A stretch of 64,000 nucleotides of DNA from assembly GCA_958431225.1 (NCBI GenBank), contig OY288107.1, positions 310,001-374,000 on the forward strand. The letters are read 5' to 3'. A model generated the notes under the pieces. That model was given only the letters and a program-made list of their open reading frames with translations. It did not search any database and was not told where the DNA came from. Positions 1 through 64,000 of this stretch are shown piece by piece. How positions within the stretch are numbered: the stretch's first letter is position 1; the number at the start of each line of letters is the position of its first letter. This stretch comes from an uncultured Alphaproteobacteria bacterium. Its GTDB lineage: Bacteria > Pseudomonadota > Alphaproteobacteria > Puniceispirillales > UBA1172. Position numbers and translations under genes: made by a program.

Positions 1-1063
1 CAACCGCACCAAACCCGGCGAAAGTGCCAAAACCGCAATCAGACCCCGCAATAACACGCCCCGCACCGACAATATCAACGAATCGCGCAATCCTTTGCGC
101 CACTAGTTCAGGATGCTCAACAAAATTCGTTGTCGTATCAACCACCCCCGGCACCAAAATTTTATCGTCAGGAATTTCGCCCTTGCGGTCGCGGAAGACA
201 ATCCATTCATGCGCGTGGCGGGGGTTTGAGGTTTCAAAAAGCACATAACGCGCCCGCACCCGCATCAAGGTAGAAAACACTTTATCCATATCAATATCGC
301 AGATATGCGGGCCTTCATAATTGCCCCAACAGATATGCACGCGCACCTGTTCGGGGTCAATATCGCGCAACGCATGATTCAACGCCTCAACATGGCTATT
401 GGCGATGCGGATAAATTCATCATCGCTCAAATCCGCGAAAAGCATGTGGCGCGACAACGCTAAATCGGGGCAATCAAGTTGCAGATTAAGCCCCGCCGCA
501 ACGATGGTTTCATATTCGGCTTTCATAGCATCCGCCAACGCCGCTAGATACGCATCACGGCTGGGGTAGTAATCATTTTGCAGAAAAAGCGAAATCACCC
601 CGGGGGAGGCGGCGTTCATAAACCCGCGCTTCGCCCCATGCTCTGCCATCGCCGCTTTGAGATTAGCAATATCGGCATTGAGTTCATCCTGTCCTTTTGA
701 AGCCACCGCACCTGTGCACATCGGGCGCGCATATTGGGGCGTCCCGCCATCATCCGCCAGACGTTTAAGAAAGCCCGGAAATAATTTTAGATCCCCGGGC
801 GCATTGCGCGGGCTATCGCCTGAAAATCCGGTGTAGCGGTCTTTGACATAGGTGGCATAAGATATTTTTGATGTTTCCCCGTCCGAGACGATATCAATGC
901 CCGCCTCCACCTGACGGCGCACGGTCTCGCTACACGCGGCGGCCATGCAAGCATCAAATGCCTGCGGGTCATAGGGTTTTTCGTTCTCGCGCGCGAAAAT
1001 GAAATCCACCACCTCTTGGGTGCGTGGCAGTGAGCCGACATGACTTGTTAAAATTTTAGGCAT
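1..1063 (-). CDS. MetE-like (cobalamin-independent methionine synthase C-domain family) protein, 3' end outside window
   Basis: The reading frame is open from ATG at 1063 to the left edge, so at least 354 residues are visible and the C-terminus is missing. It starts MPKILTSHVGSLPR, the usual opening of short MetE-like proteins. Zinc-ligand motifs are visible: His-x-Cys in VRVHICWGNYEG (about residues 241-243) and a late Cys in GSDCGFGTF (about 342). The family includes methionine synthase II and coenzyme M transferases that activate a thiol on zinc. It is the last visible gene of the minus-strand operon that begins at 10483, 18 nt after the bicupin gene. There is no N-terminal MetE half, so biosynthetic MetE is unlikely. 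I infer a thiol or methyl transfer step in the operon's pathway; the substrate is unknown. Confidence 0.88.
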   Translation of the reverse strand, partial: MPKILTSHVGSLPRTQEVVDFIFARENEKPYDPQAFDACMAAACSETVRRQVEAGIDIVSDGETSKISYATYVKDRYTGFSGDSPRNAPGDLKLFPGFLKRLADDGGTPQYARPMCTGAVASKGQDELNADIANLKAAMAEHGAKRGFMNAASPGVISLFLQNDYYPSRDAYLAALADAMKAEYETIVAAGLNLQLDCPDLALSRHMLFADLSDDEFIRIANSHVEALNHALRDIDPEQVRVHICWGNYEGPHICDIDMDKVFSTLMRVRARYVLFETSNPRHAHEWIVFRDRKGEIPDDKILVPGVVDTTTNFVEHPELVAQRIARFVDIVGAGRVIAGSDCGFGTFAGFGAV

Positions 1064-1081
1064 AGTTTTCCCCTTTATCTG

Positions 1082-2071
1082 TTATCGGCGTGATGGCGGT
1101 GCTGTTGCAAAATCCATAGTTGGTCCCGCTTCATCATCGGTGTTGCGCACGCGGAACAGGCTCGCCTCGCCACTCATGGAAGGGGTGAGGGTGCGCGCAA
1201 GCCCCGGCGGCACGGCGAACACATCCCCGGGGGCTAAGCTTGTCTGCCCGCCTTGCCATTTCACCGCCCAATGCCCGCGCATGACCATCAAAACTTCATG
1301 GCGGTCGGTCGTATATTTTGGCTGGGCGAGCGAGCCCTCGCGGAGCAATTCAAGGCTAAATCCCGGGCGGTCTTTGAGCATCCCATCAACATCAATCACC
1401 TTGGCAGGCTGGCGGTCGGCGAGCGCCATCATATCCCAATAGCGCGCCACAAAACGCGGCACAAATTCCTTCGTGCTGACTTTCGGGAACAGCGCCATCT
1501 GGTCTGCATCCAATGTTGGCATGGGGTCAATGCCTTCGGGTAGAGATTCGCCTTTTTTGCTGTCATAAAGCACGCCATTCATCCCAAGAATCAGCCCGTG
1601 ATGCTGTGCCTCCTCAATGACTTGCGGCGCCCAGATGACACCGCCCCCCGCATCATCCCCCCCCAGAATCGCCATAATCATTGCGTAATCGGTGCCGATA
1701 TTTTCAAAGCCGCGAAAAATCCCGGTTGGGATATTGATAACATCGCCTTCATTAAGCACCACCTCACCATCCTCACCGCTATTGCCCCAAAAAAACCGCC
1801 AGCGTCCCGATAGCACAAAAAACACCTCAGCAGTGCGATGCGTATGCAACGAATTACGGCATTTCGGCGGTTGTCCGGCGGCACCGATATTAAATCCTGT
1901 CGTTTCTTTGATATGCACGTGCTGACCCACGGCTTCTGAAACGCCGCCGCCGATGATGGTGAAATTTTCTTTTTGGTCTGACCCGGGGGTGTGGGCATCA
2001 ATAAAAGCCGTCCTGCACGGCACAAAATCACCATAGCGCACAATGCGCGATTCCATATTTTTAGCGGTCAT
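1082..2071 (-). CDS. Two-domain cupin (bicupin) protein
   Basis: A 329-residue cytoplasmic protein without a signal peptide. The first cupin domain (about residues 35-160) carries an HTHRTAE metal-binding motif followed by the second motif GDVINIPTGIFRGFEN. The second domain (about 230-320) keeps the fold signature HEVLMVMRG...APGDVFAVPPG but has fewer His ligands, so it may be structural. Cupins of this kind include dioxygenases, isomerases and sugar-binding proteins; the exact reaction cannot be read from sequence. The start codon at 2071 overlaps the stop of the upstream SnoaL-like gene (ATGA), which indicates translational coupling in the same operon. Confidence 0.85.
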   Translation of the reverse strand: MTAKNMESRIVRYGDFVPCRTAFIDAHTPGSDQKENFTIIGGGVSEAVGQHVHIKETTGFNIGAAGQPPKCRNSLHTHRTAEVFFVLSGRWRFFWGNSGEDGEVVLNEGDVINIPTGIFRGFENIGTDYAMIMAILGGDDAGGGVIWAPQVIEEAQHHGLILGMNGVLYDSKKGESLPEGIDPMPTLDADQMALFPKVSTKEFVPRFVARYWDMMALADRQPAKVIDVDGMLKDRPGFSLELLREGSLAQPKYTTDRHEVLMVMRGHWAVKWQGGQTSLAPGDVFAVPPGLARTLTPSMSGEASLFRVRNTDDEAGPTMDFATAPPSRR

Positions 2072-3072
2072 AATTTTGCCTCTCCTTCATCTGAGGTTTG
2101 CATGAGAATTTGCTTCCAGATGGCGACTTCATCATAGAGCGCGAATTCGTGGCGGATTTTCGGCTCATCACGCACCAGCGCGCCATATTCCGCATGGCAG
2201 ATGCCGAGAATATACACCTCCGCCCCAGTCGGACGACCAAAAGCCCCCCAACCTTCATGCTTGCCATGCAGTGCCCAGCGTATCGCCGCACGGGGGGGCA
2301 TCATCGCATCATCGCGCCCCATCTGATGCGCGATGGTAAATTCCGCCGATGGGAACGCCGCGCGCAGACCAATCCAAAACTTATCTACCTCACCCCAGCC
2401 TCGTGCGGTAATCTGCCCGGGATATGCGCCTTTGATGGCGCGGTCATAATCTTGTGCAATCACCGCCATATCCGCGCCCATAATGCGCGTCAGCGTGTCG
2501 GCATAGCGTTGCCCCCATTCACTATCATTGCCCTTGCCCGTGTAAGGACCGACCACATCATTCGTCGGCGTAAGCGGTTGCGTGCAATGCGCGACCCCGC
2601 CTTCGTCTTTAATGAGTTTAGCGGCGGCGTCCTTTGCTGTCCAGCCGAGCTGTTTTGCTACGCCCCCATAATCGCGGATTAGCCATTCATCGGTGATAGC
2701 ATTATTGATGGCATAGCAATCGGCAATGGCACGAAAATGCACCTTTTTGCCAGTCGGTGCGCCAAACATACTAGCACCAAGATGCGTGCCGGTGCAGTAA
2801 AGCCTATGCGAGCTCAGCATCCCTTCAGCATCATCACCGCACCAAATCACATCCTCACCCAGCAATGCGCGGTCAGGAAATTCCACCAACGTCGCCATAG
2901 TGTTAGCAATGACTTTCGCATTGCCCTGATGCACCCCAAGGGGCGTCCGCAAATACATATCCTTGCCGTAATAATCATGCAGGGTTGCGATGCCTCGGTC
3001 TTCCCAAATTTCTTTGGTGATGCCCAAGATATAATCGGGGAAATCTTTGAATTTTTGGCTAAAGCCTTTCAT
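2068..3072 (-). CDS. SnoaL-like protein with two NTF2-fold domains
   Basis: A 334-residue protein made of two SnoaL/NTF2-like domains. The first contains APTGKKVHFRAIADCYAINN followed by DEWLIRDYGGVAKQLGW; the second repeats the pattern with GRPTGAEVYILGICHAEY. SnoaL-like folds bind small hydrophobic or polar ligands and act as cyclases, isomerases or dehydratases. The start at 3072 is chosen because AAAGGA lies at a good distance; an earlier in-frame start would extend deep into the LacI gene. The gene overlaps the end of the regulator gene by 14 nt and the start of the bicupin gene by 4 nt. It looks paralogous to the divergent gene at 10624-11625. Function unknown. Confidence 0.85.
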   Translation of the reverse strand: MKGFSQKFKDFPDYILGITKEIWEDRGIATLHDYYGKDMYLRTPLGVHQGNAKVIANTMATLVEFPDRALLGEDVIWCGDDAEGMLSSHRLYCTGTHLGASMFGAPTGKKVHFRAIADCYAINNAITDEWLIRDYGGVAKQLGWTAKDAAAKLIKDEGGVAHCTQPLTPTNDVVGPYTGKGNDSEWGQRYADTLTRIMGADMAVIAQDYDRAIKGAYPGQITARGWGEVDKFWIGLRAAFPSAEFTIAHQMGRDDAMMPPRAAIRWALHGKHEGWGAFGRPTGAEVYILGICHAEYGALVRDEPKIRHEFALYDEVAIWKQILMQTSDEGEAKL

Positions 3073-4177
3073 GTTTTGTATCCTTTGCATTTTTTGGGCG
3101 TGTTGAGCCACGGACAATCAGAGGACCATCAATTTCAACCCGCCGCGCGTGGGGTGCGTGCGTCCCCTCCCCCTCAATTCCATCCCCCTCAATCCTATCA
3201 AGAAGAATATCCAAAGTTGCCATCACCATACGATTAGTCGGCTGACGCACCGTGGTTAGATTATACGCCGCCCATGCCGCCGCCGGCACATCATCATAGC
3301 CCACCACCGCAACCTGTTCAGGCACTTTTATGCCCAGCTCAAAACGCAATGTATCCATGACCGCGAACGCCATGTGGTCATTGGCAACAAAAATCGCATC
3401 GGGGGCTTGTTCTATGCCGTTGGCAAACCCCCCATTGGCAAACCCATTGGCGAACCCATTGGCAAACATAGCGCGCGTAGCTTGTTTCGCGTCTTCCATA
3501 ACGAAATTGCCCACGCCGCGACACCAGAGTTTACGCCCCGCCTTGCCCAGAGTTTCGACAAAACCAGCCTCGCGGTCGCGTTGGGTTGAGGCGCCTTCCC
3601 ACCCAGCGATATAGGCAATGCGCGTATGCCCTGTCTGCATTAAAAATTCGGCAACCTTGCCGCCGCCAGCATAATTTGCCGATGTCACCGATGATAGGCT
3701 CGCATCATCCTGCGAGCGATTGAATGAAACCACCGGCACCCCTGCCGCCGCGCAACGTTGCAACAAATCTGACGACATCGCTACCGACGCCGCGATAATG
3801 CCATCTACCTGATAATCCAGAATCTCCTCAACGACATGGCTGACATCGCCTTCGGTTTTTGAGGTCATAAACACCAGCAAATGATAGCCACGTGCTTGGA
3901 ACGCATTGGAAAGTTTTTCTACGGCTTCGGGATAAAACTGATTTTGCAGATACGCCACCACCAGCCCAATCATACGGCTTTTGCCCGAAACCACGGCACG
4001 CGCTAGTGAATTCGGGCGATACCCCATCTCCATGGCAATTTTTTGCACTTTTTCCCTAGTCCGTGCCGAAACCAACGCACCCGAACCGAAGGTGCGGCTG
4101 ACGGTTGATTGCGACACGCCCGCACGTTCTGCAACATCATTTGCCGTGATCTGAAAATGGCGTGAAGTGAGGCTCAT
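3059..4177 (-). CDS. LacI-family transcriptional regulator with internal FANG repeats
   Basis: A 372-residue LacI/GalR regulator. The N-terminal helix-turn-helix is [21 protein letters not shown], followed by the hinge [20 protein letters not shown] and a periplasmic-binding-protein-like effector domain ending ...[13 protein letters not shown]. The start at 4177 overlaps the HisD stop (ATGA). The effector domain has an unusual insertion, [17 protein letters not shown], just before the conserved [12 protein letters not shown] stretch, encoded by a 12-nt tandem repeat at 3420-3470; a 15-nt imperfect repeat lies at 3168-3197. The regulator sits in the middle of the operon and probably acts on the LacI-type operators at 10526-10595, with a substrate or intermediate of the operon as effector (inference). 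Confidence 0.93.
3420..3470. repeat. 12-nt tandem repeat inside the LacI gene
   Basis: Four units (one 15 nt, three 12 nt) of TTGGCAAACCCA-type sequence on the + strand, encoding repeats of Phe-Ala-Asn-Gly on the minus strand. All copies keep the reading frame. Copy number could change by slippage and alter the effector domain. Confidence 0.9.
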
Positions 4178-5484
4178 TCCGCCGCCTTTCCATAAGGGAT
4201 ATTGCGCCCACCATAACGGCGCACGCGGATATTGCATTGCTCGGCGTGTCCGACAAAGCCTTCCAGCATACACAGCCGCGAGCCATATTCACCAATCATC
4301 ACCGCCGCCTCATCGCTCATGACTTTTTGATACGAATGGGTTTTGAGGAATTTACCCACCCAAAGCCCGCCAGTATAACGCCCCGCCTTTTTTGTCGGCA
4401 GTGTGTGGTTCGTGCCAATAACCTTATCGCCATTGGCAACATTCGTGCGCGCCCCCAAAAATAACGCCCCATAAGAATGCATATTTTCAAGGAACCAATC
4501 ATCGCGCTCCGTCATCACCTGCACGTGTTCATACGCCATATCATTAGCCACCTCCAGCATTTCATCATAACTATCACAGACAATCATATCGCCATAATCC
4601 GCCCAGCTTGCGCTTGCGGTTTCTTGGGTTGGTAGAATCTTTAACAGACGTTCAATTTCCGCCATAGTCGCTTCGGCTAATTTGCGCGAATTGGTAATCA
4701 TGCAGGCGGGGGAATTATAGCCATGTTCGGCTTGCCCGAGCAAATCGGTGGCACATAGTTCCGCATCCACCACCGCATCGGCGATAATCATCGTTTCCGT
4801 AGGACCAGCAAAAAGATCAATCCCCACCCGCCCATAAAGCTGACGCTTGGCTTCGGCAACAAAGGCATTGCCCGGCCCCACCAACATGTGCACCGGCTCA
4901 ATGCTCTCGGTGCCGATAGCCATCGCACCCACCGCCTGAATCCCGCCCAGCACATAAATCTCATGCGCGCCCCCCATCGCCATCGCCGCCACAATCGCCG
5001 GATGCGGTGCGCCATCCACCGGCGGGGCAGAAGCGATAATGCGCGGCACCCCGGCAACCGATGCCGTCAGCACCGACATATGCGCGCTCGCCACCATAGG
5101 AAATTTACCACCGGGCACATAACAACCCACCGATTGCACCGGGATATTCTTATGCCCGAGAATCACCCCGGGCAGGGTTTCAACCTCAATATCCACCATG
5201 CTAGCGCGTTGTTCTTCGGCAAAGCGGCGGATTTGTTTTTGGGCGAATTTAATATCTTCCATATCGCGGGCAGAAACCTTATTCATCGCCGCTTTAATCT
5301 CGCTATCGGTGAGCCGAAATTGTTGCGGCGAATAATTATCAAATTTTTCTGATAATGCACGCACCGCCCCATCGCCGCGCGCTTCAATATCTGCCAGAAT
5401 CGATTCCACCGTGGCACGTGTTTTCGCATCATCGGCGGCGATTTCTGCCGCCGCTTTGCTCCGTTTCAAAAATTCAATCGCCAT
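4174..5484 (-). CDS. Histidinol dehydrogenase (HisD) superfamily polyol/alcohol dehydrogenase
   Basis: A 436-residue NAD-dependent zinc dehydrogenase of the HisD family. Recognisable blocks are [16 protein letters not shown], the zinc motif [13 protein letters not shown], the catalytic Glu-His pair in [18 protein letters not shown], and the late His in EGFVGHAEQ. The usual HisD block QAEHD is changed to QAEHGYNSP, as in HisD paralogues such as HpsN that oxidise other hydroxy compounds to acids. No other his gene is nearby and the gene sits in a sugar-type importer operon, so histidine biosynthesis is unlikely. I infer a four-electron or two-electron oxidation of an alcohol carried in by the importer. 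SD GAGGAAAG precedes ATG at 5484; the stop overlaps the LacI start. Confidence 0.9.
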
Positions 5485-5501
5485 TTACTTTCCTCTATCG
5501 G

Positions 5502-6032
5502 TTATGGTTTTGGTGCAGGCGGCTGACGTTCGCCCCGGTCATAGGCTTCCCAGCCCTCACCCTTGAAAATATCAACGCCCAGCTGTGCTAGGACATAAGG
5601 AAAATCCACCATGACCCAATTATCAACAATTTTGCCATCAACGACTTTCCAGAAATCCATGTATGGAATTTCAACTTTCTTGCCTGTTGGTGCGATGCCC
5701 ATAAATTCCCCCGAATGGATAGCGTGTTGCCGCCCGAACGCCGCCCCCCATTCGCCCATGAAAAGGCGCGCCTCATCAATACAGACCTTATCCGAAAACG
5801 CCGCTTGGAATGGGCGTTGCCAATTATCTTGAAAGGCTTTGAGACCCATTTTAGTGCCGCAACCAGCATTGCCCATCCAGCGAAAACCTTCGGCAAAAAA
5901 TTGCCCAATATCATCAATCCGATGGTCGTTCAGCCCATCAGCCATAGATTCAATAACCGCGCGTGTTGCATCGGTTTTGCTCATATCGGTATCGCGGCTA
6001 AGCACCGCTTGTTCGGGTCGTGCGCCTTTCAT
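5502..6032 (-). CDS. SnoaL-like single-domain protein
   Basis: A 176-residue protein with one SnoaL/NTF2-like fold. Characteristic segments are GQFFAEGFRWMGNAG, the motif GIAPTGKKVEIPYMDFWKVVDGKIVDNWVMVDF and LAQLGVDIF. The GxxPTGKxV and DGKI.E/D.W pattern matches domain 1 of the two larger SnoaL-like proteins in this region. AAAGGA precedes the ATG at 6032, only 4 nt after the stop of the upstream permease gene, so the gene is co-transcribed with the importer. The role is unknown; family members bind small ligands and catalyse cyclisation, isomerisation or dehydration. Confidence 0.85.
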   Translation of the reverse strand: MKGARPEQAVLSRDTDMSKTDATRAVIESMADGLNDHRIDDIGQFFAEGFRWMGNAGCGTKMGLKAFQDNWQRPFQAAFSDKVCIDEARLFMGEWGAAFGRQHAIHSGEFMGIAPTGKKVEIPYMDFWKVVDGKIVDNWVMVDFPYVLAQLGVDIFKGEGWEAYDRGERQPPAPKP

Positions 6033-6036
6033 ATCA

Positions 6037-6930
6037 CTATCCTTTCACTGCCCCTTGCGTTAGCCCTGAGACAATCTGACGTTGGAAAAACAGCACCAGA
6101 ATAAATAAAGGTGCCGTCGCCGAAACCACCGCAGAAACCGCAAACATAACATTGCCTTCGGTTTGGGTGGTGCCGAGAAAACTCGCGATTTTTGGCACCA
6201 TCGTCTGATTTTCTTTTGACAACAGCATTGAGGTAACCGCGAAATCATTATAGGCAAGCAGAAAACTAAAAAGCCCCGTCGTAATCACCCCGGGCCACAT
6301 TACCGGAATAATCACATGGCGGAAGGCTTGAAATTGCGTACAGCCATCCACCTTGGCGCTTTCATCCAATTCTTTGGGGATTTTCTGAAAGAAACTATGC
6401 AGCATCCATAAGGTAAAAGGTTGATTGATTGCCACCAGAACAATCACCGTGGTCGCCAAATGCCCCCAGAGATTCCATTCAAAAAACGGCAACAAATACC
6501 CCGCAACCAGCGTAATCGGCGGCATAGCACGAAAAATCAGTGCCGTAATCAACAGCCAAAACGTATAGCGATAATTTGACCGCGACAGCGCATACCCGCC
6601 CAAAGTGCCAATCGTCAGTGATGTGCAGACAACAAAGAAACAAACCAAGGCCGTATTCACCACCGCCCGCCAGAATTCTTCCTGCACCCATGCGCCGTTA
6701 TAGGCTTCGCCGATAAACGCCCTGCCGTGTTCGGCTATGGTGCGGGGGGCGGTTAGGGCGTTCATCCAATCGGCTTTGGAAAAGAAATCGGCTTCCATTT
6801 TGAACGACCCCCACAGCGTCCAAAAAAACGGAAACGCCGCAACAATCAACCAAAGGCCAATAAATCCCCAAATCAGCATCTTTAATCCAAGCGATTGCCG
6901 CTTCCGAGCCAAAACATGTGTTGATGACAT
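6037..6930 (-). CDS. ABC importer permease, MalG type
   Basis: A 297-residue inner-membrane protein with about six membrane segments, beginning LIWGFIGLWLIVAAFPFFWTLW. The EAA loop that contacts the ATPase is seen as ELDESAKVDGCTQFQAFRHVIIPVMWPG. It is the second permease of a carbohydrate-type importer (CUT1), after the permease at 6944-7987. The short C-terminus LTQGAVKG is typical of the MalG group. Substrate unknown. Confidence 0.93.
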   Translation of the reverse strand: MSSTHVLARKRQSLGLKMLIWGFIGLWLIVAAFPFFWTLWGSFKMEADFFSKADWMNALTAPRTIAEHGRAFIGEAYNGAWVQEEFWRAVVNTALVCFFVVCTSLTIGTLGGYALSRSNYRYTFWLLITALIFRAMPPITLVAGYLLPFFEWNLWGHLATTVIVLVAINQPFTLWMLHSFFQKIPKELDESAKVDGCTQFQAFRHVIIPVMWPGVITTGLFSFLLAYNDFAVTSMLLSKENQTMVPKIASFLGTTQTEGNVMFAVSAVVSATAPLFILVLFFQRQIVSGLTQGAVKG

Positions 6931-6943
6931 AACCCGCCTCCCC

Positions 6944-7987
6944 CTAACTCTTGGCGTTGAAATCGCGCCACGTCCTGACCAAAACCGGGGCGAGCAAAAT
7001 AGACACCCCGATAATAGTCAGCACCGACGATGTAGCGGCAGAAGAAAGAAGCCGTGTTTCCCCGCCCAAATCATTAAATATAAACCACGATAATGAGGTC
7101 GCGTGCGCTTCAGAATTGAAGCCAACGATAGGCTCAAACACACGGAAATTATCCATCAACTGCATCAAAGCAACAAAGGTAATCAGCGGCATCAAATGCG
7201 GAACAATGACATAACGCACCTGTTGCCAGCGTGACGCCCCATCAATCTGCGCGCTTTCCAATGTATCTTGCGGCAGAGTCTGCAACCCCGCATAAAACAC
7301 GATGAACGAAAACGGCGCGGCGTGCCAGACGCCATAAACAATCAACATCACCCAAGTCAAACCCGTTGAGGCTTTGAGCGATAATGCCGGGTCATTAAAA
7401 ATCCACTGCAAGGCAGAGCCGATAATGCCCCGACTATCAATCATCCAAAACAGCACCAGCGAGCCAATCAAGGGCGACACAATCATCGGCAAAAGCGAAA
7501 AGAAAATCAAAACCCCCTTAAGACGCTGATGCAAAGCATTGACCCCAAGCGCAATCATCAACCCAAAAACAAGCATCAAAGGCGTCACCGAAAACGTAAA
7601 TGTCAAAGTGAACGCCATGGAACGATAAAAAGGCAGATTATTCAAATTAACAAAAAAATTGCCGATGCCTTCTGCCTTTGCCCAAGTTTCTGCGACTTCC
7701 TTGACGGCGAGATGCCCGCGATCAAAATAAATCTCAAGCCCAACAAACCGCCCCAAAGGTTCCTCATCGCGCAATGCTTGCGTGGCATCTTGGTCAATGG
7801 CGGTGGATTTCGTACAGCCAAATGGGTCGCAATTTTCCGTTTCAATCAGCACCGCCTCATGGGGTGTATGCACCGATTGCACCAGAACCGAAACAATAGG
7901 CAAGGCAATAAACAGCAACATCGCCAGTGCTGTCGGCAAAAAGAACCAAAAAAATGAACTATGTCTCATATATATTCGCGCCCACAC
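6944..7987 (-). CDS. ABC importer permease, MalF type
   Basis: A 347-residue inner-membrane permease with a first membrane segment FFLPTALAMLLFIALPIVSVLVQSV and an EAA loop around DTLESAQIDGASRWQQVRYVIVPHLMP. A large periplasmic loop (about residues 35-115) with a Cys pair ETENCDPFGCTKS follows the first segment. Two starts are possible. GTG at 7987 lies 7 nt after GGGAGG, both within the last copy of a 30-bp repeat; ATG at 7969 has only a weak ribosome site. I prefer GTG on spacing, with moderate certainty. It pairs with the downstream permease and the binding protein upstream. Confidence 0.9.
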   Translation of the reverse strand: MWARIYMRHSSFFWFFLPTALAMLLFIALPIVSVLVQSVHTPHEAVLIETENCDPFGCTKSTAIDQDATQALRDEEPLGRFVGLEIYFDRGHLAVKEVAETWAKAEGIGNFFVNLNNLPFYRSMAFTLTFTFSVTPLMLVFGLMIALGVNALHQRLKGVLIFFSLLPMIVSPLIGSLVLFWMIDSRGIIGSALQWIFNDPALSLKASTGLTWVMLIVYGVWHAAPFSFIVFYAGLQTLPQDTLESAQIDGASRWQQVRYVIVPHLMPLITFVALMQLMDNFRVFEPIVGFNSEAHATSLSWFIFNDLGGETRLLSSAATSSVLTIIGVSILLAPVLVRTWRDFNAKS

Positions 7988-8090
7988 CGCCGCGCCTCCC
8001 TATATTCGCGCCCACACCGCCGCGCCTCCCTATATTCGCGCCCACACCGCCGCGCCTCCCTATATTCGCGCCCACACCGCCGCGCCTCCC
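7971..8090. repeat. Perfect 30-bp tandem repeat, four copies
   Basis: Four identical head-to-tail 30-bp units lie between the binding-protein gene and the first permease gene. There are no spacers, so it is not a CRISPR. Read on the minus strand, each unit carries GGGAGG and, 7 nt on, GTG TGG GCG CGA ATA. The three upstream units then hit TAG, giving a five-codon minicistron; the last copy runs on into the permease frame. Confidence 0.97.
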
Positions 8091-8104
8091 TGAAGGCATC
8101 AAAA

Positions 8105-8135
8105 TGACAGGAAGGGCGAAAAACCCTCCCTGTCA
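8105..8135 (-). other. Stem-loop after the binding-protein gene
   Basis: TGACAGG and AGGG arms pair with CCCT and CCTGTCA, with one A-C mismatch and a 7-nt loop. It begins 10 nt after the binding-protein stop. On the minus strand only TTTT follows, so it is more likely a partial terminator or 3'-end protector that raises binding-protein mRNA over permease mRNA than a full terminator. Confidence 0.75.
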
Positions 8136-8145
8136 AATATGATGC

Positions 8146-9372
8146 TTAGTTGAGAAAACCCTTTTCACGGGCAGCCGCCGTATAGGCAGCCTCAACATCT
8201 GCGAGCGCCTGCGAAGCACTTTCCTTACCCTGCATGAAATCAACGATTTCAGCACCCAATGCCGTATGCAACAACCCCTGATAGGGCAGCATCGGATATG
8301 GTCGTGCGTTCATATTCGCCGCCGCAAAAACGCCAACTGCGGCAGGGGTAGGCTCATAGCCGTCAATGAGCCAAACCGCAAGCGGCGTTGTCTCATCATT
8401 GAGAAGGCTTGGGTCAATCCCATTCATCATAGCGAGGAACGTCGCTTCCGCATCTTTGCTTGAAATGTTCTTGGACACCGTCCAGCCATCCCACCAAAGC
8501 GTCGTCGCCGGTGTTGAACCCCCGCCCACCGTCATCGGCGCACCGAGCGTTGTTGTTGCGACCACTTGCGGGGTGGATTGTTCCGGGTCTTTAAGCGGTC
8601 CCATGCGCGAACCCCACATATTCATCATCGCCACATTCCCCGCCTTCCATTCCGCAGAAGTCGCGTTGGAATCATGCGTGAGGAAATCCGGGTTCATATA
8701 TGCGCTGAGGGCTTTGAGCATCTCAAGCGTGGCAACCCCGGCGGCGTTATTGATGGCAACCTCTGCCGTCCCCGGCTTAAAGAATTCGCCGCCATGACCG
8801 ATATACATATTGGTGAATTCCTGTGCGAGATTCCAGCCCGCCTTATAGGCACCGCCAAGAGGATGTTGCAACAAACCCTTATCGCGGATGATTTTCGCAC
8901 CCGCCAGCATCTCCTCATAGGTTTTCGGCGGTTTCACCCCTGCCTTTTCCAGAATATCCGAACGATAAACAAGATGCTGGGCATTCGCCATAAAAGCAAC
9001 CGCCATAATCTCGCCGTTGATTTTAATCAACTGGTTTGGCTTCAATGCCCGTCCGTGCTGTGCCACCAAATCATCAAGCGGGCGAATGACATCTTCATTC
9101 ATCAGTGCCACAATGGATGAATTAGCGATAATCGCGGTGGTATATTCCGCCGGATTGCCTGTCATCCCCGCCACGTTAATTTTTTGGTGGTCGGCGGTTA
9201 GGTTGGCTTTAATCTCACCACCTGAACATGTTTTTGCGCCATCGGCAACCGCGTGGATAGCAGGAAATTCATTCCCGACAATACTCACACGCCCGTCAAT
9301 TTTGCATTCCGCCATTGCCGCCCCTGACATCAGAATCGCCGCACTGGCTAAGACTAGTTTTTTCATAAACAT
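8146..9372 (-). CDS. ABC importer solute-binding protein (carbohydrate type)
   Basis: A 408-residue periplasmic protein. The signal peptide is MFMKKLVLASAAILMSGAAMAEC with cleavage after AMA. The mature protein has the extracellular solute-binding family 1 pattern: PAEYTTAIIANSSIV, INGEIMAVAFMANAQHLVYRSDILEKAGVKPPKTYEEM, and SAEWKAGNVAMMNMWGSRMG near the ligand cleft. AGGGAG stands 6 nt before ATG at 9372; a second ATG two codons on is possible. It follows the ATPase gene and precedes two permeases in one operon. The ligand cannot be predicted; the operon's enzymes suggest an alcohol or polyol rather than a simple disaccharide. Confidence 0.93.
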   Translation of the reverse strand: MFMKKLVLASAAILMSGAAMAECKIDGRVSIVGNEFPAIHAVADGAKTCSGGEIKANLTADHQKINVAGMTGNPAEYTTAIIANSSIVALMNEDVIRPLDDLVAQHGRALKPNQLIKINGEIMAVAFMANAQHLVYRSDILEKAGVKPPKTYEEMLAGAKIIRDKGLLQHPLGGAYKAGWNLAQEFTNMYIGHGGEFFKPGTAEVAINNAAGVATLEMLKALSAYMNPDFLTHDSNATSAEWKAGNVAMMNMWGSRMGPLKDPEQSTPQVVATTTLGAPMTVGGGSTPATTLWWDGWTVSKNISSKDAEATFLAMMNGIDPSLLNDETTPLAVWLIDGYEPTPAAVGVFAAANMNARPYPMLPYQGLLHTALGAEIVDFMQGKESASQALADVEAAYTAAAREKGFLN

Positions 9373-9439
9373 TTTTTTCTCCCTTGCTTCGTGTTACCCC
9401 GCATAATGCGAGAAGTTAAAGAGCCTTACGACCCCATAG

Positions 9440-10483
9440 TTAAATGCGCTCACCTGTTTTACTATCAAACAAATGGCAATGATTGACGGGCACATGAATA
9501 TGCACCATGTCGTCAATTTCGGCGCGGAACGATTTATCCGCCTTAACGCTAATCAGCGCGCCACCAATACGCACAGTGATCATGGTGGCATCGCCAAGCA
9601 ACTCAATAGAATAGATAGGCGCTTTGATATCGCCCTTGGATTTCACAACTTGCGCATCTTCGGCACGGAAACCGAGCGTCACCGCACCATTAGCAAATTT
9701 GAGCTTTTTGATATTGGTATGTTGGGCGGTAAAATTCCCGCCCTTGACCTGCCCGTCAATGAGATTCATCGCCGGATTACCAATAAAACCCGCAACGAAT
9801 GTATTGGCGGGCTTATCATAGATTTCATTAGGCTTGCCCACTTGTTGCACCACGCCCTTTTCCATAACAACCACGCGGTCGGCGAGGGTCATCGCCTCAA
9901 TCTGATCATGCGTCACGTAAATCGTTGTCACCGCCAATTCGTGCGACAGGTTTTTAATCTGTGCGCGCGTTGAAACGCGCAATTTCGCATCCAGATTGGA
10001 TAAAGGTTCATCCATCAAAAACACATTTGGCTCGCGCACCACGGCACGAGCTAGGGCAACACGCTGACGCTGACCGCCGGATAACTCGGCAGGCTTGCGG
10101 TGCAGGAATTCATCCAACTCCACCATCGCCGAAGCCCGGCGCACTTTCGCATCATGCGTGGATGGGTCAATGCCCCGCACTTTCAACGGAAAGCGGATAT
10201 TTTCATAAACATTCATATTGGGATAGAGCGCGTAGCTTTGAAACACCATAGCAACGTCGCGGTCTTTGGGTTCAAGGTCATTGACGCGCTTGCCATCAAT
10301 CAAAATCTCACCCTCTGAGGCTTCTTCAAGCCCGGCAATCATGCGCATAGTCGTGGTCTTGCCGCACCCCGAAGGCCCGAGCAGAACCAGAAATTCCTTG
10401 TCGGTAATCGTCAAATCAAAGCGACTGACACCGATAAAACTGCCCCATCGTTTTGACAGATCAATCAACTGAATTTCAGCCAT
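9440..10483 (-). CDS. ABC importer ATPase, MalK/UgpC type
   Basis: A 347-residue ATPase with Walker A GPSGCGKTT (about residues 36-44), Q-loop VFQSYALYP, signature [14 protein letters not shown], Walker [13 protein letters not shown] and switch His in VTHDQIEAMT, followed by a C-terminal TOBE-like domain. The start at 10483 is fixed by AGGAGG 7 nt upstream; a longer frame without a ribosome site exists. It is the first gene of the long minus-strand operon, directly behind a consensus-like promoter and LacI-type operator. Being first, it may also energise other importers. Confidence 0.95.
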   Translation of the reverse strand: MAEIQLIDLSKRWGSFIGVSRFDLTITDKEFLVLLGPSGCGKTTTMRMIAGLEEASEGEILIDGKRVNDLEPKDRDVAMVFQSYALYPNMNVYENIRFPLKVRGIDPSTHDAKVRRASAMVELDEFLHRKPAELSGGQRQRVALARAVVREPNVFLMDEPLSNLDAKLRVSTRAQIKNLSHELAVTTIYVTHDQIEAMTLADRVVVMEKGVVQQVGKPNEIYDKPANTFVAGFIGNPAMNLIDGQVKGGNFTAQHTNIKKLKFANGAVTLGFRAEDAQVVKSKGDIKAPIYSIELLGDATMITVRIGGALISVKADKSFRAEIDDMVHIHVPVNHCHLFDSKTGERI

Positions 10484-10525
10484 GAACGTGCCTCCTCTCC
10501 ACTTGCCCTGCGTTTTCTTTGGGCG

Positions 10526-10547
10526 TTTTTGCATACGATTGCAAAAA
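10526..10547. promoter_or_regulatory. LacI-type operator O1 over the operon start site
   Basis: An inverted repeat with TTTTTGCA and TGCAAAAA arms and a 6-bp middle TACGAT that has the central CG typical of LacI-family operators. It begins directly downstream of the minus-strand -10 box, so it would cover the transcription start of the 10-gene operon and block it when occupied. Confidence 0.75.
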
Positions 10548-10577
10548 AATATAGACATCACCTCCGCTTATTGTCAA
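10548..10577 (-). promoter_or_regulatory. Sigma-70 promoter of the SnoaL/HisD operon
   Basis: On the minus strand, TTGACA (10572-10577) and TATATT (10548-10553) are separated by 18 nt. The -35 is perfect and the -10 matches five of six. It points at the ATPase gene at 10483. Confidence 0.75.
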
Positions 10578-10599
10578 GGTGTTTATACGATTCTTTATT
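10571..10599 (+). promoter_or_regulatory. Divergent promoter with embedded operator-like site O2
   Basis: On the + strand, TTGTCA (10571-10576) and TTTATT (10594-10599) are 17 nt apart, upstream of the SnoaL-like gene at 10624. The -35 boxes of both directions share the same bases. The spacer holds TATACGATTC, which repeats the ATACGATT of operator O1; the centres are 52 bp apart, about five helical turns. Confidence 0.6.
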
Positions 10600-10623
10600 A
10601 CTGCAAAACATAAGAGGTTCATC

Positions 10624-11625
10624 ATGGCGGATTTTCAAACAGAAAAAGATATTGTGCGCGCATTTTACGCTGGTTTAGAACAGGCGGAAGGCGAGGCACT
10701 CACCGACCTCATCACCGCCCACACCGCCACAGATTATCGCTGGCGTGGCTTCCATCCTTTTGATGAAATCATCGGGGCTGAGGCAGTGGCGGAACGATTC
10801 TGGCACCCCCTTAAATCCGCGCTCACCCCCATGCAGCGTCGGCTGGATATTTTTATGGCTGGTGCGAATACGCTGGCGGATGGTGATGGCATTTGGGTTG
10901 CGTCTATGGGGCATTTGATGGGGCTTTTTGACCGCCCTTGGCTAGGCATTGCCCCCACCGGTAAAATTGCCATGTTGCGTTATGCTGAATTTCATCATGT
11001 CGTTGATGGTAAAATTGCCGAAACCGCGATGTATTTTGATATTCCGCATTTGATGATGCAGGCTGGTTTGCGCCCCTTTCCGCCACAAACTGGCGCGCAT
11101 TTAGTACAGCCGGGACCTATGACGCATGATGGCGTCATGTGCACCCCGCAACCCCCAGAGGAAGCCGAAAAAACGCTAACCGCCATCAATAATATGGTTA
11201 ATGACCTCCGCACATGGCAACAAGAAGAATCCGTAGAGCAAGAATTACGCCGTAGCTGGAACGAAGATATGATCTGGTGGGGGCCGGCGGGCATTGGTGC
11301 GACCTACACGATTGAACGTTATGCCGACCAACATGTGCGCCCATTCCGTGCAGGTTTCAAAGACCGCATTTTCAATGGTCATGTTGCCTTCATTACCGAA
11401 GGCGCGTATGGCGGATTCTTTGGCTGGCCAAATTTAACCCTCACCCCAAGCGGCGGATTTATGGGAATGCCAGCGAGCAACACCCCCGGCGATATGCGCA
11501 TCATTGATATCTATCGCCGTCAAGGTAATAAACTCATGGAAAATTGGATTTTCATTGATCTTCTGCATTTCTGGTTGATGCAGGGGGTAGATATTCTCGC
11601 GCGCATGGAAAAAGTGCCACGCTAG
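10624..11625 (+). CDS. SnoaL-like protein with two NTF2-fold domains, divergent
   Basis: A 333-residue protein with two SnoaL-like domains. Domain 1 has GIAPTGKIAMLRYAEFHHVVDGKIAETAMYFDIP; domain 2 has DMRIIDIYRRQGNKLMENWIFIDLLHFWLMQGVDIL, which resembles the end of the single-domain protein at 5502. Start ATG 10624 follows AAGAGG at a proper distance. It is transcribed away from the operon that holds its relatives at 2068-3072 and 5502-6032, from a shared control region, so it should belong to the same regulon. Catalytic role unknown. Confidence 0.85.
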   Translation: MADFQTEKDIVRAFYAGLEQAEGEALTDLITAHTATDYRWRGFHPFDEIIGAEAVAERFWHPLKSALTPMQRRLDIFMAGANTLADGDGIWVASMGHLMGLFDRPWLGIAPTGKIAMLRYAEFHHVVDGKIAETAMYFDIPHLMMQAGLRPFPPQTGAHLVQPGPMTHDGVMCTPQPPEEAEKTLTAINNMVNDLRTWQQEESVEQELRRSWNEDMIWWGPAGIGATYTIERYADQHVRPFRAGFKDRIFNGHVAFITEGAYGGFFGWPNLTLTPSGGFMGMPASNTPGDMRIIDIYRRQGNKLMENWIFIDLLHFWLMQGVDILARMEKVPR

Positions 11626-11635
11626 ATCCCATCGG

Positions 11636-12970
11636 CTATTTTCGGTTTTGCAGGGCGTTTTGCCATGCCAGATAACTAGCTTTGGGCGTGCGCTTTTGGC
11701 TGGCGTAGTCTATATGCACCAAACCGAACCGCTTAGCATACCCATACGCCCATTCATAATTATCCAGCAACGACCAAGCAAAATAGCCTTTAATCGGACA
11801 GCCCTCTGCAACCAAATCGGCGATTTCGCCTAGATGGTCTGCAAAATAAGCGATTCTGGGGGCATCGTTAATCCGCCCGTCCTCCAATATATCGGCGTGC
11901 GCCATGCCGTTTTCGGTGATGTATATCGGCAATCCGGGGGCGTAATCTTGTGCCAGACGTTTGATAAAAAACCCCAACCCTTCGGGGATAATTTCCCAAC
12001 CCATATCGGTTTTGGGCAGATCGCCTTGGGTGCAAGCAAAACCAATATGCGCCTCATTTGCATCGGGGGTGATGATGGAACGCGTATAGTAATTGACCCC
12101 GACCCAATCTAATGGCTGGCTGATGGTTGCCATGTCTTGCTGATAACCTTGCGGCAGATAGGCTTCCAACAATGCCAGCACATCATCAGGATAACGCCCC
12201 TTAAAAATAGATTCCTCAAACCAACGATTATAAATGCCATCAAATAGAAGTGTAAGCCGTTGGGTTTCCGGGCTATCATCGGCGGGACATGCGAATTCCT
12301 TATTAAGCACGCATCCCAAATTGGTCTGCCCATGCCCCCGCATGACCTCAACAGACAACCCATGCGCCAGTTGGATATAGTGCATCGCTTGCGCCGTTGC
12401 CGCAATATCGCGCAACCCCGGGGCATGCGCCCCCCAATAATGCGAAAGCCACGACACGCACCAAGGCTCATTCACCGGCGCAATCGTTGCCAGCCTATCG
12501 CCGAAATGCCGTATCACAATATCGGTATAATCAGCGAATCGCAGCGCCGTCTGGCGATTCGTCCAGCCCCCGGCGTCGCCATGCCGTGACGGCAATTCCC
12601 AATGATACAAGGTGGCAAAAGGCGTTAAACCGCGTTCCAACATCCCGTCTATGAGCGCGTCATAAAAATCCAACCCGGCGGGATTGACTTGGCTATCTTG
12701 TTCCGGCAATAACCGCGCCCATGAAAATGAAAAGCGGTAAGCATCAAATCCGGCGGCGCGCACCAAATCCAAATCCTCCGCCCAACGCTGATAATGTTCG
12801 CAGGCAATAGCGCCATTCTGTCCCTGATGCGTCTTGCCGTTTTGGTCAGCGAAATCATCCCAATGCGAGCGCCCACAACCGCCAAAACTAGACCCCTCAA
12901 TCTGATAGGCGGAGGTGGCTACGCCAAAGCTGAAATCGTCGGGGAAGCGTTTAATTTGTTTATCTATCAT
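11636..12970 (-). CDS. Beta-glucosidase, glycoside hydrolase family 1
   Basis: A 444-residue cytoplasmic GH1 enzyme, the normal family length. The N-terminal signature is FSFGVATSAYQIEG. The acid/base Glu is in APVNEPW (about residue 168) and the nucleophile Glu in IYITENG (about 353). It would release glucose or another beta-linked sugar from imported glycosides. It is the last gene of the alpha-glucoside-type importer operon, 3 nt after the ATPase gene; the stop faces the stop of the divergent SnoaL gene with only 10 nt between. Activity on beta-galactosides or fucosides is also possible. Confidence 0.95.
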   Translation of the reverse strand: MIDKQIKRFPDDFSFGVATSAYQIEGSSFGGCGRSHWDDFADQNGKTHQGQNGAIACEHYQRWAEDLDLVRAAGFDAYRFSFSWARLLPEQDSQVNPAGLDFYDALIDGMLERGLTPFATLYHWELPSRHGDAGGWTNRQTALRFADYTDIVIRHFGDRLATIAPVNEPWCVSWLSHYWGAHAPGLRDIAATAQAMHYIQLAHGLSVEVMRGHGQTNLGCVLNKEFACPADDSPETQRLTLLFDGIYNRWFEESIFKGRYPDDVLALLEAYLPQGYQQDMATISQPLDWVGVNYYTRSIITPDANEAHIGFACTQGDLPKTDMGWEIIPEGLGFFIKRLAQDYAPGLPIYITENGMAHADILEDGRINDAPRIAYFADHLGEIADLVAEGCPIKGYFAWSLLDNYEWAYGYAKRFGLVHIDYASQKRTPKASYLAWQNALQNRK

Positions 12971-12973
12971 GAC

Positions 12974-14032
12974 TCAAAACAGATGCGCGTGTTTCGCACT
13001 GAAACTAAAGCGCGCATGGTCGCCGACACGCAAGGCTGGCACATCAGGCGAGGCAAAGCGGAACGGCACCTTCCCATCACTGACCAGCTCAACAATAGTT
13101 TCCGTGCCTAGTTTTTCAACGAGGGTCACCCGCCCCCTAAGCCCGCCTTTGCTATCAAGGCGCAGATTTTGCGGGCGGATGCCTAAGCGGGCTTTCGCAC
13201 CTTTGGCTTTATCGCCTGAAACCAATCGCACCAATTTAGTCGTCACCCCTTCGCCAGCGAATTTCGCGCGATTCTTATCTTTGCTGATGGCGGTTAGTTT
13301 GCCGTCAAAGAAATTCATCTTGGGGGAGCCTAAAAACCCTGCCACGAATTCATTTGCCGGATGGTTAAACAATTCCATAGGCGCGCCAACTTGCATCACC
13401 TCCCCATCTTTTAGCACGACAATTTTATCGGCAAGGGTCATGGCTTCAACTTGGTCATGCGTCACATAGATGGTAGTCGCCCCAAGCTGGCTATGCAGTT
13501 TGGCGATCTCAACCCGCGTATCATGGCGCAACGCTGCATCCAGATTTGATAGTGGCTCATCAAATAAAAACACATCAGGATTACGCACAATAGACCGCCC
13601 AATCGCCACCCGCTGGCGTTGCCCCCCTGATAATGCGGCGGGGCGGCGGTCTAAAAGATGTTCCATCTGTAAAATCTTTGCCGCCGCCTCAACGCGCTTC
13701 CTAATTTCCGCCTTTGCCATCCCCTGCAAATTGAGCGAAAACGCCATATTATGAAACACCGTCATGTGCGGATATAAGGCATAGGATTGAAACACCATAG
13801 CAATGCCCCTTTTGGACGGCGGCAAATCCATCACCGCCCGCCCGGCGATAACAATCTCGCCACTGGTTAGGGTTTCAAGCCCGGCTATCAGGCGCAACAA
13901 AGTTGATTTACCGCAACCTGACGGGCCGACAAAAACAACGAATTCGCCCTTGTTGATTTCCAATTCTACATTGCGGATAACCTTGACTTCGCCGAATGTT
14001 TTATTGACGTCTTTTAATTCTACCTGTGCCAT
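12974..14032 (-). CDS. ABC importer ATPase, MalK/AglK type
   Basis: A 352-residue ATPase with Walker [20 protein letters not shown]-loop, [14 protein letters not shown] signature, Walker [13 protein letters not shown] and [10 protein letters not shown], plus a TOBE-type C-terminal domain. The ATG at 14032 directly abuts the stop of the GH13 gene, and its ribosome site GAGGAGG overlaps that stop, so translation is probably coupled. It serves the permeases at 15595-18088. Confidence 0.95.
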
Positions 14033-15580
14033 TTACACCTCCTCAAATGACGCTGCCAGTGTATCAAAATCAAAACAGCACCGAAGCTTTTGTTGGTCGG
14101 ACAGGCGGTCAAAAATAATCTGCCGCGCCCCGCCTGATATAGCCCCCATCTGATTAGCCCCAACCAAAGCGGGCTGGGTTTTGCGCCAACGCAGAAATGA
14201 TGCGAATGCGCTATAGATAGAATCATCACGCCCCGCCGCATCCAGCGCCGCTTTGGCTAGATGGTTTTCGGCAACCGGTAGCCACGTGCGCGCGGCATCC
14301 GAAAACCCGCCATGCTGTTCAGATTGCCGCCAGACCATCGGCGTGCGGCATGGGTCGCGCCCTAAAAAATTGGGGGCAAATTCAATGCCCCAAGGGTCTT
14401 GCATAAGTTCAATGGGAATAGCGCGCGCATCCTCCAAACCAAGCTCCTCGCCCTGATACAAACACGATGAACCAATCAGGCAAGCCGCCAATTTCAACAA
14501 CAACAACTGCATAGCATCCGCCTGTTCGGGCGCAAGCCCAAGCGCGGCAATCTGACGGCTAGCAACGCGCGGCACGTCATGATTGGAAAAAGCAAAACAC
14601 AGCCGCCCCGTGCCGTTAAATGCCTCAACCGCCCTAGAAATCGCTGCCTTCATCCCCGCAACATCCAACCCGTCCCATGCCAAAAGATCAAAATTGTAAG
14701 TCGCATGCAGACGCCCCTCGGCGGTGAAATTCGCGCTCGCCACCACCGCATCATCGCCATCAACCTCGCCCATCAAAAACCTATCGCCATCATAACTATC
14801 AGCAACCGCCCGCAACGCCGTGCTGAAATGCTGAATATTCTTTTGATTAAGCTGGGCGGTGTCATGCAGTTGGCGGAAAAATGGTTGCTGATTTTGGGGC
14901 AAAGTGCCGGGCGCAAAATCAGGGTTTGGCAGATTGTCCTTATAGGGCGGTGTATCAGCGTTAATCGTATGCACGGCATCCAAACGAAACCCATCAACCC
15001 CGCGGTCAAACCAGAAGCGCGCCACATCCATAAGCGCCTCACGCACCGCCTCATTGGCATGGTTTAGGTTAGGCTGGCTTGGCAGAAAATTATGCAGATA
15101 ATATTGCTGACGGCGTGGCTCCCAACTCCACGCCTGCCCGCCGAAAAACGATAGCCAATTATTCGGGGCAGAACCATCCGCCAAAGGTTCAACCCAATGA
15201 AACCAATCGGCTTTGTCGTTATCGCGCGACTGGCGGCTTTCTTGAAACCAAATATGTTGGCCTGAACAATGCGCCGGCACGATATCAATCATCAATTTCA
15301 ACCCTAGATTATGGGCTTTGGCAATGAGGGCATCAAAATCCGCCATGCTGCCATATTCAGGATTGATGCTGCAATAATCGGACACATCATAGCCGAAATC
15401 TTTTTGCGGCGAGGCGAAAAACGGGCTAATCCATAGCGCATCCACACCCAAATCGGCAATATAATCAAGGCGCGCCGTAATACCCGGTAAATCGCCAATA
15501 CCATCGGCGTTTGAATCTTGAAAAGAGCGCGGGTAAATTTGATAAATCACCGCCGCCTCCCACCATTTCAAATCTGACAT
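14033..15580 (-). CDS. aglA: Alpha-glucosidase, glycoside hydrolase family 13 (AglA-like)
   Basis: A 515-residue GH13 enzyme without a signal peptide. The start MSDLKWWEAAVIYQIYPRSFQDSNADGIGDLPGI is typical of oligo-1,6-glucosidase/alpha-glucosidase. The catalytic set is visible: nucleophile Asp in GFRLDAVH (about residue 201), acid/base Glu in FLMGEVDG (272) and the stabilising Asp in FSNHDVPR (335). Region I reads DIVPAH rather than the common DxVxNH, a variation also met in AglA-type enzymes. It sits between permease and ATPase genes of an AglEFGK-type importer, so it should hydrolyse imported alpha-glucosides in the cytoplasm. Other alpha-glucosides such as glucosylglycerol are possible. 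Confidence 0.92.
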   Translation of the reverse strand: MSDLKWWEAAVIYQIYPRSFQDSNADGIGDLPGITARLDYIADLGVDALWISPFFASPQKDFGYDVSDYCSINPEYGSMADFDALIAKAHNLGLKLMIDIVPAHCSGQHIWFQESRQSRDNDKADWFHWVEPLADGSAPNNWLSFFGGQAWSWEPRRQQYYLHNFLPSQPNLNHANEAVREALMDVARFWFDRGVDGFRLDAVHTINADTPPYKDNLPNPDFAPGTLPQNQQPFFRQLHDTAQLNQKNIQHFSTALRAVADSYDGDRFLMGEVDGDDAVVASANFTAEGRLHATYNFDLLAWDGLDVAGMKAAISRAVEAFNGTGRLCFAFSNHDVPRVASRQIAALGLAPEQADAMQLLLLKLAACLIGSSCLYQGEELGLEDARAIPIELMQDPWGIEFAPNFLGRDPCRTPMVWRQSEQHGGFSDAARTWLPVAENHLAKAALDAAGRDDSIYSAFASFLRWRKTQPALVGANQMGAISGGARQIIFDRLSDQQKLRCCFDFDTLAASFEEV

Positions 15581-15594
15581 AGCCTAGCCCCCCC

Positions 15595-16821
15595 CTAGCC
15601 CCCCTTGACCGAACCCGCCAAAAGACCGCGAATGAAATAACGTTGCATCGCCAAAAACACAATCACCGGCACAATCATAGAAATCACCGCCGAGGCATTG
15701 AGCAGATGCAGTTGGTCTTTGAACGTGCCGAGCTGTTGCTGTAAGCGAATCGGGAACACTAGATCGTCGGCATTATTCGGTCCAATATACAACGCAACAA
15801 TCAAATCATTCCACACCCATAAAAATTGAAAAATACTAAACGAAGCAAGCGCAGGCACCGATAATGGCACTATCAATTTGGTGAAAATCTGTAGATGATT
15901 CGCACCATCAATGCGCGCACTTTCCAGCAATTCGCGCGGCAAACCGACAATATAATTCCGCAACAAATAAATCGCCAATGGCAGACCAAAAGCCGTATGC
16001 GTCACCCAGAGGCTCGCAAAACTTTTTGATGCGACCGCACAACTGCTCGTAGTCTCACAATCGGTCATCCACGCATTCAAAGCCGTCGCCCATGAAGCAA
16101 TACCGCTAAAGCCCTGAAGTATCGGCAGGAAGGCAAGTTGCGTCGGCACCACCATCAACGACACCACAATCACAAACAACCAATCGCGCCCGGGAAACCG
16201 CATCCAAGCAAAAGCGTAAGCGGCAAACGCCGCTATGGTAATCGGAATAATGGTCGCCGGAATCGTGACAATAAATGAAGAAATGAGCGCGTTCGGCACG
16301 TGTTTATTTTCAAACAGGACTTCTTGATAGGCTTCGGTGCCAAAAATCGGCTCTTGGTTGATGAACACGTCCAGATTTTTCGGGCGGGGGATAGTTGGTG
16401 CGTCAAAACGCCAGACGAAATCGCCATTCGCATCAAAACGAAACGCCCCGCCCCGCACATCCATCACCTCACCCGTCGGCACCAATTTGCGAATCAATTT
16501 CGTCTTGTCGGGATTGTCGGGGTCAGGGATACGCCCTTGAAACAGCACCGATTCCACCACCCCGGAAATAGGAAAACTATCTTCCCCTAAATTTAAGCGG
16601 TCAAAAATATTGCCCGTGAAAACTAGCCCTTCTTCAAGCGCGCCCTTATCGTGCGTGCTAAAGCGATGCCCCAATTCCGTCGGCGTAAAGGCGGTCCAGA
16701 ACCCCGATGTTTTTGAGGCAAGTTCCGAACGCAATGAGGTCGTGACCAACGCAACAAAAGGCACAACCCAGATGAAAACAATCAAGGCAAGAACGGCGTG
16801 ATGTAAGCTGCGACTGACCAT
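15595..16821 (-). CDS. aglG: Alpha-glucoside ABC importer permease, AglG type
   Basis: A 408-residue inner-membrane permease. The first membrane segment is HHAVLALIVFIWVVPFVALVTTSL. A long periplasmic insertion of roughly 150 residues follows (LGEDSFPISGVVESVLFQG... to the segment at LISSFIVTIPATIIPITI), as in AglG proteins. The EAA loop is RELLESARIDGANHLQIFTKLIVPLSVPA. ATG at 16821 is chosen because AGAGGAATT precedes it; a longer frame lacks a ribosome site. It is 19 nt after the AglF-like gene. Confidence 0.92.
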   Translation of the reverse strand: MVSRSLHHAVLALIVFIWVVPFVALVTTSLRSELASKTSGFWTAFTPTELGHRFSTHDKGALEEGLVFTGNIFDRLNLGEDSFPISGVVESVLFQGRIPDPDNPDKTKLIRKLVPTGEVMDVRGGAFRFDANGDFVWRFDAPTIPRPKNLDVFINQEPIFGTEAYQEVLFENKHVPNALISSFIVTIPATIIPITIAAFAAYAFAWMRFPGRDWLFVIVVSLMVVPTQLAFLPILQGFSGIASWATALNAWMTDCETTSSCAVASKSFASLWVTHTAFGLPLAIYLLRNYIVGLPRELLESARIDGANHLQIFTKLIVPLSVPALASFSIFQFLWVWNDLIVALYIGPNNADDLVFPIRLQQQLGTFKDQLHLLNASAVISMIVPVIVFLAMQRYFIRGLLAGSVKGG

Positions 16822-16840
16822 AATTCCTCTCGCCTTCCCC

Positions 16841-18088
16841 TTATAAATTTTGCTGTTCGCGGCGGATGCGCCACGCATTAAAGATCATATTCGGCAACAC
16901 GGTCAGCATCAACATGACCGCAATCGCCGCGAATAGATTATCAACATTATCCCCGCCAATAGACCAGTTATTGCGGGCATTTTCCATCATCACCGCCAGC
17001 AATAACTTATCATCATCATTCGCCGAAAGCGCGTAAGGAATATCAAACACCTTTAACACCAGAATCACCAAAGTCGTCCAAACCACCATCACCGTTGAAT
17101 AAATTTGCGGCAGTTTCACGCGGAAAAACATTTGAAACGGATTCGCGCCATCAATGGTTGCGGCTTCAATCGTGTCCTTTGGCACCCCACGCAAAGCGGC
17201 GGAAAAAATCACCATAGCAAAGCCAGTCTGCACCCAAACCAGAATCCACATCAAAAAGAAATTACCCCAGAATTTGAGATTATAAAGCGGCTCATTATAT
17301 TCAGCCGTATGCCCAAGCAGTGCTTTCAGCAACCCAACCTGATAAGATGGCGTCAGCCCGTTGATGGTCTCCAACGCTTCAATACCGCCGCCAGCAAAGA
17401 TATTGCGCCAAATCACCGCTGCCCCGACAAAAGAAATCGCCAGAGGCACAAAAATAAACGTCTTAGCAATCACCCCCCAACGTAGCGAATCAGCAAGAAC
17501 AGCAATCAACAACCCCAATGAAATACACGCAGTCGGCACCAGAATCAGCCACATCAAACTATTGCGCATAGCAAACCTAAACTGCACATACCCCAACGCC
17601 GCCGGGTCCCATAGGAACGCATAATTCTGCGCACTCAAACTGCCGCTTGCCTCTTGGAAGGATTGCTTTAACGTCAAAAACCCCGGCACCAGCAAAAACA
17701 ACAGCAACAGCATCAATGCCGGTCCAACAAATATCCAAGGCTGAATCGCTTCAACAATCGTCGCTTGTCGCCCTAGTGAAGTCTTTGCCGTGCGCCGCGC
17801 CAATCCCAAAACCAGCCAGTTGCTGACGCCGTAATAGAGAAACGATATGCCAACAGAAATCACAACGATGCGGATGGCAAAGCCTATTTTTGCAAACCGC
17901 GCGCGCGTATCAAATTCCGATGCCGACCAATCAAACGCACCATGCAACCACAGCCCCAGTTTAGCCATCGCCCCGTCCAAAGGTGCCGTTGCCGCCAGCG
18001 CAAAAATCGCGGTAATCGGCAACAGGCACACAATGGTCAGAAAAATCGCTAGACCATTTCCAACAATGAGGGGCTTGATAGAGCGCAC
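16841..18088 (-). CDS. aglF: Alpha-glucoside ABC importer permease, AglF type with N-terminal extension
   Basis: A 415-residue permease. The conserved core starts near VEAIQPWIFVGPALMLLLLFLLVPGFLTLKQSF at about residue 110, and the EAA loop is DTIEAATIDGANPFQMFFRVKLPQIY. About 105 residues precede this core and contain further membrane segments (LAIFLTIVCLLPITAIFALAATAPL and IGFAIRIVVISVGISFLYYGVSNWLVLGL). The start is a GTG at 18088 with a weak ribosome site, 6 nt after the binding-protein gene, suggesting coupling. Confidence 0.9.
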   Translation of the reverse strand: MRSIKPLIVGNGLAIFLTIVCLLPITAIFALAATAPLDGAMAKLGLWLHGAFDWSASEFDTRARFAKIGFAIRIVVISVGISFLYYGVSNWLVLGLARRTAKTSLGRQATIVEAIQPWIFVGPALMLLLLFLLVPGFLTLKQSFQEASGSLSAQNYAFLWDPAALGYVQFRFAMRNSLMWLILVPTACISLGLLIAVLADSLRWGVIAKTFIFVPLAISFVGAAVIWRNIFAGGGIEALETINGLTPSYQVGLLKALLGHTAEYNEPLYNLKFWGNFFLMWILVWVQTGFAMVIFSAALRGVPKDTIEAATIDGANPFQMFFRVKLPQIYSTVMVVWTTLVILVLKVFDIPYALSANDDDKLLLAVMMENARNNWSIGGDNVDNLFAAIAVMLMLTVLPNMIFNAWRIRREQQNL

Positions 18089-18094
18089 AACAGC

Positions 18095-19435
18095 TTACTT
18101 GATGGCATCCCAAGCCGCCTGAATATTGTCGGCGGTTGTTTTCGCATCCTGCCCATTAGCAAAGGCGGTCATCTCGCTCCAAAATGCGCCCGCACCAATG
18201 GCACCGGGCATCAAGTCAGACGCATCAAAGCGGAAGGTGGTGGCATTCACCAAAATCTCACCTTGCTTACGCTGTGCGTTGGAGGCATAGGCGGATAAAT
18301 CTGCGCCTTTATGTGCGGTCAAAAACGACCCTTGCGACATCCAAACTTCATGGGCTTTGGCTTCGGTTAGATATTGAAAGAAAGCCCGTGTAGCGGGGGA
18401 ATCTTTAGTAATCGTGTAAAGCGTCCCTGCCCCTAAAACCGGATTGCCCAGACCAGCATTGGCGAATGGCGGGAAATAGAAAAAGTCAGCATCCCCGTCC
18501 GCGACTTCTTCGCCTTTTTTCGGGAAGAATGCGGGAATGAATGACGCTTGGCGGTGCATCATACATTGTGGCGGTGAGGTGAATAATCCTTTGGGTGCAT
18601 CGCCAAAAAAGCTCGTTGCAACCGAAGCCGCCCCGCCGGCAACATAATCATCATTGCGCGAGAACTGCCCATAAATTTCCATCGCGTTCAAAACTTCGGG
18701 GCTGTTGAATGGTAGATCGTTAGACACCCAGCGGTCGTATGTCTCAGGGCTTGCCGTCCGCAACATTAAATCTTCCATCCAATCCGTCGCCGTCCAGCCA
18801 GTAGCATTGCCCGATTCAACCCCAATACACCAAGGGGTATTGCCGTCCGCAACCATTTGGTCAGAAAGCGCAATCAATTCTTCCATGGTTGTCGGAATGT
18901 CATAGCCGTTATCTTCAAATTGTTCCGGCGCATACCAGACCAAAGATTTAAGGTCTTGTTTGAAAGCAAAGCCATAGAAACTATCCCTGCCATCAGGACC
19001 TTCATAAGTGCCGAGATCAACCCAAGATGAACCCGCACCATAATTTTGACTCATCCAATTAGCCAAGCCACTGCCAAGAGGCGACAAATAGCCCTCTTTT
19101 GCCATATCGCCCGCTAGACCCGGTTGCGGGAAAATCGCAATATTCGGGGCGTTGTTGGATTGCAAATCGGCAACAATCAGCGCCGCAAAATCGCGTGAGC
19201 CTGCATATTTAACCACAGCCCCCGTCGCCTTTTCAAAACAGCTCACCGTCGCCATCAGGTTTTCTTCATCCTTACCCTGCATGGAACCGGCAATGGTAAT
19301 CACATCACCATTGAATTTGCCCAGATTGCCAAGATCAGATGGTGTATCGCAAACATCCGCCTGCGCCGTGCCAGCGAGACCCGCAAACACGGAAACCGCC
19401 GCGAAAACCGATAAAATTCTACCTATAAAAGACAT
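18095..19435 (-). CDS. aglE: Alpha-glucoside ABC importer binding protein, AglE type
   Basis: A 446-residue periplasmic protein with signal peptide ILSVFAAVSVFAGLAGTAQA. The mature part contains GDVITIAGSMQGKDEENLMATVSCFEKATG, APNIAIFPQPGLAGDMAKEGYLSPLG and the FFGDAPKGLFTSPPQCMMHRQASF segment characteristic of AglE-like proteins. ATG at 19435 follows GGGAGGG. It is the first gene of the AglEFG-GH13-AglK-GH1 operon and has its own promoter at 19479-19507. Ligand is presumably an alpha-glucoside; a sulfosugar glycoside is an alternative given the upstream monooxygenase. Confidence 0.92.
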   Translation of the reverse strand: MSFIGRILSVFAAVSVFAGLAGTAQADVCDTPSDLGNLGKFNGDVITIAGSMQGKDEENLMATVSCFEKATGAVVKYAGSRDFAALIVADLQSNNAPNIAIFPQPGLAGDMAKEGYLSPLGSGLANWMSQNYGAGSSWVDLGTYEGPDGRDSFYGFAFKQDLKSLVWYAPEQFEDNGYDIPTTMEELIALSDQMVADGNTPWCIGVESGNATGWTATDWMEDLMLRTASPETYDRWVSNDLPFNSPEVLNAMEIYGQFSRNDDYVAGGAASVATSFFGDAPKGLFTSPPQCMMHRQASFIPAFFPKKGEEVADGDADFFYFPPFANAGLGNPVLGAGTLYTITKDSPATRAFFQYLTEAKAHEVWMSQGSFLTAHKGADLSAYASNAQRKQGEILVNATTFRFDASDLMPGAIGAGAFWSEMTAFANGQDAKTTADNIQAAWDAIK

Positions 19436-19478
19436 CGTTAATCCCTCCCAGAATCGTTTTTATGTGATACGTCAGCCT

Positions 19479-19507
19479 AGTATATCATCTAGCACGACGC
19501 AAGACAA
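19479..19507 (-). promoter_or_regulatory. Promoter of the aglE operon
   Basis: On the minus strand, TTGTCT (19502-19507) and TATACT (19479-19484) are 17 nt apart, about 37 nt upstream of the binding-protein gene's ribosome-site region. The -10 is flanked by CTAG on both sides, a partly symmetric element that could be an operator. Confidence 0.6.
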
Positions 19508-19523
19508 AATTACACGCACATAG

Positions 19524-20441
19524 TTAAGGGACTTCGCTTCCGTTGGCAGCTTGATAAATTTCGAACCAACTCTGGCGGTCTATTTCTACTTTGAGCGCGT
19601 CCGAAATTTGGCTGATGCGGTCGGGGTTATTGGTGCCTAGAATCGGCATGATGCGCGCCGGATGCGCCAATAGCCACGCGACCGCAACGGCAACCATATC
19701 CACCCCTGCCGCCGCCGCCTTGGTTTGCAGAATTGTTGTCAGTTCGGGGTGATTCTCGGTGAGCAAATCCCCCCCTGCCAAAATCCCTCCTCCTAGGGGC
19801 GACCAAGCCATCGGCGCGATGCCATGTTCTTGCAAAAAAGCCACATCGCCATTGCTAAAACCTTGATTGGCAAGCACCGATAATTCAATTTGATTGGTAG
19901 CAAGGCGGGTTTGCATAGCCGATTGCAACAATGTCCAATCATGGGGCTTGAAATTAGATGCACCCACCGCCCGCACCTTACCGCCAGCAACTAGATTGTC
20001 CAGCACCGCACCAGTTTCATGGTGATTCATAAACGGGTCAGGGCGGTGAATCAGCAACAAATCAATCTGCTCTATCCCCATGAGCCGCAAGCTATCCTCA
20101 ACCGATTGCTGAATATGTGCGGGGCTAGTGTCATAATGTTTGAGCCGCGCCCGGCTATGGCGTCCTATGGGGGCGATAATATCGCATTTCGTGACGATTT
20201 CTATCTGCGCACGCAAATGCGGGGCGGCTTTGAGGGCGGCGCCAAAAACCGCCTCCGACTCATAGCCCCCATAGATATCGGCTTGATCCATGGTGGTGAT
20301 GCCTTGGGCGAGGCAACGTTCAATTTTGTCCTGCACATCCTGCACGGGGGCGGGGGAGGTATCGGCATCATCGCTCAGGCGCCACATCCCATAAATTAGG
20401 CGGGATAGCGATAGGCTATCAGTTAGGGCGATTTTTTCCAT
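19524..20441 (-). CDS. Aldo/keto reductase
   Basis: A 305-residue single-domain AKR with the full catalytic tetrad: Asp and Tyr in MDQADIYGGYESE, Lys in IEIVTKCDI and His in LLLIHRPDPF. The overall pattern resembles the YdhF group. It would reduce an aldehyde or ketone with NAD(P)H in the cytoplasm. The start ATG shares one base with the stop of the SsuD-like gene, so the two are translationally linked. In sulfoquinovose monooxygenase pathways an AKR reduces the 6-dehydroglucose product, so that role is a reasonable inference here. Confidence 0.93.
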   Translation of the reverse strand: MEKIALTDSLSLSRLIYGMWRLSDDADTSPAPVQDVQDKIERCLAQGITTMDQADIYGGYESEAVFGAALKAAPHLRAQIEIVTKCDIIAPIGRHSRARLKHYDTSPAHIQQSVEDSLRLMGIEQIDLLLIHRPDPFMNHHETGAVLDNLVAGGKVRAVGASNFKPHDWTLLQSAMQTRLATNQIELSVLANQGFSNGDVAFLQEHGIAPMAWSPLGGGILAGGDLLTENHPELTTILQTKAAAAGVDMVAVAVAWLLAHPARIMPILGTNNPDRISQISDALKVEIDRQSWFEIYQAANGSEVP

Positions 20442-21598
20442 CAGCGTCTTTCCCCAACCCCAAGCGGTGTGGCGGGCGGCGTGGCAGGAACGCGCCCATA
20501 TTCATGGGGCAATGAGCAGGTTTTCACGTGGGGCATCACCAATTTGCCGATATAATCACATTCATCCAAATGCGGGTAGCCCGAAAAAATAAATGCGCGT
20601 ATGCCCATTTTTTGATACGATTCTATTTCGCTCAGAATCTGATCCGCCGAACCCACAAGCGCCGCCCCGCACCCCGAACGCGCCCGCCCCACCCCTGTCC
20701 AGAGATGCGGTTCAATAAAGCCTTCCATATCTGCCAAATCGCGGTTGCGTGCCTGATGTGCCACCCCGAGCGATGTCGAATCAAGCGCGCGTTCGCGGAT
20801 TTCCTCGCCCTTGTCATCATCCAATTTTGAAACTAATTCAGCCGCATATTCGCGCGCCTCGGCTTCGGTGTCGCGCACCACTACATGCACGCGCAATCCG
20901 TAATCCAATTTGCGGTTATAGCCCTCAGCCTTTGCATGGACAGCCTGCATACGCCCCGCTAAATCTTCCTTGCTTTCTGGCCACATCAGATAGACATCAC
21001 AATGTTGCGCGCATAGATCTAACGCCGCCGGCGAATAGCCGCCAAAATACAATAATGGCCCGCCATTCTGTTGATAGGGACGCGCCGGGTCTGTGGTTAG
21101 ACCCGCAAACTGATATATCTCACCTTGATAGTTAATTTCATCGCGCGTCCAAGCTTGGCGCAGAATCTCCACCACCTCCCGCGAACGTTGATAGCGATAA
21201 GCGCTGTCTTCAACCTGCCCGGGAAAATCTGAGCTGATGATGTTAATCGTCAGCCGCCCACCAAGCATATGGTCAAGCGTCGCAATCGTCCGCGCCAGCA
21301 TAATCGGCTGCATCTCACCGCAGCGCACCGCCGCCAGCAAATTGATTTTTTTGGTAATCGGCGCACATCCCGCCACAAATGACAAAGTATCCTGCCCCAC
21401 CTGATACGATGACGGGCATAGGATATTGCGGAATCCATTAGATTCTGAACGTTTTACAATCTCCGAACAATGCGCCCAGCTTGAACGCAACTTCCCATCA
21501 GCAACCCCCAGATATGCATAATCATCCGAGCAAAGCGCGGAAAAAAAACTGATTTCCGCGGATTCTAAATCAGGGCTAGCAATGGGTACGATGGTCAT
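20441..21598 (-). CDS. SsuD-like FMN-dependent sulfonate monooxygenase (LLM family)
   Basis: A 385-residue luciferase-like monooxygenase. It aligns with SsuD at a constant offset of ten, and the SsuD active-site residues are kept: Trp206 (YLMWPES), Arg236 and His238 (LRVHVVV), Arg307 (GRARSGCG) and Tyr341 (SGYPHLDE). The SsuD Cys54 position is a Ser here. It should use reduced flavin and O2 to cleave a C-S bond of a sulfonate. No flavin reductase is seen in the window. ATG at 21598 has AGAGG upstream; a longer frame lacks one. The linked aldo/keto reductase and the glycoside importer suggest a sulfosugar substrate (inference). Confidence 0.9.
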   Translation of the reverse strand: MTIVPIASPDLESAEISFFSALCSDDYAYLGVADGKLRSSWAHCSEIVKRSESNGFRNILCPSSYQVGQDTLSFVAGCAPITKKINLLAAVRCGEMQPIMLARTIATLDHMLGGRLTINIISSDFPGQVEDSAYRYQRSREVVEILRQAWTRDEINYQGEIYQFAGLTTDPARPYQQNGGPLLYFGGYSPAALDLCAQHCDVYLMWPESKEDLAGRMQAVHAKAEGYNRKLDYGLRVHVVVRDTEAEAREYAAELVSKLDDDKGEEIRERALDSTSLGVAHQARNRDLADMEGFIEPHLWTGVGRARSGCGAALVGSADQILSEIESYQKMGIRAFIFSGYPHLDECDYIGKLVMPHVKTCSLPHEYGRVPATPPATPLGVGERR

Positions 21599-21668
21599 AA
21601 ATACCTCTCCAAACAATCCGTCATTATGCATATAGCCAAAAATATAGCAATGGTGTATCAACGCATTT

Positions 21669-22766
21669 ATGATGAAGATTTCTTACGGAGTAATCGGGTG
21701 CGGCATGATGGGGCGCGAACACCTGCAAAATATCGCCCTATTAGATGACGCCGCTGTATCGGTCATTTATGAACCCGACCAAAACATGGCGCGCCTAGCA
21801 AAAAAAATTGCCCCTGATGCGCTATTCGTTGATTCGATTGCCGCCCTGCTCGCACATAAACCCCTAGATTGCCTTCTGGTTGCCAGCCCTAATCATTGTC
21901 ATGTTGAACATTTAGAGACGATAGCCGATGCCGTCTGCTTGCCGATTCTGGTGGAAAAACCGCTTTTCATCACAACGGATGATTTGCCGCGCATTCAAAA
22001 CCTCCAAGCCAACTATGGCGCACCGATTTGGGTGGCTATGGAATATCGCTATATGCCGCCGATGCAGGAATTCATAAAATCCGTGGCGGAAATTACCGGC
22101 GGGGTTAAAATGCTAACCATCACCGAACATCGCTTTCCGTTCCTTGAAAAAACCGGCAACTGGAATCGGTTTAACGCTAATTCGGGTGGCACGTTTATTG
22201 AAAAATGTTGCCATTTCTTTGATTTAATGCGCTTGATTCTCCAAAGCGCGCCAACGCAAATCCGCGCCAGTGCCGGACAAGATGTCAATCATTTGGACGA
22301 AACCTACAACGGCAAGCGCGCCGATGTTTGGGATGGCGGTTATGTCATGGTTGATTTTGCCAATGGCACGAGGGCGATGTTGGAATTATCTATGTTTGCC
22401 GAAGGGTCAGAATACCAAGAGATGGTTCATGCCATCGGCGCGGCGGGCAAATTAGAGGTCAAATTGCCGGGTCCCACGCGCCTGTGGTCAGGCGACCCCG
22501 ATAAAATCCCCACCCCGATGCTGATTAAAAGCCCGCGTAAGCGGTGCGCGCCTATCCATATCCCCTACCCGATTGATGAGACCATTTTAGCCGCCGGCGA
22601 CCATAATGGTTCAACCTTCTACCAGCATCAGCGATTTTTAGATGTTGTGCGCGCCAATGGTGAAATTGAGGTGAGCCTTGATGATGGCATTTGGGCGGTG
22701 CGTATGGGCATGGCGGCACAAGAATCGGCGCGCACGGGGCAGACCGTTGCGTTAGCACCTCACTGA
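21669..22766 (+). CDS. Gfo/Idh/MocA-family oxidoreductase
   Basis: A 365-residue NAD(P)-dependent sugar oxidoreductase with nucleotide motif VIGCGMMGREH, the EKP motif (PILVEKPLF, about residue 97) and the C-terminal beta-sheet domain. The catalytic Asp of the usual D-x3-H is replaced by Glu (FIEKCCHFF). It is divergent from the SsuD-like gene, with 70 bp between, and overlaps the end of glpD by 7 nt. The start is ATG 21669 or the next codon; no strong ribosome site is visible. Substrate unknown. Confidence 0.92.
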   Translation: MMKISYGVIGCGMMGREHLQNIALLDDAAVSVIYEPDQNMARLAKKIAPDALFVDSIAALLAHKPLDCLLVASPNHCHVEHLETIADAVCLPILVEKPLFITTDDLPRIQNLQANYGAPIWVAMEYRYMPPMQEFIKSVAEITGGVKMLTITEHRFPFLEKTGNWNRFNANSGGTFIEKCCHFFDLMRLILQSAPTQIRASAGQDVNHLDETYNGKRADVWDGGYVMVDFANGTRAMLELSMFAEGSEYQEMVHAIGAAGKLEVKLPGPTRLWSGDPDKIPTPMLIKSPRKRCAPIHIPYPIDETILAAGDHNGSTFYQHQRFLDVVRANGEIEVSLDDGIWAVRMGMAAQESARTGQTVALAPH

Positions 22767-24277
22767 TTCTTGCCCTGCACATATTGGTCAATGCGCGCAA
22801 TCTCATCCGCATTTAAGCGCAAGCCCAATCGTGTGCGCCGCCAGATAAAATCTTCCGCCGATGCCACCCATTCATGCTTCACCGCCCAATCAAGTTCGGC
22901 GGCATAGATTCCCGCACCAAAATCATCGCCTAGATCATCCGCCGATTTAATCCCTGCCAAAATGTGCCGTGCGTCCGTGCCATAGGCACGCACCAGCCGC
23001 CGCGCCACGCCTGCGGGCAGGAATGCGTATTGTATTTCTATTTCAGCGACCAGCTGTTCAAACCCATCCACAGCAAAATCGCCCCCGGGCAAAGCAACCC
23101 CCGCCGTCCAATCCCCCGACATTTTGGGAAAAAAAGGCGCAATTTCCGCCAGTGCCGCTTCCGCCAATTTCCGATGCGTGGTAATTTTACCGCCAAAGAT
23201 ATTCAACAATGGCACCCCCGCCACATCATCCCCCGCCACATCATCAAGACGCAACACATAATCGCGCGTCGCCGCCGAAGCATTGCCCGCCCCATCATTG
23301 TAAAGCGGGCGGATGCCAGAAAAACGCGCAACAATATCATCACGCCCCACCGGCGTTTTGAAATAATTAGACGCAAAACCCAACAGATAATCTATCTCCG
23401 CATCGGAACAACGTGGCGGGGTGGCGAGGTCAGCATGGTCAATATCGGTGGTGCCAATTAAGGTAAAATCTTGTTCGTAAGGGATGGCGAAAACAATGCG
23501 CCCATCCTTGCCTTGAAGCGCATAGCATTTTTCGTGCGCGAATAATTGGCGCGTGATGATATGGCTACCGCGCACGAGACGCACGCTATCTTTGGACGGC
23601 TGATTGACTTTGTGTTTTAGAATATCCTCAACCCATGGACCCCCCGCATTGATGAGGCATTTGGCGGAAAAAATAGATTTAGTTCCAGTGCTGTCGTGGG
23701 TTTCTATGTGCCACAATCCATCTTGACGGCGGGCGTTGATGACTTTGGTGTGGGGCATAATCCTAGCCCCCCGCAGTGCCGCATCGCGCGCATTCAACAC
23801 CACCAACCGCGAATCCTCAACCCAGCAATCCGAATATTCAAAGGCACGGCGGAATATATCCTTGAGGGGCGCGCCGCTCACGTCAATGGTAAGGTCAATG
23901 GTTTTGGTGGCAGGCAGAATCTTCCTGCCGCCAATATGGTCATATAGAAATAACCCAAGCCTAATCAGCCACGCCGGACGCCGCCCGCTAGCACGGCTAT
24001 AAGGAAGCACAAAGCGCATAGCCCAACTAATATGCGGCATCGCCTTCAACAACACTTCCCGTTCAACCAAAGCCTCACGCACAAGGCGGAATTCAAAATA
24101 CTCCAAATAACGCAAACCCCCATGAAACAATTTAGTAGAAGCAGACGAAGTCCCCGAAGCAAGATCATGCATCTCAGCAAGCGCAACAGAAAGCCCCCGC
24201 CCCGAAGCATCACGCGCAATACCACAACCATTAACCCCGCCACCAATAATAAAAATGTCGTATGGCTTATCCGCCAT
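22760..24277 (-). CDS. glpD: Glycerol-3-phosphate dehydrogenase (aerobic, FAD)
   Basis: A 505-residue flavoprotein that oxidises glycerol 3-phosphate to dihydroxyacetone phosphate at the inner membrane and passes electrons to quinone. The FAD motif [42 protein letters not shown] and LVRGSHII are diagnostic. GGAGG precedes the ATG. An in-frame 15-nt duplication at 23216-23245 gives [10 protein letters not shown]. It is divergent from glpK and receives glycerol 3-phosphate from glpK or from the Ugp importer at 41243-46347. Confidence 0.96.
23216..23245. repeat. 15-nt tandem duplication in glpD
   Basis: Two perfect copies of CCCCGCCACATCATC, encoding DDVAG twice in frame. The insertion lies in a variable loop before the [15 protein letters not shown] motif. 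Confidence 0.9.
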
Positions 24278-24288
24278 CGCCCGCCTCC

Positions 24289-24325
24289 AAATTGCAATTT
24301 ACATTTTCATTTTTGTGGGTATGAA
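24289..24325. promoter_or_regulatory. glpD-glpK divergent control region
   Basis: A 12-bp perfect palindrome AAATTGCAATTT (24289-24300) lies next to the glpD ribosome site. For glpK, TTTACA (24298-24303) and TATGAA (24320-24325) are 16 nt apart and could form a promoter. Evidence is weak and no regulator gene is adjacent. Confidence 0.35.
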
Positions 24326-24374
24326 TAGATGGTGCGCATTATCAGTTCAAGGAAAAATAGGGGAAATTATCCAA

Positions 24375-25901
24375 ATGGGTAAAAATTACATTCTAGCGAT
24401 TGACCAAGGAACGACCTCAACGCGGGCGATTGTTTTTGATGCGAAGATCAAACCCCTCGCCACGGCACAGGAGGAATTTCCTCAACATTTCCCGCAATCT
24501 GGTTGGGTGGAACATGACCCTGAAGATTTGTGGGCAACCACCGCCGCTATGTGCCGTCAGGTGCTTGAACGCGCGCCTATCAATGCCAAAGGCATTGCCG
24601 CCATTGGCATCACCAATCAGCGTGAGACGACGATTGTTTGGAATCGGCATACTGGGCGGGCGATTTACAATGCTATTGTTTGGCAAGATCGCCGCACGGC
24701 TGATTATTGTCGCACCCTCAAAGAAGCTGGGCATGAAGCCGAGATAACGCGCAAGACGGGTCTGCTTCTTGACCCTTATTTTTCGGCGACCAAATTGCAC
24801 TGGATTCTTGAAAATGTTGATGGTGCGCGCGCGCAAGCCGAATCTGGCGCGCTTTTATTTGGCACGGTTGATAGTTATCTGATTTGGCGGTTGACTGGCG
24901 GGGCTGCGCACGTGACCGATGCCACAAATGCCGCGCGGACTATGCTGTATAATATCGCGGAGGGATGTTGGGATGATGAATTATTAAACCTGCTCAATAT
25001 CCCCAAAAAAATGCTGCCAGAGGTCAGGGATAGTTCGGGCGCATTTGGCATCACGCAAGCTGATTTATTTGGCGGTGTTCAAATCCCCATTCTCGGCGTC
25101 GCCGGCGACCAACAAGCTGCCACGGTTGGTCAGGCTTGCTTTGATGTGGGTATGGTGAAATCTACTTATGGCACCGGGTGTTTTGCCCTTATGAACACTG
25201 GCGACAAATTGGTTTTTTCCAAAAATAAACTGCTCACCACCATCGCTTATCAAATTGATGGCAAGCCCGTTTATGCGTTGGAAGGTTCTATTTTTGTTGC
25301 CGGGGCGGTGGTGCAGTGGTTGCGTGATGGTTTGAAAATCATCCGCGATGCTGGCGAAACTCAGCCCTTGGCGGAATCGGCTAGCGACAGCGAACAGATT
25401 TATTTCGTCCCCGCCTTTACCGGTCTTGGTGCGCCTTATTGGGATGCGGATTGTCGGGGGGCTATATTTGGGCTTACCCGCAACACGAGCCCTGCCGAAA
25501 TCGCCAAAGCAGCCCTTGAAAGCGTGGCGTTTCAAACCCGCGATCTGATTGAGGCGATGCGCGCGGATTGGGGCGGGTCAGCACAAGCGATTTTGCGGGC
25601 GACCTTGCGGGCGACCTTGCGGATTGATGGCGGTATGGTAGCCAATGATTGGGCGATGCAGACACTAGCCAATCAGCTCGCCGCCCCGGTGGACCGCCCC
25701 GCCATTACCGAAACCACCGCATCGGGGGCGGCGTTTCTGGCGGGGCTAGAGGCTGGTCTATGCCCGAAACCTGCCGAATTTGCCAAACAATGGGTTCTTG
25801 AAAAACGTTTTGAGCCTAACCAATCCACCACCCAAGCCGATGCGCTTTATGCGGGCTGGCAACGTGCCGTGGCGCGCTTGCTTTATGAGCCAAAAATCTG
25901 A
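24375..25901 (+). CDS. glpK: Glycerol kinase
   Basis: A 508-residue FGGY-family kinase that phosphorylates glycerol to glycerol 3-phosphate. The start [22 protein letters not shown] is the standard GlpK opening, so ATG 24375 is chosen over longer in-frame starts. Other signatures are [45 protein letters not shown] and [13 protein letters not shown]. An in-frame 12-nt duplication gives RATLRATLR just before the IDGGM motif. The gene ends 4 nt before the stop of the convergent galactoside ATPase gene. Confidence 0.97.
25593..25616. repeat. 12-nt tandem duplication in glpK
   Basis: Two perfect copies of TTGCGGGCGACC, encoding LRAT twice (LRATLRAT) in front of the conserved IDGG motif. The frame is kept. 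Confidence 0.9.
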
Positions 25902-25905
25902 AACA

Positions 25906-26982
25906 TCAACGCAGACGCCGTTCGCTTTCTGGGTCAAAGAAATAGAGATTGGCGTGGTCAAATTTGATGCCAACCTCATCGCCAGATTTCACCGCATCCT
26001 GCCCGTTATATTCAATGATGAGGCGGTTTTTATCCCGATTCACCGCATAAACAAACGTCGTGCCGCCGAGTTTTTCAACAATATCCACTTTCAGCCCCGC
26101 CCCTTTTGTATCCAGCGTAATATGTTCGGGGCGGAGACCAATAGTAAATTTAGCCCCCGCACTTGCTGGCGGCGTGATTTTCTGCCCATCAAGACCCCCA
26201 TCAAGTCCCCCATCAAGACCGGGTGCGATGACCTTCCCGCCTTTTTTATAGCCATCAATAAAATTCATGGATGGCGAGCCTATAAACCCGCCGACAAATT
26301 TACTATCGGGGTCATTGTAAAGCACCATGGGCGCCCCCACCTGTTCAATCACGCCATCCCGCAACACAACAATTTTATCGGCAAGGGTCATGGCTTCAAC
26401 TTGGTCATGGGTTACATAAATCATAGTTGCGCCGATTTCTTGGTGCAGCCGTGCGATTTCAACGCGCATATCAACGCGCAATTCGGCATCAAGATTGGAA
26501 AGCGGTTCATCAAATAAAAACACCTCCGGGCCGCGCACTAACGCACGCCCAATCGCCACACGCTGACGTTGCCCCCCCGAAAGCGCCTTGGGTTTGCGCG
26601 TCATATAATCTTCAAGTTTGAGGATTTTAGCAACCGCATCAACTTTGGCTTTGACTTCAGCTTTGGCAACGCCATTCATCCGCAGACCAAAGCCCATATT
26701 TTCTTCAACGCTCATATGCGGATAAAGCGCGTAGCTTTGAAACACCATAGCAATACCACGCGCCGCCGCATCAACGTTCGTTACATCACGCGCACCGATG
26801 TGGATTGTGCCACCGGACGTGTCCTCAAGCCCGGCAATCATCCGCAAAAGCGTGGATTTACCGCAACCTGATGGCCCGACAAAAACGCAGAATTCGCTCG
26901 GCTCAATTTCTAAATTGACGCCATGGATCACTTGTATGCTACCATAGCGTTTGGTTGCGTTGGTTAGGGTTACGCCTGACAT
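25906..26982 (-). CDS. ABC importer ATPase, UgpC/MsmK type (galactoside importer)
   Basis: A 358-residue ATPase with Walker [11 protein letters not shown]-loop VFQSYALYP, signature [14 protein letters not shown], Walker [13 protein letters not shown] and [10 protein letters not shown]. The C-terminal regulatory domain contains a three-unit GGLDGGLDGGLDG insertion from a 12-nt tandem repeat. It is divergent from the binding protein and permeases at 27123-30215, which otherwise lack an ATPase gene, so it is their probable energiser. GAGGGAGGA precedes the ATG. Confidence 0.94.
   Translation of the reverse strand: MSGVTLTNATKRYGSIQVIHGVNLEIEPSEFCVFVGPSGCGKSTLLRMIAGLEDTSGGTIHIGARDVTNVDAAARGIAMVFQSYALYPHMSVEENMGFGLRMNGVAKAEVKAKVDAVAKILKLEDYMTRKPKALSGGQRQRVAIGRALVRGPEVFLFDEPLSNLDAELRVDMRVEIARLHQEIGATMIYVTHDQVEAMTLADKIVVLRDGVIEQVGAPMVLYNDPDSKFVGGFIGSPSMNFIDGYKKGGKVIAPGLDGGLDGGLDGQKITPPASAGAKFTIGLRPEHITLDTKGAGLKVDIVEKLGGTTFVYAVNRDKNRLIIEYNGQDAVKSGDEVGIKFDHANLYFFDPESERRLR
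26185..26220. repeat. 12-nt tandem repeat (three copies) in the ATPase gene
   Basis: Units CCCATCAAGACC, CCCATCAAGTCC and CCCATCAAGACC, coding for GLDG repeats on the minus strand in the C-terminal domain. Confidence 0.9.
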
Positions 26983-27010
26983 AATTTATCCTCCCTCTAC
27001 TTTAATTAGA

Positions 27011-27040
27011 TTTATCATTGACACTTTTATCATTGACACT
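27011..27040. repeat. 15-bp direct repeat carrying TTGACA in a divergent promoter region
   Basis: Two near-perfect copies of TTTATCATTGACACT lie head to tail in the spacer between the divergent ATPase and binding-protein genes. Each contains a perfect -35-like TTGACA on the + strand (27018-27023 and 27033-27038). No convincing -10 was found at 16-18 nt, so the units may instead bind a regulator. Confidence 0.7.
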
Positions 27041-27071
27041 TTAGGTTATCTATGGCTGAATCCAAAACTAG

Positions 27072-27088
27072 GTTTCAATCAATGAAAC
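27072..27088. promoter_or_regulatory. Inverted repeat, possible operator of the galactoside operon
   Basis: GTTTCA and TGAAAC arms with a 5-bp centre, 35 bp upstream of the binding-protein start. Likely in the 5' leader or overlapping the transcription start. No regulator gene is adjacent. Confidence 0.45.
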
Positions 27089-27122
27089 GCAAATTAAACC
27101 AAAAGTCAATGGGAGTAAGACT

Positions 27123-28361
27123 ATGACCTCTTTGAAAACCAAAATAATTGGCTTGTTGGCTGGGTTGGTGATGACTGGCTCAGCTTTTGCAGGCGATCTT
27201 GTGATAAATTTTGATGACCCGAACCCGGCACCTAAAGCCGGATTTGAAGCGGCGGTGGAAGCATTTAAGGCGGCGCACCCCGATGTTAATGTCATCGTCA
27301 ATATCAACGACAGGGAAGCGCATAAAACGGCGATTCGCAATTTCCTTTCGGCTGATGCACCCGATATAACCGCATGGTATCCCGGCAACAGGATGGCACC
27401 ATTCGTTGATGCGGGGCAGTTTGAAGATATTTCCGACCTATGGGCGTCTGATGCGAATCTTTCAAGAAATTTTGAAGCGATTAAGCCAACGATGACCCGC
27501 CACGGCAAACAATGGGGTGTGCCTTATAGTTATTATCAGTGGGGCATCTATTATCGTGCGGATATTTTCGCCAAGCATGGCATTGAAGAGCCGAAAACGT
27601 GGAATCAGCTGCTTAGTGCTTGTGATACACTCAAGGCGAATGGCATCACGCCTTTCACCATCGGCACGAAATATCTTTGGACAGCCGCCGGCGTGTTTGA
27701 TTATCTAAATCTCCGCACCAATGGTTATGAGGTGCATAACGCCCTAACCGCGGGCGAGATCAAATACACCGATGACCGCATCATGGCGACCTTCAAAAAT
27801 TGGCAGACCATGCTTGATCGTTGTTCTTTCGTGAATAATCATGCAACGATGTCATGGCAGGATGCGATTGCGCCTTTTGCTAATGGCGAGGCGGCTATGT
27901 ATGTCATGGGCAATTTCTCGGTTGCGGCGTATAAAGATGCAGGTCTGACCGACGCGCAAATTGATTTTTTCCAATTCCCCTCCATCACGCCGGGGCTTGC
28001 ACGTGCCGAAGAAGCACCTGCGGATGCGCTGTTTATTCCATCAGGGGCAAAGAATAAGGCTGATGCGCGCAAATTTTTGAGCTTCATCGCCCGCCCTGAA
28101 ATTCAAGGTGCGTGGAACAAAACCATCGGGCAATTACCGCCAAATTCTCGGGCGCCAATCAACAAAGCCGACAAGTTCATTGTTGAGGGCTTTGAGACGG
28201 TATCAACTGCCGCCGGTCTTGCCCAATTCTACGACCGCGATGCGCCTGCCGAAATGGCGAGCGAGGGTATGAAAGGCTTTCAAGAATTCATGATCAATCC
28301 TGACCGCATGGATCGAATCTTGCAACGCCTAGATCAAGTCCAAAAGCGCGTCTATAAATAA
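27123..28361 (+). CDS. ABC importer binding protein (galactoside operon)
   Basis: A 412-residue periplasmic protein with signal peptide KIIGLLAGLVMTGSAFA. The mature part shows the family 1 pattern: AFKAAHPDVNVIVNINDREAHKTAIRNFL, SADAPDITAWYPGNRM, YRADIFAKHGIEEPKTWNQL and FANGEAAMYVMGNF. A GGGAG ribosome site precedes ATG at 27123. It heads an operon of permeases, alpha-galactosidase and galactose catabolism, so the ligand is probably an alpha-galactoside such as melibiose, raffinose or galactosylglycerol (inference). Confidence 0.93.
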   Translation: MTSLKTKIIGLLAGLVMTGSAFAGDLVINFDDPNPAPKAGFEAAVEAFKAAHPDVNVIVNINDREAHKTAIRNFLSADAPDITAWYPGNRMAPFVDAGQFEDISDLWASDANLSRNFEAIKPTMTRHGKQWGVPYSYYQWGIYYRADIFAKHGIEEPKTWNQLLSACDTLKANGITPFTIGTKYLWTAAGVFDYLNLRTNGYEVHNALTAGEIKYTDDRIMATFKNWQTMLDRCSFVNNHATMSWQDAIAPFANGEAAMYVMGNFSVAAYKDAGLTDAQIDFFQFPSITPGLARAEEAPADALFIPSGAKNKADARKFLSFIARPEIQGAWNKTIGQLPPNSRAPINKADKFIVEGFETVSTAAGLAQFYDRDAPAEMASEGMKGFQEFMINPDRMDRILQRLDQVQKRVYK

Positions 28362-28369
28362 GCAAATCA

Positions 28370-28407
28370 GTGTCAGTCGCATCAGCGACAGCAGGGGCGG
28401 CTGGCAC
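28370..28407 (+). other. Stem-loop after the galactoside binding-protein gene
   Basis: GTGTCAG pairs with CTGGCAC (one G-U pair) around an inner GTCGC-ATCA-GCGAC hairpin, and TTTTT follows at 28408-28412. It resembles a leaky terminator between a binding-protein gene and its permease genes. Confidence 0.6.
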
Positions 28408-28433
28408 TTTTTCTGCGGATGAGGAGGATGGCG

Positions 28434-29363
28434 ATGAATCCTGAAACCAATTCAGATCAGAGCCAATCATGGCACCGCGCTAATCGCCAAAAAATTGCCC
28501 CCCAAAAAATTGCACCATGGCTGTTTTTAGCCCCGGCTCTGCTATTTTTTGCGGTCTATGTGATTTTGCCGATTTTTCAATCGCTGTGGATTTCGCTTTA
28601 CGCATGGGACGGCATCGGTGCGCGTCAGTGGGTTGGCTCAGGAAATTATGTTGAGTTATTTGACGATTATCGGTTTTACACCGCCCTGAAAAATAACATT
28701 ATCTGGTTGGTGCTTTATATGCTGGCGGTGCCGGCGGGGCTTTTTGTCGCGCTTTTTCTTAACCAGAATATCTGGGGGATGCGGTTTTATAAATCCATGT
28801 TTTTCTTTCCTTTCGTGATTTCGCAAGTGGTTGTGGGTTTGATTTTCACTTGGTTTTACAATCCGAATTTTGGCATTATTGGTCAAGTCTGGCAGTTTTT
28901 TGGTGCGACCCCGCCTTCCATTTTGGGCGATGAGCGTTTTGTCACCTATGGCATTATTTTCGCCGGTCTATGGCCACAAATTGCCTATTGCATGATTCTG
29001 TATCTAACGGGGCTAAATAATGTTTCCTCAGACCAGATTGAGGCGGGACGGCTGGATGGTGCTAAGGGGTGGCGGATGTTGCGCTATGTGATTCTGCCCC
29101 AGCTTTGGCCAGCGACATTCCTCGCCATTGTGGTCACGGTCATCGGTGCCTTGCGTTCGTTTGATATGATTGCCATTATGACCCAAGGCGGGCCTTATGG
29201 TTCATCAAATGTGCTGTCTTATTTTATGTTTGAACAAGCACTTTCGGAATATGGTTTTCGCATGGGTTATGGTTCGGCGATTGCGGTGATTCTGTTTTTG
29301 ATTATGTTGATTTTCATCAGCTATTTCCTGTGGGTCATGTATCAAGACGAAAAGCGAGGTTAG
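28434..29363 (+). CDS. ABC importer permease, MalF/UgpA type (galactoside)
   Basis: A 309-residue permease with about six membrane segments starting at PWLFLAPALLFFAVYVILPIFQSLW; the EAA loop is DQIEAGRLDGAKGWRMLRYVILPQLWPA. AGGAGG stands 6 nt before ATG 28434, which I prefer over two earlier in-frame ATGs that overlap the ribosome site. A 15-nt duplication at 28488-28517 gives QKIAPQKIAP near the N-terminus. It pairs with the next permease, 3 nt downstream. Confidence 0.93.
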   Translation: MNPETNSDQSQSWHRANRQKIAPQKIAPWLFLAPALLFFAVYVILPIFQSLWISLYAWDGIGARQWVGSGNYVELFDDYRFYTALKNNIIWLVLYMLAVPAGLFVALFLNQNIWGMRFYKSMFFFPFVISQVVVGLIFTWFYNPNFGIIGQVWQFFGATPPSILGDERFVTYGIIFAGLWPQIAYCMILYLTGLNNVSSDQIEAGRLDGAKGWRMLRYVILPQLWPATFLAIVVTVIGALRSFDMIAIMTQGGPYGSSNVLSYFMFEQALSEYGFRMGYGSAIAVILFLIMLIFISYFLWVMYQDEKRG

Positions 29364-29366
29364 GCT

Positions 29367-30215
29367 ATGTTCCCGACGCCCATTGAAAAACGCCACCATA
29401 ACCGCCAGCTTGCCTATAAGGTTGTTGTGCCGATGGCGCTTTTGCTGTGGCTGTTGCCGTTGATTGCGATTTTTATGACCTCAATTCGTTCGGCGGCGGA
29501 TATCAATACGGGCAATATGTTCGGCTGGCCTAGCGAGTTTCAAATGGCACAGAACTATATTGATGTGTTCCGCAATTCCGAAGCCGCGACCTATTTTCTA
29601 AATTCCGTCAAGATCACCATCCCCACGGTCATCATCTCCGTAGCCCTCGCCTGCCTTGCGGGGTATGCGTTGGCGATTTATCGGTTCAGAGCCGCCTTGC
29701 CGTTGTTTTTTATTTTTGTCGCCGGCAATTTTGTGCCGTTTCAGATTCTGATGGTGCCGGTGCGTGATTTATCGGTGCAGACCGGGCTTTATGATACGGT
29801 GACTGGATTGGTGCTTTTTCATGCGGCGTTTCAGACTGGTTTCTGTACGCTTTTCATGCGTAATTTTATCAAAGCCCTGCCCTTTGATTTGATAGAAAGC
29901 GCACGCATTGAGGGCATCGGTGAGTTCAAAATTTTCTGGTATGTGGTATTGCCCCTTGTGCGTCCGGCGATTGCGGCGTTGAGCGTGTTGATTTTCACCT
30001 TTGTGTGGAATGATTTTTTTTGGGCAACGGTGCTGACGCAAGGCGAGGCGTCAAAGCCGATTACTGCGGGCATCCGTGCGCTTAATGGTCAGTTCGTCTC
30101 GCAATGGCATCTGGTTTCGGCGGCGTCGCTGATGGCGGCAGTGCCTCCGGTAGCGATGTTTTTCCTGATGCAAAAGCACTTCATTGCTGGTCTGACATTA
30201 GGGGCGGTGAAATGA
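29367..30215 (+). CDS. ABC importer permease, MalG/UgpE type (galactoside)
   Basis: A 282-residue inner-membrane permease; first segment VVVPMALLLWLLPLIAIFMTSI, EAA loop FDLIESARIEGIGEFKIFWYVVLPLVRPA, and C-terminus HFIAGLTLGAVK. Its stop overlaps the alpha-galactosidase start (ATGA), coupling import to hydrolysis. Confidence 0.94.
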   Translation: MFPTPIEKRHHNRQLAYKVVVPMALLLWLLPLIAIFMTSIRSAADINTGNMFGWPSEFQMAQNYIDVFRNSEAATYFLNSVKITIPTVIISVALACLAGYALAIYRFRAALPLFFIFVAGNFVPFQILMVPVRDLSVQTGLYDTVTGLVLFHAAFQTGFCTLFMRNFIKALPFDLIESARIEGIGEFKIFWYVVLPLVRPAIAALSVLIFTFVWNDFFWATVLTQGEASKPITAGIRALNGQFVSQWHLVSAASLMAAVPPVAMFFLMQKHFIAGLTLGAVK

Positions 30216-32302
30216 TCCAAACTTGGCGGTTGGATACGGGCGCGCAAACGCTAGTTTTGGGCACGCATCGCGCGCGTCTGCCATCGGTGGTCTATTGGGG
30301 CGCACCGCTACCGCAACATGAAGATTTAGAAACGCTTTTTCACGCGCATCTGATTGATTTAACCGGCGGGATGTTGGATGAAAACCCCGACCTATCCATC
30401 TGCCCCGAAGCCGCGCGGAGTTTTCCGGGACAACCCGGATTGATTCTGCGGGGCAATGATGGCGCGCCCCTACTGCCAAAATTTTGCCTAGAACAAGCCA
30501 CCATCACCGGTGATAAAGGTTTAAGGCTTGCCTATAAAAATGAGGCGGGGGGGCTTGCCTATATGGCGGATTTTGATGTTTTTGAGGACAGCAACATTAT
30601 CACCGCCAAGGCGACGCTCATCGCCGATACGCCGGTGCATCTCCATTGGTTTGCAGCCCCGGTGATGCTGGCACCGCAAAACGCCGATGCGATGATTGAT
30701 TTCGCTGGACGCTGGTGCGGTGAGTTTCAAGAACTGCACACCCCTTGGCAAGCGGGGATGCGCTACCGCGACAACCGCACTGGGCGCACCGGGCATGAAC
30801 ATTTCCCGGGCTTGATTATCCCCGGGCGCGGTGCCACCAACACACAAGGCGAGGCGCACGCTTTCCATTATGGCTGGTCGGGGGGGCATAAGATGATTGC
30901 CGAAGAACTACCCGATGGACGTAGGCAAATTCAATTCGGCAACGCCACGCGCATTGAGGCGGTCGCCGATAAAACCTTTCACACCGCCCCGCTTTATATG
31001 AGTTATTCAGATAAAGGAATCAACGGATGCGCGCGCGCGTTTCAACGTCATGTCCGTTATCATATCGTCAAATTCCCTCAAGAATCGCGCCCGCGTCCGG
31101 TACATTATAATTGCTGGGAGGCGGTGTATTTCAACCACGACCTGCCGGCGCTCAAAGAAATTGCTACCATGGCGGCGGGGCTTGGGGCGGAGCGATTCGT
31201 GCTTGATGATGGCTGGTTCGGCTCACGCGATGACGATACCCGCGCGCTGTCCGAATGGGAAGTTGATGCGCGCAAATATCCTGATGGGCTTGACCCGCTG
31301 ATTGACCATGTGCATAGCGCCGGGATGCATTTCGGCATCTGGTTTGAACCTGAGATGATCAATCCGCAATCGTCAATTTATGAAGCCAATCCGCATTGGG
31401 CGTTGGGGTCCGAGGATCAAATCCTTGGGCGCAATCAAAAGGCACTCAATATGGCGCTTGATGAGGTGCGCGAATTTTTATTTACCCGCATCGCTAGAAT
31501 CCTGCGCGACCATCAGATTGACTACATGAAATGGGATCACAACCGCGTGTTGCCGATGCCCGATGCGGCGCAAACACGCGGGAGTTACGCGCTGATTGAC
31601 CAATTACGGCACAAATTTCCTGACGTGGAAATTGAAAGCTGTGCCTCGGGCGGTGGGCGCGTTGATTTTGGCATTCTGGAGCGCACGCATCGGGTTTGGT
31701 TGTCCGATAGCAATGATGCGCTTGAACGTGCGCGCATCCAACACGGCGCGGCGTTGTTTCTGCCCGCATCGGTGGTCGGCAGTCATGTGGGTCCGCGCCA
31801 ATGCCATACTTCTGGGCGTGTGCATGATATATCGTTTCGCGCATGGGTCGCCGCCCAACGCCACATGGGTTTTGAGATGGACCCGCGCGAACTCACCAAA
31901 GACGAGGCAGAGGTCTTACAGCGCATCACCGCATGGTGGAAAGCCGAGCGCGACTGGCTCATGCGGGCGGATATTTTACGCCTTGATAGCAATGATAAGG
32001 CGGTTCTAGCCGAACAACATATCGCCGAAGATGACACGCAATTCGTCGTTTTTGCCAATAAGATAGATACGTCAAGCCAAATCGCCCCGCGCCCTTTACG
32101 CCTGAGCGCGCTCAATGCTGATGCCAATTATGAGATTGATATTGTCAATCGGGATGAGGTACATAAATTGTCGCGGGGGGCACCGCATCTTAAAGCGGGT
32201 GCCATGCGGGTTAGTGGGCAGTATCTGATGCGGCATGGCGTCATATTGCCGTGGGGGTTCCCTAATCAATGCTGGGTTATCAAAGGAAGGAAAGTGTCAT
32301 GA
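30212..32302 (+). CDS. Alpha-galactosidase, glycoside hydrolase family 36
   Basis: A 696-residue cytoplasmic GH36 enzyme, full family length. The catalytic barrel shows ERFVLDDGWFGSRDDD, the nucleophile Asp in YMKWDHNR (about residue 442), ESCASGGGRVDFGIL and the acid/base region LSDSNDALER (about 498-502). It releases galactose from alpha-galactosides. ATG at 30212 overlaps the permease stop by 4 nt; its own stop overlaps the dehydratase start by 4 nt. With glpK and glpD close by, alpha-galactosylglycerol is a plausible substrate besides raffinose-type sugars (inference). Confidence 0.96.
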   Translation: MIQTWRLDTGAQTLVLGTHRARLPSVVYWGAPLPQHEDLETLFHAHLIDLTGGMLDENPDLSICPEAARSFPGQPGLILRGNDGAPLLPKFCLEQATITGDKGLRLAYKNEAGGLAYMADFDVFEDSNIITAKATLIADTPVHLHWFAAPVMLAPQNADAMIDFAGRWCGEFQELHTPWQAGMRYRDNRTGRTGHEHFPGLIIPGRGATNTQGEAHAFHYGWSGGHKMIAEELPDGRRQIQFGNATRIEAVADKTFHTAPLYMSYSDKGINGCARAFQRHVRYHIVKFPQESRPRPVHYNCWEAVYFNHDLPALKEIATMAAGLGAERFVLDDGWFGSRDDDTRALSEWEVDARKYPDGLDPLIDHVHSAGMHFGIWFEPEMINPQSSIYEANPHWALGSEDQILGRNQKALNMALDEVREFLFTRIARILRDHQIDYMKWDHNRVLPMPDAAQTRGSYALIDQLRHKFPDVEIESCASGGGRVDFGILERTHRVWLSDSNDALERARIQHGAALFLPASVVGSHVGPRQCHTSGRVHDISFRAWVAAQRHMGFEMDPRELTKDEAEVLQRITAWWKAERDWLMRADILRLDSNDKAVLAEQHIAEDDTQFVVFANKIDTSSQIAPRPLRLSALNADANYEIDIVNRDEVHKLSRGAPHLKAGAMRVSGQYLMRHGVILPWGFPNQCWVIKGRKVS

Positions 32303-34008
32303 CGAAAAAACGCCGTTCGCAACATTGGTATGGCAAGCTTGATAAGGACGGCTTTATCCATCGTTCATGGATGAAGAATCAGGGCTTTCCTGACCATGCT
32401 TTTGATGGTCGTGCGGTCATCGGTATATGCAATACATGGAGCGAGCTAACGCCGTGCAATTCGGGCTTGCGGGTGCTGGCGGAGGCGGTCAAGCGGGGCG
32501 TCTGGGAGGCGGGGGGTTTCCCCGTTGAATTCCCGGTCATGAGCCTTGGTGAGACGCAAATGAAACCAACGGCGATGCTGTTCCGCAATTTGCTTTCCAT
32601 GGATGTTGAAGAAAGCATCCGTGCCTATGGCATTGATGGTGTCGTGCTTTTAGGCGGGTGCGATAAAACCACGCCGGGGCAGTTAATGGGCGCGGCAAGC
32701 GTTGATCTACCAACCATTGTTGTGAGTGCCGGTCCGATGCTCAATGGCAAATGGCGGGGCAAGGATATTGGCTCAGGCACCGATGTTTGGAAATTCGCCG
32801 AGGCGGTGCGCGCCGGCGAAATGAGCCTCAAAGATTTTATGGCAGCCGAAAGCAATATGTCGCGTTCGGCGGGGGTTTGTATGACTATGGGGACTGCCAG
32901 CACGATGGCAGCACTGGTTGAGGCGATGGGGATGAGCCTGCCCACCAATGCAACCCTGCCGGCGGTGGATGCACGGCGCACTATGTTAGCACATCTAACT
33001 GGGCGGCGGATTGTTGAAATGGTTGAGGAAGACCTAGTGATGTCCAAAGTGCTGACCAAAGAAAGCCTAGAGAATGCGATTATCGTCAATGCGGCGATTG
33101 GCGGTTCTACCAATGCGGTGGTGCATTTGCTGGCACTCGCCGGGCGGTTAGAAATTCCGCTTAGCCTTGATGATTTTGAACGCGGCACAGAAATTCCGTT
33201 ACTGGTGAATTGCATGCCATCGGGGCAGTATCTGATGGAAGATTTTGCCTATGCTGGCGGGATACCGGCGGTGCTTGGCGAATTAGCGGGGTGCCTCCGT
33301 TCTGCCAATTCGGTGATGGGTAAGGATATTGCCCATTATGCCGAAGGGGCGGAGGTGTTTAATCGTGATGTGATTTATCCGTTTGATGCGCCCTTAAAAC
33401 CTGCCGCCGGCTTGCGCGTGTTGCGCGGCAATCTAGCCCCCAACGGCGCCATTATCAAACCAAGTGCCGCCACCGATGCCTTGCTAGAACACGAAGGCAC
33501 GGCATTTGTTTTTGAAAATATAGAAGACCTCAAAGCCAATATAGACCGCCCGGATTTGCCCGTTGATGCTGAAACGATATTGGTGCTAAAAGGGTGCGGG
33601 CCGAAAGGTTATCCGGGCATGCCCGAGCTAGGCAATATGCCAATTCCGCGCGCATTGGTGGAAAAAGGCGTGCGCGATATGGTGCGTATATCCGATGCGC
33701 GTATGTCGGGGACGGCTTTTGGCACGGTGGTGCTGCACGTGTCGCCTGAAGCTGAATCGGGAGGCACATTGGCATTGGTAGAAAGCGGGGATCGCATTCG
33801 GCTATCGGTGCAAAAAGGCGCGTTGGAATTGCTAGTGTCTGATGCGGAATTGGAACAACGGCGCGCAAATTGGAAACCGAGCAAACCCCCTTACGCGCGC
33901 GGTTATACCAAACTTTACATTGACCACGTGCTAGGGGCGGAAGACGGCGCCGATTTAGATTTTCTAGTCGGCAAAGATACACGGCTAGTAACACGGGAGA
34001 GCCATTGA
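32299..34008 (+). CDS. IlvD/Edd-family sugar acid dehydratase (probable galactonate dehydratase)
   Basis: A 569-residue Fe-S dehydratase. Cluster cysteines occur in VIGICNTWSELTPCN, LLGGCDKTTPGQL and SAGVCMTMGTASTM. The ICNTWSELTPCN block marks the branch of sugar-acid dehydratases (arabinonate, xylonate, galactonate) rather than IlvD. By its place between the galactoside hydrolase and the KDGal kinase and KDPGal aldolase genes, it should convert D-galactonate to 2-keto-3-deoxygalactonate. ATG at 32299 overlaps the alpha-galactosidase stop. Confidence 0.9.
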   Translation: MTKKRRSQHWYGKLDKDGFIHRSWMKNQGFPDHAFDGRAVIGICNTWSELTPCNSGLRVLAEAVKRGVWEAGGFPVEFPVMSLGETQMKPTAMLFRNLLSMDVEESIRAYGIDGVVLLGGCDKTTPGQLMGAASVDLPTIVVSAGPMLNGKWRGKDIGSGTDVWKFAEAVRAGEMSLKDFMAAESNMSRSAGVCMTMGTASTMAALVEAMGMSLPTNATLPAVDARRTMLAHLTGRRIVEMVEEDLVMSKVLTKESLENAIIVNAAIGGSTNAVVHLLALAGRLEIPLSLDDFERGTEIPLLVNCMPSGQYLMEDFAYAGGIPAVLGELAGCLRSANSVMGKDIAHYAEGAEVFNRDVIYPFDAPLKPAAGLRVLRGNLAPNGAIIKPSAATDALLEHEGTAFVFENIEDLKANIDRPDLPVDAETILVLKGCGPKGYPGMPELGNMPIPRALVEKGVRDMVRISDARMSGTAFGTVVLHVSPEAESGGTLALVESGDRIRLSVQKGALELLVSDAELEQRRANWKPSKPPYARGYTKLYIDHVLGAEDGADLDFLVGKDTRLVTRESH

Positions 34009-34772
34009 TGGATTATCAATTTCACGACCTTAAAGACAAGCACGTTTTCATCACTGGCGGTGGTAGCGGGGTTGGGGCGGCGCTGACCGAAGGCTTTTTG
34101 CGCGCAGGGGCAAAGGTCAGTTTCGTCCAACGCTCCGATGCCAGCGATTTTTGCGATGCTATGCAAACAGCAACCGGCGCGCGCCCGCATTTTATCGCTT
34201 GCGACATTACCGATATTGACGCGCTCAAAAATGCGTTGAGCGATGCCACAGCCAAGCAAGGTGCGATTGATGTGCTGGTGAATAATGCGGCGGATGATAT
34301 ACGCCACAATCTGGCGGATATGCGCGTTGAGGATTGGGATAAAAATCACGCCATCAATCTGCGCCCTTATTTTTTCACCGCGCAATTTGTCGCGCCCTTA
34401 ATGGCGCAACATGGGGGCGGGGTGATTATCAATTATTCTTCGGCGAGTTATCTGATGGGCAATGCGGGGTATCCTGCCTATGTTGCGGCGAATGCTGCTA
34501 TCACGGGTCTGACGCGGGCTTTGGCGCGGGAGCTGGGGGCGGATAGGATCCGCGTCAATGCGGTAGTGCCGGGATGGGTGCTGACGCAAAAACAACGCAC
34601 GCAATGGGCAAGCCCTGAAAGTTTGGAAAAACATTTAGAAAAACAATGTCTCAAGGAACATTTAATGCCGCAAGATATGGTCGGCGGCACGCTTTTCCTT
34701 GCTTCAAATGCAAGCCGAATGATGACCGGACAGGTGCTGGTGATTGATGGCGGTGTGGTGGTGACAGGATGA
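34008..34772 (+). CDS. SDR dehydrogenase, probable galactose 1-dehydrogenase, with YxxxN in place of YxxxK
   Basis: A 254-residue short-chain dehydrogenase. Cofactor motif FITGGGSGVGAAL, NNAADD and the catalytic Ser in NYSSASYL are present. The catalytic Tyr is in YPAYVAAN, but the Lys expected four residues after Tyr is Asn (codon AAT). The rest of the helix (AITGLTRALARELG) is canonical. By context the enzyme would oxidise galactose to galactonolactone. The stop codon of the dehydratase overlaps its ATG by one base. Whether the Asn is natural, an assembly error or a sign of lost or altered function is open. Confidence 0.88.
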   Translation: MDYQFHDLKDKHVFITGGGSGVGAALTEGFLRAGAKVSFVQRSDASDFCDAMQTATGARPHFIACDITDIDALKNALSDATAKQGAIDVLVNNAADDIRHNLADMRVEDWDKNHAINLRPYFFTAQFVAPLMAQHGGGVIINYSSASYLMGNAGYPAYVAANAAITGLTRALARELGADRIRVNAVVPGWVLTQKQRTQWASPESLEKHLEKQCLKEHLMPQDMVGGTLFLASNASRMMTGQVLVIDGGVVVTG

Positions 34773-35647
34773 TGGTGGATTGGATTGCAGTTGATTGGGG
34801 CACAAGCAATTTACGCATCTGGGCGCTGGATGCTGATGGCAATGTCGTGGCGGAAAAACGCTCGGATGAGGGGATGGGCGGACTTGAACCTGCGGCGGCG
34901 GAGGGCGTATTGCTTTCCCATATTGAGGCATGGATTAGCGATAAGGTGATGCCGATTATTGCGTGCGGTATGGTCGGCTCGCGCCAAGGCTGGCAAGAAG
35001 CCCCCTATAACACAACCCCAACCGCCCCCATCCAAAACGCCATCAAAGTCAAAACCAAAGATGCACGGATTGACGTGCGGATTCTAGCGGGCATCAAACA
35101 GGATACCCCCGCCGATGTTATGCGCGGCGAAGAAACACAAATCGCTGGCTTCCTCGCATCGCGCCCTGAATTTGAAGGGGTCATCTGCCTGCCCGGCACG
35201 CATTCCAAATGGGTTGAAATTAGCAAAGGGCGGGTGATGCAATTCCAAACGATTCTCACGGGCGAGCTATTCGCGCTTTTATCCAAGCAATCGGTGTTAA
35301 GGCATTCGCTCGGCACATGGGATGACCGCACCTTTACCGATACGCTAAAAGATACCATCCAAGCCCCGCAAAATATGTTTAGCGCGCTTTTTTCGATTCG
35401 CGCACGCGGGCTTCTTGAGGGCGACAATGTTGGCATTGCGCGGCTGTCGGCAGGGTTGATTGGTTGTGAGCTTGCCGGGACAACGCATTATTGGCAGAAT
35501 CGGCACGTGGTTATCATCGGCACGGGCGCACTGGCACGGCTTTATGCGTTGGCGTTGCAAGCAATCGGGCAGAAAACAGAGGATTATCGTGCCAGTGATC
35601 TAACCTTAAACGGGCTGAAATCCGCCTATAAAGAGGTGTTCAAATGA
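34769..35647 (+). CDS. dgoK: 2-dehydro-3-deoxygalactonokinase
   Basis: A 292-residue sugar acid kinase with the ATP-binding opening WIAVDWGTSNLRIWALDADG and VICLPGTHSKWVEI, both typical of DgoK. It phosphorylates 2-keto-3-deoxygalactonate to KDPGal. ATG at 34769 overlaps the SDR stop; the next ATG three bases on is an alternative. Its stop overlaps the aldolase start. Confidence 0.94.
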   Translation: MMVDWIAVDWGTSNLRIWALDADGNVVAEKRSDEGMGGLEPAAAEGVLLSHIEAWISDKVMPIIACGMVGSRQGWQEAPYNTTPTAPIQNAIKVKTKDARIDVRILAGIKQDTPADVMRGEETQIAGFLASRPEFEGVICLPGTHSKWVEISKGRVMQFQTILTGELFALLSKQSVLRHSLGTWDDRTFTDTLKDTIQAPQNMFSALFSIRARGLLEGDNVGIARLSAGLIGCELAGTTHYWQNRHVVIIGTGALARLYALALQAIGQKTEDYRASDLTLNGLKSAYKEVFK

Positions 35648-36261
35648 GCCGTAATCTCATCGCCATATTGCGCGGCGTCAAGCCCGATGCGGTGGAAGAC
35701 ATCACCGCCGCTTTGCTCGCAGCAGGCATTGACCGCATAGAAATTCCACTCAATTCGCCAACGCCTTTTGACAGCATCGCCCGCATTATCAAACAATTTT
35801 CAGGGCGTTTTTCAGGACAGGGCATTTTTGGTGCAGGCACCGTGTTAAATCTAGCAGAGGTGGAACGGCTTGCGGGGCTGGGCGCGAATATGGTCGTCTC
35901 GCCGAATTGCGATGAAGCCATTATCCGCGCCACCAAAGCGGCAGGCATGCTCAGCTATCCCGGGGTGATGACACCGAGCGAATGTTTTACCGCCCTCAAT
36001 GCCGGTGCCGATGGGTTGAAATTTTTCCCGGGCGAGGTCATAACACCAACAGGGCTGAAAGCGATGCGGGCGGTGCTGCCCACGGATACACTATGCCTTG
36101 CGGTGGGCGGGGCGCATGCCGGTAATTTTGCCGCATGGCGTGATGCGGGTGCGGATGGTTTCGGCATTGGCTCGGCAATCTATCAGCCCGATGATGATGC
36201 CGAATCCGTCGCCGCCAAAGCCCGCGCCATTGTTTCAGCCTATGATGAGGTGATGCTATGA
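35644..36261 (+). CDS. dgoA: 2-dehydro-3-deoxy-6-phosphogalactonate aldolase
   Basis: A 205-residue class I aldolase of the KDPG/KDPGal family. It cleaves KDPGal to pyruvate and glyceraldehyde 3-phosphate. Visible motifs are LIAILRGVKPDAVEDI, the Glu in IEIPLNSPTPF, FGAGTVLN and the Schiff-base lysine in LKFFPGE (Lys126). Overlaps of 4 nt with dgoK and the lactonase gene mark one operon. Confidence 0.95.
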   Translation: MSRNLIAILRGVKPDAVEDITAALLAAGIDRIEIPLNSPTPFDSIARIIKQFSGRFSGQGIFGAGTVLNLAEVERLAGLGANMVVSPNCDEAIIRATKAAGMLSYPGVMTPSECFTALNAGADGLKFFPGEVITPTGLKAMRAVLPTDTLCLAVGGAHAGNFAAWRDAGADGFGIGSAIYQPDDDAESVAAKARAIVSAYDEVML

Positions 36262-37097
36262 TATTTGACGATACTCCATGTGCGCTTGGCGAAGGGGCAT
36301 TATGGCACCCGCTTCGCCAATCATTTTTGTGGTTTGACATTAACAAAAAACTGCTATTCCAACGCGCCCCTGATGATGATAAGGCGCAGGTTTTTGAATT
36401 TGATGAACACGTCTCGGCAATGGGATGGATTGATAAAACCACGCTCCTGATAGCCTCAGAAACCGCGCTTTTTCAATTTGATATTGAACGCGCCACCAGC
36501 ACGCATATTGTCGGGCTTGAAGCCGATAACCCGATGACACGTTCCAATGATGGGCGCGCCGACCCCTATGGCGGATTCTGGATTGGCACCATGGGCAAAA
36601 AAGGTGAGGCAGGGGCGGGGGCGATTTACCGCTACTACCGAGGCGAATTACGCAAACTCTATACCGATATCAGCGTTTCCAATTCCATCTGCTTTGCCCC
36701 CGATGGCAAGACGGCTTATTTTTGCGACACGCCTACCAAGCGCATTATGCAACAACGCCTTGATGATGCGGGTTGGCCCAATGGGGAGGCGGAAATTTTT
36801 GCCGATGTCGCGCCCTTTAAGCCCGATGGTTCGGTGGTGGATAGCACAGGTTGCCTCTGGAACGCGCAATGGGGGGCGCATCGGGTGGCGTGTTATGATG
36901 CATCAGGGCAATTTGTGCGGGCGATTGAATTCACGGCATCGCAAATCTCATGTCCAGCCTTTGGCGGTGCGGATATGAATCAGCTCATCGCCACCAGCGC
37001 GCGCCAGAATCTCACCCACCCCCAAGCCGATGACGGCAAGGTTTTTATCGTGCCTATGGATATAAAGGGACAGAAAGAACATCAGGTGAGGCTATGA
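36258..37097 (+). CDS. SMP-30/gluconolactonase-family sugar lactonase
   Basis: A 279-residue six-bladed propeller of the SMP-30 family. The metal-site Glu is in ALGEGALWHP; SNDGRADPYGGFWIGTMG and SNSICFAPDGKTAYFCDT carry further ligands. It would open the galactonolactone made by the galactose dehydrogenase. The gene starts inside the aldolase stop and ends inside the GH42 start (both ATGA). Confidence 0.92.
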   Translation: MIFDDTPCALGEGALWHPLRQSFLWFDINKKLLFQRAPDDDKAQVFEFDEHVSAMGWIDKTTLLIASETALFQFDIERATSTHIVGLEADNPMTRSNDGRADPYGGFWIGTMGKKGEAGAGAIYRYYRGELRKLYTDISVSNSICFAPDGKTAYFCDTPTKRIMQQRLDDAGWPNGEAEIFADVAPFKPDGSVVDSTGCLWNAQWGAHRVACYDASGQFVRAIEFTASQISCPAFGGADMNQLIATSARQNLTHPQADDGKVFIVPMDIKGQKEHQVRL

Positions 37098-38992
37098 GAC
37101 CCGAATTAGGCGTTTGCTATTACCCGGAACATTGGGCGGAAGAAATCTGGGCGGAGGATGCGCGGCGCATGGCTGAAACCGGTATCAAATGGGTGCGGAT
37201 TGGCGAGTTCGCATGGTCGCGCCTTGAGGCAGTTGAAGGCGTGCTAACATGGGAATGGCTAGACCGCGCCGTTGCGATTCTAGCGGATGCCAAACTAAAC
37301 ATCGTCATGGGAACCCCGAGCGCGACACCGCCGAAATGGGTGGTTGATAAATACCCCGATATGCTGGCGGTTGATATTGATGGGCGCCCACGTCAATTCG
37401 GCTCGCGGCGGCATTATTGTTTTTCGCATCTAGGCTATCGTCGGGAGGCGGCGCGGATGGCGGCGGCAATGGCAGAACGCTATGGTCGGCATAGTGCGGT
37501 TCAGGCGTGGCAGATTGATAATGAATATGGGTGCCACGACACCACCCTATCCTATTCCGAGGCGGCGCGGTGCGGGTTTCGTGATTGGCTGGCACAGAAA
37601 TATCAATCCCCCGATGCCCTCAATCGCGCATGGGGCAATGTGTTCTGGTCTATGGAATATGCGAATTTCAACGATATAGATTTGCCCAACCTGACGACAA
37701 CGGAGGCTAACCCGAGCCATTGGCTTGATTTTAGGCGTTTTACCTCCGAGCAGGTGGTCGCGTTTAACCGCGCACAGATTGAAGCCATGCGCCCCCATAC
37801 CGATGCCCCATTCATTCATAATTATATGGGGCGGGTGCTTGATTTTGATCATTTTGCCGTTGGGGCTGATCTTGAAATTGCGAGTTGGGATAGTTATCCT
37901 CTGGGGGCACTTGAACGCACGCTTAGGGAAGATGACGATGATTGGAAAGCGCATTTTGCCCGCCAAGGCGACCCCGATTTCCAAGCCTTTCATCACGATC
38001 TCTACCGCGCCGTAGGGCAAGGACGCTGGTGGGTGATGGAACAACAACCGGGCCCGGTAAATTGGGCGCCGTATAATCCGATTCCGCTGAATGGTATGGT
38101 GAAATTATGGACGCTGGAAGCGATAGCGCATGGTGCCGAGGTGGTGAGTTATTTTCGCTGGCGCCAAGCCCCTTTCGCCCAAGAACAAATGCACGCCGGC
38201 TTACTACGCCCGGACCACGAAAACGCCCAAGCACAAATTGAAGCACGTGAAGTCGCCGATGAACTCGCCAAATTGGGCGCGCTTGACCATAAAGATGCCG
38301 AGGTCGCCATTGTCTTTGACTATGAAAGCCAATGGGCATGGGAAATCCAACCGCAAGGACAAGGATTTGATTATTTCCGCCTAGTTTTTGAACAATATCG
38401 CGCCCTACGCAAATTGGGATTAAATATAGATTTTCTACCCGCACAGACAGATGATTTCGGCAAGCGCAAACTGATATTGATTCCCGCATTGATGGCGTGG
38501 AACGATAATCTACGTAAGGCGATTGATAGGTTTGACGGCACAATTCTAGCCGGCCCCCGCACAGGTTCCAAAACCCAAAATATGCAAATCCCCACCCCCC
38601 TAGGTCCCCATTTCGCCGGCGCAAAAGTAGCACGCGTAGCCACGCTCCGCCCCAATATGTCAATTCCCCTAGAAAATGGCGGCGCAATCATAAACTGGCA
38701 CGAAGAACTTGAAGGCAAGGACGCGGTGGAAAAAACCGCCGAAGGTCAAACAATTTTAATGCGCGATGGTAAAAATTTCTATCATTTCTATCTAGGGGGC
38801 TGGCTAGACCAAAGCGGCTATCTCCGCATCCTCACCGATTTATGCGCCGCCCAAAATATCAAAACCACAAACATGCCCGAGGGCATCCGCCAACGTGCGG
38901 TCGGCAACAAAACCCTACTCCTAAATTACAACGCCTTTGGGGTCAAAATAAACGGACAAAAACTACCCCCGGCGAGCGCATTCTGGTATTGA
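37094..38992 (+). CDS. Beta-galactosidase, glycoside hydrolase family 42
   Basis: A 632-residue GH42 enzyme without a signal peptide. LGVCYYPEHWAEEIWAEDARRMAETGIKWVRIGEFAWS is the GH42 opening. The acid/base Glu lies in WQIDNEYG (about residue 144) and the nucleophile Glu in WWVMEQQPGPVNW (about 316). It gives the operon access to beta-galactosides as well as alpha-galactosides. The stop is 2 nt before the next gene's ATG. Confidence 0.95.
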   Translation: MRPELGVCYYPEHWAEEIWAEDARRMAETGIKWVRIGEFAWSRLEAVEGVLTWEWLDRAVAILADAKLNIVMGTPSATPPKWVVDKYPDMLAVDIDGRPRQFGSRRHYCFSHLGYRREAARMAAAMAERYGRHSAVQAWQIDNEYGCHDTTLSYSEAARCGFRDWLAQKYQSPDALNRAWGNVFWSMEYANFNDIDLPNLTTTEANPSHWLDFRRFTSEQVVAFNRAQIEAMRPHTDAPFIHNYMGRVLDFDHFAVGADLEIASWDSYPLGALERTLREDDDDWKAHFARQGDPDFQAFHHDLYRAVGQGRWWVMEQQPGPVNWAPYNPIPLNGMVKLWTLEAIAHGAEVVSYFRWRQAPFAQEQMHAGLLRPDHENAQAQIEAREVADELAKLGALDHKDAEVAIVFDYESQWAWEIQPQGQGFDYFRLVFEQYRALRKLGLNIDFLPAQTDDFGKRKLILIPALMAWNDNLRKAIDRFDGTILAGPRTGSKTQNMQIPTPLGPHFAGAKVARVATLRPNMSIPLENGGAIINWHEELEGKDAVEKTAEGQTILMRDGKNFYHFYLGGWLDQSGYLRILTDLCAAQNIKTTNMPEGIRQRAVGNKTLLLNYNAFGVKINGQKLPPASAFWY

Positions 38993-38994
38993 TT

Positions 38995-40149
38995 ATGAAC
39001 ATGACGCTTTTATTCGGTAATTGGTCTTATCCGACCGCAATTAAATTTGGTGCCGGGCGCATCAAAGAATTGGCGGAGGCTTGCGCGCAGGCTGGCATCA
39101 CGCGCCCGCTTTTGGTGACTGACCGGGGGCTCGCAAAGCTTCCCATCACCCAAACGGCTTTGGATATGATGGAGGGCGCGCGCTTGGGGCGGGCTATTTT
39201 TAGCGATGTTGCCCCAAACCCGAATGAAATCAACCTCACCGCCGGTGTCGCCGCCTATCAAGATGGCGGGCATGATGGGGTGGTCGCTTTTGGTGGCGGC
39301 TCGGGGCTTGATTTGGGAAAGATGGTGGCTTTTATGGCAGGGCAAACGCGCCCTCTATGGGATTTTGAAGATATTGGCGATTGGTGGATGCGCGCCGATG
39401 CCGATGCCATCGCCCCGATTGTCGCCATCCCCACCACCGCCGGCACAGGTTCAGAAGTAGGTCGTGCTAGTGTCATCACCAATACGCAAACCCACGAGAA
39501 GAAAATCATATTCCATCCCAAAGTGCTACCTTCGGTGGTGATTTGCGACCCCGAACTCACCGTAGGGATGCCGCCCGCCATCACCGCCGGCACCGGGCTT
39601 GATGCCTTCGCCCATTGTGTAGAGGCGTTCTCAAGCCCGCATTATCATCCCATGAGCCAAGGCATCGCCATTGAAGGCATGCGCCTCGTGGTTGAGTTTC
39701 TGCCCCGTGCTTATAGTGATGGCACCGATATTGAAGCCCGCGCGCACATGATGAGCGCCGCCATGATGGGAAGCACAGCATTTCAAAAAGGTCTAGGCGC
39801 GATTCACGCGCTAAGCCACCCGCTTGGTGCCATGCATAAAACCCATCACGGCACCACCAACGCCGTATGCATGCCAGCAGTGCTAAGATTCAATCGCCCC
39901 GCCATCCAAGAGCGATTTGATCGCGTCGCCAGCTATCTAGGCATTGATGGCGGTTTTGACGGCTTCTGCGCCTTTGTCGATGAATTCAATACGGCGTTGG
40001 GCATCCCAAAACGCATGTCAGATTTAGGCGTACACAACCCCGACATAGACCGCCTCATCACCAGCGCCCTAAAAGACCCAAGCTGCGGCGGCAACCCAAT
40101 CCCACTAACAAAACAAAACACCCGCACCTTATTTGAAGCGGTGCTATAA
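38995..40149 (+). CDS. Iron-containing alcohol dehydrogenase
   Basis: A 384-residue group III alcohol dehydrogenase. The NAD motif DGVVAFGGGSGLDLGK, IPTTAGTGSEVGRASVI and the metal-binding stretch GLDAFAHCVEAFSSPHYHPMSQG with later AIHALSHPLGAMHKTHHG are present. It is the last gene of the galactoside operon. A role in disposing of an aldehyde, or in glycerol or glyceraldehyde turnover, is possible. No strong ribosome site is seen; ATG 38995 or the one at 39001 may be used. Confidence 0.92.
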   Translation: MNMTLLFGNWSYPTAIKFGAGRIKELAEACAQAGITRPLLVTDRGLAKLPITQTALDMMEGARLGRAIFSDVAPNPNEINLTAGVAAYQDGGHDGVVAFGGGSGLDLGKMVAFMAGQTRPLWDFEDIGDWWMRADADAIAPIVAIPTTAGTGSEVGRASVITNTQTHEKKIIFHPKVLPSVVICDPELTVGMPPAITAGTGLDAFAHCVEAFSSPHYHPMSQGIAIEGMRLVVEFLPRAYSDGTDIEARAHMMSAAMMGSTAFQKGLGAIHALSHPLGAMHKTHHGTTNAVCMPAVLRFNRPAIQERFDRVASYLGIDGGFDGFCAFVDEFNTALGIPKRMSDLGVHNPDIDRLITSALKDPSCGGNPIPLTKQNTRTLFEAVL

Positions 40150-40161
40150 CCAACCAACGTA

Positions 40162-41064
40162 TCAGGCGAGGAAGGGGGTTAGGCTTTGTTCAAAATCTGC
40201 GATGAATTCAAGTGCCACCATTGATGGTTGCTTTGTGATGGGTCTTACCAGTGAAATCTGGTGCGGCATGATGGGTCTGAAAGGTCTGAATTGTAGCCCT
40301 TGATTGACATATTTTGCGGCATCAAGCGCGCTGACCACCGCTATGCCTGTGCCTTTGCAGACGAGTTCGCATGCGGCGGTGAATTGCCTTGTTTCTACGC
40401 GCGAATGAAATTCTACATGCGCCGATTGAAAGGCTTTTGCCAGCCCGATAAAAAATTCACTATTCTGTTTTGTGTGGATGATGTTTTCATTTGCCATATC
40501 CGCCGGGGTGATAACATCTAGCGTCTCAAGGGGGTGATTTTGCGGGAATACGCAGACCGTTCTGATCTGCACATCAGTGCTCTCTACCGCAGGATGACCG
40601 GCGAAATCATCGGTGATGCCAAAATCATATTGCTCGCCAATCATCCATTCCAAAATGCGTTCAGGTCGGTCTGGTTCTATGGTCATGCTGACGCTCGGTC
40701 TTTTTTCAAGGAACGTAGCAACAACATTCGGCAGGTGGCTAGTCGCAAAGCCGGGCAGGCAGGCGATTCGCAGATGCCCGGCACGGCGTTCGGTTAGCTC
40801 TTGGCTAACATCTGAAATTTGTTGCATCAATTCTAATACACGGCGAATATCGGGTTGCAAAAATCTTGTTTCTTGCGAGGGGATGAGTCGTCCATTACGG
40901 CGGTCAAATAAAGAAAACCCCAGATTATTACCTAAATCAGTCAGGAGCCTAGTGACAGCAGGTTGGCTGATATTCAATTCACTAGCGGCGTTGGTCAGCG
41001 ACCCATTATCGATCACCGCCATCAGTGCTTCAAGCTGACGTAGTCTTGGTTTCACATCACGCAT
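40162..41064 (-). CDS. LysR-family transcriptional regulator
   Basis: A 300-residue LysR regulator. N-terminal winged helix VKPRLRQLEALMAVIDNGSLTNAASELNISQPAVTRLLTDL, followed by an effector-binding domain with RAGHLRIACLPGFATSHLP and GTGIAVVSALDA. It is divergent from ugpBAECQ and probably controls it together with its own gene, using the palindrome at 41080-41096. Its 3' end faces the alcohol dehydrogenase gene with 12 nt between. Confidence 0.95.
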   Translation of the reverse strand: MRDVKPRLRQLEALMAVIDNGSLTNAASELNISQPAVTRLLTDLGNNLGFSLFDRRNGRLIPSQETRFLQPDIRRVLELMQQISDVSQELTERRAGHLRIACLPGFATSHLPNVVATFLEKRPSVSMTIEPDRPERILEWMIGEQYDFGITDDFAGHPAVESTDVQIRTVCVFPQNHPLETLDVITPADMANENIIHTKQNSEFFIGLAKAFQSAHVEFHSRVETRQFTAACELVCKGTGIAVVSALDAAKYVNQGLQFRPFRPIMPHQISLVRPITKQPSMVALEFIADFEQSLTPFLA

Positions 41065-41079
41065 ACATATCCGCCTTAA

Positions 41080-41122
41080 TATAACATAATGTTATAATAA
41101 ACATAAAAATTTAGGTGGTCAA
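41080..41122 (-). promoter_or_regulatory. lysR promoter with LysR-type palindrome
   Basis: On the minus strand, TTGACC (41117-41122) and TATTAT (41094-41099) are 17 nt apart. The palindrome TATAACAT-A-ATGTTATA (41080-41096) overlaps the downstream edge of this -10 box and the start site, an arrangement suited to autorepression by the LysR protein. Confidence 0.65.
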
Positions 41123-41136
41123 ATTATATTTTTCGC

Positions 41137-41142
41137 TATACT
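41137..41142 (+). promoter_or_regulatory. Possible -10 box of the ugp operon
   Basis: TATACT lies 100 bp upstream of ugpB. The best -35-like hexamer (TGGTCA at 41116-41121) is only 15 nt away, fitting an activator-dependent promoter rather than a strong constitutive one. Confidence 0.4.
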
Positions 41143-41157
41143 ATAACAGGATTGGCT

Positions 41158-41180
41158 CAACCTAATGCGCTATTAGGTTG
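41158..41180 (+). other. Perfect inverted repeat in the ugpB leader
   Basis: CAACCTAAT-GCGCT-ATTAGGTTG: nine pairs and a 5-nt loop, extendable by two pairs. No T-run follows, so it is a leader hairpin or a protein-binding palindrome, not a terminator. Confidence 0.7.
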
Positions 41181-41242
41181 GGAAAATACACTGCAAAAAC
41201 AAAGCAATGCGCCATTTAGGGGCGTTCATTAAGGAGGATATT

Positions 41243-42556
41243 ATGAAAAAAACACTGCTGAGTATTCTTACTGTTGCCGCCACTTTGTTGGCACCAGTAT
41301 CTGCCATCGCGCAAACTGAAATCACGTTCTGGCACGCTTTTACCGGTCGCCTTGGTGAGTTGGTCAAGGCGCAGGTTGCGGATTTTAATGCTAGTCAGGA
41401 TGACTATGTTGTGGTTGAAAGCCATAAGGGTAATTATTCTGAAACGTTAAATGCTGGCATTGCCGCATTTCGTGCTGGCGAACAGCCGGTGATTTTGATG
41501 GTCTATGAAGTTGGCACGGCAACCATGATGGCGACTGGCGGGGCTATTAAGCCGGTCTATGAAGTCATGGCAGAAAGCGGGGCGGTTTTTGACCCGGATG
41601 CTTATATCGGTGCGGTCAAAGGCTATTACACCACAACCGATGGCGATATGCTGTCCCTGCCTTTCAATTCATCGACGCCTGTTTTATGGGTTAATCGTGA
41701 TGCTATGAAAGCGGCGGGGGTCAATCCAGATACCGATATGTCCACATGGGAACAGGTAGATGACGTTCTCACCCAACTGAAAGCGGGGGGCGCAGAATGT
41801 CCGCTTGTGACGGCGTGGCAGAGCTGGATTCATCTTGAAAATTTTTCTGCTTATCACAATGTTCCTTTTGCCACCAAGGATAACGGATTTGCTGGTCTTG
41901 ACACCGAATTGAAGCTGAATGGCAAGGCACAAGTGGCGCATTTGTCAAAAATGGCAGAATGGGCAAAAGATGGTAAATTCATCTATACAGGACGCCGCAA
42001 TGAGGGCGGTGCGAATTTCAGAGCTGGCGAATGTGCCTTATTCACCGAAAGTTCAGCAGGCTATGCTGGCATCAGTTCAGAAGCCAAGTTTGATTTTGAA
42101 GTGCGGCATCTGCCCTATTGGAAATCAATCACTAGGTCGCCTCAGAACACGATTATTGGCGGGGCATCGCTTTGGGTGATGGCTAATCATAGTCGTGATG
42201 AATATAAAGGCGCAGGTGCGTTTTTGAGCTTCCTATCCCGTTCTGATGTGCAGGCTGAATGGCATCAGAATACTGGCTATCTTCCCATCACTATCGCGGC
42301 GGGCGATGCAACACGCGCTTCAGGTTTTTATGACAAGAACCCGGGCACGGATGTCGCTGTGATTCAAATGACGGCAAAACAGCCAACGGCTAACTCTAAA
42401 GGTCTGCGCCTTGGGTCTTTTGACCAAATTCGCGGCATCATTGATGAGGAGCTTGAGGCGATTTGGTCTGGAAATAAAACTGCTCAACAGGCTATGGATA
42501 GCGCGAAGCGGCGCGGCGATGCCCTATTGCGGCGGTTTGAATCAGCGAATCGCTAA
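41243..42556 (+). CDS. ugpB: Glycerol-3-phosphate/glycerophosphodiester ABC importer binding protein
   Basis: A 437-residue periplasmic protein with signal peptide KTLLSILTVAATLLAPVSAIA. The mature sequence follows UgpB closely: TEITFWHAFTG, GNYSETLNAGIAAFRAGEQP, YEVGTATMMATGGAIKPVYEV, LPFNSSTPVLWVNRDA, IIGGASLWVM and EWHQNTGYLPIT. AAGGAGG stands before ATG 41243. The ligand should be sn-glycerol 3-phosphate or its diesters. It heads ugpBAECQ. Confidence 0.96.
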   Translation: MKKTLLSILTVAATLLAPVSAIAQTEITFWHAFTGRLGELVKAQVADFNASQDDYVVVESHKGNYSETLNAGIAAFRAGEQPVILMVYEVGTATMMATGGAIKPVYEVMAESGAVFDPDAYIGAVKGYYTTTDGDMLSLPFNSSTPVLWVNRDAMKAAGVNPDTDMSTWEQVDDVLTQLKAGGAECPLVTAWQSWIHLENFSAYHNVPFATKDNGFAGLDTELKLNGKAQVAHLSKMAEWAKDGKFIYTGRRNEGGANFRAGECALFTESSAGYAGISSEAKFDFEVRHLPYWKSITRSPQNTIIGGASLWVMANHSRDEYKGAGAFLSFLSRSDVQAEWHQNTGYLPITIAAGDATRASGFYDKNPGTDVAVIQMTAKQPTANSKGLRLGSFDQIRGIIDEELEAIWSGNKTAQQAMDSAKRRGDALLRRFESANR

Positions 42557-42570
42557 ACGACAAAATCAGG

Positions 42571-42597
42571 AGTGGGTCGCCGCCACAGGCGCCCACT
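42571..42597 (+). other. Stem-loop after ugpB
   Basis: AGTGGG and CGCC arms (T bulge) pair with GGCG and CCCACT around GCCACA; TTTCTT follows. It starts 15 nt after the ugpB stop and 20 nt before ugpA. Confidence 0.7.
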
Positions 42598-42616
42598 TTC
42601 TTGACTAAACAGGAGT

Positions 42617-43504
42617 ATGATTTTGGAGAAGCGCGTTACATTTCGCGGGTGGCTATTGCCTATTTTACTGATTGCGCCGCAGATTGTGATTTCACTCATA
42701 TTCTTTTTCTACCCGGCGGCACAGGCGGTTTGGCAATCGCTTTTTATTCCTGACCCCTTTGGTTTGTCTGCTCGGTTTGTGGGCTTGGGCAATTTTGAAT
42801 TTCTGCTTTCGGATCCGTTTTACCGCGCTTCATTTTTCACAACGGCTTTATTTTCTATTCTGGTGACGGCTTTTGCCATGGTGCCTGCCTTGTTCCTTGC
42901 GGTGCTGGCTGACCGCTTGATTAAAGGGTCTAGCGTTTATCGCACCATGTTAATCTGGCCTTATGCGGTTGCCCCGGCTATTGCAGGTGTGCTGTGGCTC
43001 TTTATGTTCAACACCCGCGTTGGTTTAGCGTCGTGGTATCTGGGGCAGTTTGGCTATGATTGGAATCATGTTCTCAATGGAGGCGAAGCCATGGGGCTGG
43101 TCGTGCTAGCCTCGGCTTGGGGGCGCATCAGTTATAATTTTTTGTTTTTCTTCGCTGCTCTACAGGCCGTGCCGCGTTCGGTCATTGAAGCGGCGGCGAT
43201 TGATGGCGCGCATTTCTGGCGACGTTTCTTTACCATCGTATTGCCGTTGATTTCGCCGACTACATTCTTTTTGCTGGTGGTGAATGTTGTTTATGCTTTT
43301 TTTGAAACCTTTGGCATTATCCATACGATTACCGCAGGCGGACCGCAACAATCCACCACCATTCTGGTCTATAAAGTCTTTGCGGATGGCTTTGTTGGTC
43401 AGGATCTCGGCTCATCATCGGCGCAGTCGGTGATTCTATTATTCGTTGTTGGTCTTTTGACGGTGATTCAGTTCAAATATATTGAAAAGCGGGTGCATTA
43501 CTAA
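42617..43504 (+). CDS. ugpA: Glycerol-3-phosphate ABC importer permease
   Basis: A 295-residue permease with membrane segments starting [31 protein letters not shown]. The EAA loop is [28 protein letters not shown] and the [27 protein letters not shown] stretch is typical of UgpA. AGGAGT precedes ATG 42617. The TAA stop shares a base with the ugpE ATG. Confidence 0.95.
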
Positions 43505-44361
43505 TGGCGCAACATTCACAAGGTATGGTGCTGAAACAAGGCTGGGGGCTGTGGCTGACTCATGTTTTTATGGTGGCTGGGGTTCTGATTATTTTCTTTC
43601 CGATCTGGTTAGCTTTTGTTGCATCAACGGTGACCCAAGCCGATATTGTCGCACCGCCGATGCCGGTTCTGCCCGGGGCGCATTTTTGGGAAAATTATAC
43701 AAAAGCCCTTTTTGCTGGCGTCAATGTTCCTGTAGCGACGATGCTGATCAATAGCCTAGTGATGGCGGTTGGCATTGCTGTGGGGAAAATTGTTATTTCC
43801 TTGCTCTCTGCTTTTGCCATTGTTTATTTTCGCTTTCCCGGGCGTATGTTTTTCTTCTGGACGATTTTTCTGACGCTCATGCTGCCCGTAGAGGTGCGGA
43901 TTGTGCCGACCTTTGAAGTAGTCGCAGGTTTTGGTATGCTGAATAGTTATTATGGTTTGATTTTTCCGCTAATTGCTTCGGCAACGGCGACCTTCTTATT
44001 CCGTCAATTTTTTATGACCATTCCTGATGAGTTAGCGGAAGCGGCGCGGGTGGATGGTGCTAAACCTATGCGGTTTTTCATTGATATTGTGGTGCCAATG
44101 AGTCGCACCAATATCGCTGCGCTTTTTGTTATTCTGTTCATTTATGGTTGGAATCAGTATCTCTGGCCTTTGCTGATTACAACCGAGCCTGAGATGAATA
44201 CGATTGTTATGGGCATCAAACAAATGTTTCCTTCTGGGGACGACACCGCAGACTGGCCAGTCATTATGGCAACATCAATCCTAGCGATGATTCCCCCTAT
44301 CATAATTGTTGTATCCATGCAGAAATTATTTGTCCGCGGGCTTTTGGATAGTGAGAAATAA
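43504..44361 (+). CDS. ugpE: Glycerol-3-phosphate ABC importer permease
   Basis: A 285-residue permease. EAA loop [29 protein letters not shown], followed by [28 protein letters not shown], which is characteristic of UgpE, and C-terminus [12 protein letters not shown]. Starts at the overlapping TAATG junction with ugpA and ends 1 nt before ugpC. Confidence 0.95.
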
Positions 44362-44362
44362 T

Positions 44363-45418
44363 ATGGCAAATGTCGTGCTAAAAGATATTATCAAGCGTTT
44401 CGGGTCGGTGCAGGTGATTCACGGCATTGATGTTTCCATTGCTGATGGTGAGTTTATCGTCATTGTAGGCCCGTCAGGTTGCGGCAAATCAACATTGCTA
44501 CGCATGGTTGCGGGGCTTGAAACCGTCAGTTCAGGCGATATTTTCATCGGTGATGAAGCCGTCAAAGATAAAGAACCCATGGAACGTGATATCGCCATGG
44601 TGTTTCAAAATTACGCGCTCTATCCGCATATGAGTGTGCGCCAGAATATGGCTTACGGGCTAAAAATTGCCGGTGTGCCAAAGGACGAAATCCGCCAGAA
44701 AGTTGATGAAGCTGCCCGCCTTTTGGAGTTGACTTTATTATTAGACCGCAAGCCACGGCAATTATCCGGCGGGCAACGCCAACGGGTGGCGATGGGGCGG
44801 GCATTGGTGCGGGAGCCAAAGGTGTTTTTGTTTGATGAACCGCTATCCAATTTGGATGCAAAATTGCGCGTTCAGATGCGGTTGGAAATTAAAGAATTGC
44901 AAAATAAATTAGGCATCACATCGCTTTATGTCACCCATGATCAGGTAGAAGCCATGACCATGGCTGACCGCATGATTGTGATGAATGAAGGCGTGGCGGA
45001 ACAAATCGGCACGCCACTTGATGTTTATGAGATGCCCCGCACGTTATTCGCGGCGCAATTTATCGGTAGCCCCGCTATGAATATCTTTGATGCGCGGGTG
45101 GAAAAAGGACAAGTGCGCTTGGGGAAAATTGCCTTGGGCAAAACAAAATGTAAAACTGGCGCGGTCAAGCTCGGCATCCGCCCTGAACATTTTATACCCG
45201 CCAAACAGGGCAAGCTGAAAGTAAAGCTGAAAATCGCTGAGCCATTAGGGGCGAATACATTGATTTATGGCGAAGTCGCAGACACCAATCTACCCATCGT
45301 CATCAGCCTCGCCGGCGTGCATCAAATTGATGGCAATAATGACATAATGGGGTTTTCGGTGGATAAGGCGCATATTCATCTCTTTGATGCACCAAGCGGC
45401 AAGCGATTGGCAGATTGA
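44363..45418 (+). CDS. ugpC: Glycerol-3-phosphate ABC importer ATPase
   Basis: A 351-residue ATPase: [31 protein letters not shown], Walker [11 protein letters not shown]-loop VFQNYALYP, signature [14 protein letters not shown], Walker [23 protein letters not shown], and C-terminal regulatory domain. The longer frame upstream lies inside ugpE and is not used. Its TGA overlaps the ATG of ugpQ by one base. Confidence 0.95.
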
Positions 45419-46347
45419 TGGGCTATGCACAAATAGATGCTTTCAGGGGCGATGCGAATACGATTCGTGTGATTGGGCATCGCGGGGCGCGCGGGATTTT
45501 GCCTGAAAATAGCATGATTGGATTTAACTTCGCGCTTTCCATTGGCATTGACCTTCTTGAATTTGATGTTCTGCTGACTCGAGATAATGTCCCAGTCATC
45601 ACGCATAATCACGAATTAAACGCCGCCGCCATTCGCGGGCCCGATGGCAAGTTTCTCAATGGCGCGGGGGTCAGGGTCGCCGCGCTAAGCATTGACGATA
45701 TAAAGGGTTTTGATATTGGGCGCTTGGATGGGCATACGGATTACGGGCGCAGATTTCCCGAACAAGCCCAGATAGATGGCGTGCGCCTACCCCAATTATC
45801 CGAGCTTCTGCAATTAGTATCGCAGCCACAATATCAGCATGTCTGCCTGATGGTTGAAATGAAATCAGACCCAAATGCCGCCGATGAAAAGGCACGCGAA
45901 AAGCTAGTTTCAGTCGTTGCCAATGCCATACGCCAAGCTGGTCTTACCAACCGCACCCTACTTCATAGTTTTGATTGGACGCTACTTGCCGAATGTAAAA
46001 AGCAGGGCATAGATATGCCGACCTCATTTCTAACCCAATCAAAGCACCATGCGGATGATATCGGTGACGAATCGGCACTGCACATCATGCCGAATTTAAG
46101 CACGCTATCCATACCTGACGAGGTGAAAAAAGCGGGCGGGGCGTTGTGGTGTCCGCATTTCAGGGATATTTCCAAAGACCAGCTCCTGCGCGCCAAAGAT
46201 TTGGGGCTATGCGTAGCGGTGTGGACGGTGAATGAGCCAGATGACATTGATGCGATGATTGATCTGCACGTGGATGCGATTGTCACCGATTATCCCGGGC
46301 GCGTGCAGAGGCAATTATCAGATAGGGGATGGCTATGGGCGCGCTAA
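45418..46347 (+). CDS. ugpQ: Glycerophosphodiester phosphodiesterase
   Basis: A 309-residue cytoplasmic GDPD enzyme without a signal peptide. Catalytic motif VIGHRGARGILPENSMIGFNFAL with LLEFDVLLTRDNVPVITHNHE supplies the two His, Glu and Asp residues. It hydrolyses imported glycerophosphodiesters to glycerol 3-phosphate and an alcohol such as inositol, glycerol, choline or ethanolamine. The start at 45418 shares a base with the ugpC stop. Glycerol 3-phosphate can go on to glpD. Confidence 0.93.
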   Translation: MGYAQIDAFRGDANTIRVIGHRGARGILPENSMIGFNFALSIGIDLLEFDVLLTRDNVPVITHNHELNAAAIRGPDGKFLNGAGVRVAALSIDDIKGFDIGRLDGHTDYGRRFPEQAQIDGVRLPQLSELLQLVSQPQYQHVCLMVEMKSDPNAADEKAREKLVSVVANAIRQAGLTNRTLLHSFDWTLLAECKKQGIDMPTSFLTQSKHHADDIGDESALHIMPNLSTLSIPDEVKKAGGALWCPHFRDISKDQLLRAKDLGLCVAVWTVNEPDDIDAMIDLHVDAIVTDYPGRVQRQLSDRGWLWAR

Positions 46348-46393
46348 AGGCAGATTGTTGTCTGCTACGCTGGGCGCGACGCTTGCATTTTTC

Positions 46394-48055
46394 ATGGTGA
46401 TTTTCAATTTTGTTTTGGAATTGGGCGGGGCAATTATTTTGTTGCTGTTCGCTGTGCGGATGGTGCGGACAGGCATCATGCGCGCCTATGGCGCATCGTT
46501 CCGCCGTATTATGACCGCTTCACAAGCACGGTTGCGGGCAACGATTGTCGGGGTTATGCTTGCTGTGATTATGCAAAGTTCGGTTGCGGTTGCGATGCTC
46601 GTCGCCGGATTTGTCAGTGCGGGCGCGCTTTCATTTCAGCTCGGCTTATCGGCGGTGTTAGGTGCCGAATTGGGGTCAGCCTTGATTATACAATTTCTCA
46701 GCATGGATATTGGCTGGCTAGCATCGGTGCTTTTGGTGGCAGGAGGCATTTTATTTTTGCGCGACCATTCGGGGCGGTTGAAACAGATTGGGCGTGTCTG
46801 TCTTGGCGTTGCGCTTATCATGATTGCGCTTGAATTCATCCGCCATGCGGCGCTACCCATCCATGACAATGCTTTTGTGCCGCAGATTTATGTGTTTCTT
46901 GAGCATGATTTTCTCACCGCTTTCATATTAGGGGCGGTGCTGACATTTTTGATGCATTCATCGGTTGCTTCGGTGTTGTTATTTGCGACTTTGGTTATGA
47001 CTGGCACTTTGCCGTTGATGGCGGGGATTTCGCTGATGCTAGGGGCAAATCTAGGGTCTGCCCTTTTGCCCGTGTGGTTGAGCCGTTCCATGCAACCAAC
47101 GGCACGGCATATACCCATCGTCAATGCGTTTTTGAAAGGCGGGGCGGCGATTATCATGGTCATCATTGTGAATCAGTTTCCCATCATCAAAGCACTGCCA
47201 GATTTCGGCGCTGGTCAGACGATGATTCTCGGGCATGTTCTCTTTAATCTGAGCCTGCTTGTGTTTGTGCCGTTTAGCGGTGTTCTGGGGCGGTGGATAG
47301 AACGCTTATCGCCTAAACAAGCCAATGACCTAGACGACATACCGCCGCATCATCGGTCAGTTTTAGATGCCGATGCGCGCAATGACCCAGAATTGGCAAT
47401 CATAGGCATCAGGCGTGAGATACAACGTATGCTCACCATTTTGGAAGAAATGTTTCTGCCTGTCATGGGTTTGTTGGAAAATTTTGACAAAAAATTAATG
47501 AAGCGCATTGTTGAAAAAGACGTCCTCGTCAATGAGGCACTAGACGGAATCAGATATTACATTACCGACCGTTCAGCCGAGACTTTACCACCAGAAAAGG
47601 AAGAAGATTTGCGCCATTTGTTAGAATTCGCCATCGCATTGGAATCCGCCGGCGATGTGATATCGGGGAAATTGTTGAAGCTCGCCGCCGCCAGAGCGAA
47701 ATCTGATATCCGATTCTCTGTTGATGGATTGGCTGAGTTGCGCGCGATGCATGATCAGATTGTGGCGAATATGACACTAGCGAATAACCTGCTCATTTCT
47801 GAAGATGTCGGCATGGCACGGCGTTTGTTAGAAGAAAAAAACAACTTTACCCATCGCCAACGCAAAAGCCGAAAAAACCATTTAGCAAGACTAGCAAAGG
47901 GATTGACGGAAAGCCTGGAATCAAGCGACCTGCATCTTGAAACTGGGCTAGCATTCAAAGAATTCAACAGCCATATTGCCTCCATCGCCTATCCAACCTT
48001 GTCGGGTCAGGGACAATTACTCGAATCGCGCCTAGTCCAGCTGAAATCATTTTGA
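46394..48055 (+). CDS. Na/Pi cotransporter-family protein with PhoU-like domain (YjbB type)
   Basis: A membrane protein of about 553 residues. Two inverted Na_Pi repeats carry the MQSSVAVAMLVAGFVSAG and MHSSVASVLLFATLVMTG motifs. A PhoU-like helical domain (about 330-540) follows, beginning near ELAIIGIRREIQRMLTILEEMF. E. coli YjbB of the same layout exports phosphate. Directly behind ugpQ, it may export Pi freed by organophosphate use. The start is uncertain: ATG 46394 has no clear ribosome site, and the frame is open further upstream into ugpQ. Confidence 0.87.
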   Translation: MVIFNFVLELGGAIILLLFAVRMVRTGIMRAYGASFRRIMTASQARLRATIVGVMLAVIMQSSVAVAMLVAGFVSAGALSFQLGLSAVLGAELGSALIIQFLSMDIGWLASVLLVAGGILFLRDHSGRLKQIGRVCLGVALIMIALEFIRHAALPIHDNAFVPQIYVFLEHDFLTAFILGAVLTFLMHSSVASVLLFATLVMTGTLPLMAGISLMLGANLGSALLPVWLSRSMQPTARHIPIVNAFLKGGAAIIMVIIVNQFPIIKALPDFGAGQTMILGHVLFNLSLLVFVPFSGVLGRWIERLSPKQANDLDDIPPHHRSVLDADARNDPELAIIGIRREIQRMLTILEEMFLPVMGLLENFDKKLMKRIVEKDVLVNEALDGIRYYITDRSAETLPPEKEEDLRHLLEFAIALESAGDVISGKLLKLAAARAKSDIRFSVDGLAELRAMHDQIVANMTLANNLLISEDVGMARRLLEEKNNFTHRQRKSRKNHLARLAKGLTESLESSDLHLETGLAFKEFNSHIASIAYPTLSGQGQLLESRLVQLKSF

Positions 48056-48064
48056 AGCGAGCAA

Positions 48065-49177
48065 TCAATTTTCGCTGATCTGATAGGTTGATGCTTCAAG
48101 CCATTCTGGGTTGATTTCCACGCCCCAACCCGGTGCGTCCGAAACATGGGCATGTCCATCGGTTATAGTGTAGGGGGTTTCGGTGAATAGCCCTTCTTGC
48201 CATGGGTAGTAATCACTGCCCTCAATGGAAAATTCTAGGTATTTTCCAGCATTGGGAATCGCCCGCAACAAATGCATAGTGAATAGCGTTACCATGGAAA
48301 GATTGGCGCAATGGGGGGTTACTGGTAGCCCTGCTTCTGCCGCCATACGGCATACGCGCAAGGTGCGGCAGATTCCGCCTAGATATAGGATGTCTGGTTG
48401 GACGATATCAACCGCCCGCATGGCGATCATTCTTTGCCATGTGGGGAGGTCGCAATCTTGTTCGCCGCCGCTTACGTCAATGTCTAGTGCTTCGGTGACT
48501 TGTTTGGTTTGTTCTAGCTCCCAATAGGGGCAGGGTTCTTCAAAATGCTTGAAGCCGTGATCTTCAAGCATGCGTCCAATTTCAATGGCGCGGTCGGGGC
48601 TATAGCAACTATTGGCATCAATTAGTAAATCCGCGCCATCGCCTAGCCCTTTTTGCATGGCGGGGATGATTGCTTCGGTGCGTCCTTGCCATTCGTCTTG
48701 GTTGCGCCCGACTTCTGCCCCTGCTCTTACTTTGAATGCGTCAAAGCCATAGGTGTCGCGCAAGGCTTGCATTCGTTTGACTTCATCGGCTGGCGTGATG
48801 TCGCGTTTCATGGAACTGGCATAGGCGCGGATTGCCCCCGGCGTGCCGCCTAATAGACTTGTTACCGGCTTGCCCGCCAATTTGCCGCGCAGATCCCAAA
48901 TTGCTGTATCAACGCCTCCTATCGCCCGCCGTAGATATGACCCGGGGAATTTATGTTCGCGTTCGGTCACTAAATCTAGCAAATCGTCAAGGTCGGTTGT
49001 GTCCTGCCCCAACATTGCCCCCAGCATCCATGGGGCGACCTGTCTGTGCAAAATCTGGCAGGTGATGTCGCTGTGATAGGTGGAAACCTGCCCCCAACCT
49101 TGCGCGCCTTCGGTGGTGGTGACGCGGACAAAGCCTACATATTGATTGCTAAATGTTTCAATGGATTTTAATATCAT
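48065..49177 (-). CDS. Enolase-superfamily (mandelate racemase/muconate lactonizing) enzyme
   Basis: A 370-residue enzyme of the MR/MLE group. Metal ligands are Asp in LLIDANSCY, Glu in HFEEPCP and Glu in SGGEQD. The second-strand base motif reads FKVRAG (Lys-x-Arg), and the His-Asp dyad appears as VQPDILYLGGI and TPHCANLS. This pattern fits an acid-sugar dehydratase or epimerase of the MR branch; the substrate is not known. GTG-ATG precede the frame; ATG 49177 is chosen. It is the last gene of the Pot-type operon. Confidence 0.9.
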   Translation of the reverse strand: MILKSIETFSNQYVGFVRVTTTEGAQGWGQVSTYHSDITCQILHRQVAPWMLGAMLGQDTTDLDDLLDLVTEREHKFPGSYLRRAIGGVDTAIWDLRGKLAGKPVTSLLGGTPGAIRAYASSMKRDITPADEVKRMQALRDTYGFDAFKVRAGAEVGRNQDEWQGRTEAIIPAMQKGLGDGADLLIDANSCYSPDRAIEIGRMLEDHGFKHFEEPCPYWELEQTKQVTEALDIDVSGGEQDCDLPTWQRMIAMRAVDIVQPDILYLGGICRTLRVCRMAAEAGLPVTPHCANLSMVTLFTMHLLRAIPNAGKYLEFSIEGSDYYPWQEGLFTETPYTITDGHAHVSDAPGWGVEINPEWLEASTYQISEN

Positions 49178-49201
49178 CACTATATCGGAAGGGCGGGGCG
49201 G

Positions 49202-50020
49202 TTACGATTTTCCGCGCCCAAAAATCTGGGCAAGCACCATCAGCAATGTTGTTAGAATAATCATAATCGTTGAAATCGCCGCGATGGTGGGGTCAATCTG
49301 GTCGCGTAGGGCGTTAAACATATTGCGCGTCAAAGTCGGGTTATCGCCGCCTGAAATAAATAGCGCAATGACGACCTCATCAAATGAAGTGAGAAAAGAT
49401 AGCAAAGCACTCGTCACAACGGCAAAGCGAATCTGCGGTAGGGTTATGGTCAAAAAGGCTTTCCAGCGTGGCGCGCCTAGCGAACGTGCGGCGTTTTCTT
49501 GATTCATATCATAGCTTTGCAAAGCCGCCCCGGTCACAATCACCACCAAAGGCACCGCCAAAATGCTATGCGCTAACACCAACCCAGTTAAGGTGTAGAG
49601 AATCTTTAGTTTGACAAAAGCATAGAACGCCCCAACAGCCACCAGAACCACCGGCACCATCATCGGCATAATCATCATGACAAAAGCCATGCGCAAAAAC
49701 GGAATGCGTGATGTATGCAATCCATACGCCGCCAGAATGCCAATCGGTGTTGCGACTAGCATGGTCAAAAATGCCGCTTTCAATGAAGTGCGCGTTGCCA
49801 GCATCCATTCGGATGAACCCAGATAATGTGCATACCAGCGCGTTGACCAGACATCAGGCGGAAATTGCAGATATTGCGAATCCGAAAATGACATCGGAAT
49901 GACAATCAATGTTGGCACCACTAGCAAAAACATAATGATGCTTGCCAGAATATATAGCCATAGCCTTTGCCCGTGCGAAATTTGGGTTTCGGTTGCCGAT
50001 TTATGTAGCCATTTGAACAT
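49202..50020 (-). CDS. ABC importer permease, PotC type
   Basis: A 272-residue permease with segments LWLYILASIIMFLLVVPTLIVIPMSFSDS..., EAA loop ENAARSLGAPRWKAFLTITLPQIRFA and the SFDEVVIALFISGGDNPTLTRNMF stretch typical of PotC-like proteins. It begins at the stop of the PotB-like gene with a one-base overlap. Confidence 0.93.
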   Translation of the reverse strand: MFKWLHKSATETQISHGQRLWLYILASIIMFLLVVPTLIVIPMSFSDSQYLQFPPDVWSTRWYAHYLGSSEWMLATRTSLKAAFLTMLVATPIGILAAYGLHTSRIPFLRMAFVMMIMPMMVPVVLVAVGAFYAFVKLKILYTLTGLVLAHSILAVPLVVIVTGAALQSYDMNQENAARSLGAPRWKAFLTITLPQIRFAVVTSALLSFLTSFDEVVIALFISGGDNPTLTRNMFNALRDQIDPTIAAISTIMIILTTLLMVLAQIFGRGKS

Positions 50021-50919
50021 TACTGCCCGCCCCCGACCATGTTCTTAAAATTCAAAAACCGCGAGGCAATCCACAAAATAGACATCGTTAGCACCAGCAA
50101 CACAACGCCAAGCGCACTCGCCGCCCCCCAATTCACAAATAACTCAATGTTGGAGACAATTTTCATGGATACAAGGATGACTTTACCGCCCCCCAGAACC
50201 GCCGGGGTGACAAAAAACCCGAGACATAAAACAAAAACCATCAACGCCCCGGCAAATAATCCCGGGGTAGATAGCGGAAAAAACACCGTCCAAAACGCCC
50301 GCACCGGACTCGCCCCAAGATTGGATGACGCTTTCAGGTAATCTTTATCAATGGCTTTCATGGCACCATAAGTTGGCAAGATCAGAAATGGCAACATAAT
50401 ATGCACCATGCCAATCAATGTGCCGTTCAAATTATGCACAAATTTAAGCGGTTCATCCCACAGCCCTATAGACATCGCCCATTCATTAACCAGCCCCCTT
50501 TTTTGCAACAAAACAAGCCAAGCATAGGTGCGCACCAACAGCGATGTCCAGAACGGCAATAGCACCGTAATCAGACACAGATTGGCAAGGCGTTGGGGCA
50601 GTTGTGCCATGAAATAGGCAAGCGGATAGCCAATCAGAATGCAGATGGCGGTGGTGAGGAAACTGACCTGAAAAGTCGTGCGGAAAATGCGTGCGTAAGA
50701 TTTGCTTTCAATCATACGCTGATAGTTTTCGAGCGAAAACGAACCATCAGCACCGACAAAAGACACATAAAATAACCAACCGACAGGAATCACCAAAATC
50801 ACCAGAATCAACAACAAAGCCGGGGAAGCAAGACCGAATAATTTTAATTTTTCCAGCCGTTCATCGCGGCGTAGCCCGGCGGCATGATTATCGGAATTTG
50901 TCATTGGCGGTGCTTGCAT
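50020..50919 (-). CDS. ABC importer permease, PotB type
   Basis: A 299-residue permease: first segment LFGLASPALLLILVILVIPVGWLFYVSFV, LLPFWTSLLVRTYAWLVLLQKRG, and EAA loop DYLKASSNLGASPVRAFWTVFFPLSTPG, all characteristic of polyamine/opine-type (PotB) importers. ATG 50919 or 50904 may be used. It is 13 nt after the ATPase gene. Confidence 0.93.
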   Translation of the reverse strand: MQAPPMTNSDNHAAGLRRDERLEKLKLFGLASPALLLILVILVIPVGWLFYVSFVGADGSFSLENYQRMIESKSYARIFRTTFQVSFLTTAICILIGYPLAYFMAQLPQRLANLCLITVLLPFWTSLLVRTYAWLVLLQKRGLVNEWAMSIGLWDEPLKFVHNLNGTLIGMVHIMLPFLILPTYGAMKAIDKDYLKASSNLGASPVRAFWTVFFPLSTPGLFAGALMVFVLCLGFFVTPAVLGGGKVILVSMKIVSNIELFVNWGAASALGVVLLVLTMSILWIASRFLNFKNMVGGGQ

Positions 50920-50932
50920 CTTACTTCAACCT

Positions 50933-52003
50933 TCAATCCGCAATAATAATGGTATCGGCGGCATCAAGCCCTAATTTGACCTTGGCGCCCAGTTTCGGCA
51001 GTTTGGTGTAGCGGTCGCCTTTGATGGTGCCACGAACAGCGACCTCCGCACCGCCCGCGAGTTCGGCATAAAGTAGAAAACTTTCGCCTTGATAGACGAG
51101 GTTTGAAACTTTTGCGGTAAATATATTGGTGTTTTTTCCCGCCTTTCCCTCAATCAGGCTGATGCGTTCCGGGCGCATCATGACGCTCAGATTTTCGGCT
51201 TTAGGCACGGGGCTATCGGTTTTGAGGGTAATCCCGCCCGCTTTTAGACTCCGCCCCGATTTTTCAACCGCAAGGAATGTCGAATCGCCAATAAAATCGG
51301 CAACGAATTTATTTTGCGGGTGGTCGTAAAGTTCCTGCGGGGTTGCTAATTGCATAATCTCCCCATGGTTCAACACGGCAATGCGGTCAGACATGGTTAG
51401 GGCTTCACGTTGGTCGTGGGTCACATAGACCGTGGTCATGCCTAGTCGGTCATGCAGACGGCGTAATTCAATCTGCATCTGGTCGCGCAGTTTTTTATCA
51501 AGGGCGGAAAGCGGTTCATCCATCAGCAGAATGCGTGGTTCAAAAACGATTGACCGCGCCAATGCCACCCGTTGTTTCTGCCCCCCGGAAAGCTGGTCAA
51601 TGCGGCGTTGCCCCAACCCCTCCAACTGCACCAAATCAAGGGCGTTTTCTACGCGCGCATCAATTTCTTTTTTCGGTATTTTGCGCAATTTTAGCGGATA
51701 GCCAACATTGCCCGCCACCGTCATATGCGGGAAAAGCGCGTAATTTTGGAACACCATGCCGAGGTCGCGTTGATGGGGGGGTTTCCTTATGACCTCATCA
51801 GCACCGAAACGGAGCGAGCCAGCATCCGGGCGTGTGAATCCCGCCAACACCATCAGAAGCGTGGTTTTGCCCGAACCTGAAGGCCCTAGCAGGGTTAGAA
51901 ACTCACCGCTTTTCACATCAAGCGAAACATCATTTAACGCAAAAACCTGACCATATTTTTTGGTCACATTGCGGATGGTAATGGGAAGGGCTGCTGTATT
52001 CAT
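50933..52003 (-). CDS. ABC importer ATPase, PotA type
   Basis: A 356-residue ATPase. Walker A GPSGSGKTT, Q-loop VFQNYALFPHMTV, signature LSGGQKQRVALARS, Walker B ILLMDEPLSALDKKLRDQMQIELR, VTHDQREALTMSDR, and a C-terminal TOBE domain with LSVMMRPERISLIEG. The PHMTV and LDKKLR forms mark the PotA branch rather than MalK. ATG 52003 is preferred over a TTG two codons earlier; no strong ribosome site is seen. Confidence 0.93.
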   Translation of the reverse strand: MNTAALPITIRNVTKKYGQVFALNDVSLDVKSGEFLTLLGPSGSGKTTLLMVLAGFTRPDAGSLRFGADEVIRKPPHQRDLGMVFQNYALFPHMTVAGNVGYPLKLRKIPKKEIDARVENALDLVQLEGLGQRRIDQLSGGQKQRVALARSIVFEPRILLMDEPLSALDKKLRDQMQIELRRLHDRLGMTTVYVTHDQREALTMSDRIAVLNHGEIMQLATPQELYDHPQNKFVADFIGDSTFLAVEKSGRSLKAGGITLKTDSPVPKAENLSVMMRPERISLIEGKAGKNTNIFTAKVSNLVYQGESFLLYAELAGGAEVAVRGTIKGDRYTKLPKLGAKVKLGLDAADTIIIAD

Positions 52004-52030
52004 GTTCAATCAAACTTGTCATAGAAAGTT

Positions 52031-52057
52031 GCCACGAGGCAATAATAGCCCCGTGGC
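52031..52057 (-). other. Stem-loop after the Pot-type binding-protein gene
   Basis: GCCACG and GGC arms pair with GCC and CGTGGC, with one A-C mismatch and a 7-nt loop. It lies between the binding-protein stop at 52067 and the ATPase gene, and has the same build as the stem-loop at 8105-8135. Confidence 0.7.
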
Positions 52058-52066
52058 GGTGCTTGC

Positions 52067-53110
52067 CTATTCAGTCAGCATTTCCTGATACAGTTCAGAC
52101 GCCGTTTTTTCCCATTTTTCATACCATGCGAGCGAAACTGGCACTTGTAATGCTACATTCTCTGGCGATGATGGTAGGCTGGCAGCGGTTGCCGCATCAA
52201 TCTCACCCGTTTCATACGCCGCCGCATTGGTTGGTCCATAGGTGATATATTTCGGCATATCATCTTGGTATTCAGGCTTGGAAATCTCAGCAATAAATTG
52301 CATTGCCGCATCACGATTAGGCGCGCCTTTGGGGATGGCAAAACAATCATAGTCAAGCAAGGCTTGATTGTAGCTATATTTAATTTTCCCGCCATCGCCT
52401 CGGGCAACGTCAAAGCGTCCGTTCCATCCCGTTGACATATCCACTTCGCCATCTTTCATCAGCTGGGCGTGTTGTGCCCCTGAAGTCCAGAAAACATCAA
52501 TATGCGGTTTGAGTTCACGAATTTTATTGATTGCCCGTTCAATGCCTTCTTTGGAATCGAGGACTTTATAGACATCTTCAGGGGCGACACCATCCGCCAT
52601 GATAGCGGGTTCAAGCGCCCCATGAACTTTGGCACGATACGAACGTGTGCCGGGGAATTTTTTCACATCAAAGAAATCCGCCCAATTTTTAGGACCGTTA
52701 TCGCCATAGGTTTCGGTATTCCAAGCATAGACCGTTGAAAAAACAATCGTGCCGACACAATAATCGGTATAGAGATTGGGATAGAAATCGGAAACATCAA
52801 TGATGCTGTAATCCAATTTTTCCAATATCCCTTCCGCCGCACCACGCGCGGCAGACCCGGCACTAGGGCTGACAACGTCATAGGTTACCTGCCCCGAAGT
52901 CACCTGCAACCTGACATCAGACATACCGCCAAAGGTTTCTTGCTTGACGCGAATGCCGGTATTGGCGGCGGCAGGTTCAAAAAGTGCTTTGCTTTGGGCA
53001 TCTTGATACGAGCCGCCCCAAGATGCAACGGTCACAGTTTTTTCCTGCGCCATTGCTGTGGTCGCCAGAATACTAGCCCCCATTGCTAAAAGTGTTCTGA
53101 TCTTCAACAT
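52067..53110 (-). CDS. ABC importer binding protein, PotD type
   Basis: A 347-residue periplasmic protein with signal peptide IRTLLAMGASILATTAMA. The mature N-terminus KTVTVASWGGSYQDAQSKALFEPA and later segments TYDVVSPSAGSAARGAAEG and WNGRFDVARGDGGKIKYSYNQ fit the family 8/PotD group that binds polyamines, opines and other small cations or acids. GGGAGAA precedes ATG 53110; the frame is open further upstream into the oxidase gene but lacks a start there. Ligand unknown. Confidence 0.93.
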   Translation of the reverse strand: MLKIRTLLAMGASILATTAMAQEKTVTVASWGGSYQDAQSKALFEPAAANTGIRVKQETFGGMSDVRLQVTSGQVTYDVVSPSAGSAARGAAEGILEKLDYSIIDVSDFYPNLYTDYCVGTIVFSTVYAWNTETYGDNGPKNWADFFDVKKFPGTRSYRAKVHGALEPAIMADGVAPEDVYKVLDSKEGIERAINKIRELKPHIDVFWTSGAQHAQLMKDGEVDMSTGWNGRFDVARGDGGKIKYSYNQALLDYDCFAIPKGAPNRDAAMQFIAEISKPEYQDDMPKYITYGPTNAAAYETGEIDAATAASLPSSPENVALQVPVSLAWYEKWEKTASELYQEMLTE

Positions 53111-53211
53111 TTTGTTCTCCCTTTCGTAAAGTTGTTCATGTTTATGAGATCGTTGTTGCCCTATTTCTAGCACCGAAAGCCTGATAACTGCAACATCCAA
53201 TTTGAATTTAT

Positions 53212-54522
53212 CTATTTGAAGCGCATCGCTTTCCGACATTGCGCGCGGTCGCGCCAGCGATAAAATGCTACGAGGGGCGGTAGAAACCACGGCTTGCCCG
53301 AATAAAGCGGGCGCGTTGGAAAGGCAAGCCCATCAAGTGCGGCGCGATCCTGCCCCAAAATTTTCTGTCCAATCCGCATCCCCAAATAACTTGCCGAGGA
53401 GATGCCTGACCCGCAATATCCCATGGCATAATGGATGCCGTTATGCGTGCCGATATGGGGTAACTCATCAAAACTATAGGCGACTTTGCCCATCCATGAA
53501 TGCGTGATTTGATAGGCGTGTAAATCGGGAAACATACGGCACATATCGGCAAAAAGCCGCGGTGCTGATATGGCAGGGTCGGTTTCATTTGCCGAAACAC
53601 GCCCGCCGAAAAGCACGCGCTTGCGGTCGGGGGATGGGCGGAAATAATAGACGACTTTGCGCGTATCGCTGATGATTCGGTCTTTGGGGAACAGCCTATC
53701 CATGAGCGCACGGGGTAGCGGTTCGGTGGCAATGATATAACTGCCAATGGGAATCACCCGCCGTTTGAGCCATGGGGTTATGGTGCCTGTATAGCCGTTG
53801 GTTGCTACGATGACTTCCTTTGCGGCGATGGTGGCTTTCGGGGTTTGCACGGCGAAGCCGCTTGCGGTTTTGGTGATTTTGGTGGCGGGGCAATGCCCTT
53901 TTATCAGAACCCCTGCCGCCACCGCCGCCCGCAATAAACCCTGATGATATTTTGCCGGGTCAAGCGAAGCGTGATGCGGGAACACCACCCCGCCAAAATA
54001 GGCATCAGTGCCTAATTCGTGATGCTGTTCGTGGCGGGGGATGATTTCTGCATCAATGCCTTCATGTTGGCGGAGTTGTTGTGCTTGCTGTGCCAATGCG
54101 TCAAAATGTTTAGGCGTGTGCGCCCCATGAAAACGTCCGCAACGTTGGAAATTGCAATCAATCTGTTCGCTTGCGATGCGTTCCTCAATCCAATCAAGGG
54201 CGTGTTTGCCGATATCGCGGATGGCTTTTGCTTTGCTGTGTCCGTATTTTCGCGTGAGTTTTTTGAGCGATGGTTTGATGCTCGTGCTAATCTGCCCGCC
54301 ATTGCGGGTGCTGCATCCCCATCCCGGCACCTCAGCATCCAAAACCAGCGTAGACCGCCCGCCGCGCACCAATTCAAGTCCCGCATTAAGCCCCGTATAA
54401 CCCGCCCCAATAATCACCACATCAACCGAGGCAGGCAAAACAGCACCATCATCAGCAAATACAGGCAACCCCTCAAGCCAATACGCATCCGCTTTCCAAC
54501 CATCAGCCAGTATTGACGGCAT
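53212..54522 (-). CDS. FAD-dependent amine/amino-acid oxidase (DAO, PuuB-like)
   Basis: A 436-residue flavoenzyme. N-terminal FAD motif VDVVIIGAGYTGLNAGLELVRGG, then GWGCSTRNGGQIS and a C-terminal FAD contact YAMGYCGSGISSASYLG. This is the DadA/PuuB layout: oxidation of an amine or N-substituted amino acid. GGGAGGGG stands before ATG 54522. It is followed by the Pot-type importer genes, so the imported compound probably carries an oxidisable amine (inference). Confidence 0.92.
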   Translation of the reverse strand: MPSILADGWKADAYWLEGLPVFADDGAVLPASVDVVIIGAGYTGLNAGLELVRGGRSTLVLDAEVPGWGCSTRNGGQISTSIKPSLKKLTRKYGHSKAKAIRDIGKHALDWIEERIASEQIDCNFQRCGRFHGAHTPKHFDALAQQAQQLRQHEGIDAEIIPRHEQHHELGTDAYFGGVVFPHHASLDPAKYHQGLLRAAVAAGVLIKGHCPATKITKTASGFAVQTPKATIAAKEVIVATNGYTGTITPWLKRRVIPIGSYIIATEPLPRALMDRLFPKDRIISDTRKVVYYFRPSPDRKRVLFGGRVSANETDPAISAPRLFADMCRMFPDLHAYQITHSWMGKVAYSFDELPHIGTHNGIHYAMGYCGSGISSASYLGMRIGQKILGQDRAALDGLAFPTRPLYSGKPWFLPPLVAFYRWRDRAQCRKAMRFK

Positions 54523-54554
54523 CAACCCCTCCCTTTTTCTGCATAAAACGTCAA

Positions 54555-55325
54555 TTATTCTGCCGTCCAGCCCCCATCAACGACCATAGAAGTGCCGGTG
54601 ACAAGCGCCGATGCATCGGAGGCTAGATAAAGCACCGCCCCCATAATATCTTCAAGCGCACCAACACGCCCCAATTTAATTTTTTCTTCAATCCAAGCCC
54701 TTTTTTCCGGGCGTGAAAATGTCGCTTCGGTGAGGGGTGTTCGGATGAATGTTGGGCTAATCGTATTGACCCTGATACCCGCTGCACCCCACTCAATCGC
54801 CATAGATTTGGTAAATCCTTCTAGGGCAAATTTGCTAGCACAATAAACGGCGCGGTCTTCTGCCCCTACATGCGCCATTTGCGATGAGATATTGATCAAT
54901 GACCCCGGGCGTTGCGCTGTGATGAGCCTACGGGCGACGCTTTGCGTGAGAAAATAAGCAGCCCTCACATTGACCGCCATGACCGCATCAAAATCTTCTA
55001 ATTGCGTTTCAAGTGCCGCCCCATGCCGTGCCATTCCCGCACTATTTAACAGGATGTCATGGGGTTCCATGTTGGAAATTGCCGCTTGCACCGCCTCCAC
55101 ATCGCTGACATCCAACGCTAGCGGGGTTGCTTTATAGCCCTTTGCCGTCAATGCCTCTGCCACATCTTCAAGTTTTTGCATTGACCGTGCGACCAGAGTC
55201 ACTTCCGCCCCCGCTTCCGCCAATGCCACCGCACCCGCAAGCCCAATGCCCGACGAAGCACCGGCGACAAGGGCACGCTTGCCAGTAAGGGAAAATGATG
55301 GGGTAGTGGGCAGTTTCATTTTCAT
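54555..55325 (-). CDS. SDR-family oxidoreductase
   Basis: A 256-residue short-chain dehydrogenase with LVAGASSGIGLAGAV (NAD(P) motif), NSAG, catalytic Ser in INISSQMAHVG and YCASK active site (Tyr-x-x-x-Lys). C-terminal GTSMVVDGGWTAE is typical. It is the first gene of the minus-strand group leading into the oxidase and the Pot-type importer. The start at MKMKLPTTPS is preferred because the upstream extension lacks conserved sequence. Confidence 0.92.
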   Translation of the reverse strand: MKMKLPTTPSFSLTGKRALVAGASSGIGLAGAVALAEAGAEVTLVARSMQKLEDVAEALTAKGYKATPLALDVSDVEAVQAAISNMEPHDILLNSAGMARHGAALETQLEDFDAVMAVNVRAAYFLTQSVARRLITAQRPGSLINISSQMAHVGAEDRAVYCASKFALEGFTKSMAIEWGAAGIRVNTISPTFIRTPLTEATFSRPEKRAWIEEKIKLGRVGALEDIMGAVLYLASDASALVTGTSMVVDGGWTAE

Positions 55326-55345
55326 GGTGAAATCCTGTTGCCAGA

Positions 55346-55374
55346 TAAATACAATCTGCACCAGCGCGCGTCAA
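55346..55374 (-). promoter_or_regulatory. Possible promoter of the SDR-oxidase-Pot operon
   Basis: On the minus strand, TTGACG (55369-55374) and TATTTA (55346-55351) are 17 nt apart. The -10 match is weak. Confidence 0.4.
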
Positions 55375-55421
55375 TGAAAAACGCCCGCAACGCATAAAAT
55401 GACAAATCTAGCGAAAGCCTA

Positions 55422-55451
55422 TTGACATAGCGGCGGAAAGTTTGGTCTAAT
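55422..55451 (+). promoter_or_regulatory. Promoter of the inositol-type dehydrogenase/importer operon
   Basis: TTGACA (55422-55427), 18 nt, then TCTAAT (55446-55451). The -35 is perfect and the -10 matches five of six. It lies about 70 bp before the TTG start at 55523. Confidence 0.7.
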
Positions 55452-55470
55452 GGGTCAAATAATATATTGA

Positions 55471-55498
55471 ACGTGCATAAAACACGCATAAAGCACGT
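55471..55498. promoter_or_regulatory. Operator-like repeat block downstream of the promoter
   Basis: ACGTGC and GCACGT form outer inverted arms, and GCATAAA occurs twice between them as a direct repeat 12 bp apart. The block covers the transcribed leader just behind the start site, where a repressor would block elongation. Confidence 0.5.
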
Positions 55499-55522
55499 AT
55501 AGAATATGAGGGAGAACCCATC

Positions 55523-56701
55523 TTGAATCGCATAGATTGGGGGCTGATTGGTGGAGGAGAAGAAAGCCAAATCGGCTTCACGCACCGCGCTGGTGCTTGC
55601 TTACAAAGAGGATTTCAATTTGCCGCAGGCGCACTTGATGCGAGGCCTGAACAGGCAAGGACTTTCGGAAAATCACTGGGGCTTGACCCGAGGCGCGCCT
55701 ATGGTTCTTGGCAAGAAATGCTAGATGGCGAGATGGCGCGCGAGGACAGGTGCGCGCTTGTAACCATCGCTACGCCCAACGCCACCCATTTTGAAATTGC
55801 CAAGGCGTTTTTAGAATCTGGCTTTCACGTTCTATGCGAGAAACCGCTAACCATGACCGCGATTGAGGCGCGCCAACTAGTGCAAATCGCTCATCAAACT
55901 AAGCGCATTTGTGCGGTGAATTATGGCTATTCGGGCTACCCGATGATTAGGCAGATGCGCGATATGGTGGCGGCGGGTGTGCTTGGGGCGCTTAGGGTGG
56001 TGTTTGCTGAATTTGCTGGCGGTTTTATGGCGGATGCGGCGGATGCCGATAATCCGCGCGTGCGCTGGCGTTTTGACCCTAAACAGGCGGGCATGGCGGC
56101 GGTGACCCTTGATTGCGGAACGCACGCACTCCATTTGGCAAGCTATGTGACCGGGCAGAATATCTGTTCGGTTTCAAGCGATTTTGCTAGTGGCATCAAG
56201 GGGCGCGCACTTGAAGATGACAATCTATCCGCCTTTCGCCTAGAAGACGGGGTGATTGGTCGTTTATGGACAAGCGGTTTAGCCATTGGGCGTACCCATG
56301 GTTTAACGCTTCAGGTTTTTGGCGAAGATGGGGGCTTGCGTTGGGGGCAGGAAAACCCCAACCAACTTTACTGGACGCCCCTCAATAGACCCACGCAAAT
56401 CCTTGAACGGGGAAGTGCCGAACTTTCCCCATCAGCCGAACGCGCGAGCAACATAACCACAGGACATCCCGAAGGCTTTGTCGCGGCGGTGGGCAATATC
56501 TACCGCGACCTATATGACGTCATTTCTGCCGAAAAAGCAGGTATAGCACCTGACCCTTTAGCGCTTTCCTATCCAAGTGTTGAAGCTGGCTGTCATTCCA
56601 TTGAGGTGGTGGAAGCGATGGTGGCATCAGCACAGGCTAATGGAAGCTGGGTTGAAGTGGGGGTAAGGCAACAAGCGAATCTCCGGCACGCCGGCGAGTA
56701 G
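55523..56701 (+). CDS. Gfo/Idh/MocA-family dehydrogenase (probable inositol-type)
   Basis: A 392-residue oxidoreductase. It starts with TTG: GAGGGAG precedes it, and the NAD motif WGLIGGGEESQIGFTHR begins only 6 residues later, so no downstream ATG can serve. HVLCEKPLTM gives the EKP motif and LDCGTHALHL the catalytic Asp-x3-His. Relatives oxidise inositols or sugars. It is the first gene before an inositol/rhizopine-type importer and faces iolDE, which supports inositol or a derivative as substrate. Confidence 0.92.
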   Translation: MNRIDWGLIGGGEESQIGFTHRAGACLQRGFQFAAGALDARPEQARTFGKSLGLDPRRAYGSWQEMLDGEMAREDRCALVTIATPNATHFEIAKAFLESGFHVLCEKPLTMTAIEARQLVQIAHQTKRICAVNYGYSGYPMIRQMRDMVAAGVLGALRVVFAEFAGGFMADAADADNPRVRWRFDPKQAGMAAVTLDCGTHALHLASYVTGQNICSVSSDFASGIKGRALEDDNLSAFRLEDGVIGRLWTSGLAIGRTHGLTLQVFGEDGGLRWGQENPNQLYWTPLNRPTQILERGSAELSPSAERASNITTGHPEGFVAAVGNIYRDLYDVISAEKAGIAPDPLALSYPSVEAGCHSIEVVEAMVASAQANGSWVEVGVRQQANLRHAGE

Positions 56702-56742
56702 CCGTCATGAGACGGCAAATAACCCGTTCTGTTTCACAGAAC
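56701..56742 (+). other. Two hairpins between the dehydrogenase and binding-protein genes
   Basis: GCCGTC-ATGA-GACGGC (56701-56716) starts at the last base of the stop codon, and GTTCTG-TTTCA-CAGAAC (56726-56742) follows. Neither has a T-run. They may stabilise or separate the two messages. Confidence 0.6.
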
Positions 56743-56764
56743 ATTTAACAAAAGGAGAACGAAA

Positions 56765-57688
56765 ATGAAAATTTCAAACCTATTTGGCGCAGTTGCTATT
56801 GCGGCATTTATCGCTAGTAGTGCGTCTGCTGAAACTATCGGCTATTCAAGTCCGAATTTTGACGATAATTTCCAGACCATACTACGCACGGCGGCTGAAA
56901 AGCACGCTAAATCCTTGGGGCATGACATTCTGATTGAAGATGCCCGTGAGGATGTTGGCACGCAAATCAGCCAAATCCAAAACTTCATCGCCTCGGGCGT
57001 TGATGCCATCATGTTAGCGGCGGTGAGTGCGGAATCAACACCGGCAATTACCGAGATGGTCAAAAGCGCCGGCATTCCGTTAGTCTATATCAACCGCCGT
57101 CCGGTGGATATAGACAATCTTGGCGGCAAATCAACCTATGTCGGCTCTGATGATTATGTCGCTGGCAAATTGGAAGCCGAAGCCGTCTGCGAACTAACCG
57201 GCGGTAAAGGCAATGCGGTGATTTTGATTGGCATTCTAACCAACGAAGCCGCACAATCACGCACCAAAGCCGTCAAGGATGTGGTTTCAACGGGGGCTTG
57301 TTCGGGCATTAAAATCGTCGCCGAACAGGTGGGCGATTGGCAACGCACCAAAGGTGCTGATATCGTCACCAACTGGCTATCTTCGGGCATCCGTCCTGAT
57401 ATTGTCTTTGCCAATAATGACGAAATGGCACTCGGGGCGATTCAGGCTTTGAAAAGTGCTGGCATTTCTATGGATGATGTGGTTGTCGCAGGGGTTGATG
57501 CCACGCCTGACGCCATCAAATCCATGGAAGCGGGCGAATTGGACGTGACCGTGTTCCAAGATGCTGAAGGGCAAGCAACGGGCGGTGTTGATGCCGCCTT
57601 GAAGATGATCAAAGGCGAAAAACTCGGCTCGTATACGGATATTCCGTTTATTCCGGTGACGCTTGATAATATCGATCGCTTCAAGTAA
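56765..57688 (+). CDS. Inositol/rhizopine-type ABC importer binding protein
   Basis: A 307-residue periplasmic protein of the RbsB type with signal peptide LFGAVAIAAFIASSASA. The segments YSSPNFDDNFQTILRTAAEKHAKSLGHDI, NFIASGVDAIMLAAVSAESTPAITEM, IPLVYINRRPVDIDNL and FANNDEMALGAIQAL fit the branch that binds inositol and rhizopine. GGAG precedes the ATG. The neighbours iolD and iolE support inositol; other cyclitols or sugars remain possible. Confidence 0.92.
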   Translation: MKISNLFGAVAIAAFIASSASAETIGYSSPNFDDNFQTILRTAAEKHAKSLGHDILIEDAREDVGTQISQIQNFIASGVDAIMLAAVSAESTPAITEMVKSAGIPLVYINRRPVDIDNLGGKSTYVGSDDYVAGKLEAEAVCELTGGKGNAVILIGILTNEAAQSRTKAVKDVVSTGACSGIKIVAEQVGDWQRTKGADIVTNWLSSGIRPDIVFANNDEMALGAIQALKSAGISMDDVVVAGVDATPDAIKSMEAGELDVTVFQDAEGQATGGVDAALKMIKGEKLGSYTDIPFIPVTLDNIDRFK

Positions 57689-57701
57689 GTGCGTTTTGAT
57701 T

Positions 57702-57728
57702 GTGGGGCGGGAATCTATCTCGCCCCAC
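57702..57728 (+). other. Stem-loop after the inositol-type binding-protein gene
   Basis: GTGGGGCG plus GGA pairs with TCT plus CGCCCCAC (one G-U pair) around a 5-nt loop; TTTCT follows. It begins 13 nt after the binding-protein stop and precedes the ATPase gene, and is the strongest of the five such stem-loops here. Confidence 0.75.
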
Positions 57729-57751
57729 TTTCTAAATAGTGGGAGGAGGAC

Positions 57752-58528
57752 ATGGCAGGTGATATTATATTAACCACCAAAGGGTTAACCAAGCATTATG
57801 GCGGGGTTCATGCCCTTGAAGATGCCGATTTTGAAATTAGAAGCGGTGAACATGTTGCTATTGTCGGCGATAATGGTGCCGGCAAATCTACCTTCGTGCG
57901 TCAGATTACTGGGGTTGAACAACCGACGGCGGGGGAGATTTTTTTTGATGGCAAGACCCGCCATTTTGCCAATCCCCTTGATGCGCGCAAAGTTGGCATT
58001 GAAACGGTGTTTCAAAACCTTGCCCTTGCCGATGATTTGGATGTTCCGGCGAATATATTTCTTGGGCGTGAGGAGGTTTATTTCAATCTTGGGCCGTTCA
58101 GTTTTATGAATGAAAAGAAAATGCTGGCAATGGCAGAAGAAGGGTTGAAACGCACCGCCATCAAAATTCCCAACCTCCATAACACCATAGGCAATATGTC
58201 GGGCGGGCAGAGGCAGTGTGTGGCGATTTCGCGCACGGTCACTTTCGCATCAAAACTCATTATCATGGATGAGCCAACGGCGGCACTGGGGGTGCAGGAA
58301 ACCACGCAAGTGGAAAACATCATCCGCACCTTAAAAAAGCAAGGCATCCCGCTTATCCTCATCAGCCACAATCTACGGCAGGTGCTTAATTTAGTTGATA
58401 AGATTATCGTGTTTAGGCGGGGGCGCATTGTCGGTGCGCTGGATGCCAAGAAAACCGACGGCAATGAGATTGTCTCACTGATTACTGGCTTAGATACGGG
58501 CGTTCATGAAAATGCCAGCTATATCTAA
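57752..58528 (+). CDS. ABC importer ATPase, single-domain (FrcA/IatA-like)
   Basis: A 258-residue ATPase with one nucleotide-binding domain, unlike the double-domain RbsA. Walker A GDNGAGKST, Q-loop TVFQNLALADDL, signature NMSGGQRQCVAISRT and Walker B LIIMDEPTAALG. This size is known for FrcA-type sugar importers. GGGAGGAGG precedes the ATG. It must serve both permeases that follow. Confidence 0.94.
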   Translation: MAGDIILTTKGLTKHYGGVHALEDADFEIRSGEHVAIVGDNGAGKSTFVRQITGVEQPTAGEIFFDGKTRHFANPLDARKVGIETVFQNLALADDLDVPANIFLGREEVYFNLGPFSFMNEKKMLAMAEEGLKRTAIKIPNLHNTIGNMSGGQRQCVAISRTVTFASKLIIMDEPTAALGVQETTQVENIIRTLKKQGIPLILISHNLRQVLNLVDKIIVFRRGRIVGALDAKKTDGNEIVSLITGLDTGVHENASYI

Positions 58529-58540
58529 AAGGGGTGGATT

Positions 58541-59530
58541 GTGGTTTTGAAGCGCAAAATTTCTGCGGATATGAGCATTTTTCTGATGCTGTTTGGCGTC
58601 GCGGCTTTGTTTGAGATTCTCGGCTGGTTGCTGATTGGGCAGAGTTTTCTTTTTAACGTGAAGCGCCTGCCGATTATCATTCTGCAAGTGTCCATCATTG
58701 GCATCATCGCCGTGGGCGTGACGCAAGTCATCATCACCTCGGGCATTGATCTGTCATCGGGTTCAGTGGCGGCGATGTCGGCAATGGTCGCCGCTAGTTT
58801 CGCCCAAGCCTCGGGCGGGTTTTTGATGTATTTTGATGGCATCGCCGATTTGCCGGTTATCATACCTGTTGCCATGGGGATTATAGTCGGGTGCGGGGCG
58901 GGTTGGCTCAATGGGGCGATTACTGCCTATACGGGTGTGCCGCCGTTTATTCCGACCCTTGGTATGCTCGTTGCCGCACGTGGGGTGGCGGTGCTTTACA
59001 ATGATGGCAGACCTATTATTGGCTTGACCGATAGTTATAAATTTCTCGGCTCAGGCATCGTGCCGGTGATTATTTTTATTGGCGTTGCGCTTATTTTTCA
59101 CATTCTTTTGACGCGGACGGTTTATGGCAGGCGCACTTATGCGATTGGCTCCAATGAAGAAGCAGCGCGGATTTCGGGCATCAATATCAATGCCCATAAA
59201 GTGCTGGTCTATACGATTGCTGGCGGGCTTGCCGGGCTGGCAGGGGTGGTGATGAGCGCGCGGGCGACTATGGCGCAATCGGGGATGGGATTCATGTATG
59301 AACTTGACGCCATCGCCGCCGCAGTCATTGGCGGCACATCGCTTTTCGGCGGGCGTGGGCGCATCAGTGGCACGGTCATTGGCGTGCTGATTCTGGGGGT
59401 GATTACTTCAGGTTTTACGTTTCTGCGCGTGGATTTTTACTACCAAGAAATTGCCAAAGGATTCATCATTCTGGCGGCGGTGATAGCTGACCAATATCGC
59501 CATAAGCGTACTAGCGGTGGGGGCGCGTAG
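58541..59530 (+). CDS. ABC importer permease 1, RbsC type
   Basis: A 329-residue permease with about eight to ten membrane segments. VGVTQVIITSGIDLSSGSVAAM and RRTYAIGSNEEAARISGINI are RbsC-family signatures. It starts with GTG behind AGGGGTGG. It is clearly a paralogue of the next gene; the stop is directly followed by that gene's ATG. Confidence 0.93.
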   Translation: MVLKRKISADMSIFLMLFGVAALFEILGWLLIGQSFLFNVKRLPIIILQVSIIGIIAVGVTQVIITSGIDLSSGSVAAMSAMVAASFAQASGGFLMYFDGIADLPVIIPVAMGIIVGCGAGWLNGAITAYTGVPPFIPTLGMLVAARGVAVLYNDGRPIIGLTDSYKFLGSGIVPVIIFIGVALIFHILLTRTVYGRRTYAIGSNEEAARISGININAHKVLVYTIAGGLAGLAGVVMSARATMAQSGMGFMYELDAIAAAVIGGTSLFGGRGRISGTVIGVLILGVITSGFTFLRVDFYYQEIAKGFIILAAVIADQYRHKRTSGGGA

Positions 59531-60532
59531 ATGATGGATATGATCAAAAACATGACCGCCCGCCCCCTGCCCAAAGATACTGGCATCTTTTTGGTGTTGA
59601 TTGGCGTTGCGATAATTTTTGAAATACTTGGCTGGCTCACCCAAGGGCAGACTTTTATTTTTAACGCACAACGGCTTTTTATCATCATTTTGCAGATGGC
59701 GATTATCGGCATTATGGCGATTGGCGTCACGCAAATTATTATCATGGCGGGGATTGATTTATCTGGCGGGTCTATCATCGGCATCGCGGGATTGGTTGCG
59801 GCATCGCTCGCACAGACTTCGGATAATGTCAATGCCGTCTATCCTGCTTTTACGGATTTGCCGGTGATTATTCCGGTGCTGGCGGGGCTGGGGGTAGCGA
59901 TGGGGCTAGGCTGGTTCAATGGTGCTGTCATTGCCATCACGCGCATACCGCCCTTTATTGCGACGCTTGCTATGTTGGTTATCGCACGGGGGCTGTCAAG
60001 GTGGTATACATCGGGCAAACAGGTTAGTTTTTTTGTTGATGATTTCGGCTTTTTCGGGTCAGGTGCTACGCCCATTTGGATATTCCTTGGGGTCGCGGTG
60101 CTCTCGCATATTCTGTTGACGCGCACGACCTATGGCAGACGCACCTACGCCATCGGCTCAAACGAACAAGCCGCGCGCATGGCAGGCATCAATGTGGGAC
60201 GCCATAAAATGCTCGTCTATGCACTGGCGGGGTTGCTCTATGGCATTGCCGCCATAATTCAGACCTCACGTGCCGAAACCGCGCAATCGGGGACGGGCTT
60301 GATGTGGGAGTTGGACGCCATCGCCGCCGTGGTCATTGGCGGCACGTCGCTCATGGGCGGGGTCGGGCGCATTACTGGGACGATTATTGGCGTTTTGATA
60401 CTCGGCATCATCACGTCGGGCTTTACCTTTCTTGGCATTGGCGTCTATTTCATCAACATCGTCAAAGGCATCATCATCGTCGCCGCCGTGGTCGCTGACC
60501 AATATCGCCACAGAAGCAAACGCAAGGCCTAA
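59531..60532 (+). CDS. ABC importer permease 2, RbsC type
   Basis: A 333-residue permease. VGVTQIIIMAGIDLSGGSIIGI, RRTYAIGSNEQAARMAGINV and LDAIAAVVIGGTSLMGGVGRITGTIIGVLILG match permease 1 block by block, so the pair arose by tandem duplication. RbsC-type importers normally use a homodimer from one gene; here a heterodimer or alternative dimers can be inferred. It is convergent with the SDR gene, 11 nt apart. Confidence 0.93.
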   Translation: MMDMIKNMTARPLPKDTGIFLVLIGVAIIFEILGWLTQGQTFIFNAQRLFIIILQMAIIGIMAIGVTQIIIMAGIDLSGGSIIGIAGLVAASLAQTSDNVNAVYPAFTDLPVIIPVLAGLGVAMGLGWFNGAVIAITRIPPFIATLAMLVIARGLSRWYTSGKQVSFFVDDFGFFGSGATPIWIFLGVAVLSHILLTRTTYGRRTYAIGSNEQAARMAGINVGRHKMLVYALAGLLYGIAAIIQTSRAETAQSGTGLMWELDAIAAVVIGGTSLMGGVGRITGTIIGVLILGIITSGFTFLGIGVYFINIVKGIIIVAAVVADQYRHRSKRKA

Positions 60533-60543
60533 AACGCCGCCCT

Positions 60544-61359
60544 TTATTCCTTTAATTTTTCGGCAGGTCCCGGGGCTTGTCCGTCATAAGCACCCCATAC
60601 GGATTGATCAAAATGAATCACCGAACCCGTCATAATGCCAGCATCATCCGAAGCCAAAAATAAAACAGCGCGCGCGACCTCAATGGGGTCAAGCAAACGC
60701 CCGAAAGGTAGGGTTGCGTTGGCTTTTTCTTCCCAATCAGGGTCGCCGGATTCGGCTAGTTGGAGCTTGCGTTCATGGTCAGATGCCATCCAGCCGATAT
60801 TGAGTTGATTGACATGCACACGATTCCGCATCAACCCATAACCGGCATTGCGCGTTAAGGTTTCCAACGCGCCTTTGGAGGCACTATATGCTGTCAGAAA
60901 TGGTTGCCCCGCCCGTGCTGCTACCGAGCCGATATTGACAATGCGCCCGCCCTTGCCGTCTTTTTCCAGCTGTTTGACGCTATCCTGCATCAAAAAGAAC
61001 GGCGCACGGGTATTCACCGCAAATATCGCATCAAATAATTCGGGTGCGGTGTTGAGGATATTGCCGCGGTCGGTCAAGCCTGCCGCATTCACCAAAATAT
61101 CAATCGTGCCAAAACGCGCCACTGCGGATGGAATAATGCTCTGCACGTCTTTGATATTTTGCAAATCGGCGACAAGCATTTCTACTGGCACGGCGGTGGC
61201 GTCGGTGATTGCTTTGGCTTGTTTCGCGCCCTTATCGGCATCGCGCCCGACAATGGCAATGCCCGCCGCCCCTGCTTCTGCAAATTGCTGTGCGATTGCC
61301 GCACCAAGCCCTTGTGTGCCGCCGGTGATGACGGCGATTTTTCCGTCAATTCTGTTCAT
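60544..61359 (-). CDS. SDR-family oxidoreductase of the iol group
   Basis: A 271-residue short-chain dehydrogenase with VITGGTQGLGAAIAQ, NAAG, Ser in VNIGSVAARAG and YSASK active site. Its start overlaps the iolE-like stop (ATGA), so it is the third gene of an iolD-iolE-SDR operon. An NAD-dependent step on inositol, inosose or a derived sugar is likely, but the exact reaction is not known. Confidence 0.92.
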   Translation of the reverse strand: MNRIDGKIAVITGGTQGLGAAIAQQFAEAGAAGIAIVGRDADKGAKQAKAITDATAVPVEMLVADLQNIKDVQSIIPSAVARFGTIDILVNAAGLTDRGNILNTAPELFDAIFAVNTRAPFFLMQDSVKQLEKDGKGGRIVNIGSVAARAGQPFLTAYSASKGALETLTRNAGYGLMRNRVHVNQLNIGWMASDHERKLQLAESGDPDWEEKANATLPFGRLLDPIEVARAVLFLASDDAGIMTGSVIHFDQSVWGAYDGQAPGPAEKLKE

Positions 61360-62258
61360 GGCACAATCACCTCATACCCCGCCGCATCCATGACACGGCA
61401 CAATTCTGCGCGCCCCTTTTTCGCCATTTCAAGGGGCGGATTGGCGATAGGGTCTTGTTCGGCTTCAATGACGAACCAACCTTGATAGCCTTTGGCGGCT
61501 AATGCTTTGGTGATGGCTTCAAAATCAAGTGCGCCATCGCCGGGCACCGTGAACGCGCCCTTAATCACCGCATCCAAAAAACTTTCGCGGCTGCGGTCAA
61601 GCCCATCGACTACATCCGCACGAATATCTTTGACATGGACATGGTGGATGCGGGCGTGATGGTTTTCAATGACGCGGAAATTATCGCCCCCGGCAAACGC
61701 CATATGCCCGGCATCAAAGGTCAGAGGCACCGAAGAATGTTTCATCAAAAGGTCAAGTTCCGCCTCGGTTTCAATCGCCGCCGCCATGTGATGATGATAC
61801 GCCAAAACCATGCCCTCTTTCGCACACCAATCGGCGAAATCGGAAACTTTGCGTCCGTATTCGGCGATTTGTGTTTCGGTAAGTTTTACCTTATCGCGCA
61901 AAGGTTTTTCGCGCTTGCCTTGTATAGATAAAGCCGTTTCGCCATAGACAATACACGGGGCATCGGCATCCTTAAAAAACGCTAATTGTGCGGCGATGCG
62001 TTCCTGTTCTCTTTCCACCTCCCCCACCAGCAATTCGCCCGAAAACCAGCCCCCACAAACAGCGATATTATGCTTATGCAAAAGCGGTGCGAGCGCGTCC
62101 ATATCCATAGGAAAACGCTGTCCGGTTTCCATGCCAGTCAGCCCCGCCTCCGCCGCTTGGCGCAAACATTCATCAAGGCTCACATCATCCGAAAGCGATT
62201 CAAGGTCATCATTCCACCACGCCACCGGCGAGATACCTAATTTGGCTTTAAGGCTCAT
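61356..62258 (-). CDS. iolE: Myo-inosose-2 dehydratase
   Basis: A 300-residue TIM-barrel enzyme of the IolE family. The start MSLKAKLGISPVAWWNDDLE is diagnostic. Metal-site residues appear in LAYHHHMAAAIETEAE, LTFDAGHMAFAG, HHVHVKD and FVIEAEQDP. It dehydrates 2-keto-myo-inositol to the trihydroxycyclohexane-dione used by IolD. ATG at 62258 overlaps the iolD stop by 4 nt; a longer frame upstream lies inside iolD. Confidence 0.94.
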   Translation of the reverse strand: MSLKAKLGISPVAWWNDDLESLSDDVSLDECLRQAAEAGLTGMETGQRFPMDMDALAPLLHKHNIAVCGGWFSGELLVGEVEREQERIAAQLAFFKDADAPCIVYGETALSIQGKREKPLRDKVKLTETQIAEYGRKVSDFADWCAKEGMVLAYHHHMAAAIETEAELDLLMKHSSVPLTFDAGHMAFAGGDNFRVIENHHARIHHVHVKDIRADVVDGLDRSRESFLDAVIKGAFTVPGDGALDFEAITKALAAKGYQGWFVIEAEQDPIANPPLEMAKKGRAELCRVMDAAGYEVIVP

Positions 62259-64000
62259 ATTCCAATCCTCTGTTTTTTGCGGAATGTTTCTTGGGTTTTG
62301 CGCGCCTTGACGACGCTTTTGCGGGGCGAGATTTCTGGTACGCCCACATACCAATCTGCCCCCCCGGGCGTCCAACTATACGCATCGGTTGCAATGCTAA
62401 TCACGGTGGTGCGGTCAGTGGTTTCTGCCCAAGCCATCGCTTCTTCTAGCTCCGCTAAATTTTCCACATGCCGTGCCGCCGCCCCCATGGCTTCGGCGTG
62501 TTTAGCAAAATCCACGTGCGGTACATTTTCGCCATCAACAACACGGCTATCTTTGAGCAGATTATTGAAACCAACCCCGCCCATCCCTGTCTGCAAGCGA
62601 TTGATAACCGCAAAACCGCCATTATCACAGACAATCACAATCATCTTCAACCCCGAAATGACCGACGAATGAATGTCCGAATTCATCATCATATACGAGC
62701 CATCCCCGACCATAACAATCGGCGTCCCCGCCTTACCCCCCGCCTTATTTTGAAGTGCCAGCGCGTGTCCCCACCCCCCAGCAATCTCATAACCCATACA
62801 CGAATAACCGAATTCGCAATCAAAACTATGGGGCGATTTGCACCGCCAATTTTTGATGGTCTCACCGGGCAAGCCCCCCGCCGCCGTGACCATCACATCT
62901 TCGGGCTTTGCCATCCTATTGACGACCCCGACCACTTGTGCGTAGCTTGGGTGTTGTTGATTGGTGGGGGCTTGTCCCGCATCCACGAGCGCGTTCCATT
63001 CCTTATACCACGCTTGCGCTTCGCTCATACGTGCGGGGGGTGCTGTCCAAGTGCCAAGTGCCGCATCCAGCGCATTGAGCGATTCCAACGCATCCCCCAC
63101 CACTGCAACCGCACGATGCTTAGACGCATCAAAGCGCGCGGCATTGATATGGATAAAGCGCGCATTTTTGGGGAAAGCCGTCCATGAACCCGTAGTAAAA
63201 TCCTGCAAACGTGTGCCGATAGCAAGCACCACATCCGCCGATTCCGCACAATGACGGGCGGCTTCGGTGCCTTCAATGCCCATGGCGCCAACATAGACGG
63301 CATTATCATGGCAAACCGCGCCCTTGCCAGCGATGGTTTCTGCCATAGGGATGCCGCGTTTTTTGGCAAAAGCGGCAAGCGCGTCCTCAGCCCCCGAATA
63401 ACGCACCCCGCCTCCTGAGATAATGAGAGGCTTTTTGGCTTTACTCAAAACTTCCACCGCCGCCGCTACCTGTTCAAGTGCGGGGCGGGGGCGCGGGATG
63501 ACCCATGTTTTTTCTTCAAAAAATTCCAACGGATAATCATAGGCAAGTTCTTGCGTGTCTTGCGGAATCGCGATAAAGGCCGGGCCGCAATCCGCCGGGT
63601 CAAGCATCATCGCCACCGCCTGCGGCAAGGATTGGATGATTTGCGCCGGATGCACAATGCGGTCCCAATAGCGCGACACCGCCTTAAAACTATCATTCAC
63701 CGTGGTGGATGGCGCGCCAAAATGTTCCACCTGTTGCAACACCGGGTCGGGCAGACGATTGACGTAAGTATCCCCCGCAATCAACAGCACCGGCAGGCGA
63801 TTCGCATGCGCCACCGCCGCCGCCGTCACCATATTGGTTGCGCCGGGCCCTACCGATGAGGTCGCAATCATAATCTGGCGGCGTTTTTTGGCTTTGGCAT
63901 AGGCGACTGCCGCTAGTGCCATAGATTGTTCATTCTGCCCGCGCCAAGTGGGGAGTTGGTCTTGCACACGTTCCAATGCCTCGCCAAGGCAGGTCACATT
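62255..64000 (-). CDS. iolD: 3D-(3,5/4)-trihydroxycyclohexane-1,2-dione hydrolase, 5' end outside window
   Basis: At least 581 residues of a thiamine-diphosphate enzyme; the frame is open through the right edge, so the N-terminus is missing. Segments WRGQNEQSMALAAVAYAKAK, GPGATNMVTAAAVAHANRLPVLLIAGDTY, a central domain with LIISGGGVRYSGAEDALAAF, and the cofactor motif GDGSYMMMNSDIHSSV...VCDNGGFAVINRLQ fit IolD. The late YSWTPGGADWYVGVPE is typical. It opens the cyclohexane ring in inositol breakdown. The downstream iolE overlap supports the assignment. Confidence 0.95.
   Translation of the reverse strand, partial: NVTCLGEALERVQDQLPTWRGQNEQSMALAAVAYAKAKKRRQIMIATSSVGPGATNMVTAAAVAHANRLPVLLIAGDTYVNRLPDPVLQQVEHFGAPSTTVNDSFKAVSRYWDRIVHPAQIIQSLPQAVAMMLDPADCGPAFIAIPQDTQELAYDYPLEFFEEKTWVIPRPRPALEQVAAAVEVLSKAKKPLIISGGGVRYSGAEDALAAFAKKRGIPMAETIAGKGAVCHDNAVYVGAMGIEGTEAARHCAESADVVLAIGTRLQDFTTGSWTAFPKNARFIHINAARFDASKHRAVAVVGDALESLNALDAALGTWTAPPARMSEAQAWYKEWNALVDAGQAPTNQQHPSYAQVVGVVNRMAKPEDVMVTAAGGLPGETIKNWRCKSPHSFDCEFGYSCMGYEIAGGWGHALALQNKAGGKAGTPIVMVGDGSYMMMNSDIHSSVISGLKMIVIVCDNGGFAVINRLQTGMGGVGFNNLLKDSRVVDGENVPHVDFAKHAEAMGAAARHVENLAELEEAMAWAETTDRTTVISIATDAYSWTPGGADWYVGVPEISPRKSVVKARKTQETFRKKQRIGI

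Follow-up and report, generated by a model that had tools for sequence, protein, structure and literature searches.

The window that we analysed, a 64,000-base stretch of DNA, carries an ABC-transporter operon on its minus strand. In the direction of transcription this operon runs from a solute-binding protein gene (8146-9372; called from the ORF list, a weak NCBIfam match and comparison with homologues), through a 13-bp hairpin with a short T tail (8105-8135; found by folding and also present in relatives) and a tandem array of 30-bp repeats (7971-8090), to a MalF/UgpA-like ABC permease gene (6944-7969; ORF list, profile match and homologue comparison) and, downstream of that, a MalG-like ABC permease gene (6037-6930; ORF list and profile match). 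The hairpin is terminator-like or may act as a stabiliser of the mRNA 3' end, and the ATG at 7969 corresponds to the start of homologues of the first permease. The first-pass annotation had called this permease MalF-type, and MalF/UgpA-like is the description that we retain, its scores lying below the subfamily cut-offs. Elsewhere in the window (3431-3467), a 12-bp tandem repeat within a LacI-type regulator gene gives the encoded protein a FANG-type residue repeat.

TRF reports the array at 7971-8091 as 4.0 copies of a 30-bp unit with 100% matches, and a pattern search of the window detects the perfect unit four times and no more, where shuffles lead one to expect 0; such a four-unit repeat greatly exceeds what chance would produce. 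On the minus strand, which is the operon strand and the one that gives the unit its G-rich sense, each copy reads GGGAGGCGCGGCGGTGTGGGCGCGAATATA: GGGAGG, 7 nt, and then GTG TGG GCG CGA ATA. In the three upstream units (8001-8090, with GTG at 8017, 8047 and 8077) this five-codon frame, MWARI, is closed by TAG, and the stop abuts the GGGAGG of the next unit. After the unit that is transcribed last (7971-8000; GGGAGG at 8000-7995, 7 nt, GTG at 7987) the frame runs on through TAT ATG AGA CAT into the permease, making this GTG a possible start that would add MWARIY. The array had previously been described in just these terms, with the ribosome site and five codons in all 4 units, three frames closed by TAG and the last one open, and that description is correct in each respect. 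A plus-strand ORF over the array (7782-8093) proved to be a read-through of the repeat in 10-residue steps, which we judge to be non-coding because it is antisense to the operon and terminates together with the array. We also rejected a CRISPR identity, there being no spacers, and no Rfam covariance model matched the region 7800-8300 at E values up to 1.

One way to view the array is as a series of tandem ribosome sites with minicistrons, whose number tunes or phase-varies permease translation by means of decoy starts or re-initiation. Every unit has a strong predicted SD-GTG pair, with a pairing to the 16S end of -10.8 kcal/mol for each array GTG compared to -5.5 for ATG 7969; the stop of each upstream frame meets the next ribosome site; the identity of the copies suggests a recent change in their number; and MIRUs demonstrate that an ORF borne by a repeat can couple to the next gene (PMC12548453). 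However, dinucleotide shuffling of the G-rich unit yields a spaced GGAGG and start by chance in 5.7% of cases, and a start spaced from any 4-nt SD-like sequence in 35%, so the presence of a ribosome site and start within the unit is less far beyond chance than the repeat is. Furthermore, steps of 30 bp never switch the reading frame, and two further lines of evidence, from the variation among related units and from folding, also count against this explanation, as set out below.

The unit is a member of a dispersed repeat family in the source genome, which comprises 2,325,691 bases in one contig. Six further copies of the 30-mer are found there within 3 mismatches, a 22-base core gives 46 matches compared to 3 in a reversed control, and the 17-base half-unit TAAATTCGCGCCCACGC gives 51 compared to 3 in the control. 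We took unit counts from plain mismatch scans, since nhmmer and fuzzy-regex scans under-counted the copies, and read the family from stretches around the repeats plus genome samples. The family occupies about 25 loci that each comprise one unit or several, spaced 30, 33, 27 or 18 bases apart, and has in G-rich sense the consensus CAGGGACGGCGCGGCGGCGTGGGCGCGAATTTA, with a unit of about 30-33 bp. A longer variant of the unit, with nine copies in the stretches read (e.g. L166:6061-6264, L171:7163-7206), has 16 additional bases that contain the palindrome CACCCTGAGGGTG. Within the other 30-bp arrays of the family, units differ by 1-3 bases per pair and those of the permease array by none, which bears out the earlier suggestion that this array expanded recently. 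Assemblers can mis-count perfect tandem arrays, and the exact copy count might on that ground be an artefact. However, the array is only 120 bp long, the genome lies in one contig and the element occurs elsewhere in single and varied copies, making this explanation extremely unlikely.

The family appears to be confined to one species. We found no match to the unit in six congeners and five other family genomes (11 relatives searched), in the genome of the closest homologue of the operon, or in phage and plasmid collections, and our literature search on SAR116 and interspersed repeats returned no paper on this repeat. The congeners lack the permease operon, and we retrieved relatives by the permease itself, most of which are marine alpha- and gammaproteobacteria, including SAR116. 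Among those whose intergenic region was printed, a hairpin-like stretch is followed by a short leader and then the permease ATG, with no array. WTHX01000063.1, whose permease is 90% identical, is the closest relative that we found; its alignment with the window is interrupted only by the array, which it lacks between leader and ATG. Because this relative has no array at the aligned position, the array is best read as an insertion in the lineage of the window. The marks of a small interspersed repeat are all found here, namely many similar dispersed copies, restriction to one species, and an insertion set against an empty site. Thus, we consider it probable that the array is an inserted, locally expanded, species-specific small interspersed repeat. 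Two considerations weigh against this explanation: selection could also account for four identical copies that sit directly in front of a start codon and read in frame into the gene; and the source genome gave no PF01797 match for a Y1/RAYT transposase, nor is a target duplication defined.

The units of the wider family also bear on the first-pass view that the minicistron is the essence of the unit. When 57 units are aligned, the start-codon position is occupied by GCG in 40 and by GTG in 8, four of which belong to the permease array; GGGAGG is present in 9/57, and most units lack GGAGG. Two differences set the permease-array variant apart from the consensus: GGGACGG is shortened by one C to GGGAGG, and the GCG of most units is replaced by GTG. 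The sole other unit with both GGGAGG and GTG, at 175256, faces a convergent gene and has no co-directional gene behind it. The SD and GTG are therefore not features of the family, and the view that the minicistron is essential to the unit is not supported. From the GCG majority, the rarity of GGGAGG and the 5.7% and 35% of shuffles that produce a start, we argue that the five-codon frames of the upstream units arose incidentally with the repeat sequence, although they may be translated.

We used a thermodynamic model to examine the relationship between copy number and the predicted cost of opening the region around ATG 7969. This cost is 17.5 kcal/mol with zero copies, 10.4 with one copy and 11.0-11.3 with two to seven. 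The model thus predicts that having the insert matters and that the number of copies does not, and the proposal that copy number tunes permease translation fits poorly with an opening energy that is flat for 1 to 7 copies. Control by decoy starts or phase variation is possible as judged from the sequence, and in view of the evidence above we think it unlikely.

The start of the permease is a separate matter. Among the 48 relatives examined, the gene begins at the codon matching ATG 7969 (ATG in 47, TTG in 1), and the median predicted 16S pairing of their starts is -2.7 kcal/mol (n=48); the permease gene is therefore not normally dependent on a strong SD. For the ribosome site of the last copy, the earlier proposal stands in part: the strong predicted SD is there (duplex -10.8 kcal/mol) and argues for GTG 7987, but the homologues argue for ATG 7969. 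Returning to the insertion explanation, we propose that a repeat unit was inserted into the short leader that separates the hairpin after the binding-protein gene from the permease ATG, and would then have expanded recently in tandem to four copies. Its main local effect would be passive, in that the ATG has been moved away from the hairpin. The missing C, together with T in place of the usual C, would then have equipped the last copy with a GTG and, ahead of it, a strong Shine-Dalgarno site, and it is likely that this copy now serves as the permease start, with GTG 7987 probably used alone or beside ATG 7969 and contributing the six extra residues MWARIY. The copy number of the array probably drifts by slippage or recombination.

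The setting of the array behind a binding-protein gene allows another role to be envisaged. A REP-type element presumably lies at the corresponding position in malE-malF. By analogy, the array and hairpin together could act at the 3' end of the binding-protein message, blocking exonucleases and setting the ratio of binding protein to permease. The array is positioned like the REP-type element to which an increase in MalE expression, exerted from the 3'UTR, has been attributed (PMC4942690), most members of the family in G-rich sense are situated shortly after a stop codon or tRNA end, and the array folded by itself gives -42.8 kcal/mol (z -2.2). However, the native hairpin is present in relatives that lack the array and would serve this function by itself (the region after the binding-protein stop folds at -31.8 kcal/mol for 61 nt, z -7.0), and the excess of structure over shuffles that the array adds is modest. 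We therefore regard a REP-like role as improbable, and prefer to see the array as an inserted repeat beside a pre-existing hairpin.

Other members of the family have also altered genes. Two tandem 30-bp units (1643425-1643484; L164:5426-5485) are found in frame inside a conserved membrane-protein gene, and five congeners have the gene but not this segment, so that their proteins show a gap of 19 residues when aligned. At 670728, the coding sequence for an ABC permease finishes within a unit, which contributes its final codons and stop (REARGVGAN*). A unit length divisible by three would help such insertions to be tolerated inside genes. Most copies, taken in G-rich sense, lie 4-60 bases after the stop of a co-directional gene, and at most loci, though not all, the repeat has the same direction as the preceding gene. 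Two loci follow tRNA-Ser genes (cga and gga) within a few bases and have a common downstream flank (L157:5635-5761, L165:5257-5383). Using gene calls from a simple hexamer model, we found that about half of the loci border on giant surface-protein genes of cadherin/RTX type, in some cases enclosing the gene between repeats of the same orientation, and that repeats also flank, in direct orientation, two similar GNAT acetyltransferase genes. Some loci are copies of one another with shared flanks, and so not all of them are independent insertions.

In three stretches (L152:5257-9454, L151:5003-6261, L171:5482-7206), repeat-flanked cadherin/RTX and GNAT genes resemble exchangeable cassettes between core genes, and the giant cadherin/RTX-type genes have a common N-terminal region, MPNDLT...SGFTASVWTLSGVVL. 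A further repeat (2147418-2147461; L169:5419-5462) lies between an NAD kinase gene and an ABC exporter gene. Four congeners have at this spot a further gene of about 330 codons, which points to gene loss at the position of the repeat; as a candidate empty site the locus is not clean and we set it aside, since the congeners have another gene between.

The orientation of the repeats follows the replication arms (14:0 compared to 2:8 clusters, Fisher p = 6e-5). This test excluded copies in coding genes as well as doubtful ones, and took the arms from GC skew, for which the boundary near 2.05 Mb is noisy, with no listed repeat between 1.84 and 2.14 Mb. Such a bias could mean that the unit is a chromosome-level signal, a polar motif in DNA that proteins of replication or segregation recognise, to which the permease leader would be incidental. 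However, the family occurs in one species only, its copies are too few, clustered and not enriched at the terminus, its loci include paralogous copies, and gene orientation alone, through leading-strand gene bias, may account for the polarity. We find a chromosomal signal very unlikely for these reasons.

A broader account of the family would be of a 30-bp repeat, transposase-free in appearance and found in one species, which multiplies in tandem, has a polarity tied to replication and prefers the 3' ends of genes and tRNAs; its copies would act as recombination points that shuffle surface-protein cassettes, and some insertions would by chance create new ribosome sites or in-frame segments. 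We offer this account tentatively and, taken as a whole, hold it to be doubtful. At the permease locus, what appeared to be a translation device becomes an example of a small dispersed repeat rewriting genes in a compact bacterial genome, where it can rewrite the start of a gene (the permease), its end (670728) or the interior of a protein (1643425). It also serves as a warning that SD-start motifs in G-rich repeats are not to be read as designed.

Several known systems invite comparison. The REP/BIME element after malE in E. coli is, like the array, a repetitive element following the binding-protein gene of a sugar transport operon (PMC4942690), but the 30-bp unit is not a REP palindrome and folds weakly, no RAYT gene was found in the source genome, and the hairpin at the permease locus is separate and native. 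The BOX, RUP and SPRITE elements of pneumococcus are species-restricted, enriched after gene ends and built in part of variable tandem modules, and have been judged parasitic rather than regulatory (PMC3049150). The 30-bp family is of the same kind, being species-restricted, intergenic, close to gene ends and in some cases composed of variable tandem modules, although it is unrelated in sequence and shorter. It also differs from BOX in its stronger arm polarity, with 22/24 clusters compared to about 61% on the leading strand for BOX (PMC3049150), and in flanking surface-protein genes, which BOX does not. In marine Beggiatoaceae, TAACTGA direct repeats are intergenic and immediately precede start codons, in groups of two to six (PMC4679880). 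These are widespread heptamers, mostly without an SD, whereas the 30-bp unit is G-rich and mostly located after gene ends. Rickettsial palindromic elements are small repeats carried in frame within conserved protein genes, as are the two units inside the conserved membrane-protein gene; the 30-bp unit, however, is not palindromic, is much shorter and is mostly intergenic.

The closest functional parallel is with MIRUs, which measure 40-100 bp, compared to 30-33 bp for units of the 30-bp family. The host here is not a mycobacterium, and an identity with MIRUs fails on the conserved ORF (GCG in 40/57 units) and on the -4 nt overlap of stop and start, the last unit of the array being in frame with the gene instead. 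MIRUs are small repeats, scattered and at times tandem, which insert at gene starts in operons and can place an ORF beside the downstream start (PMC12548453), and the array likewise consists of dispersed units, tandem at times, at a gene start within an operon.
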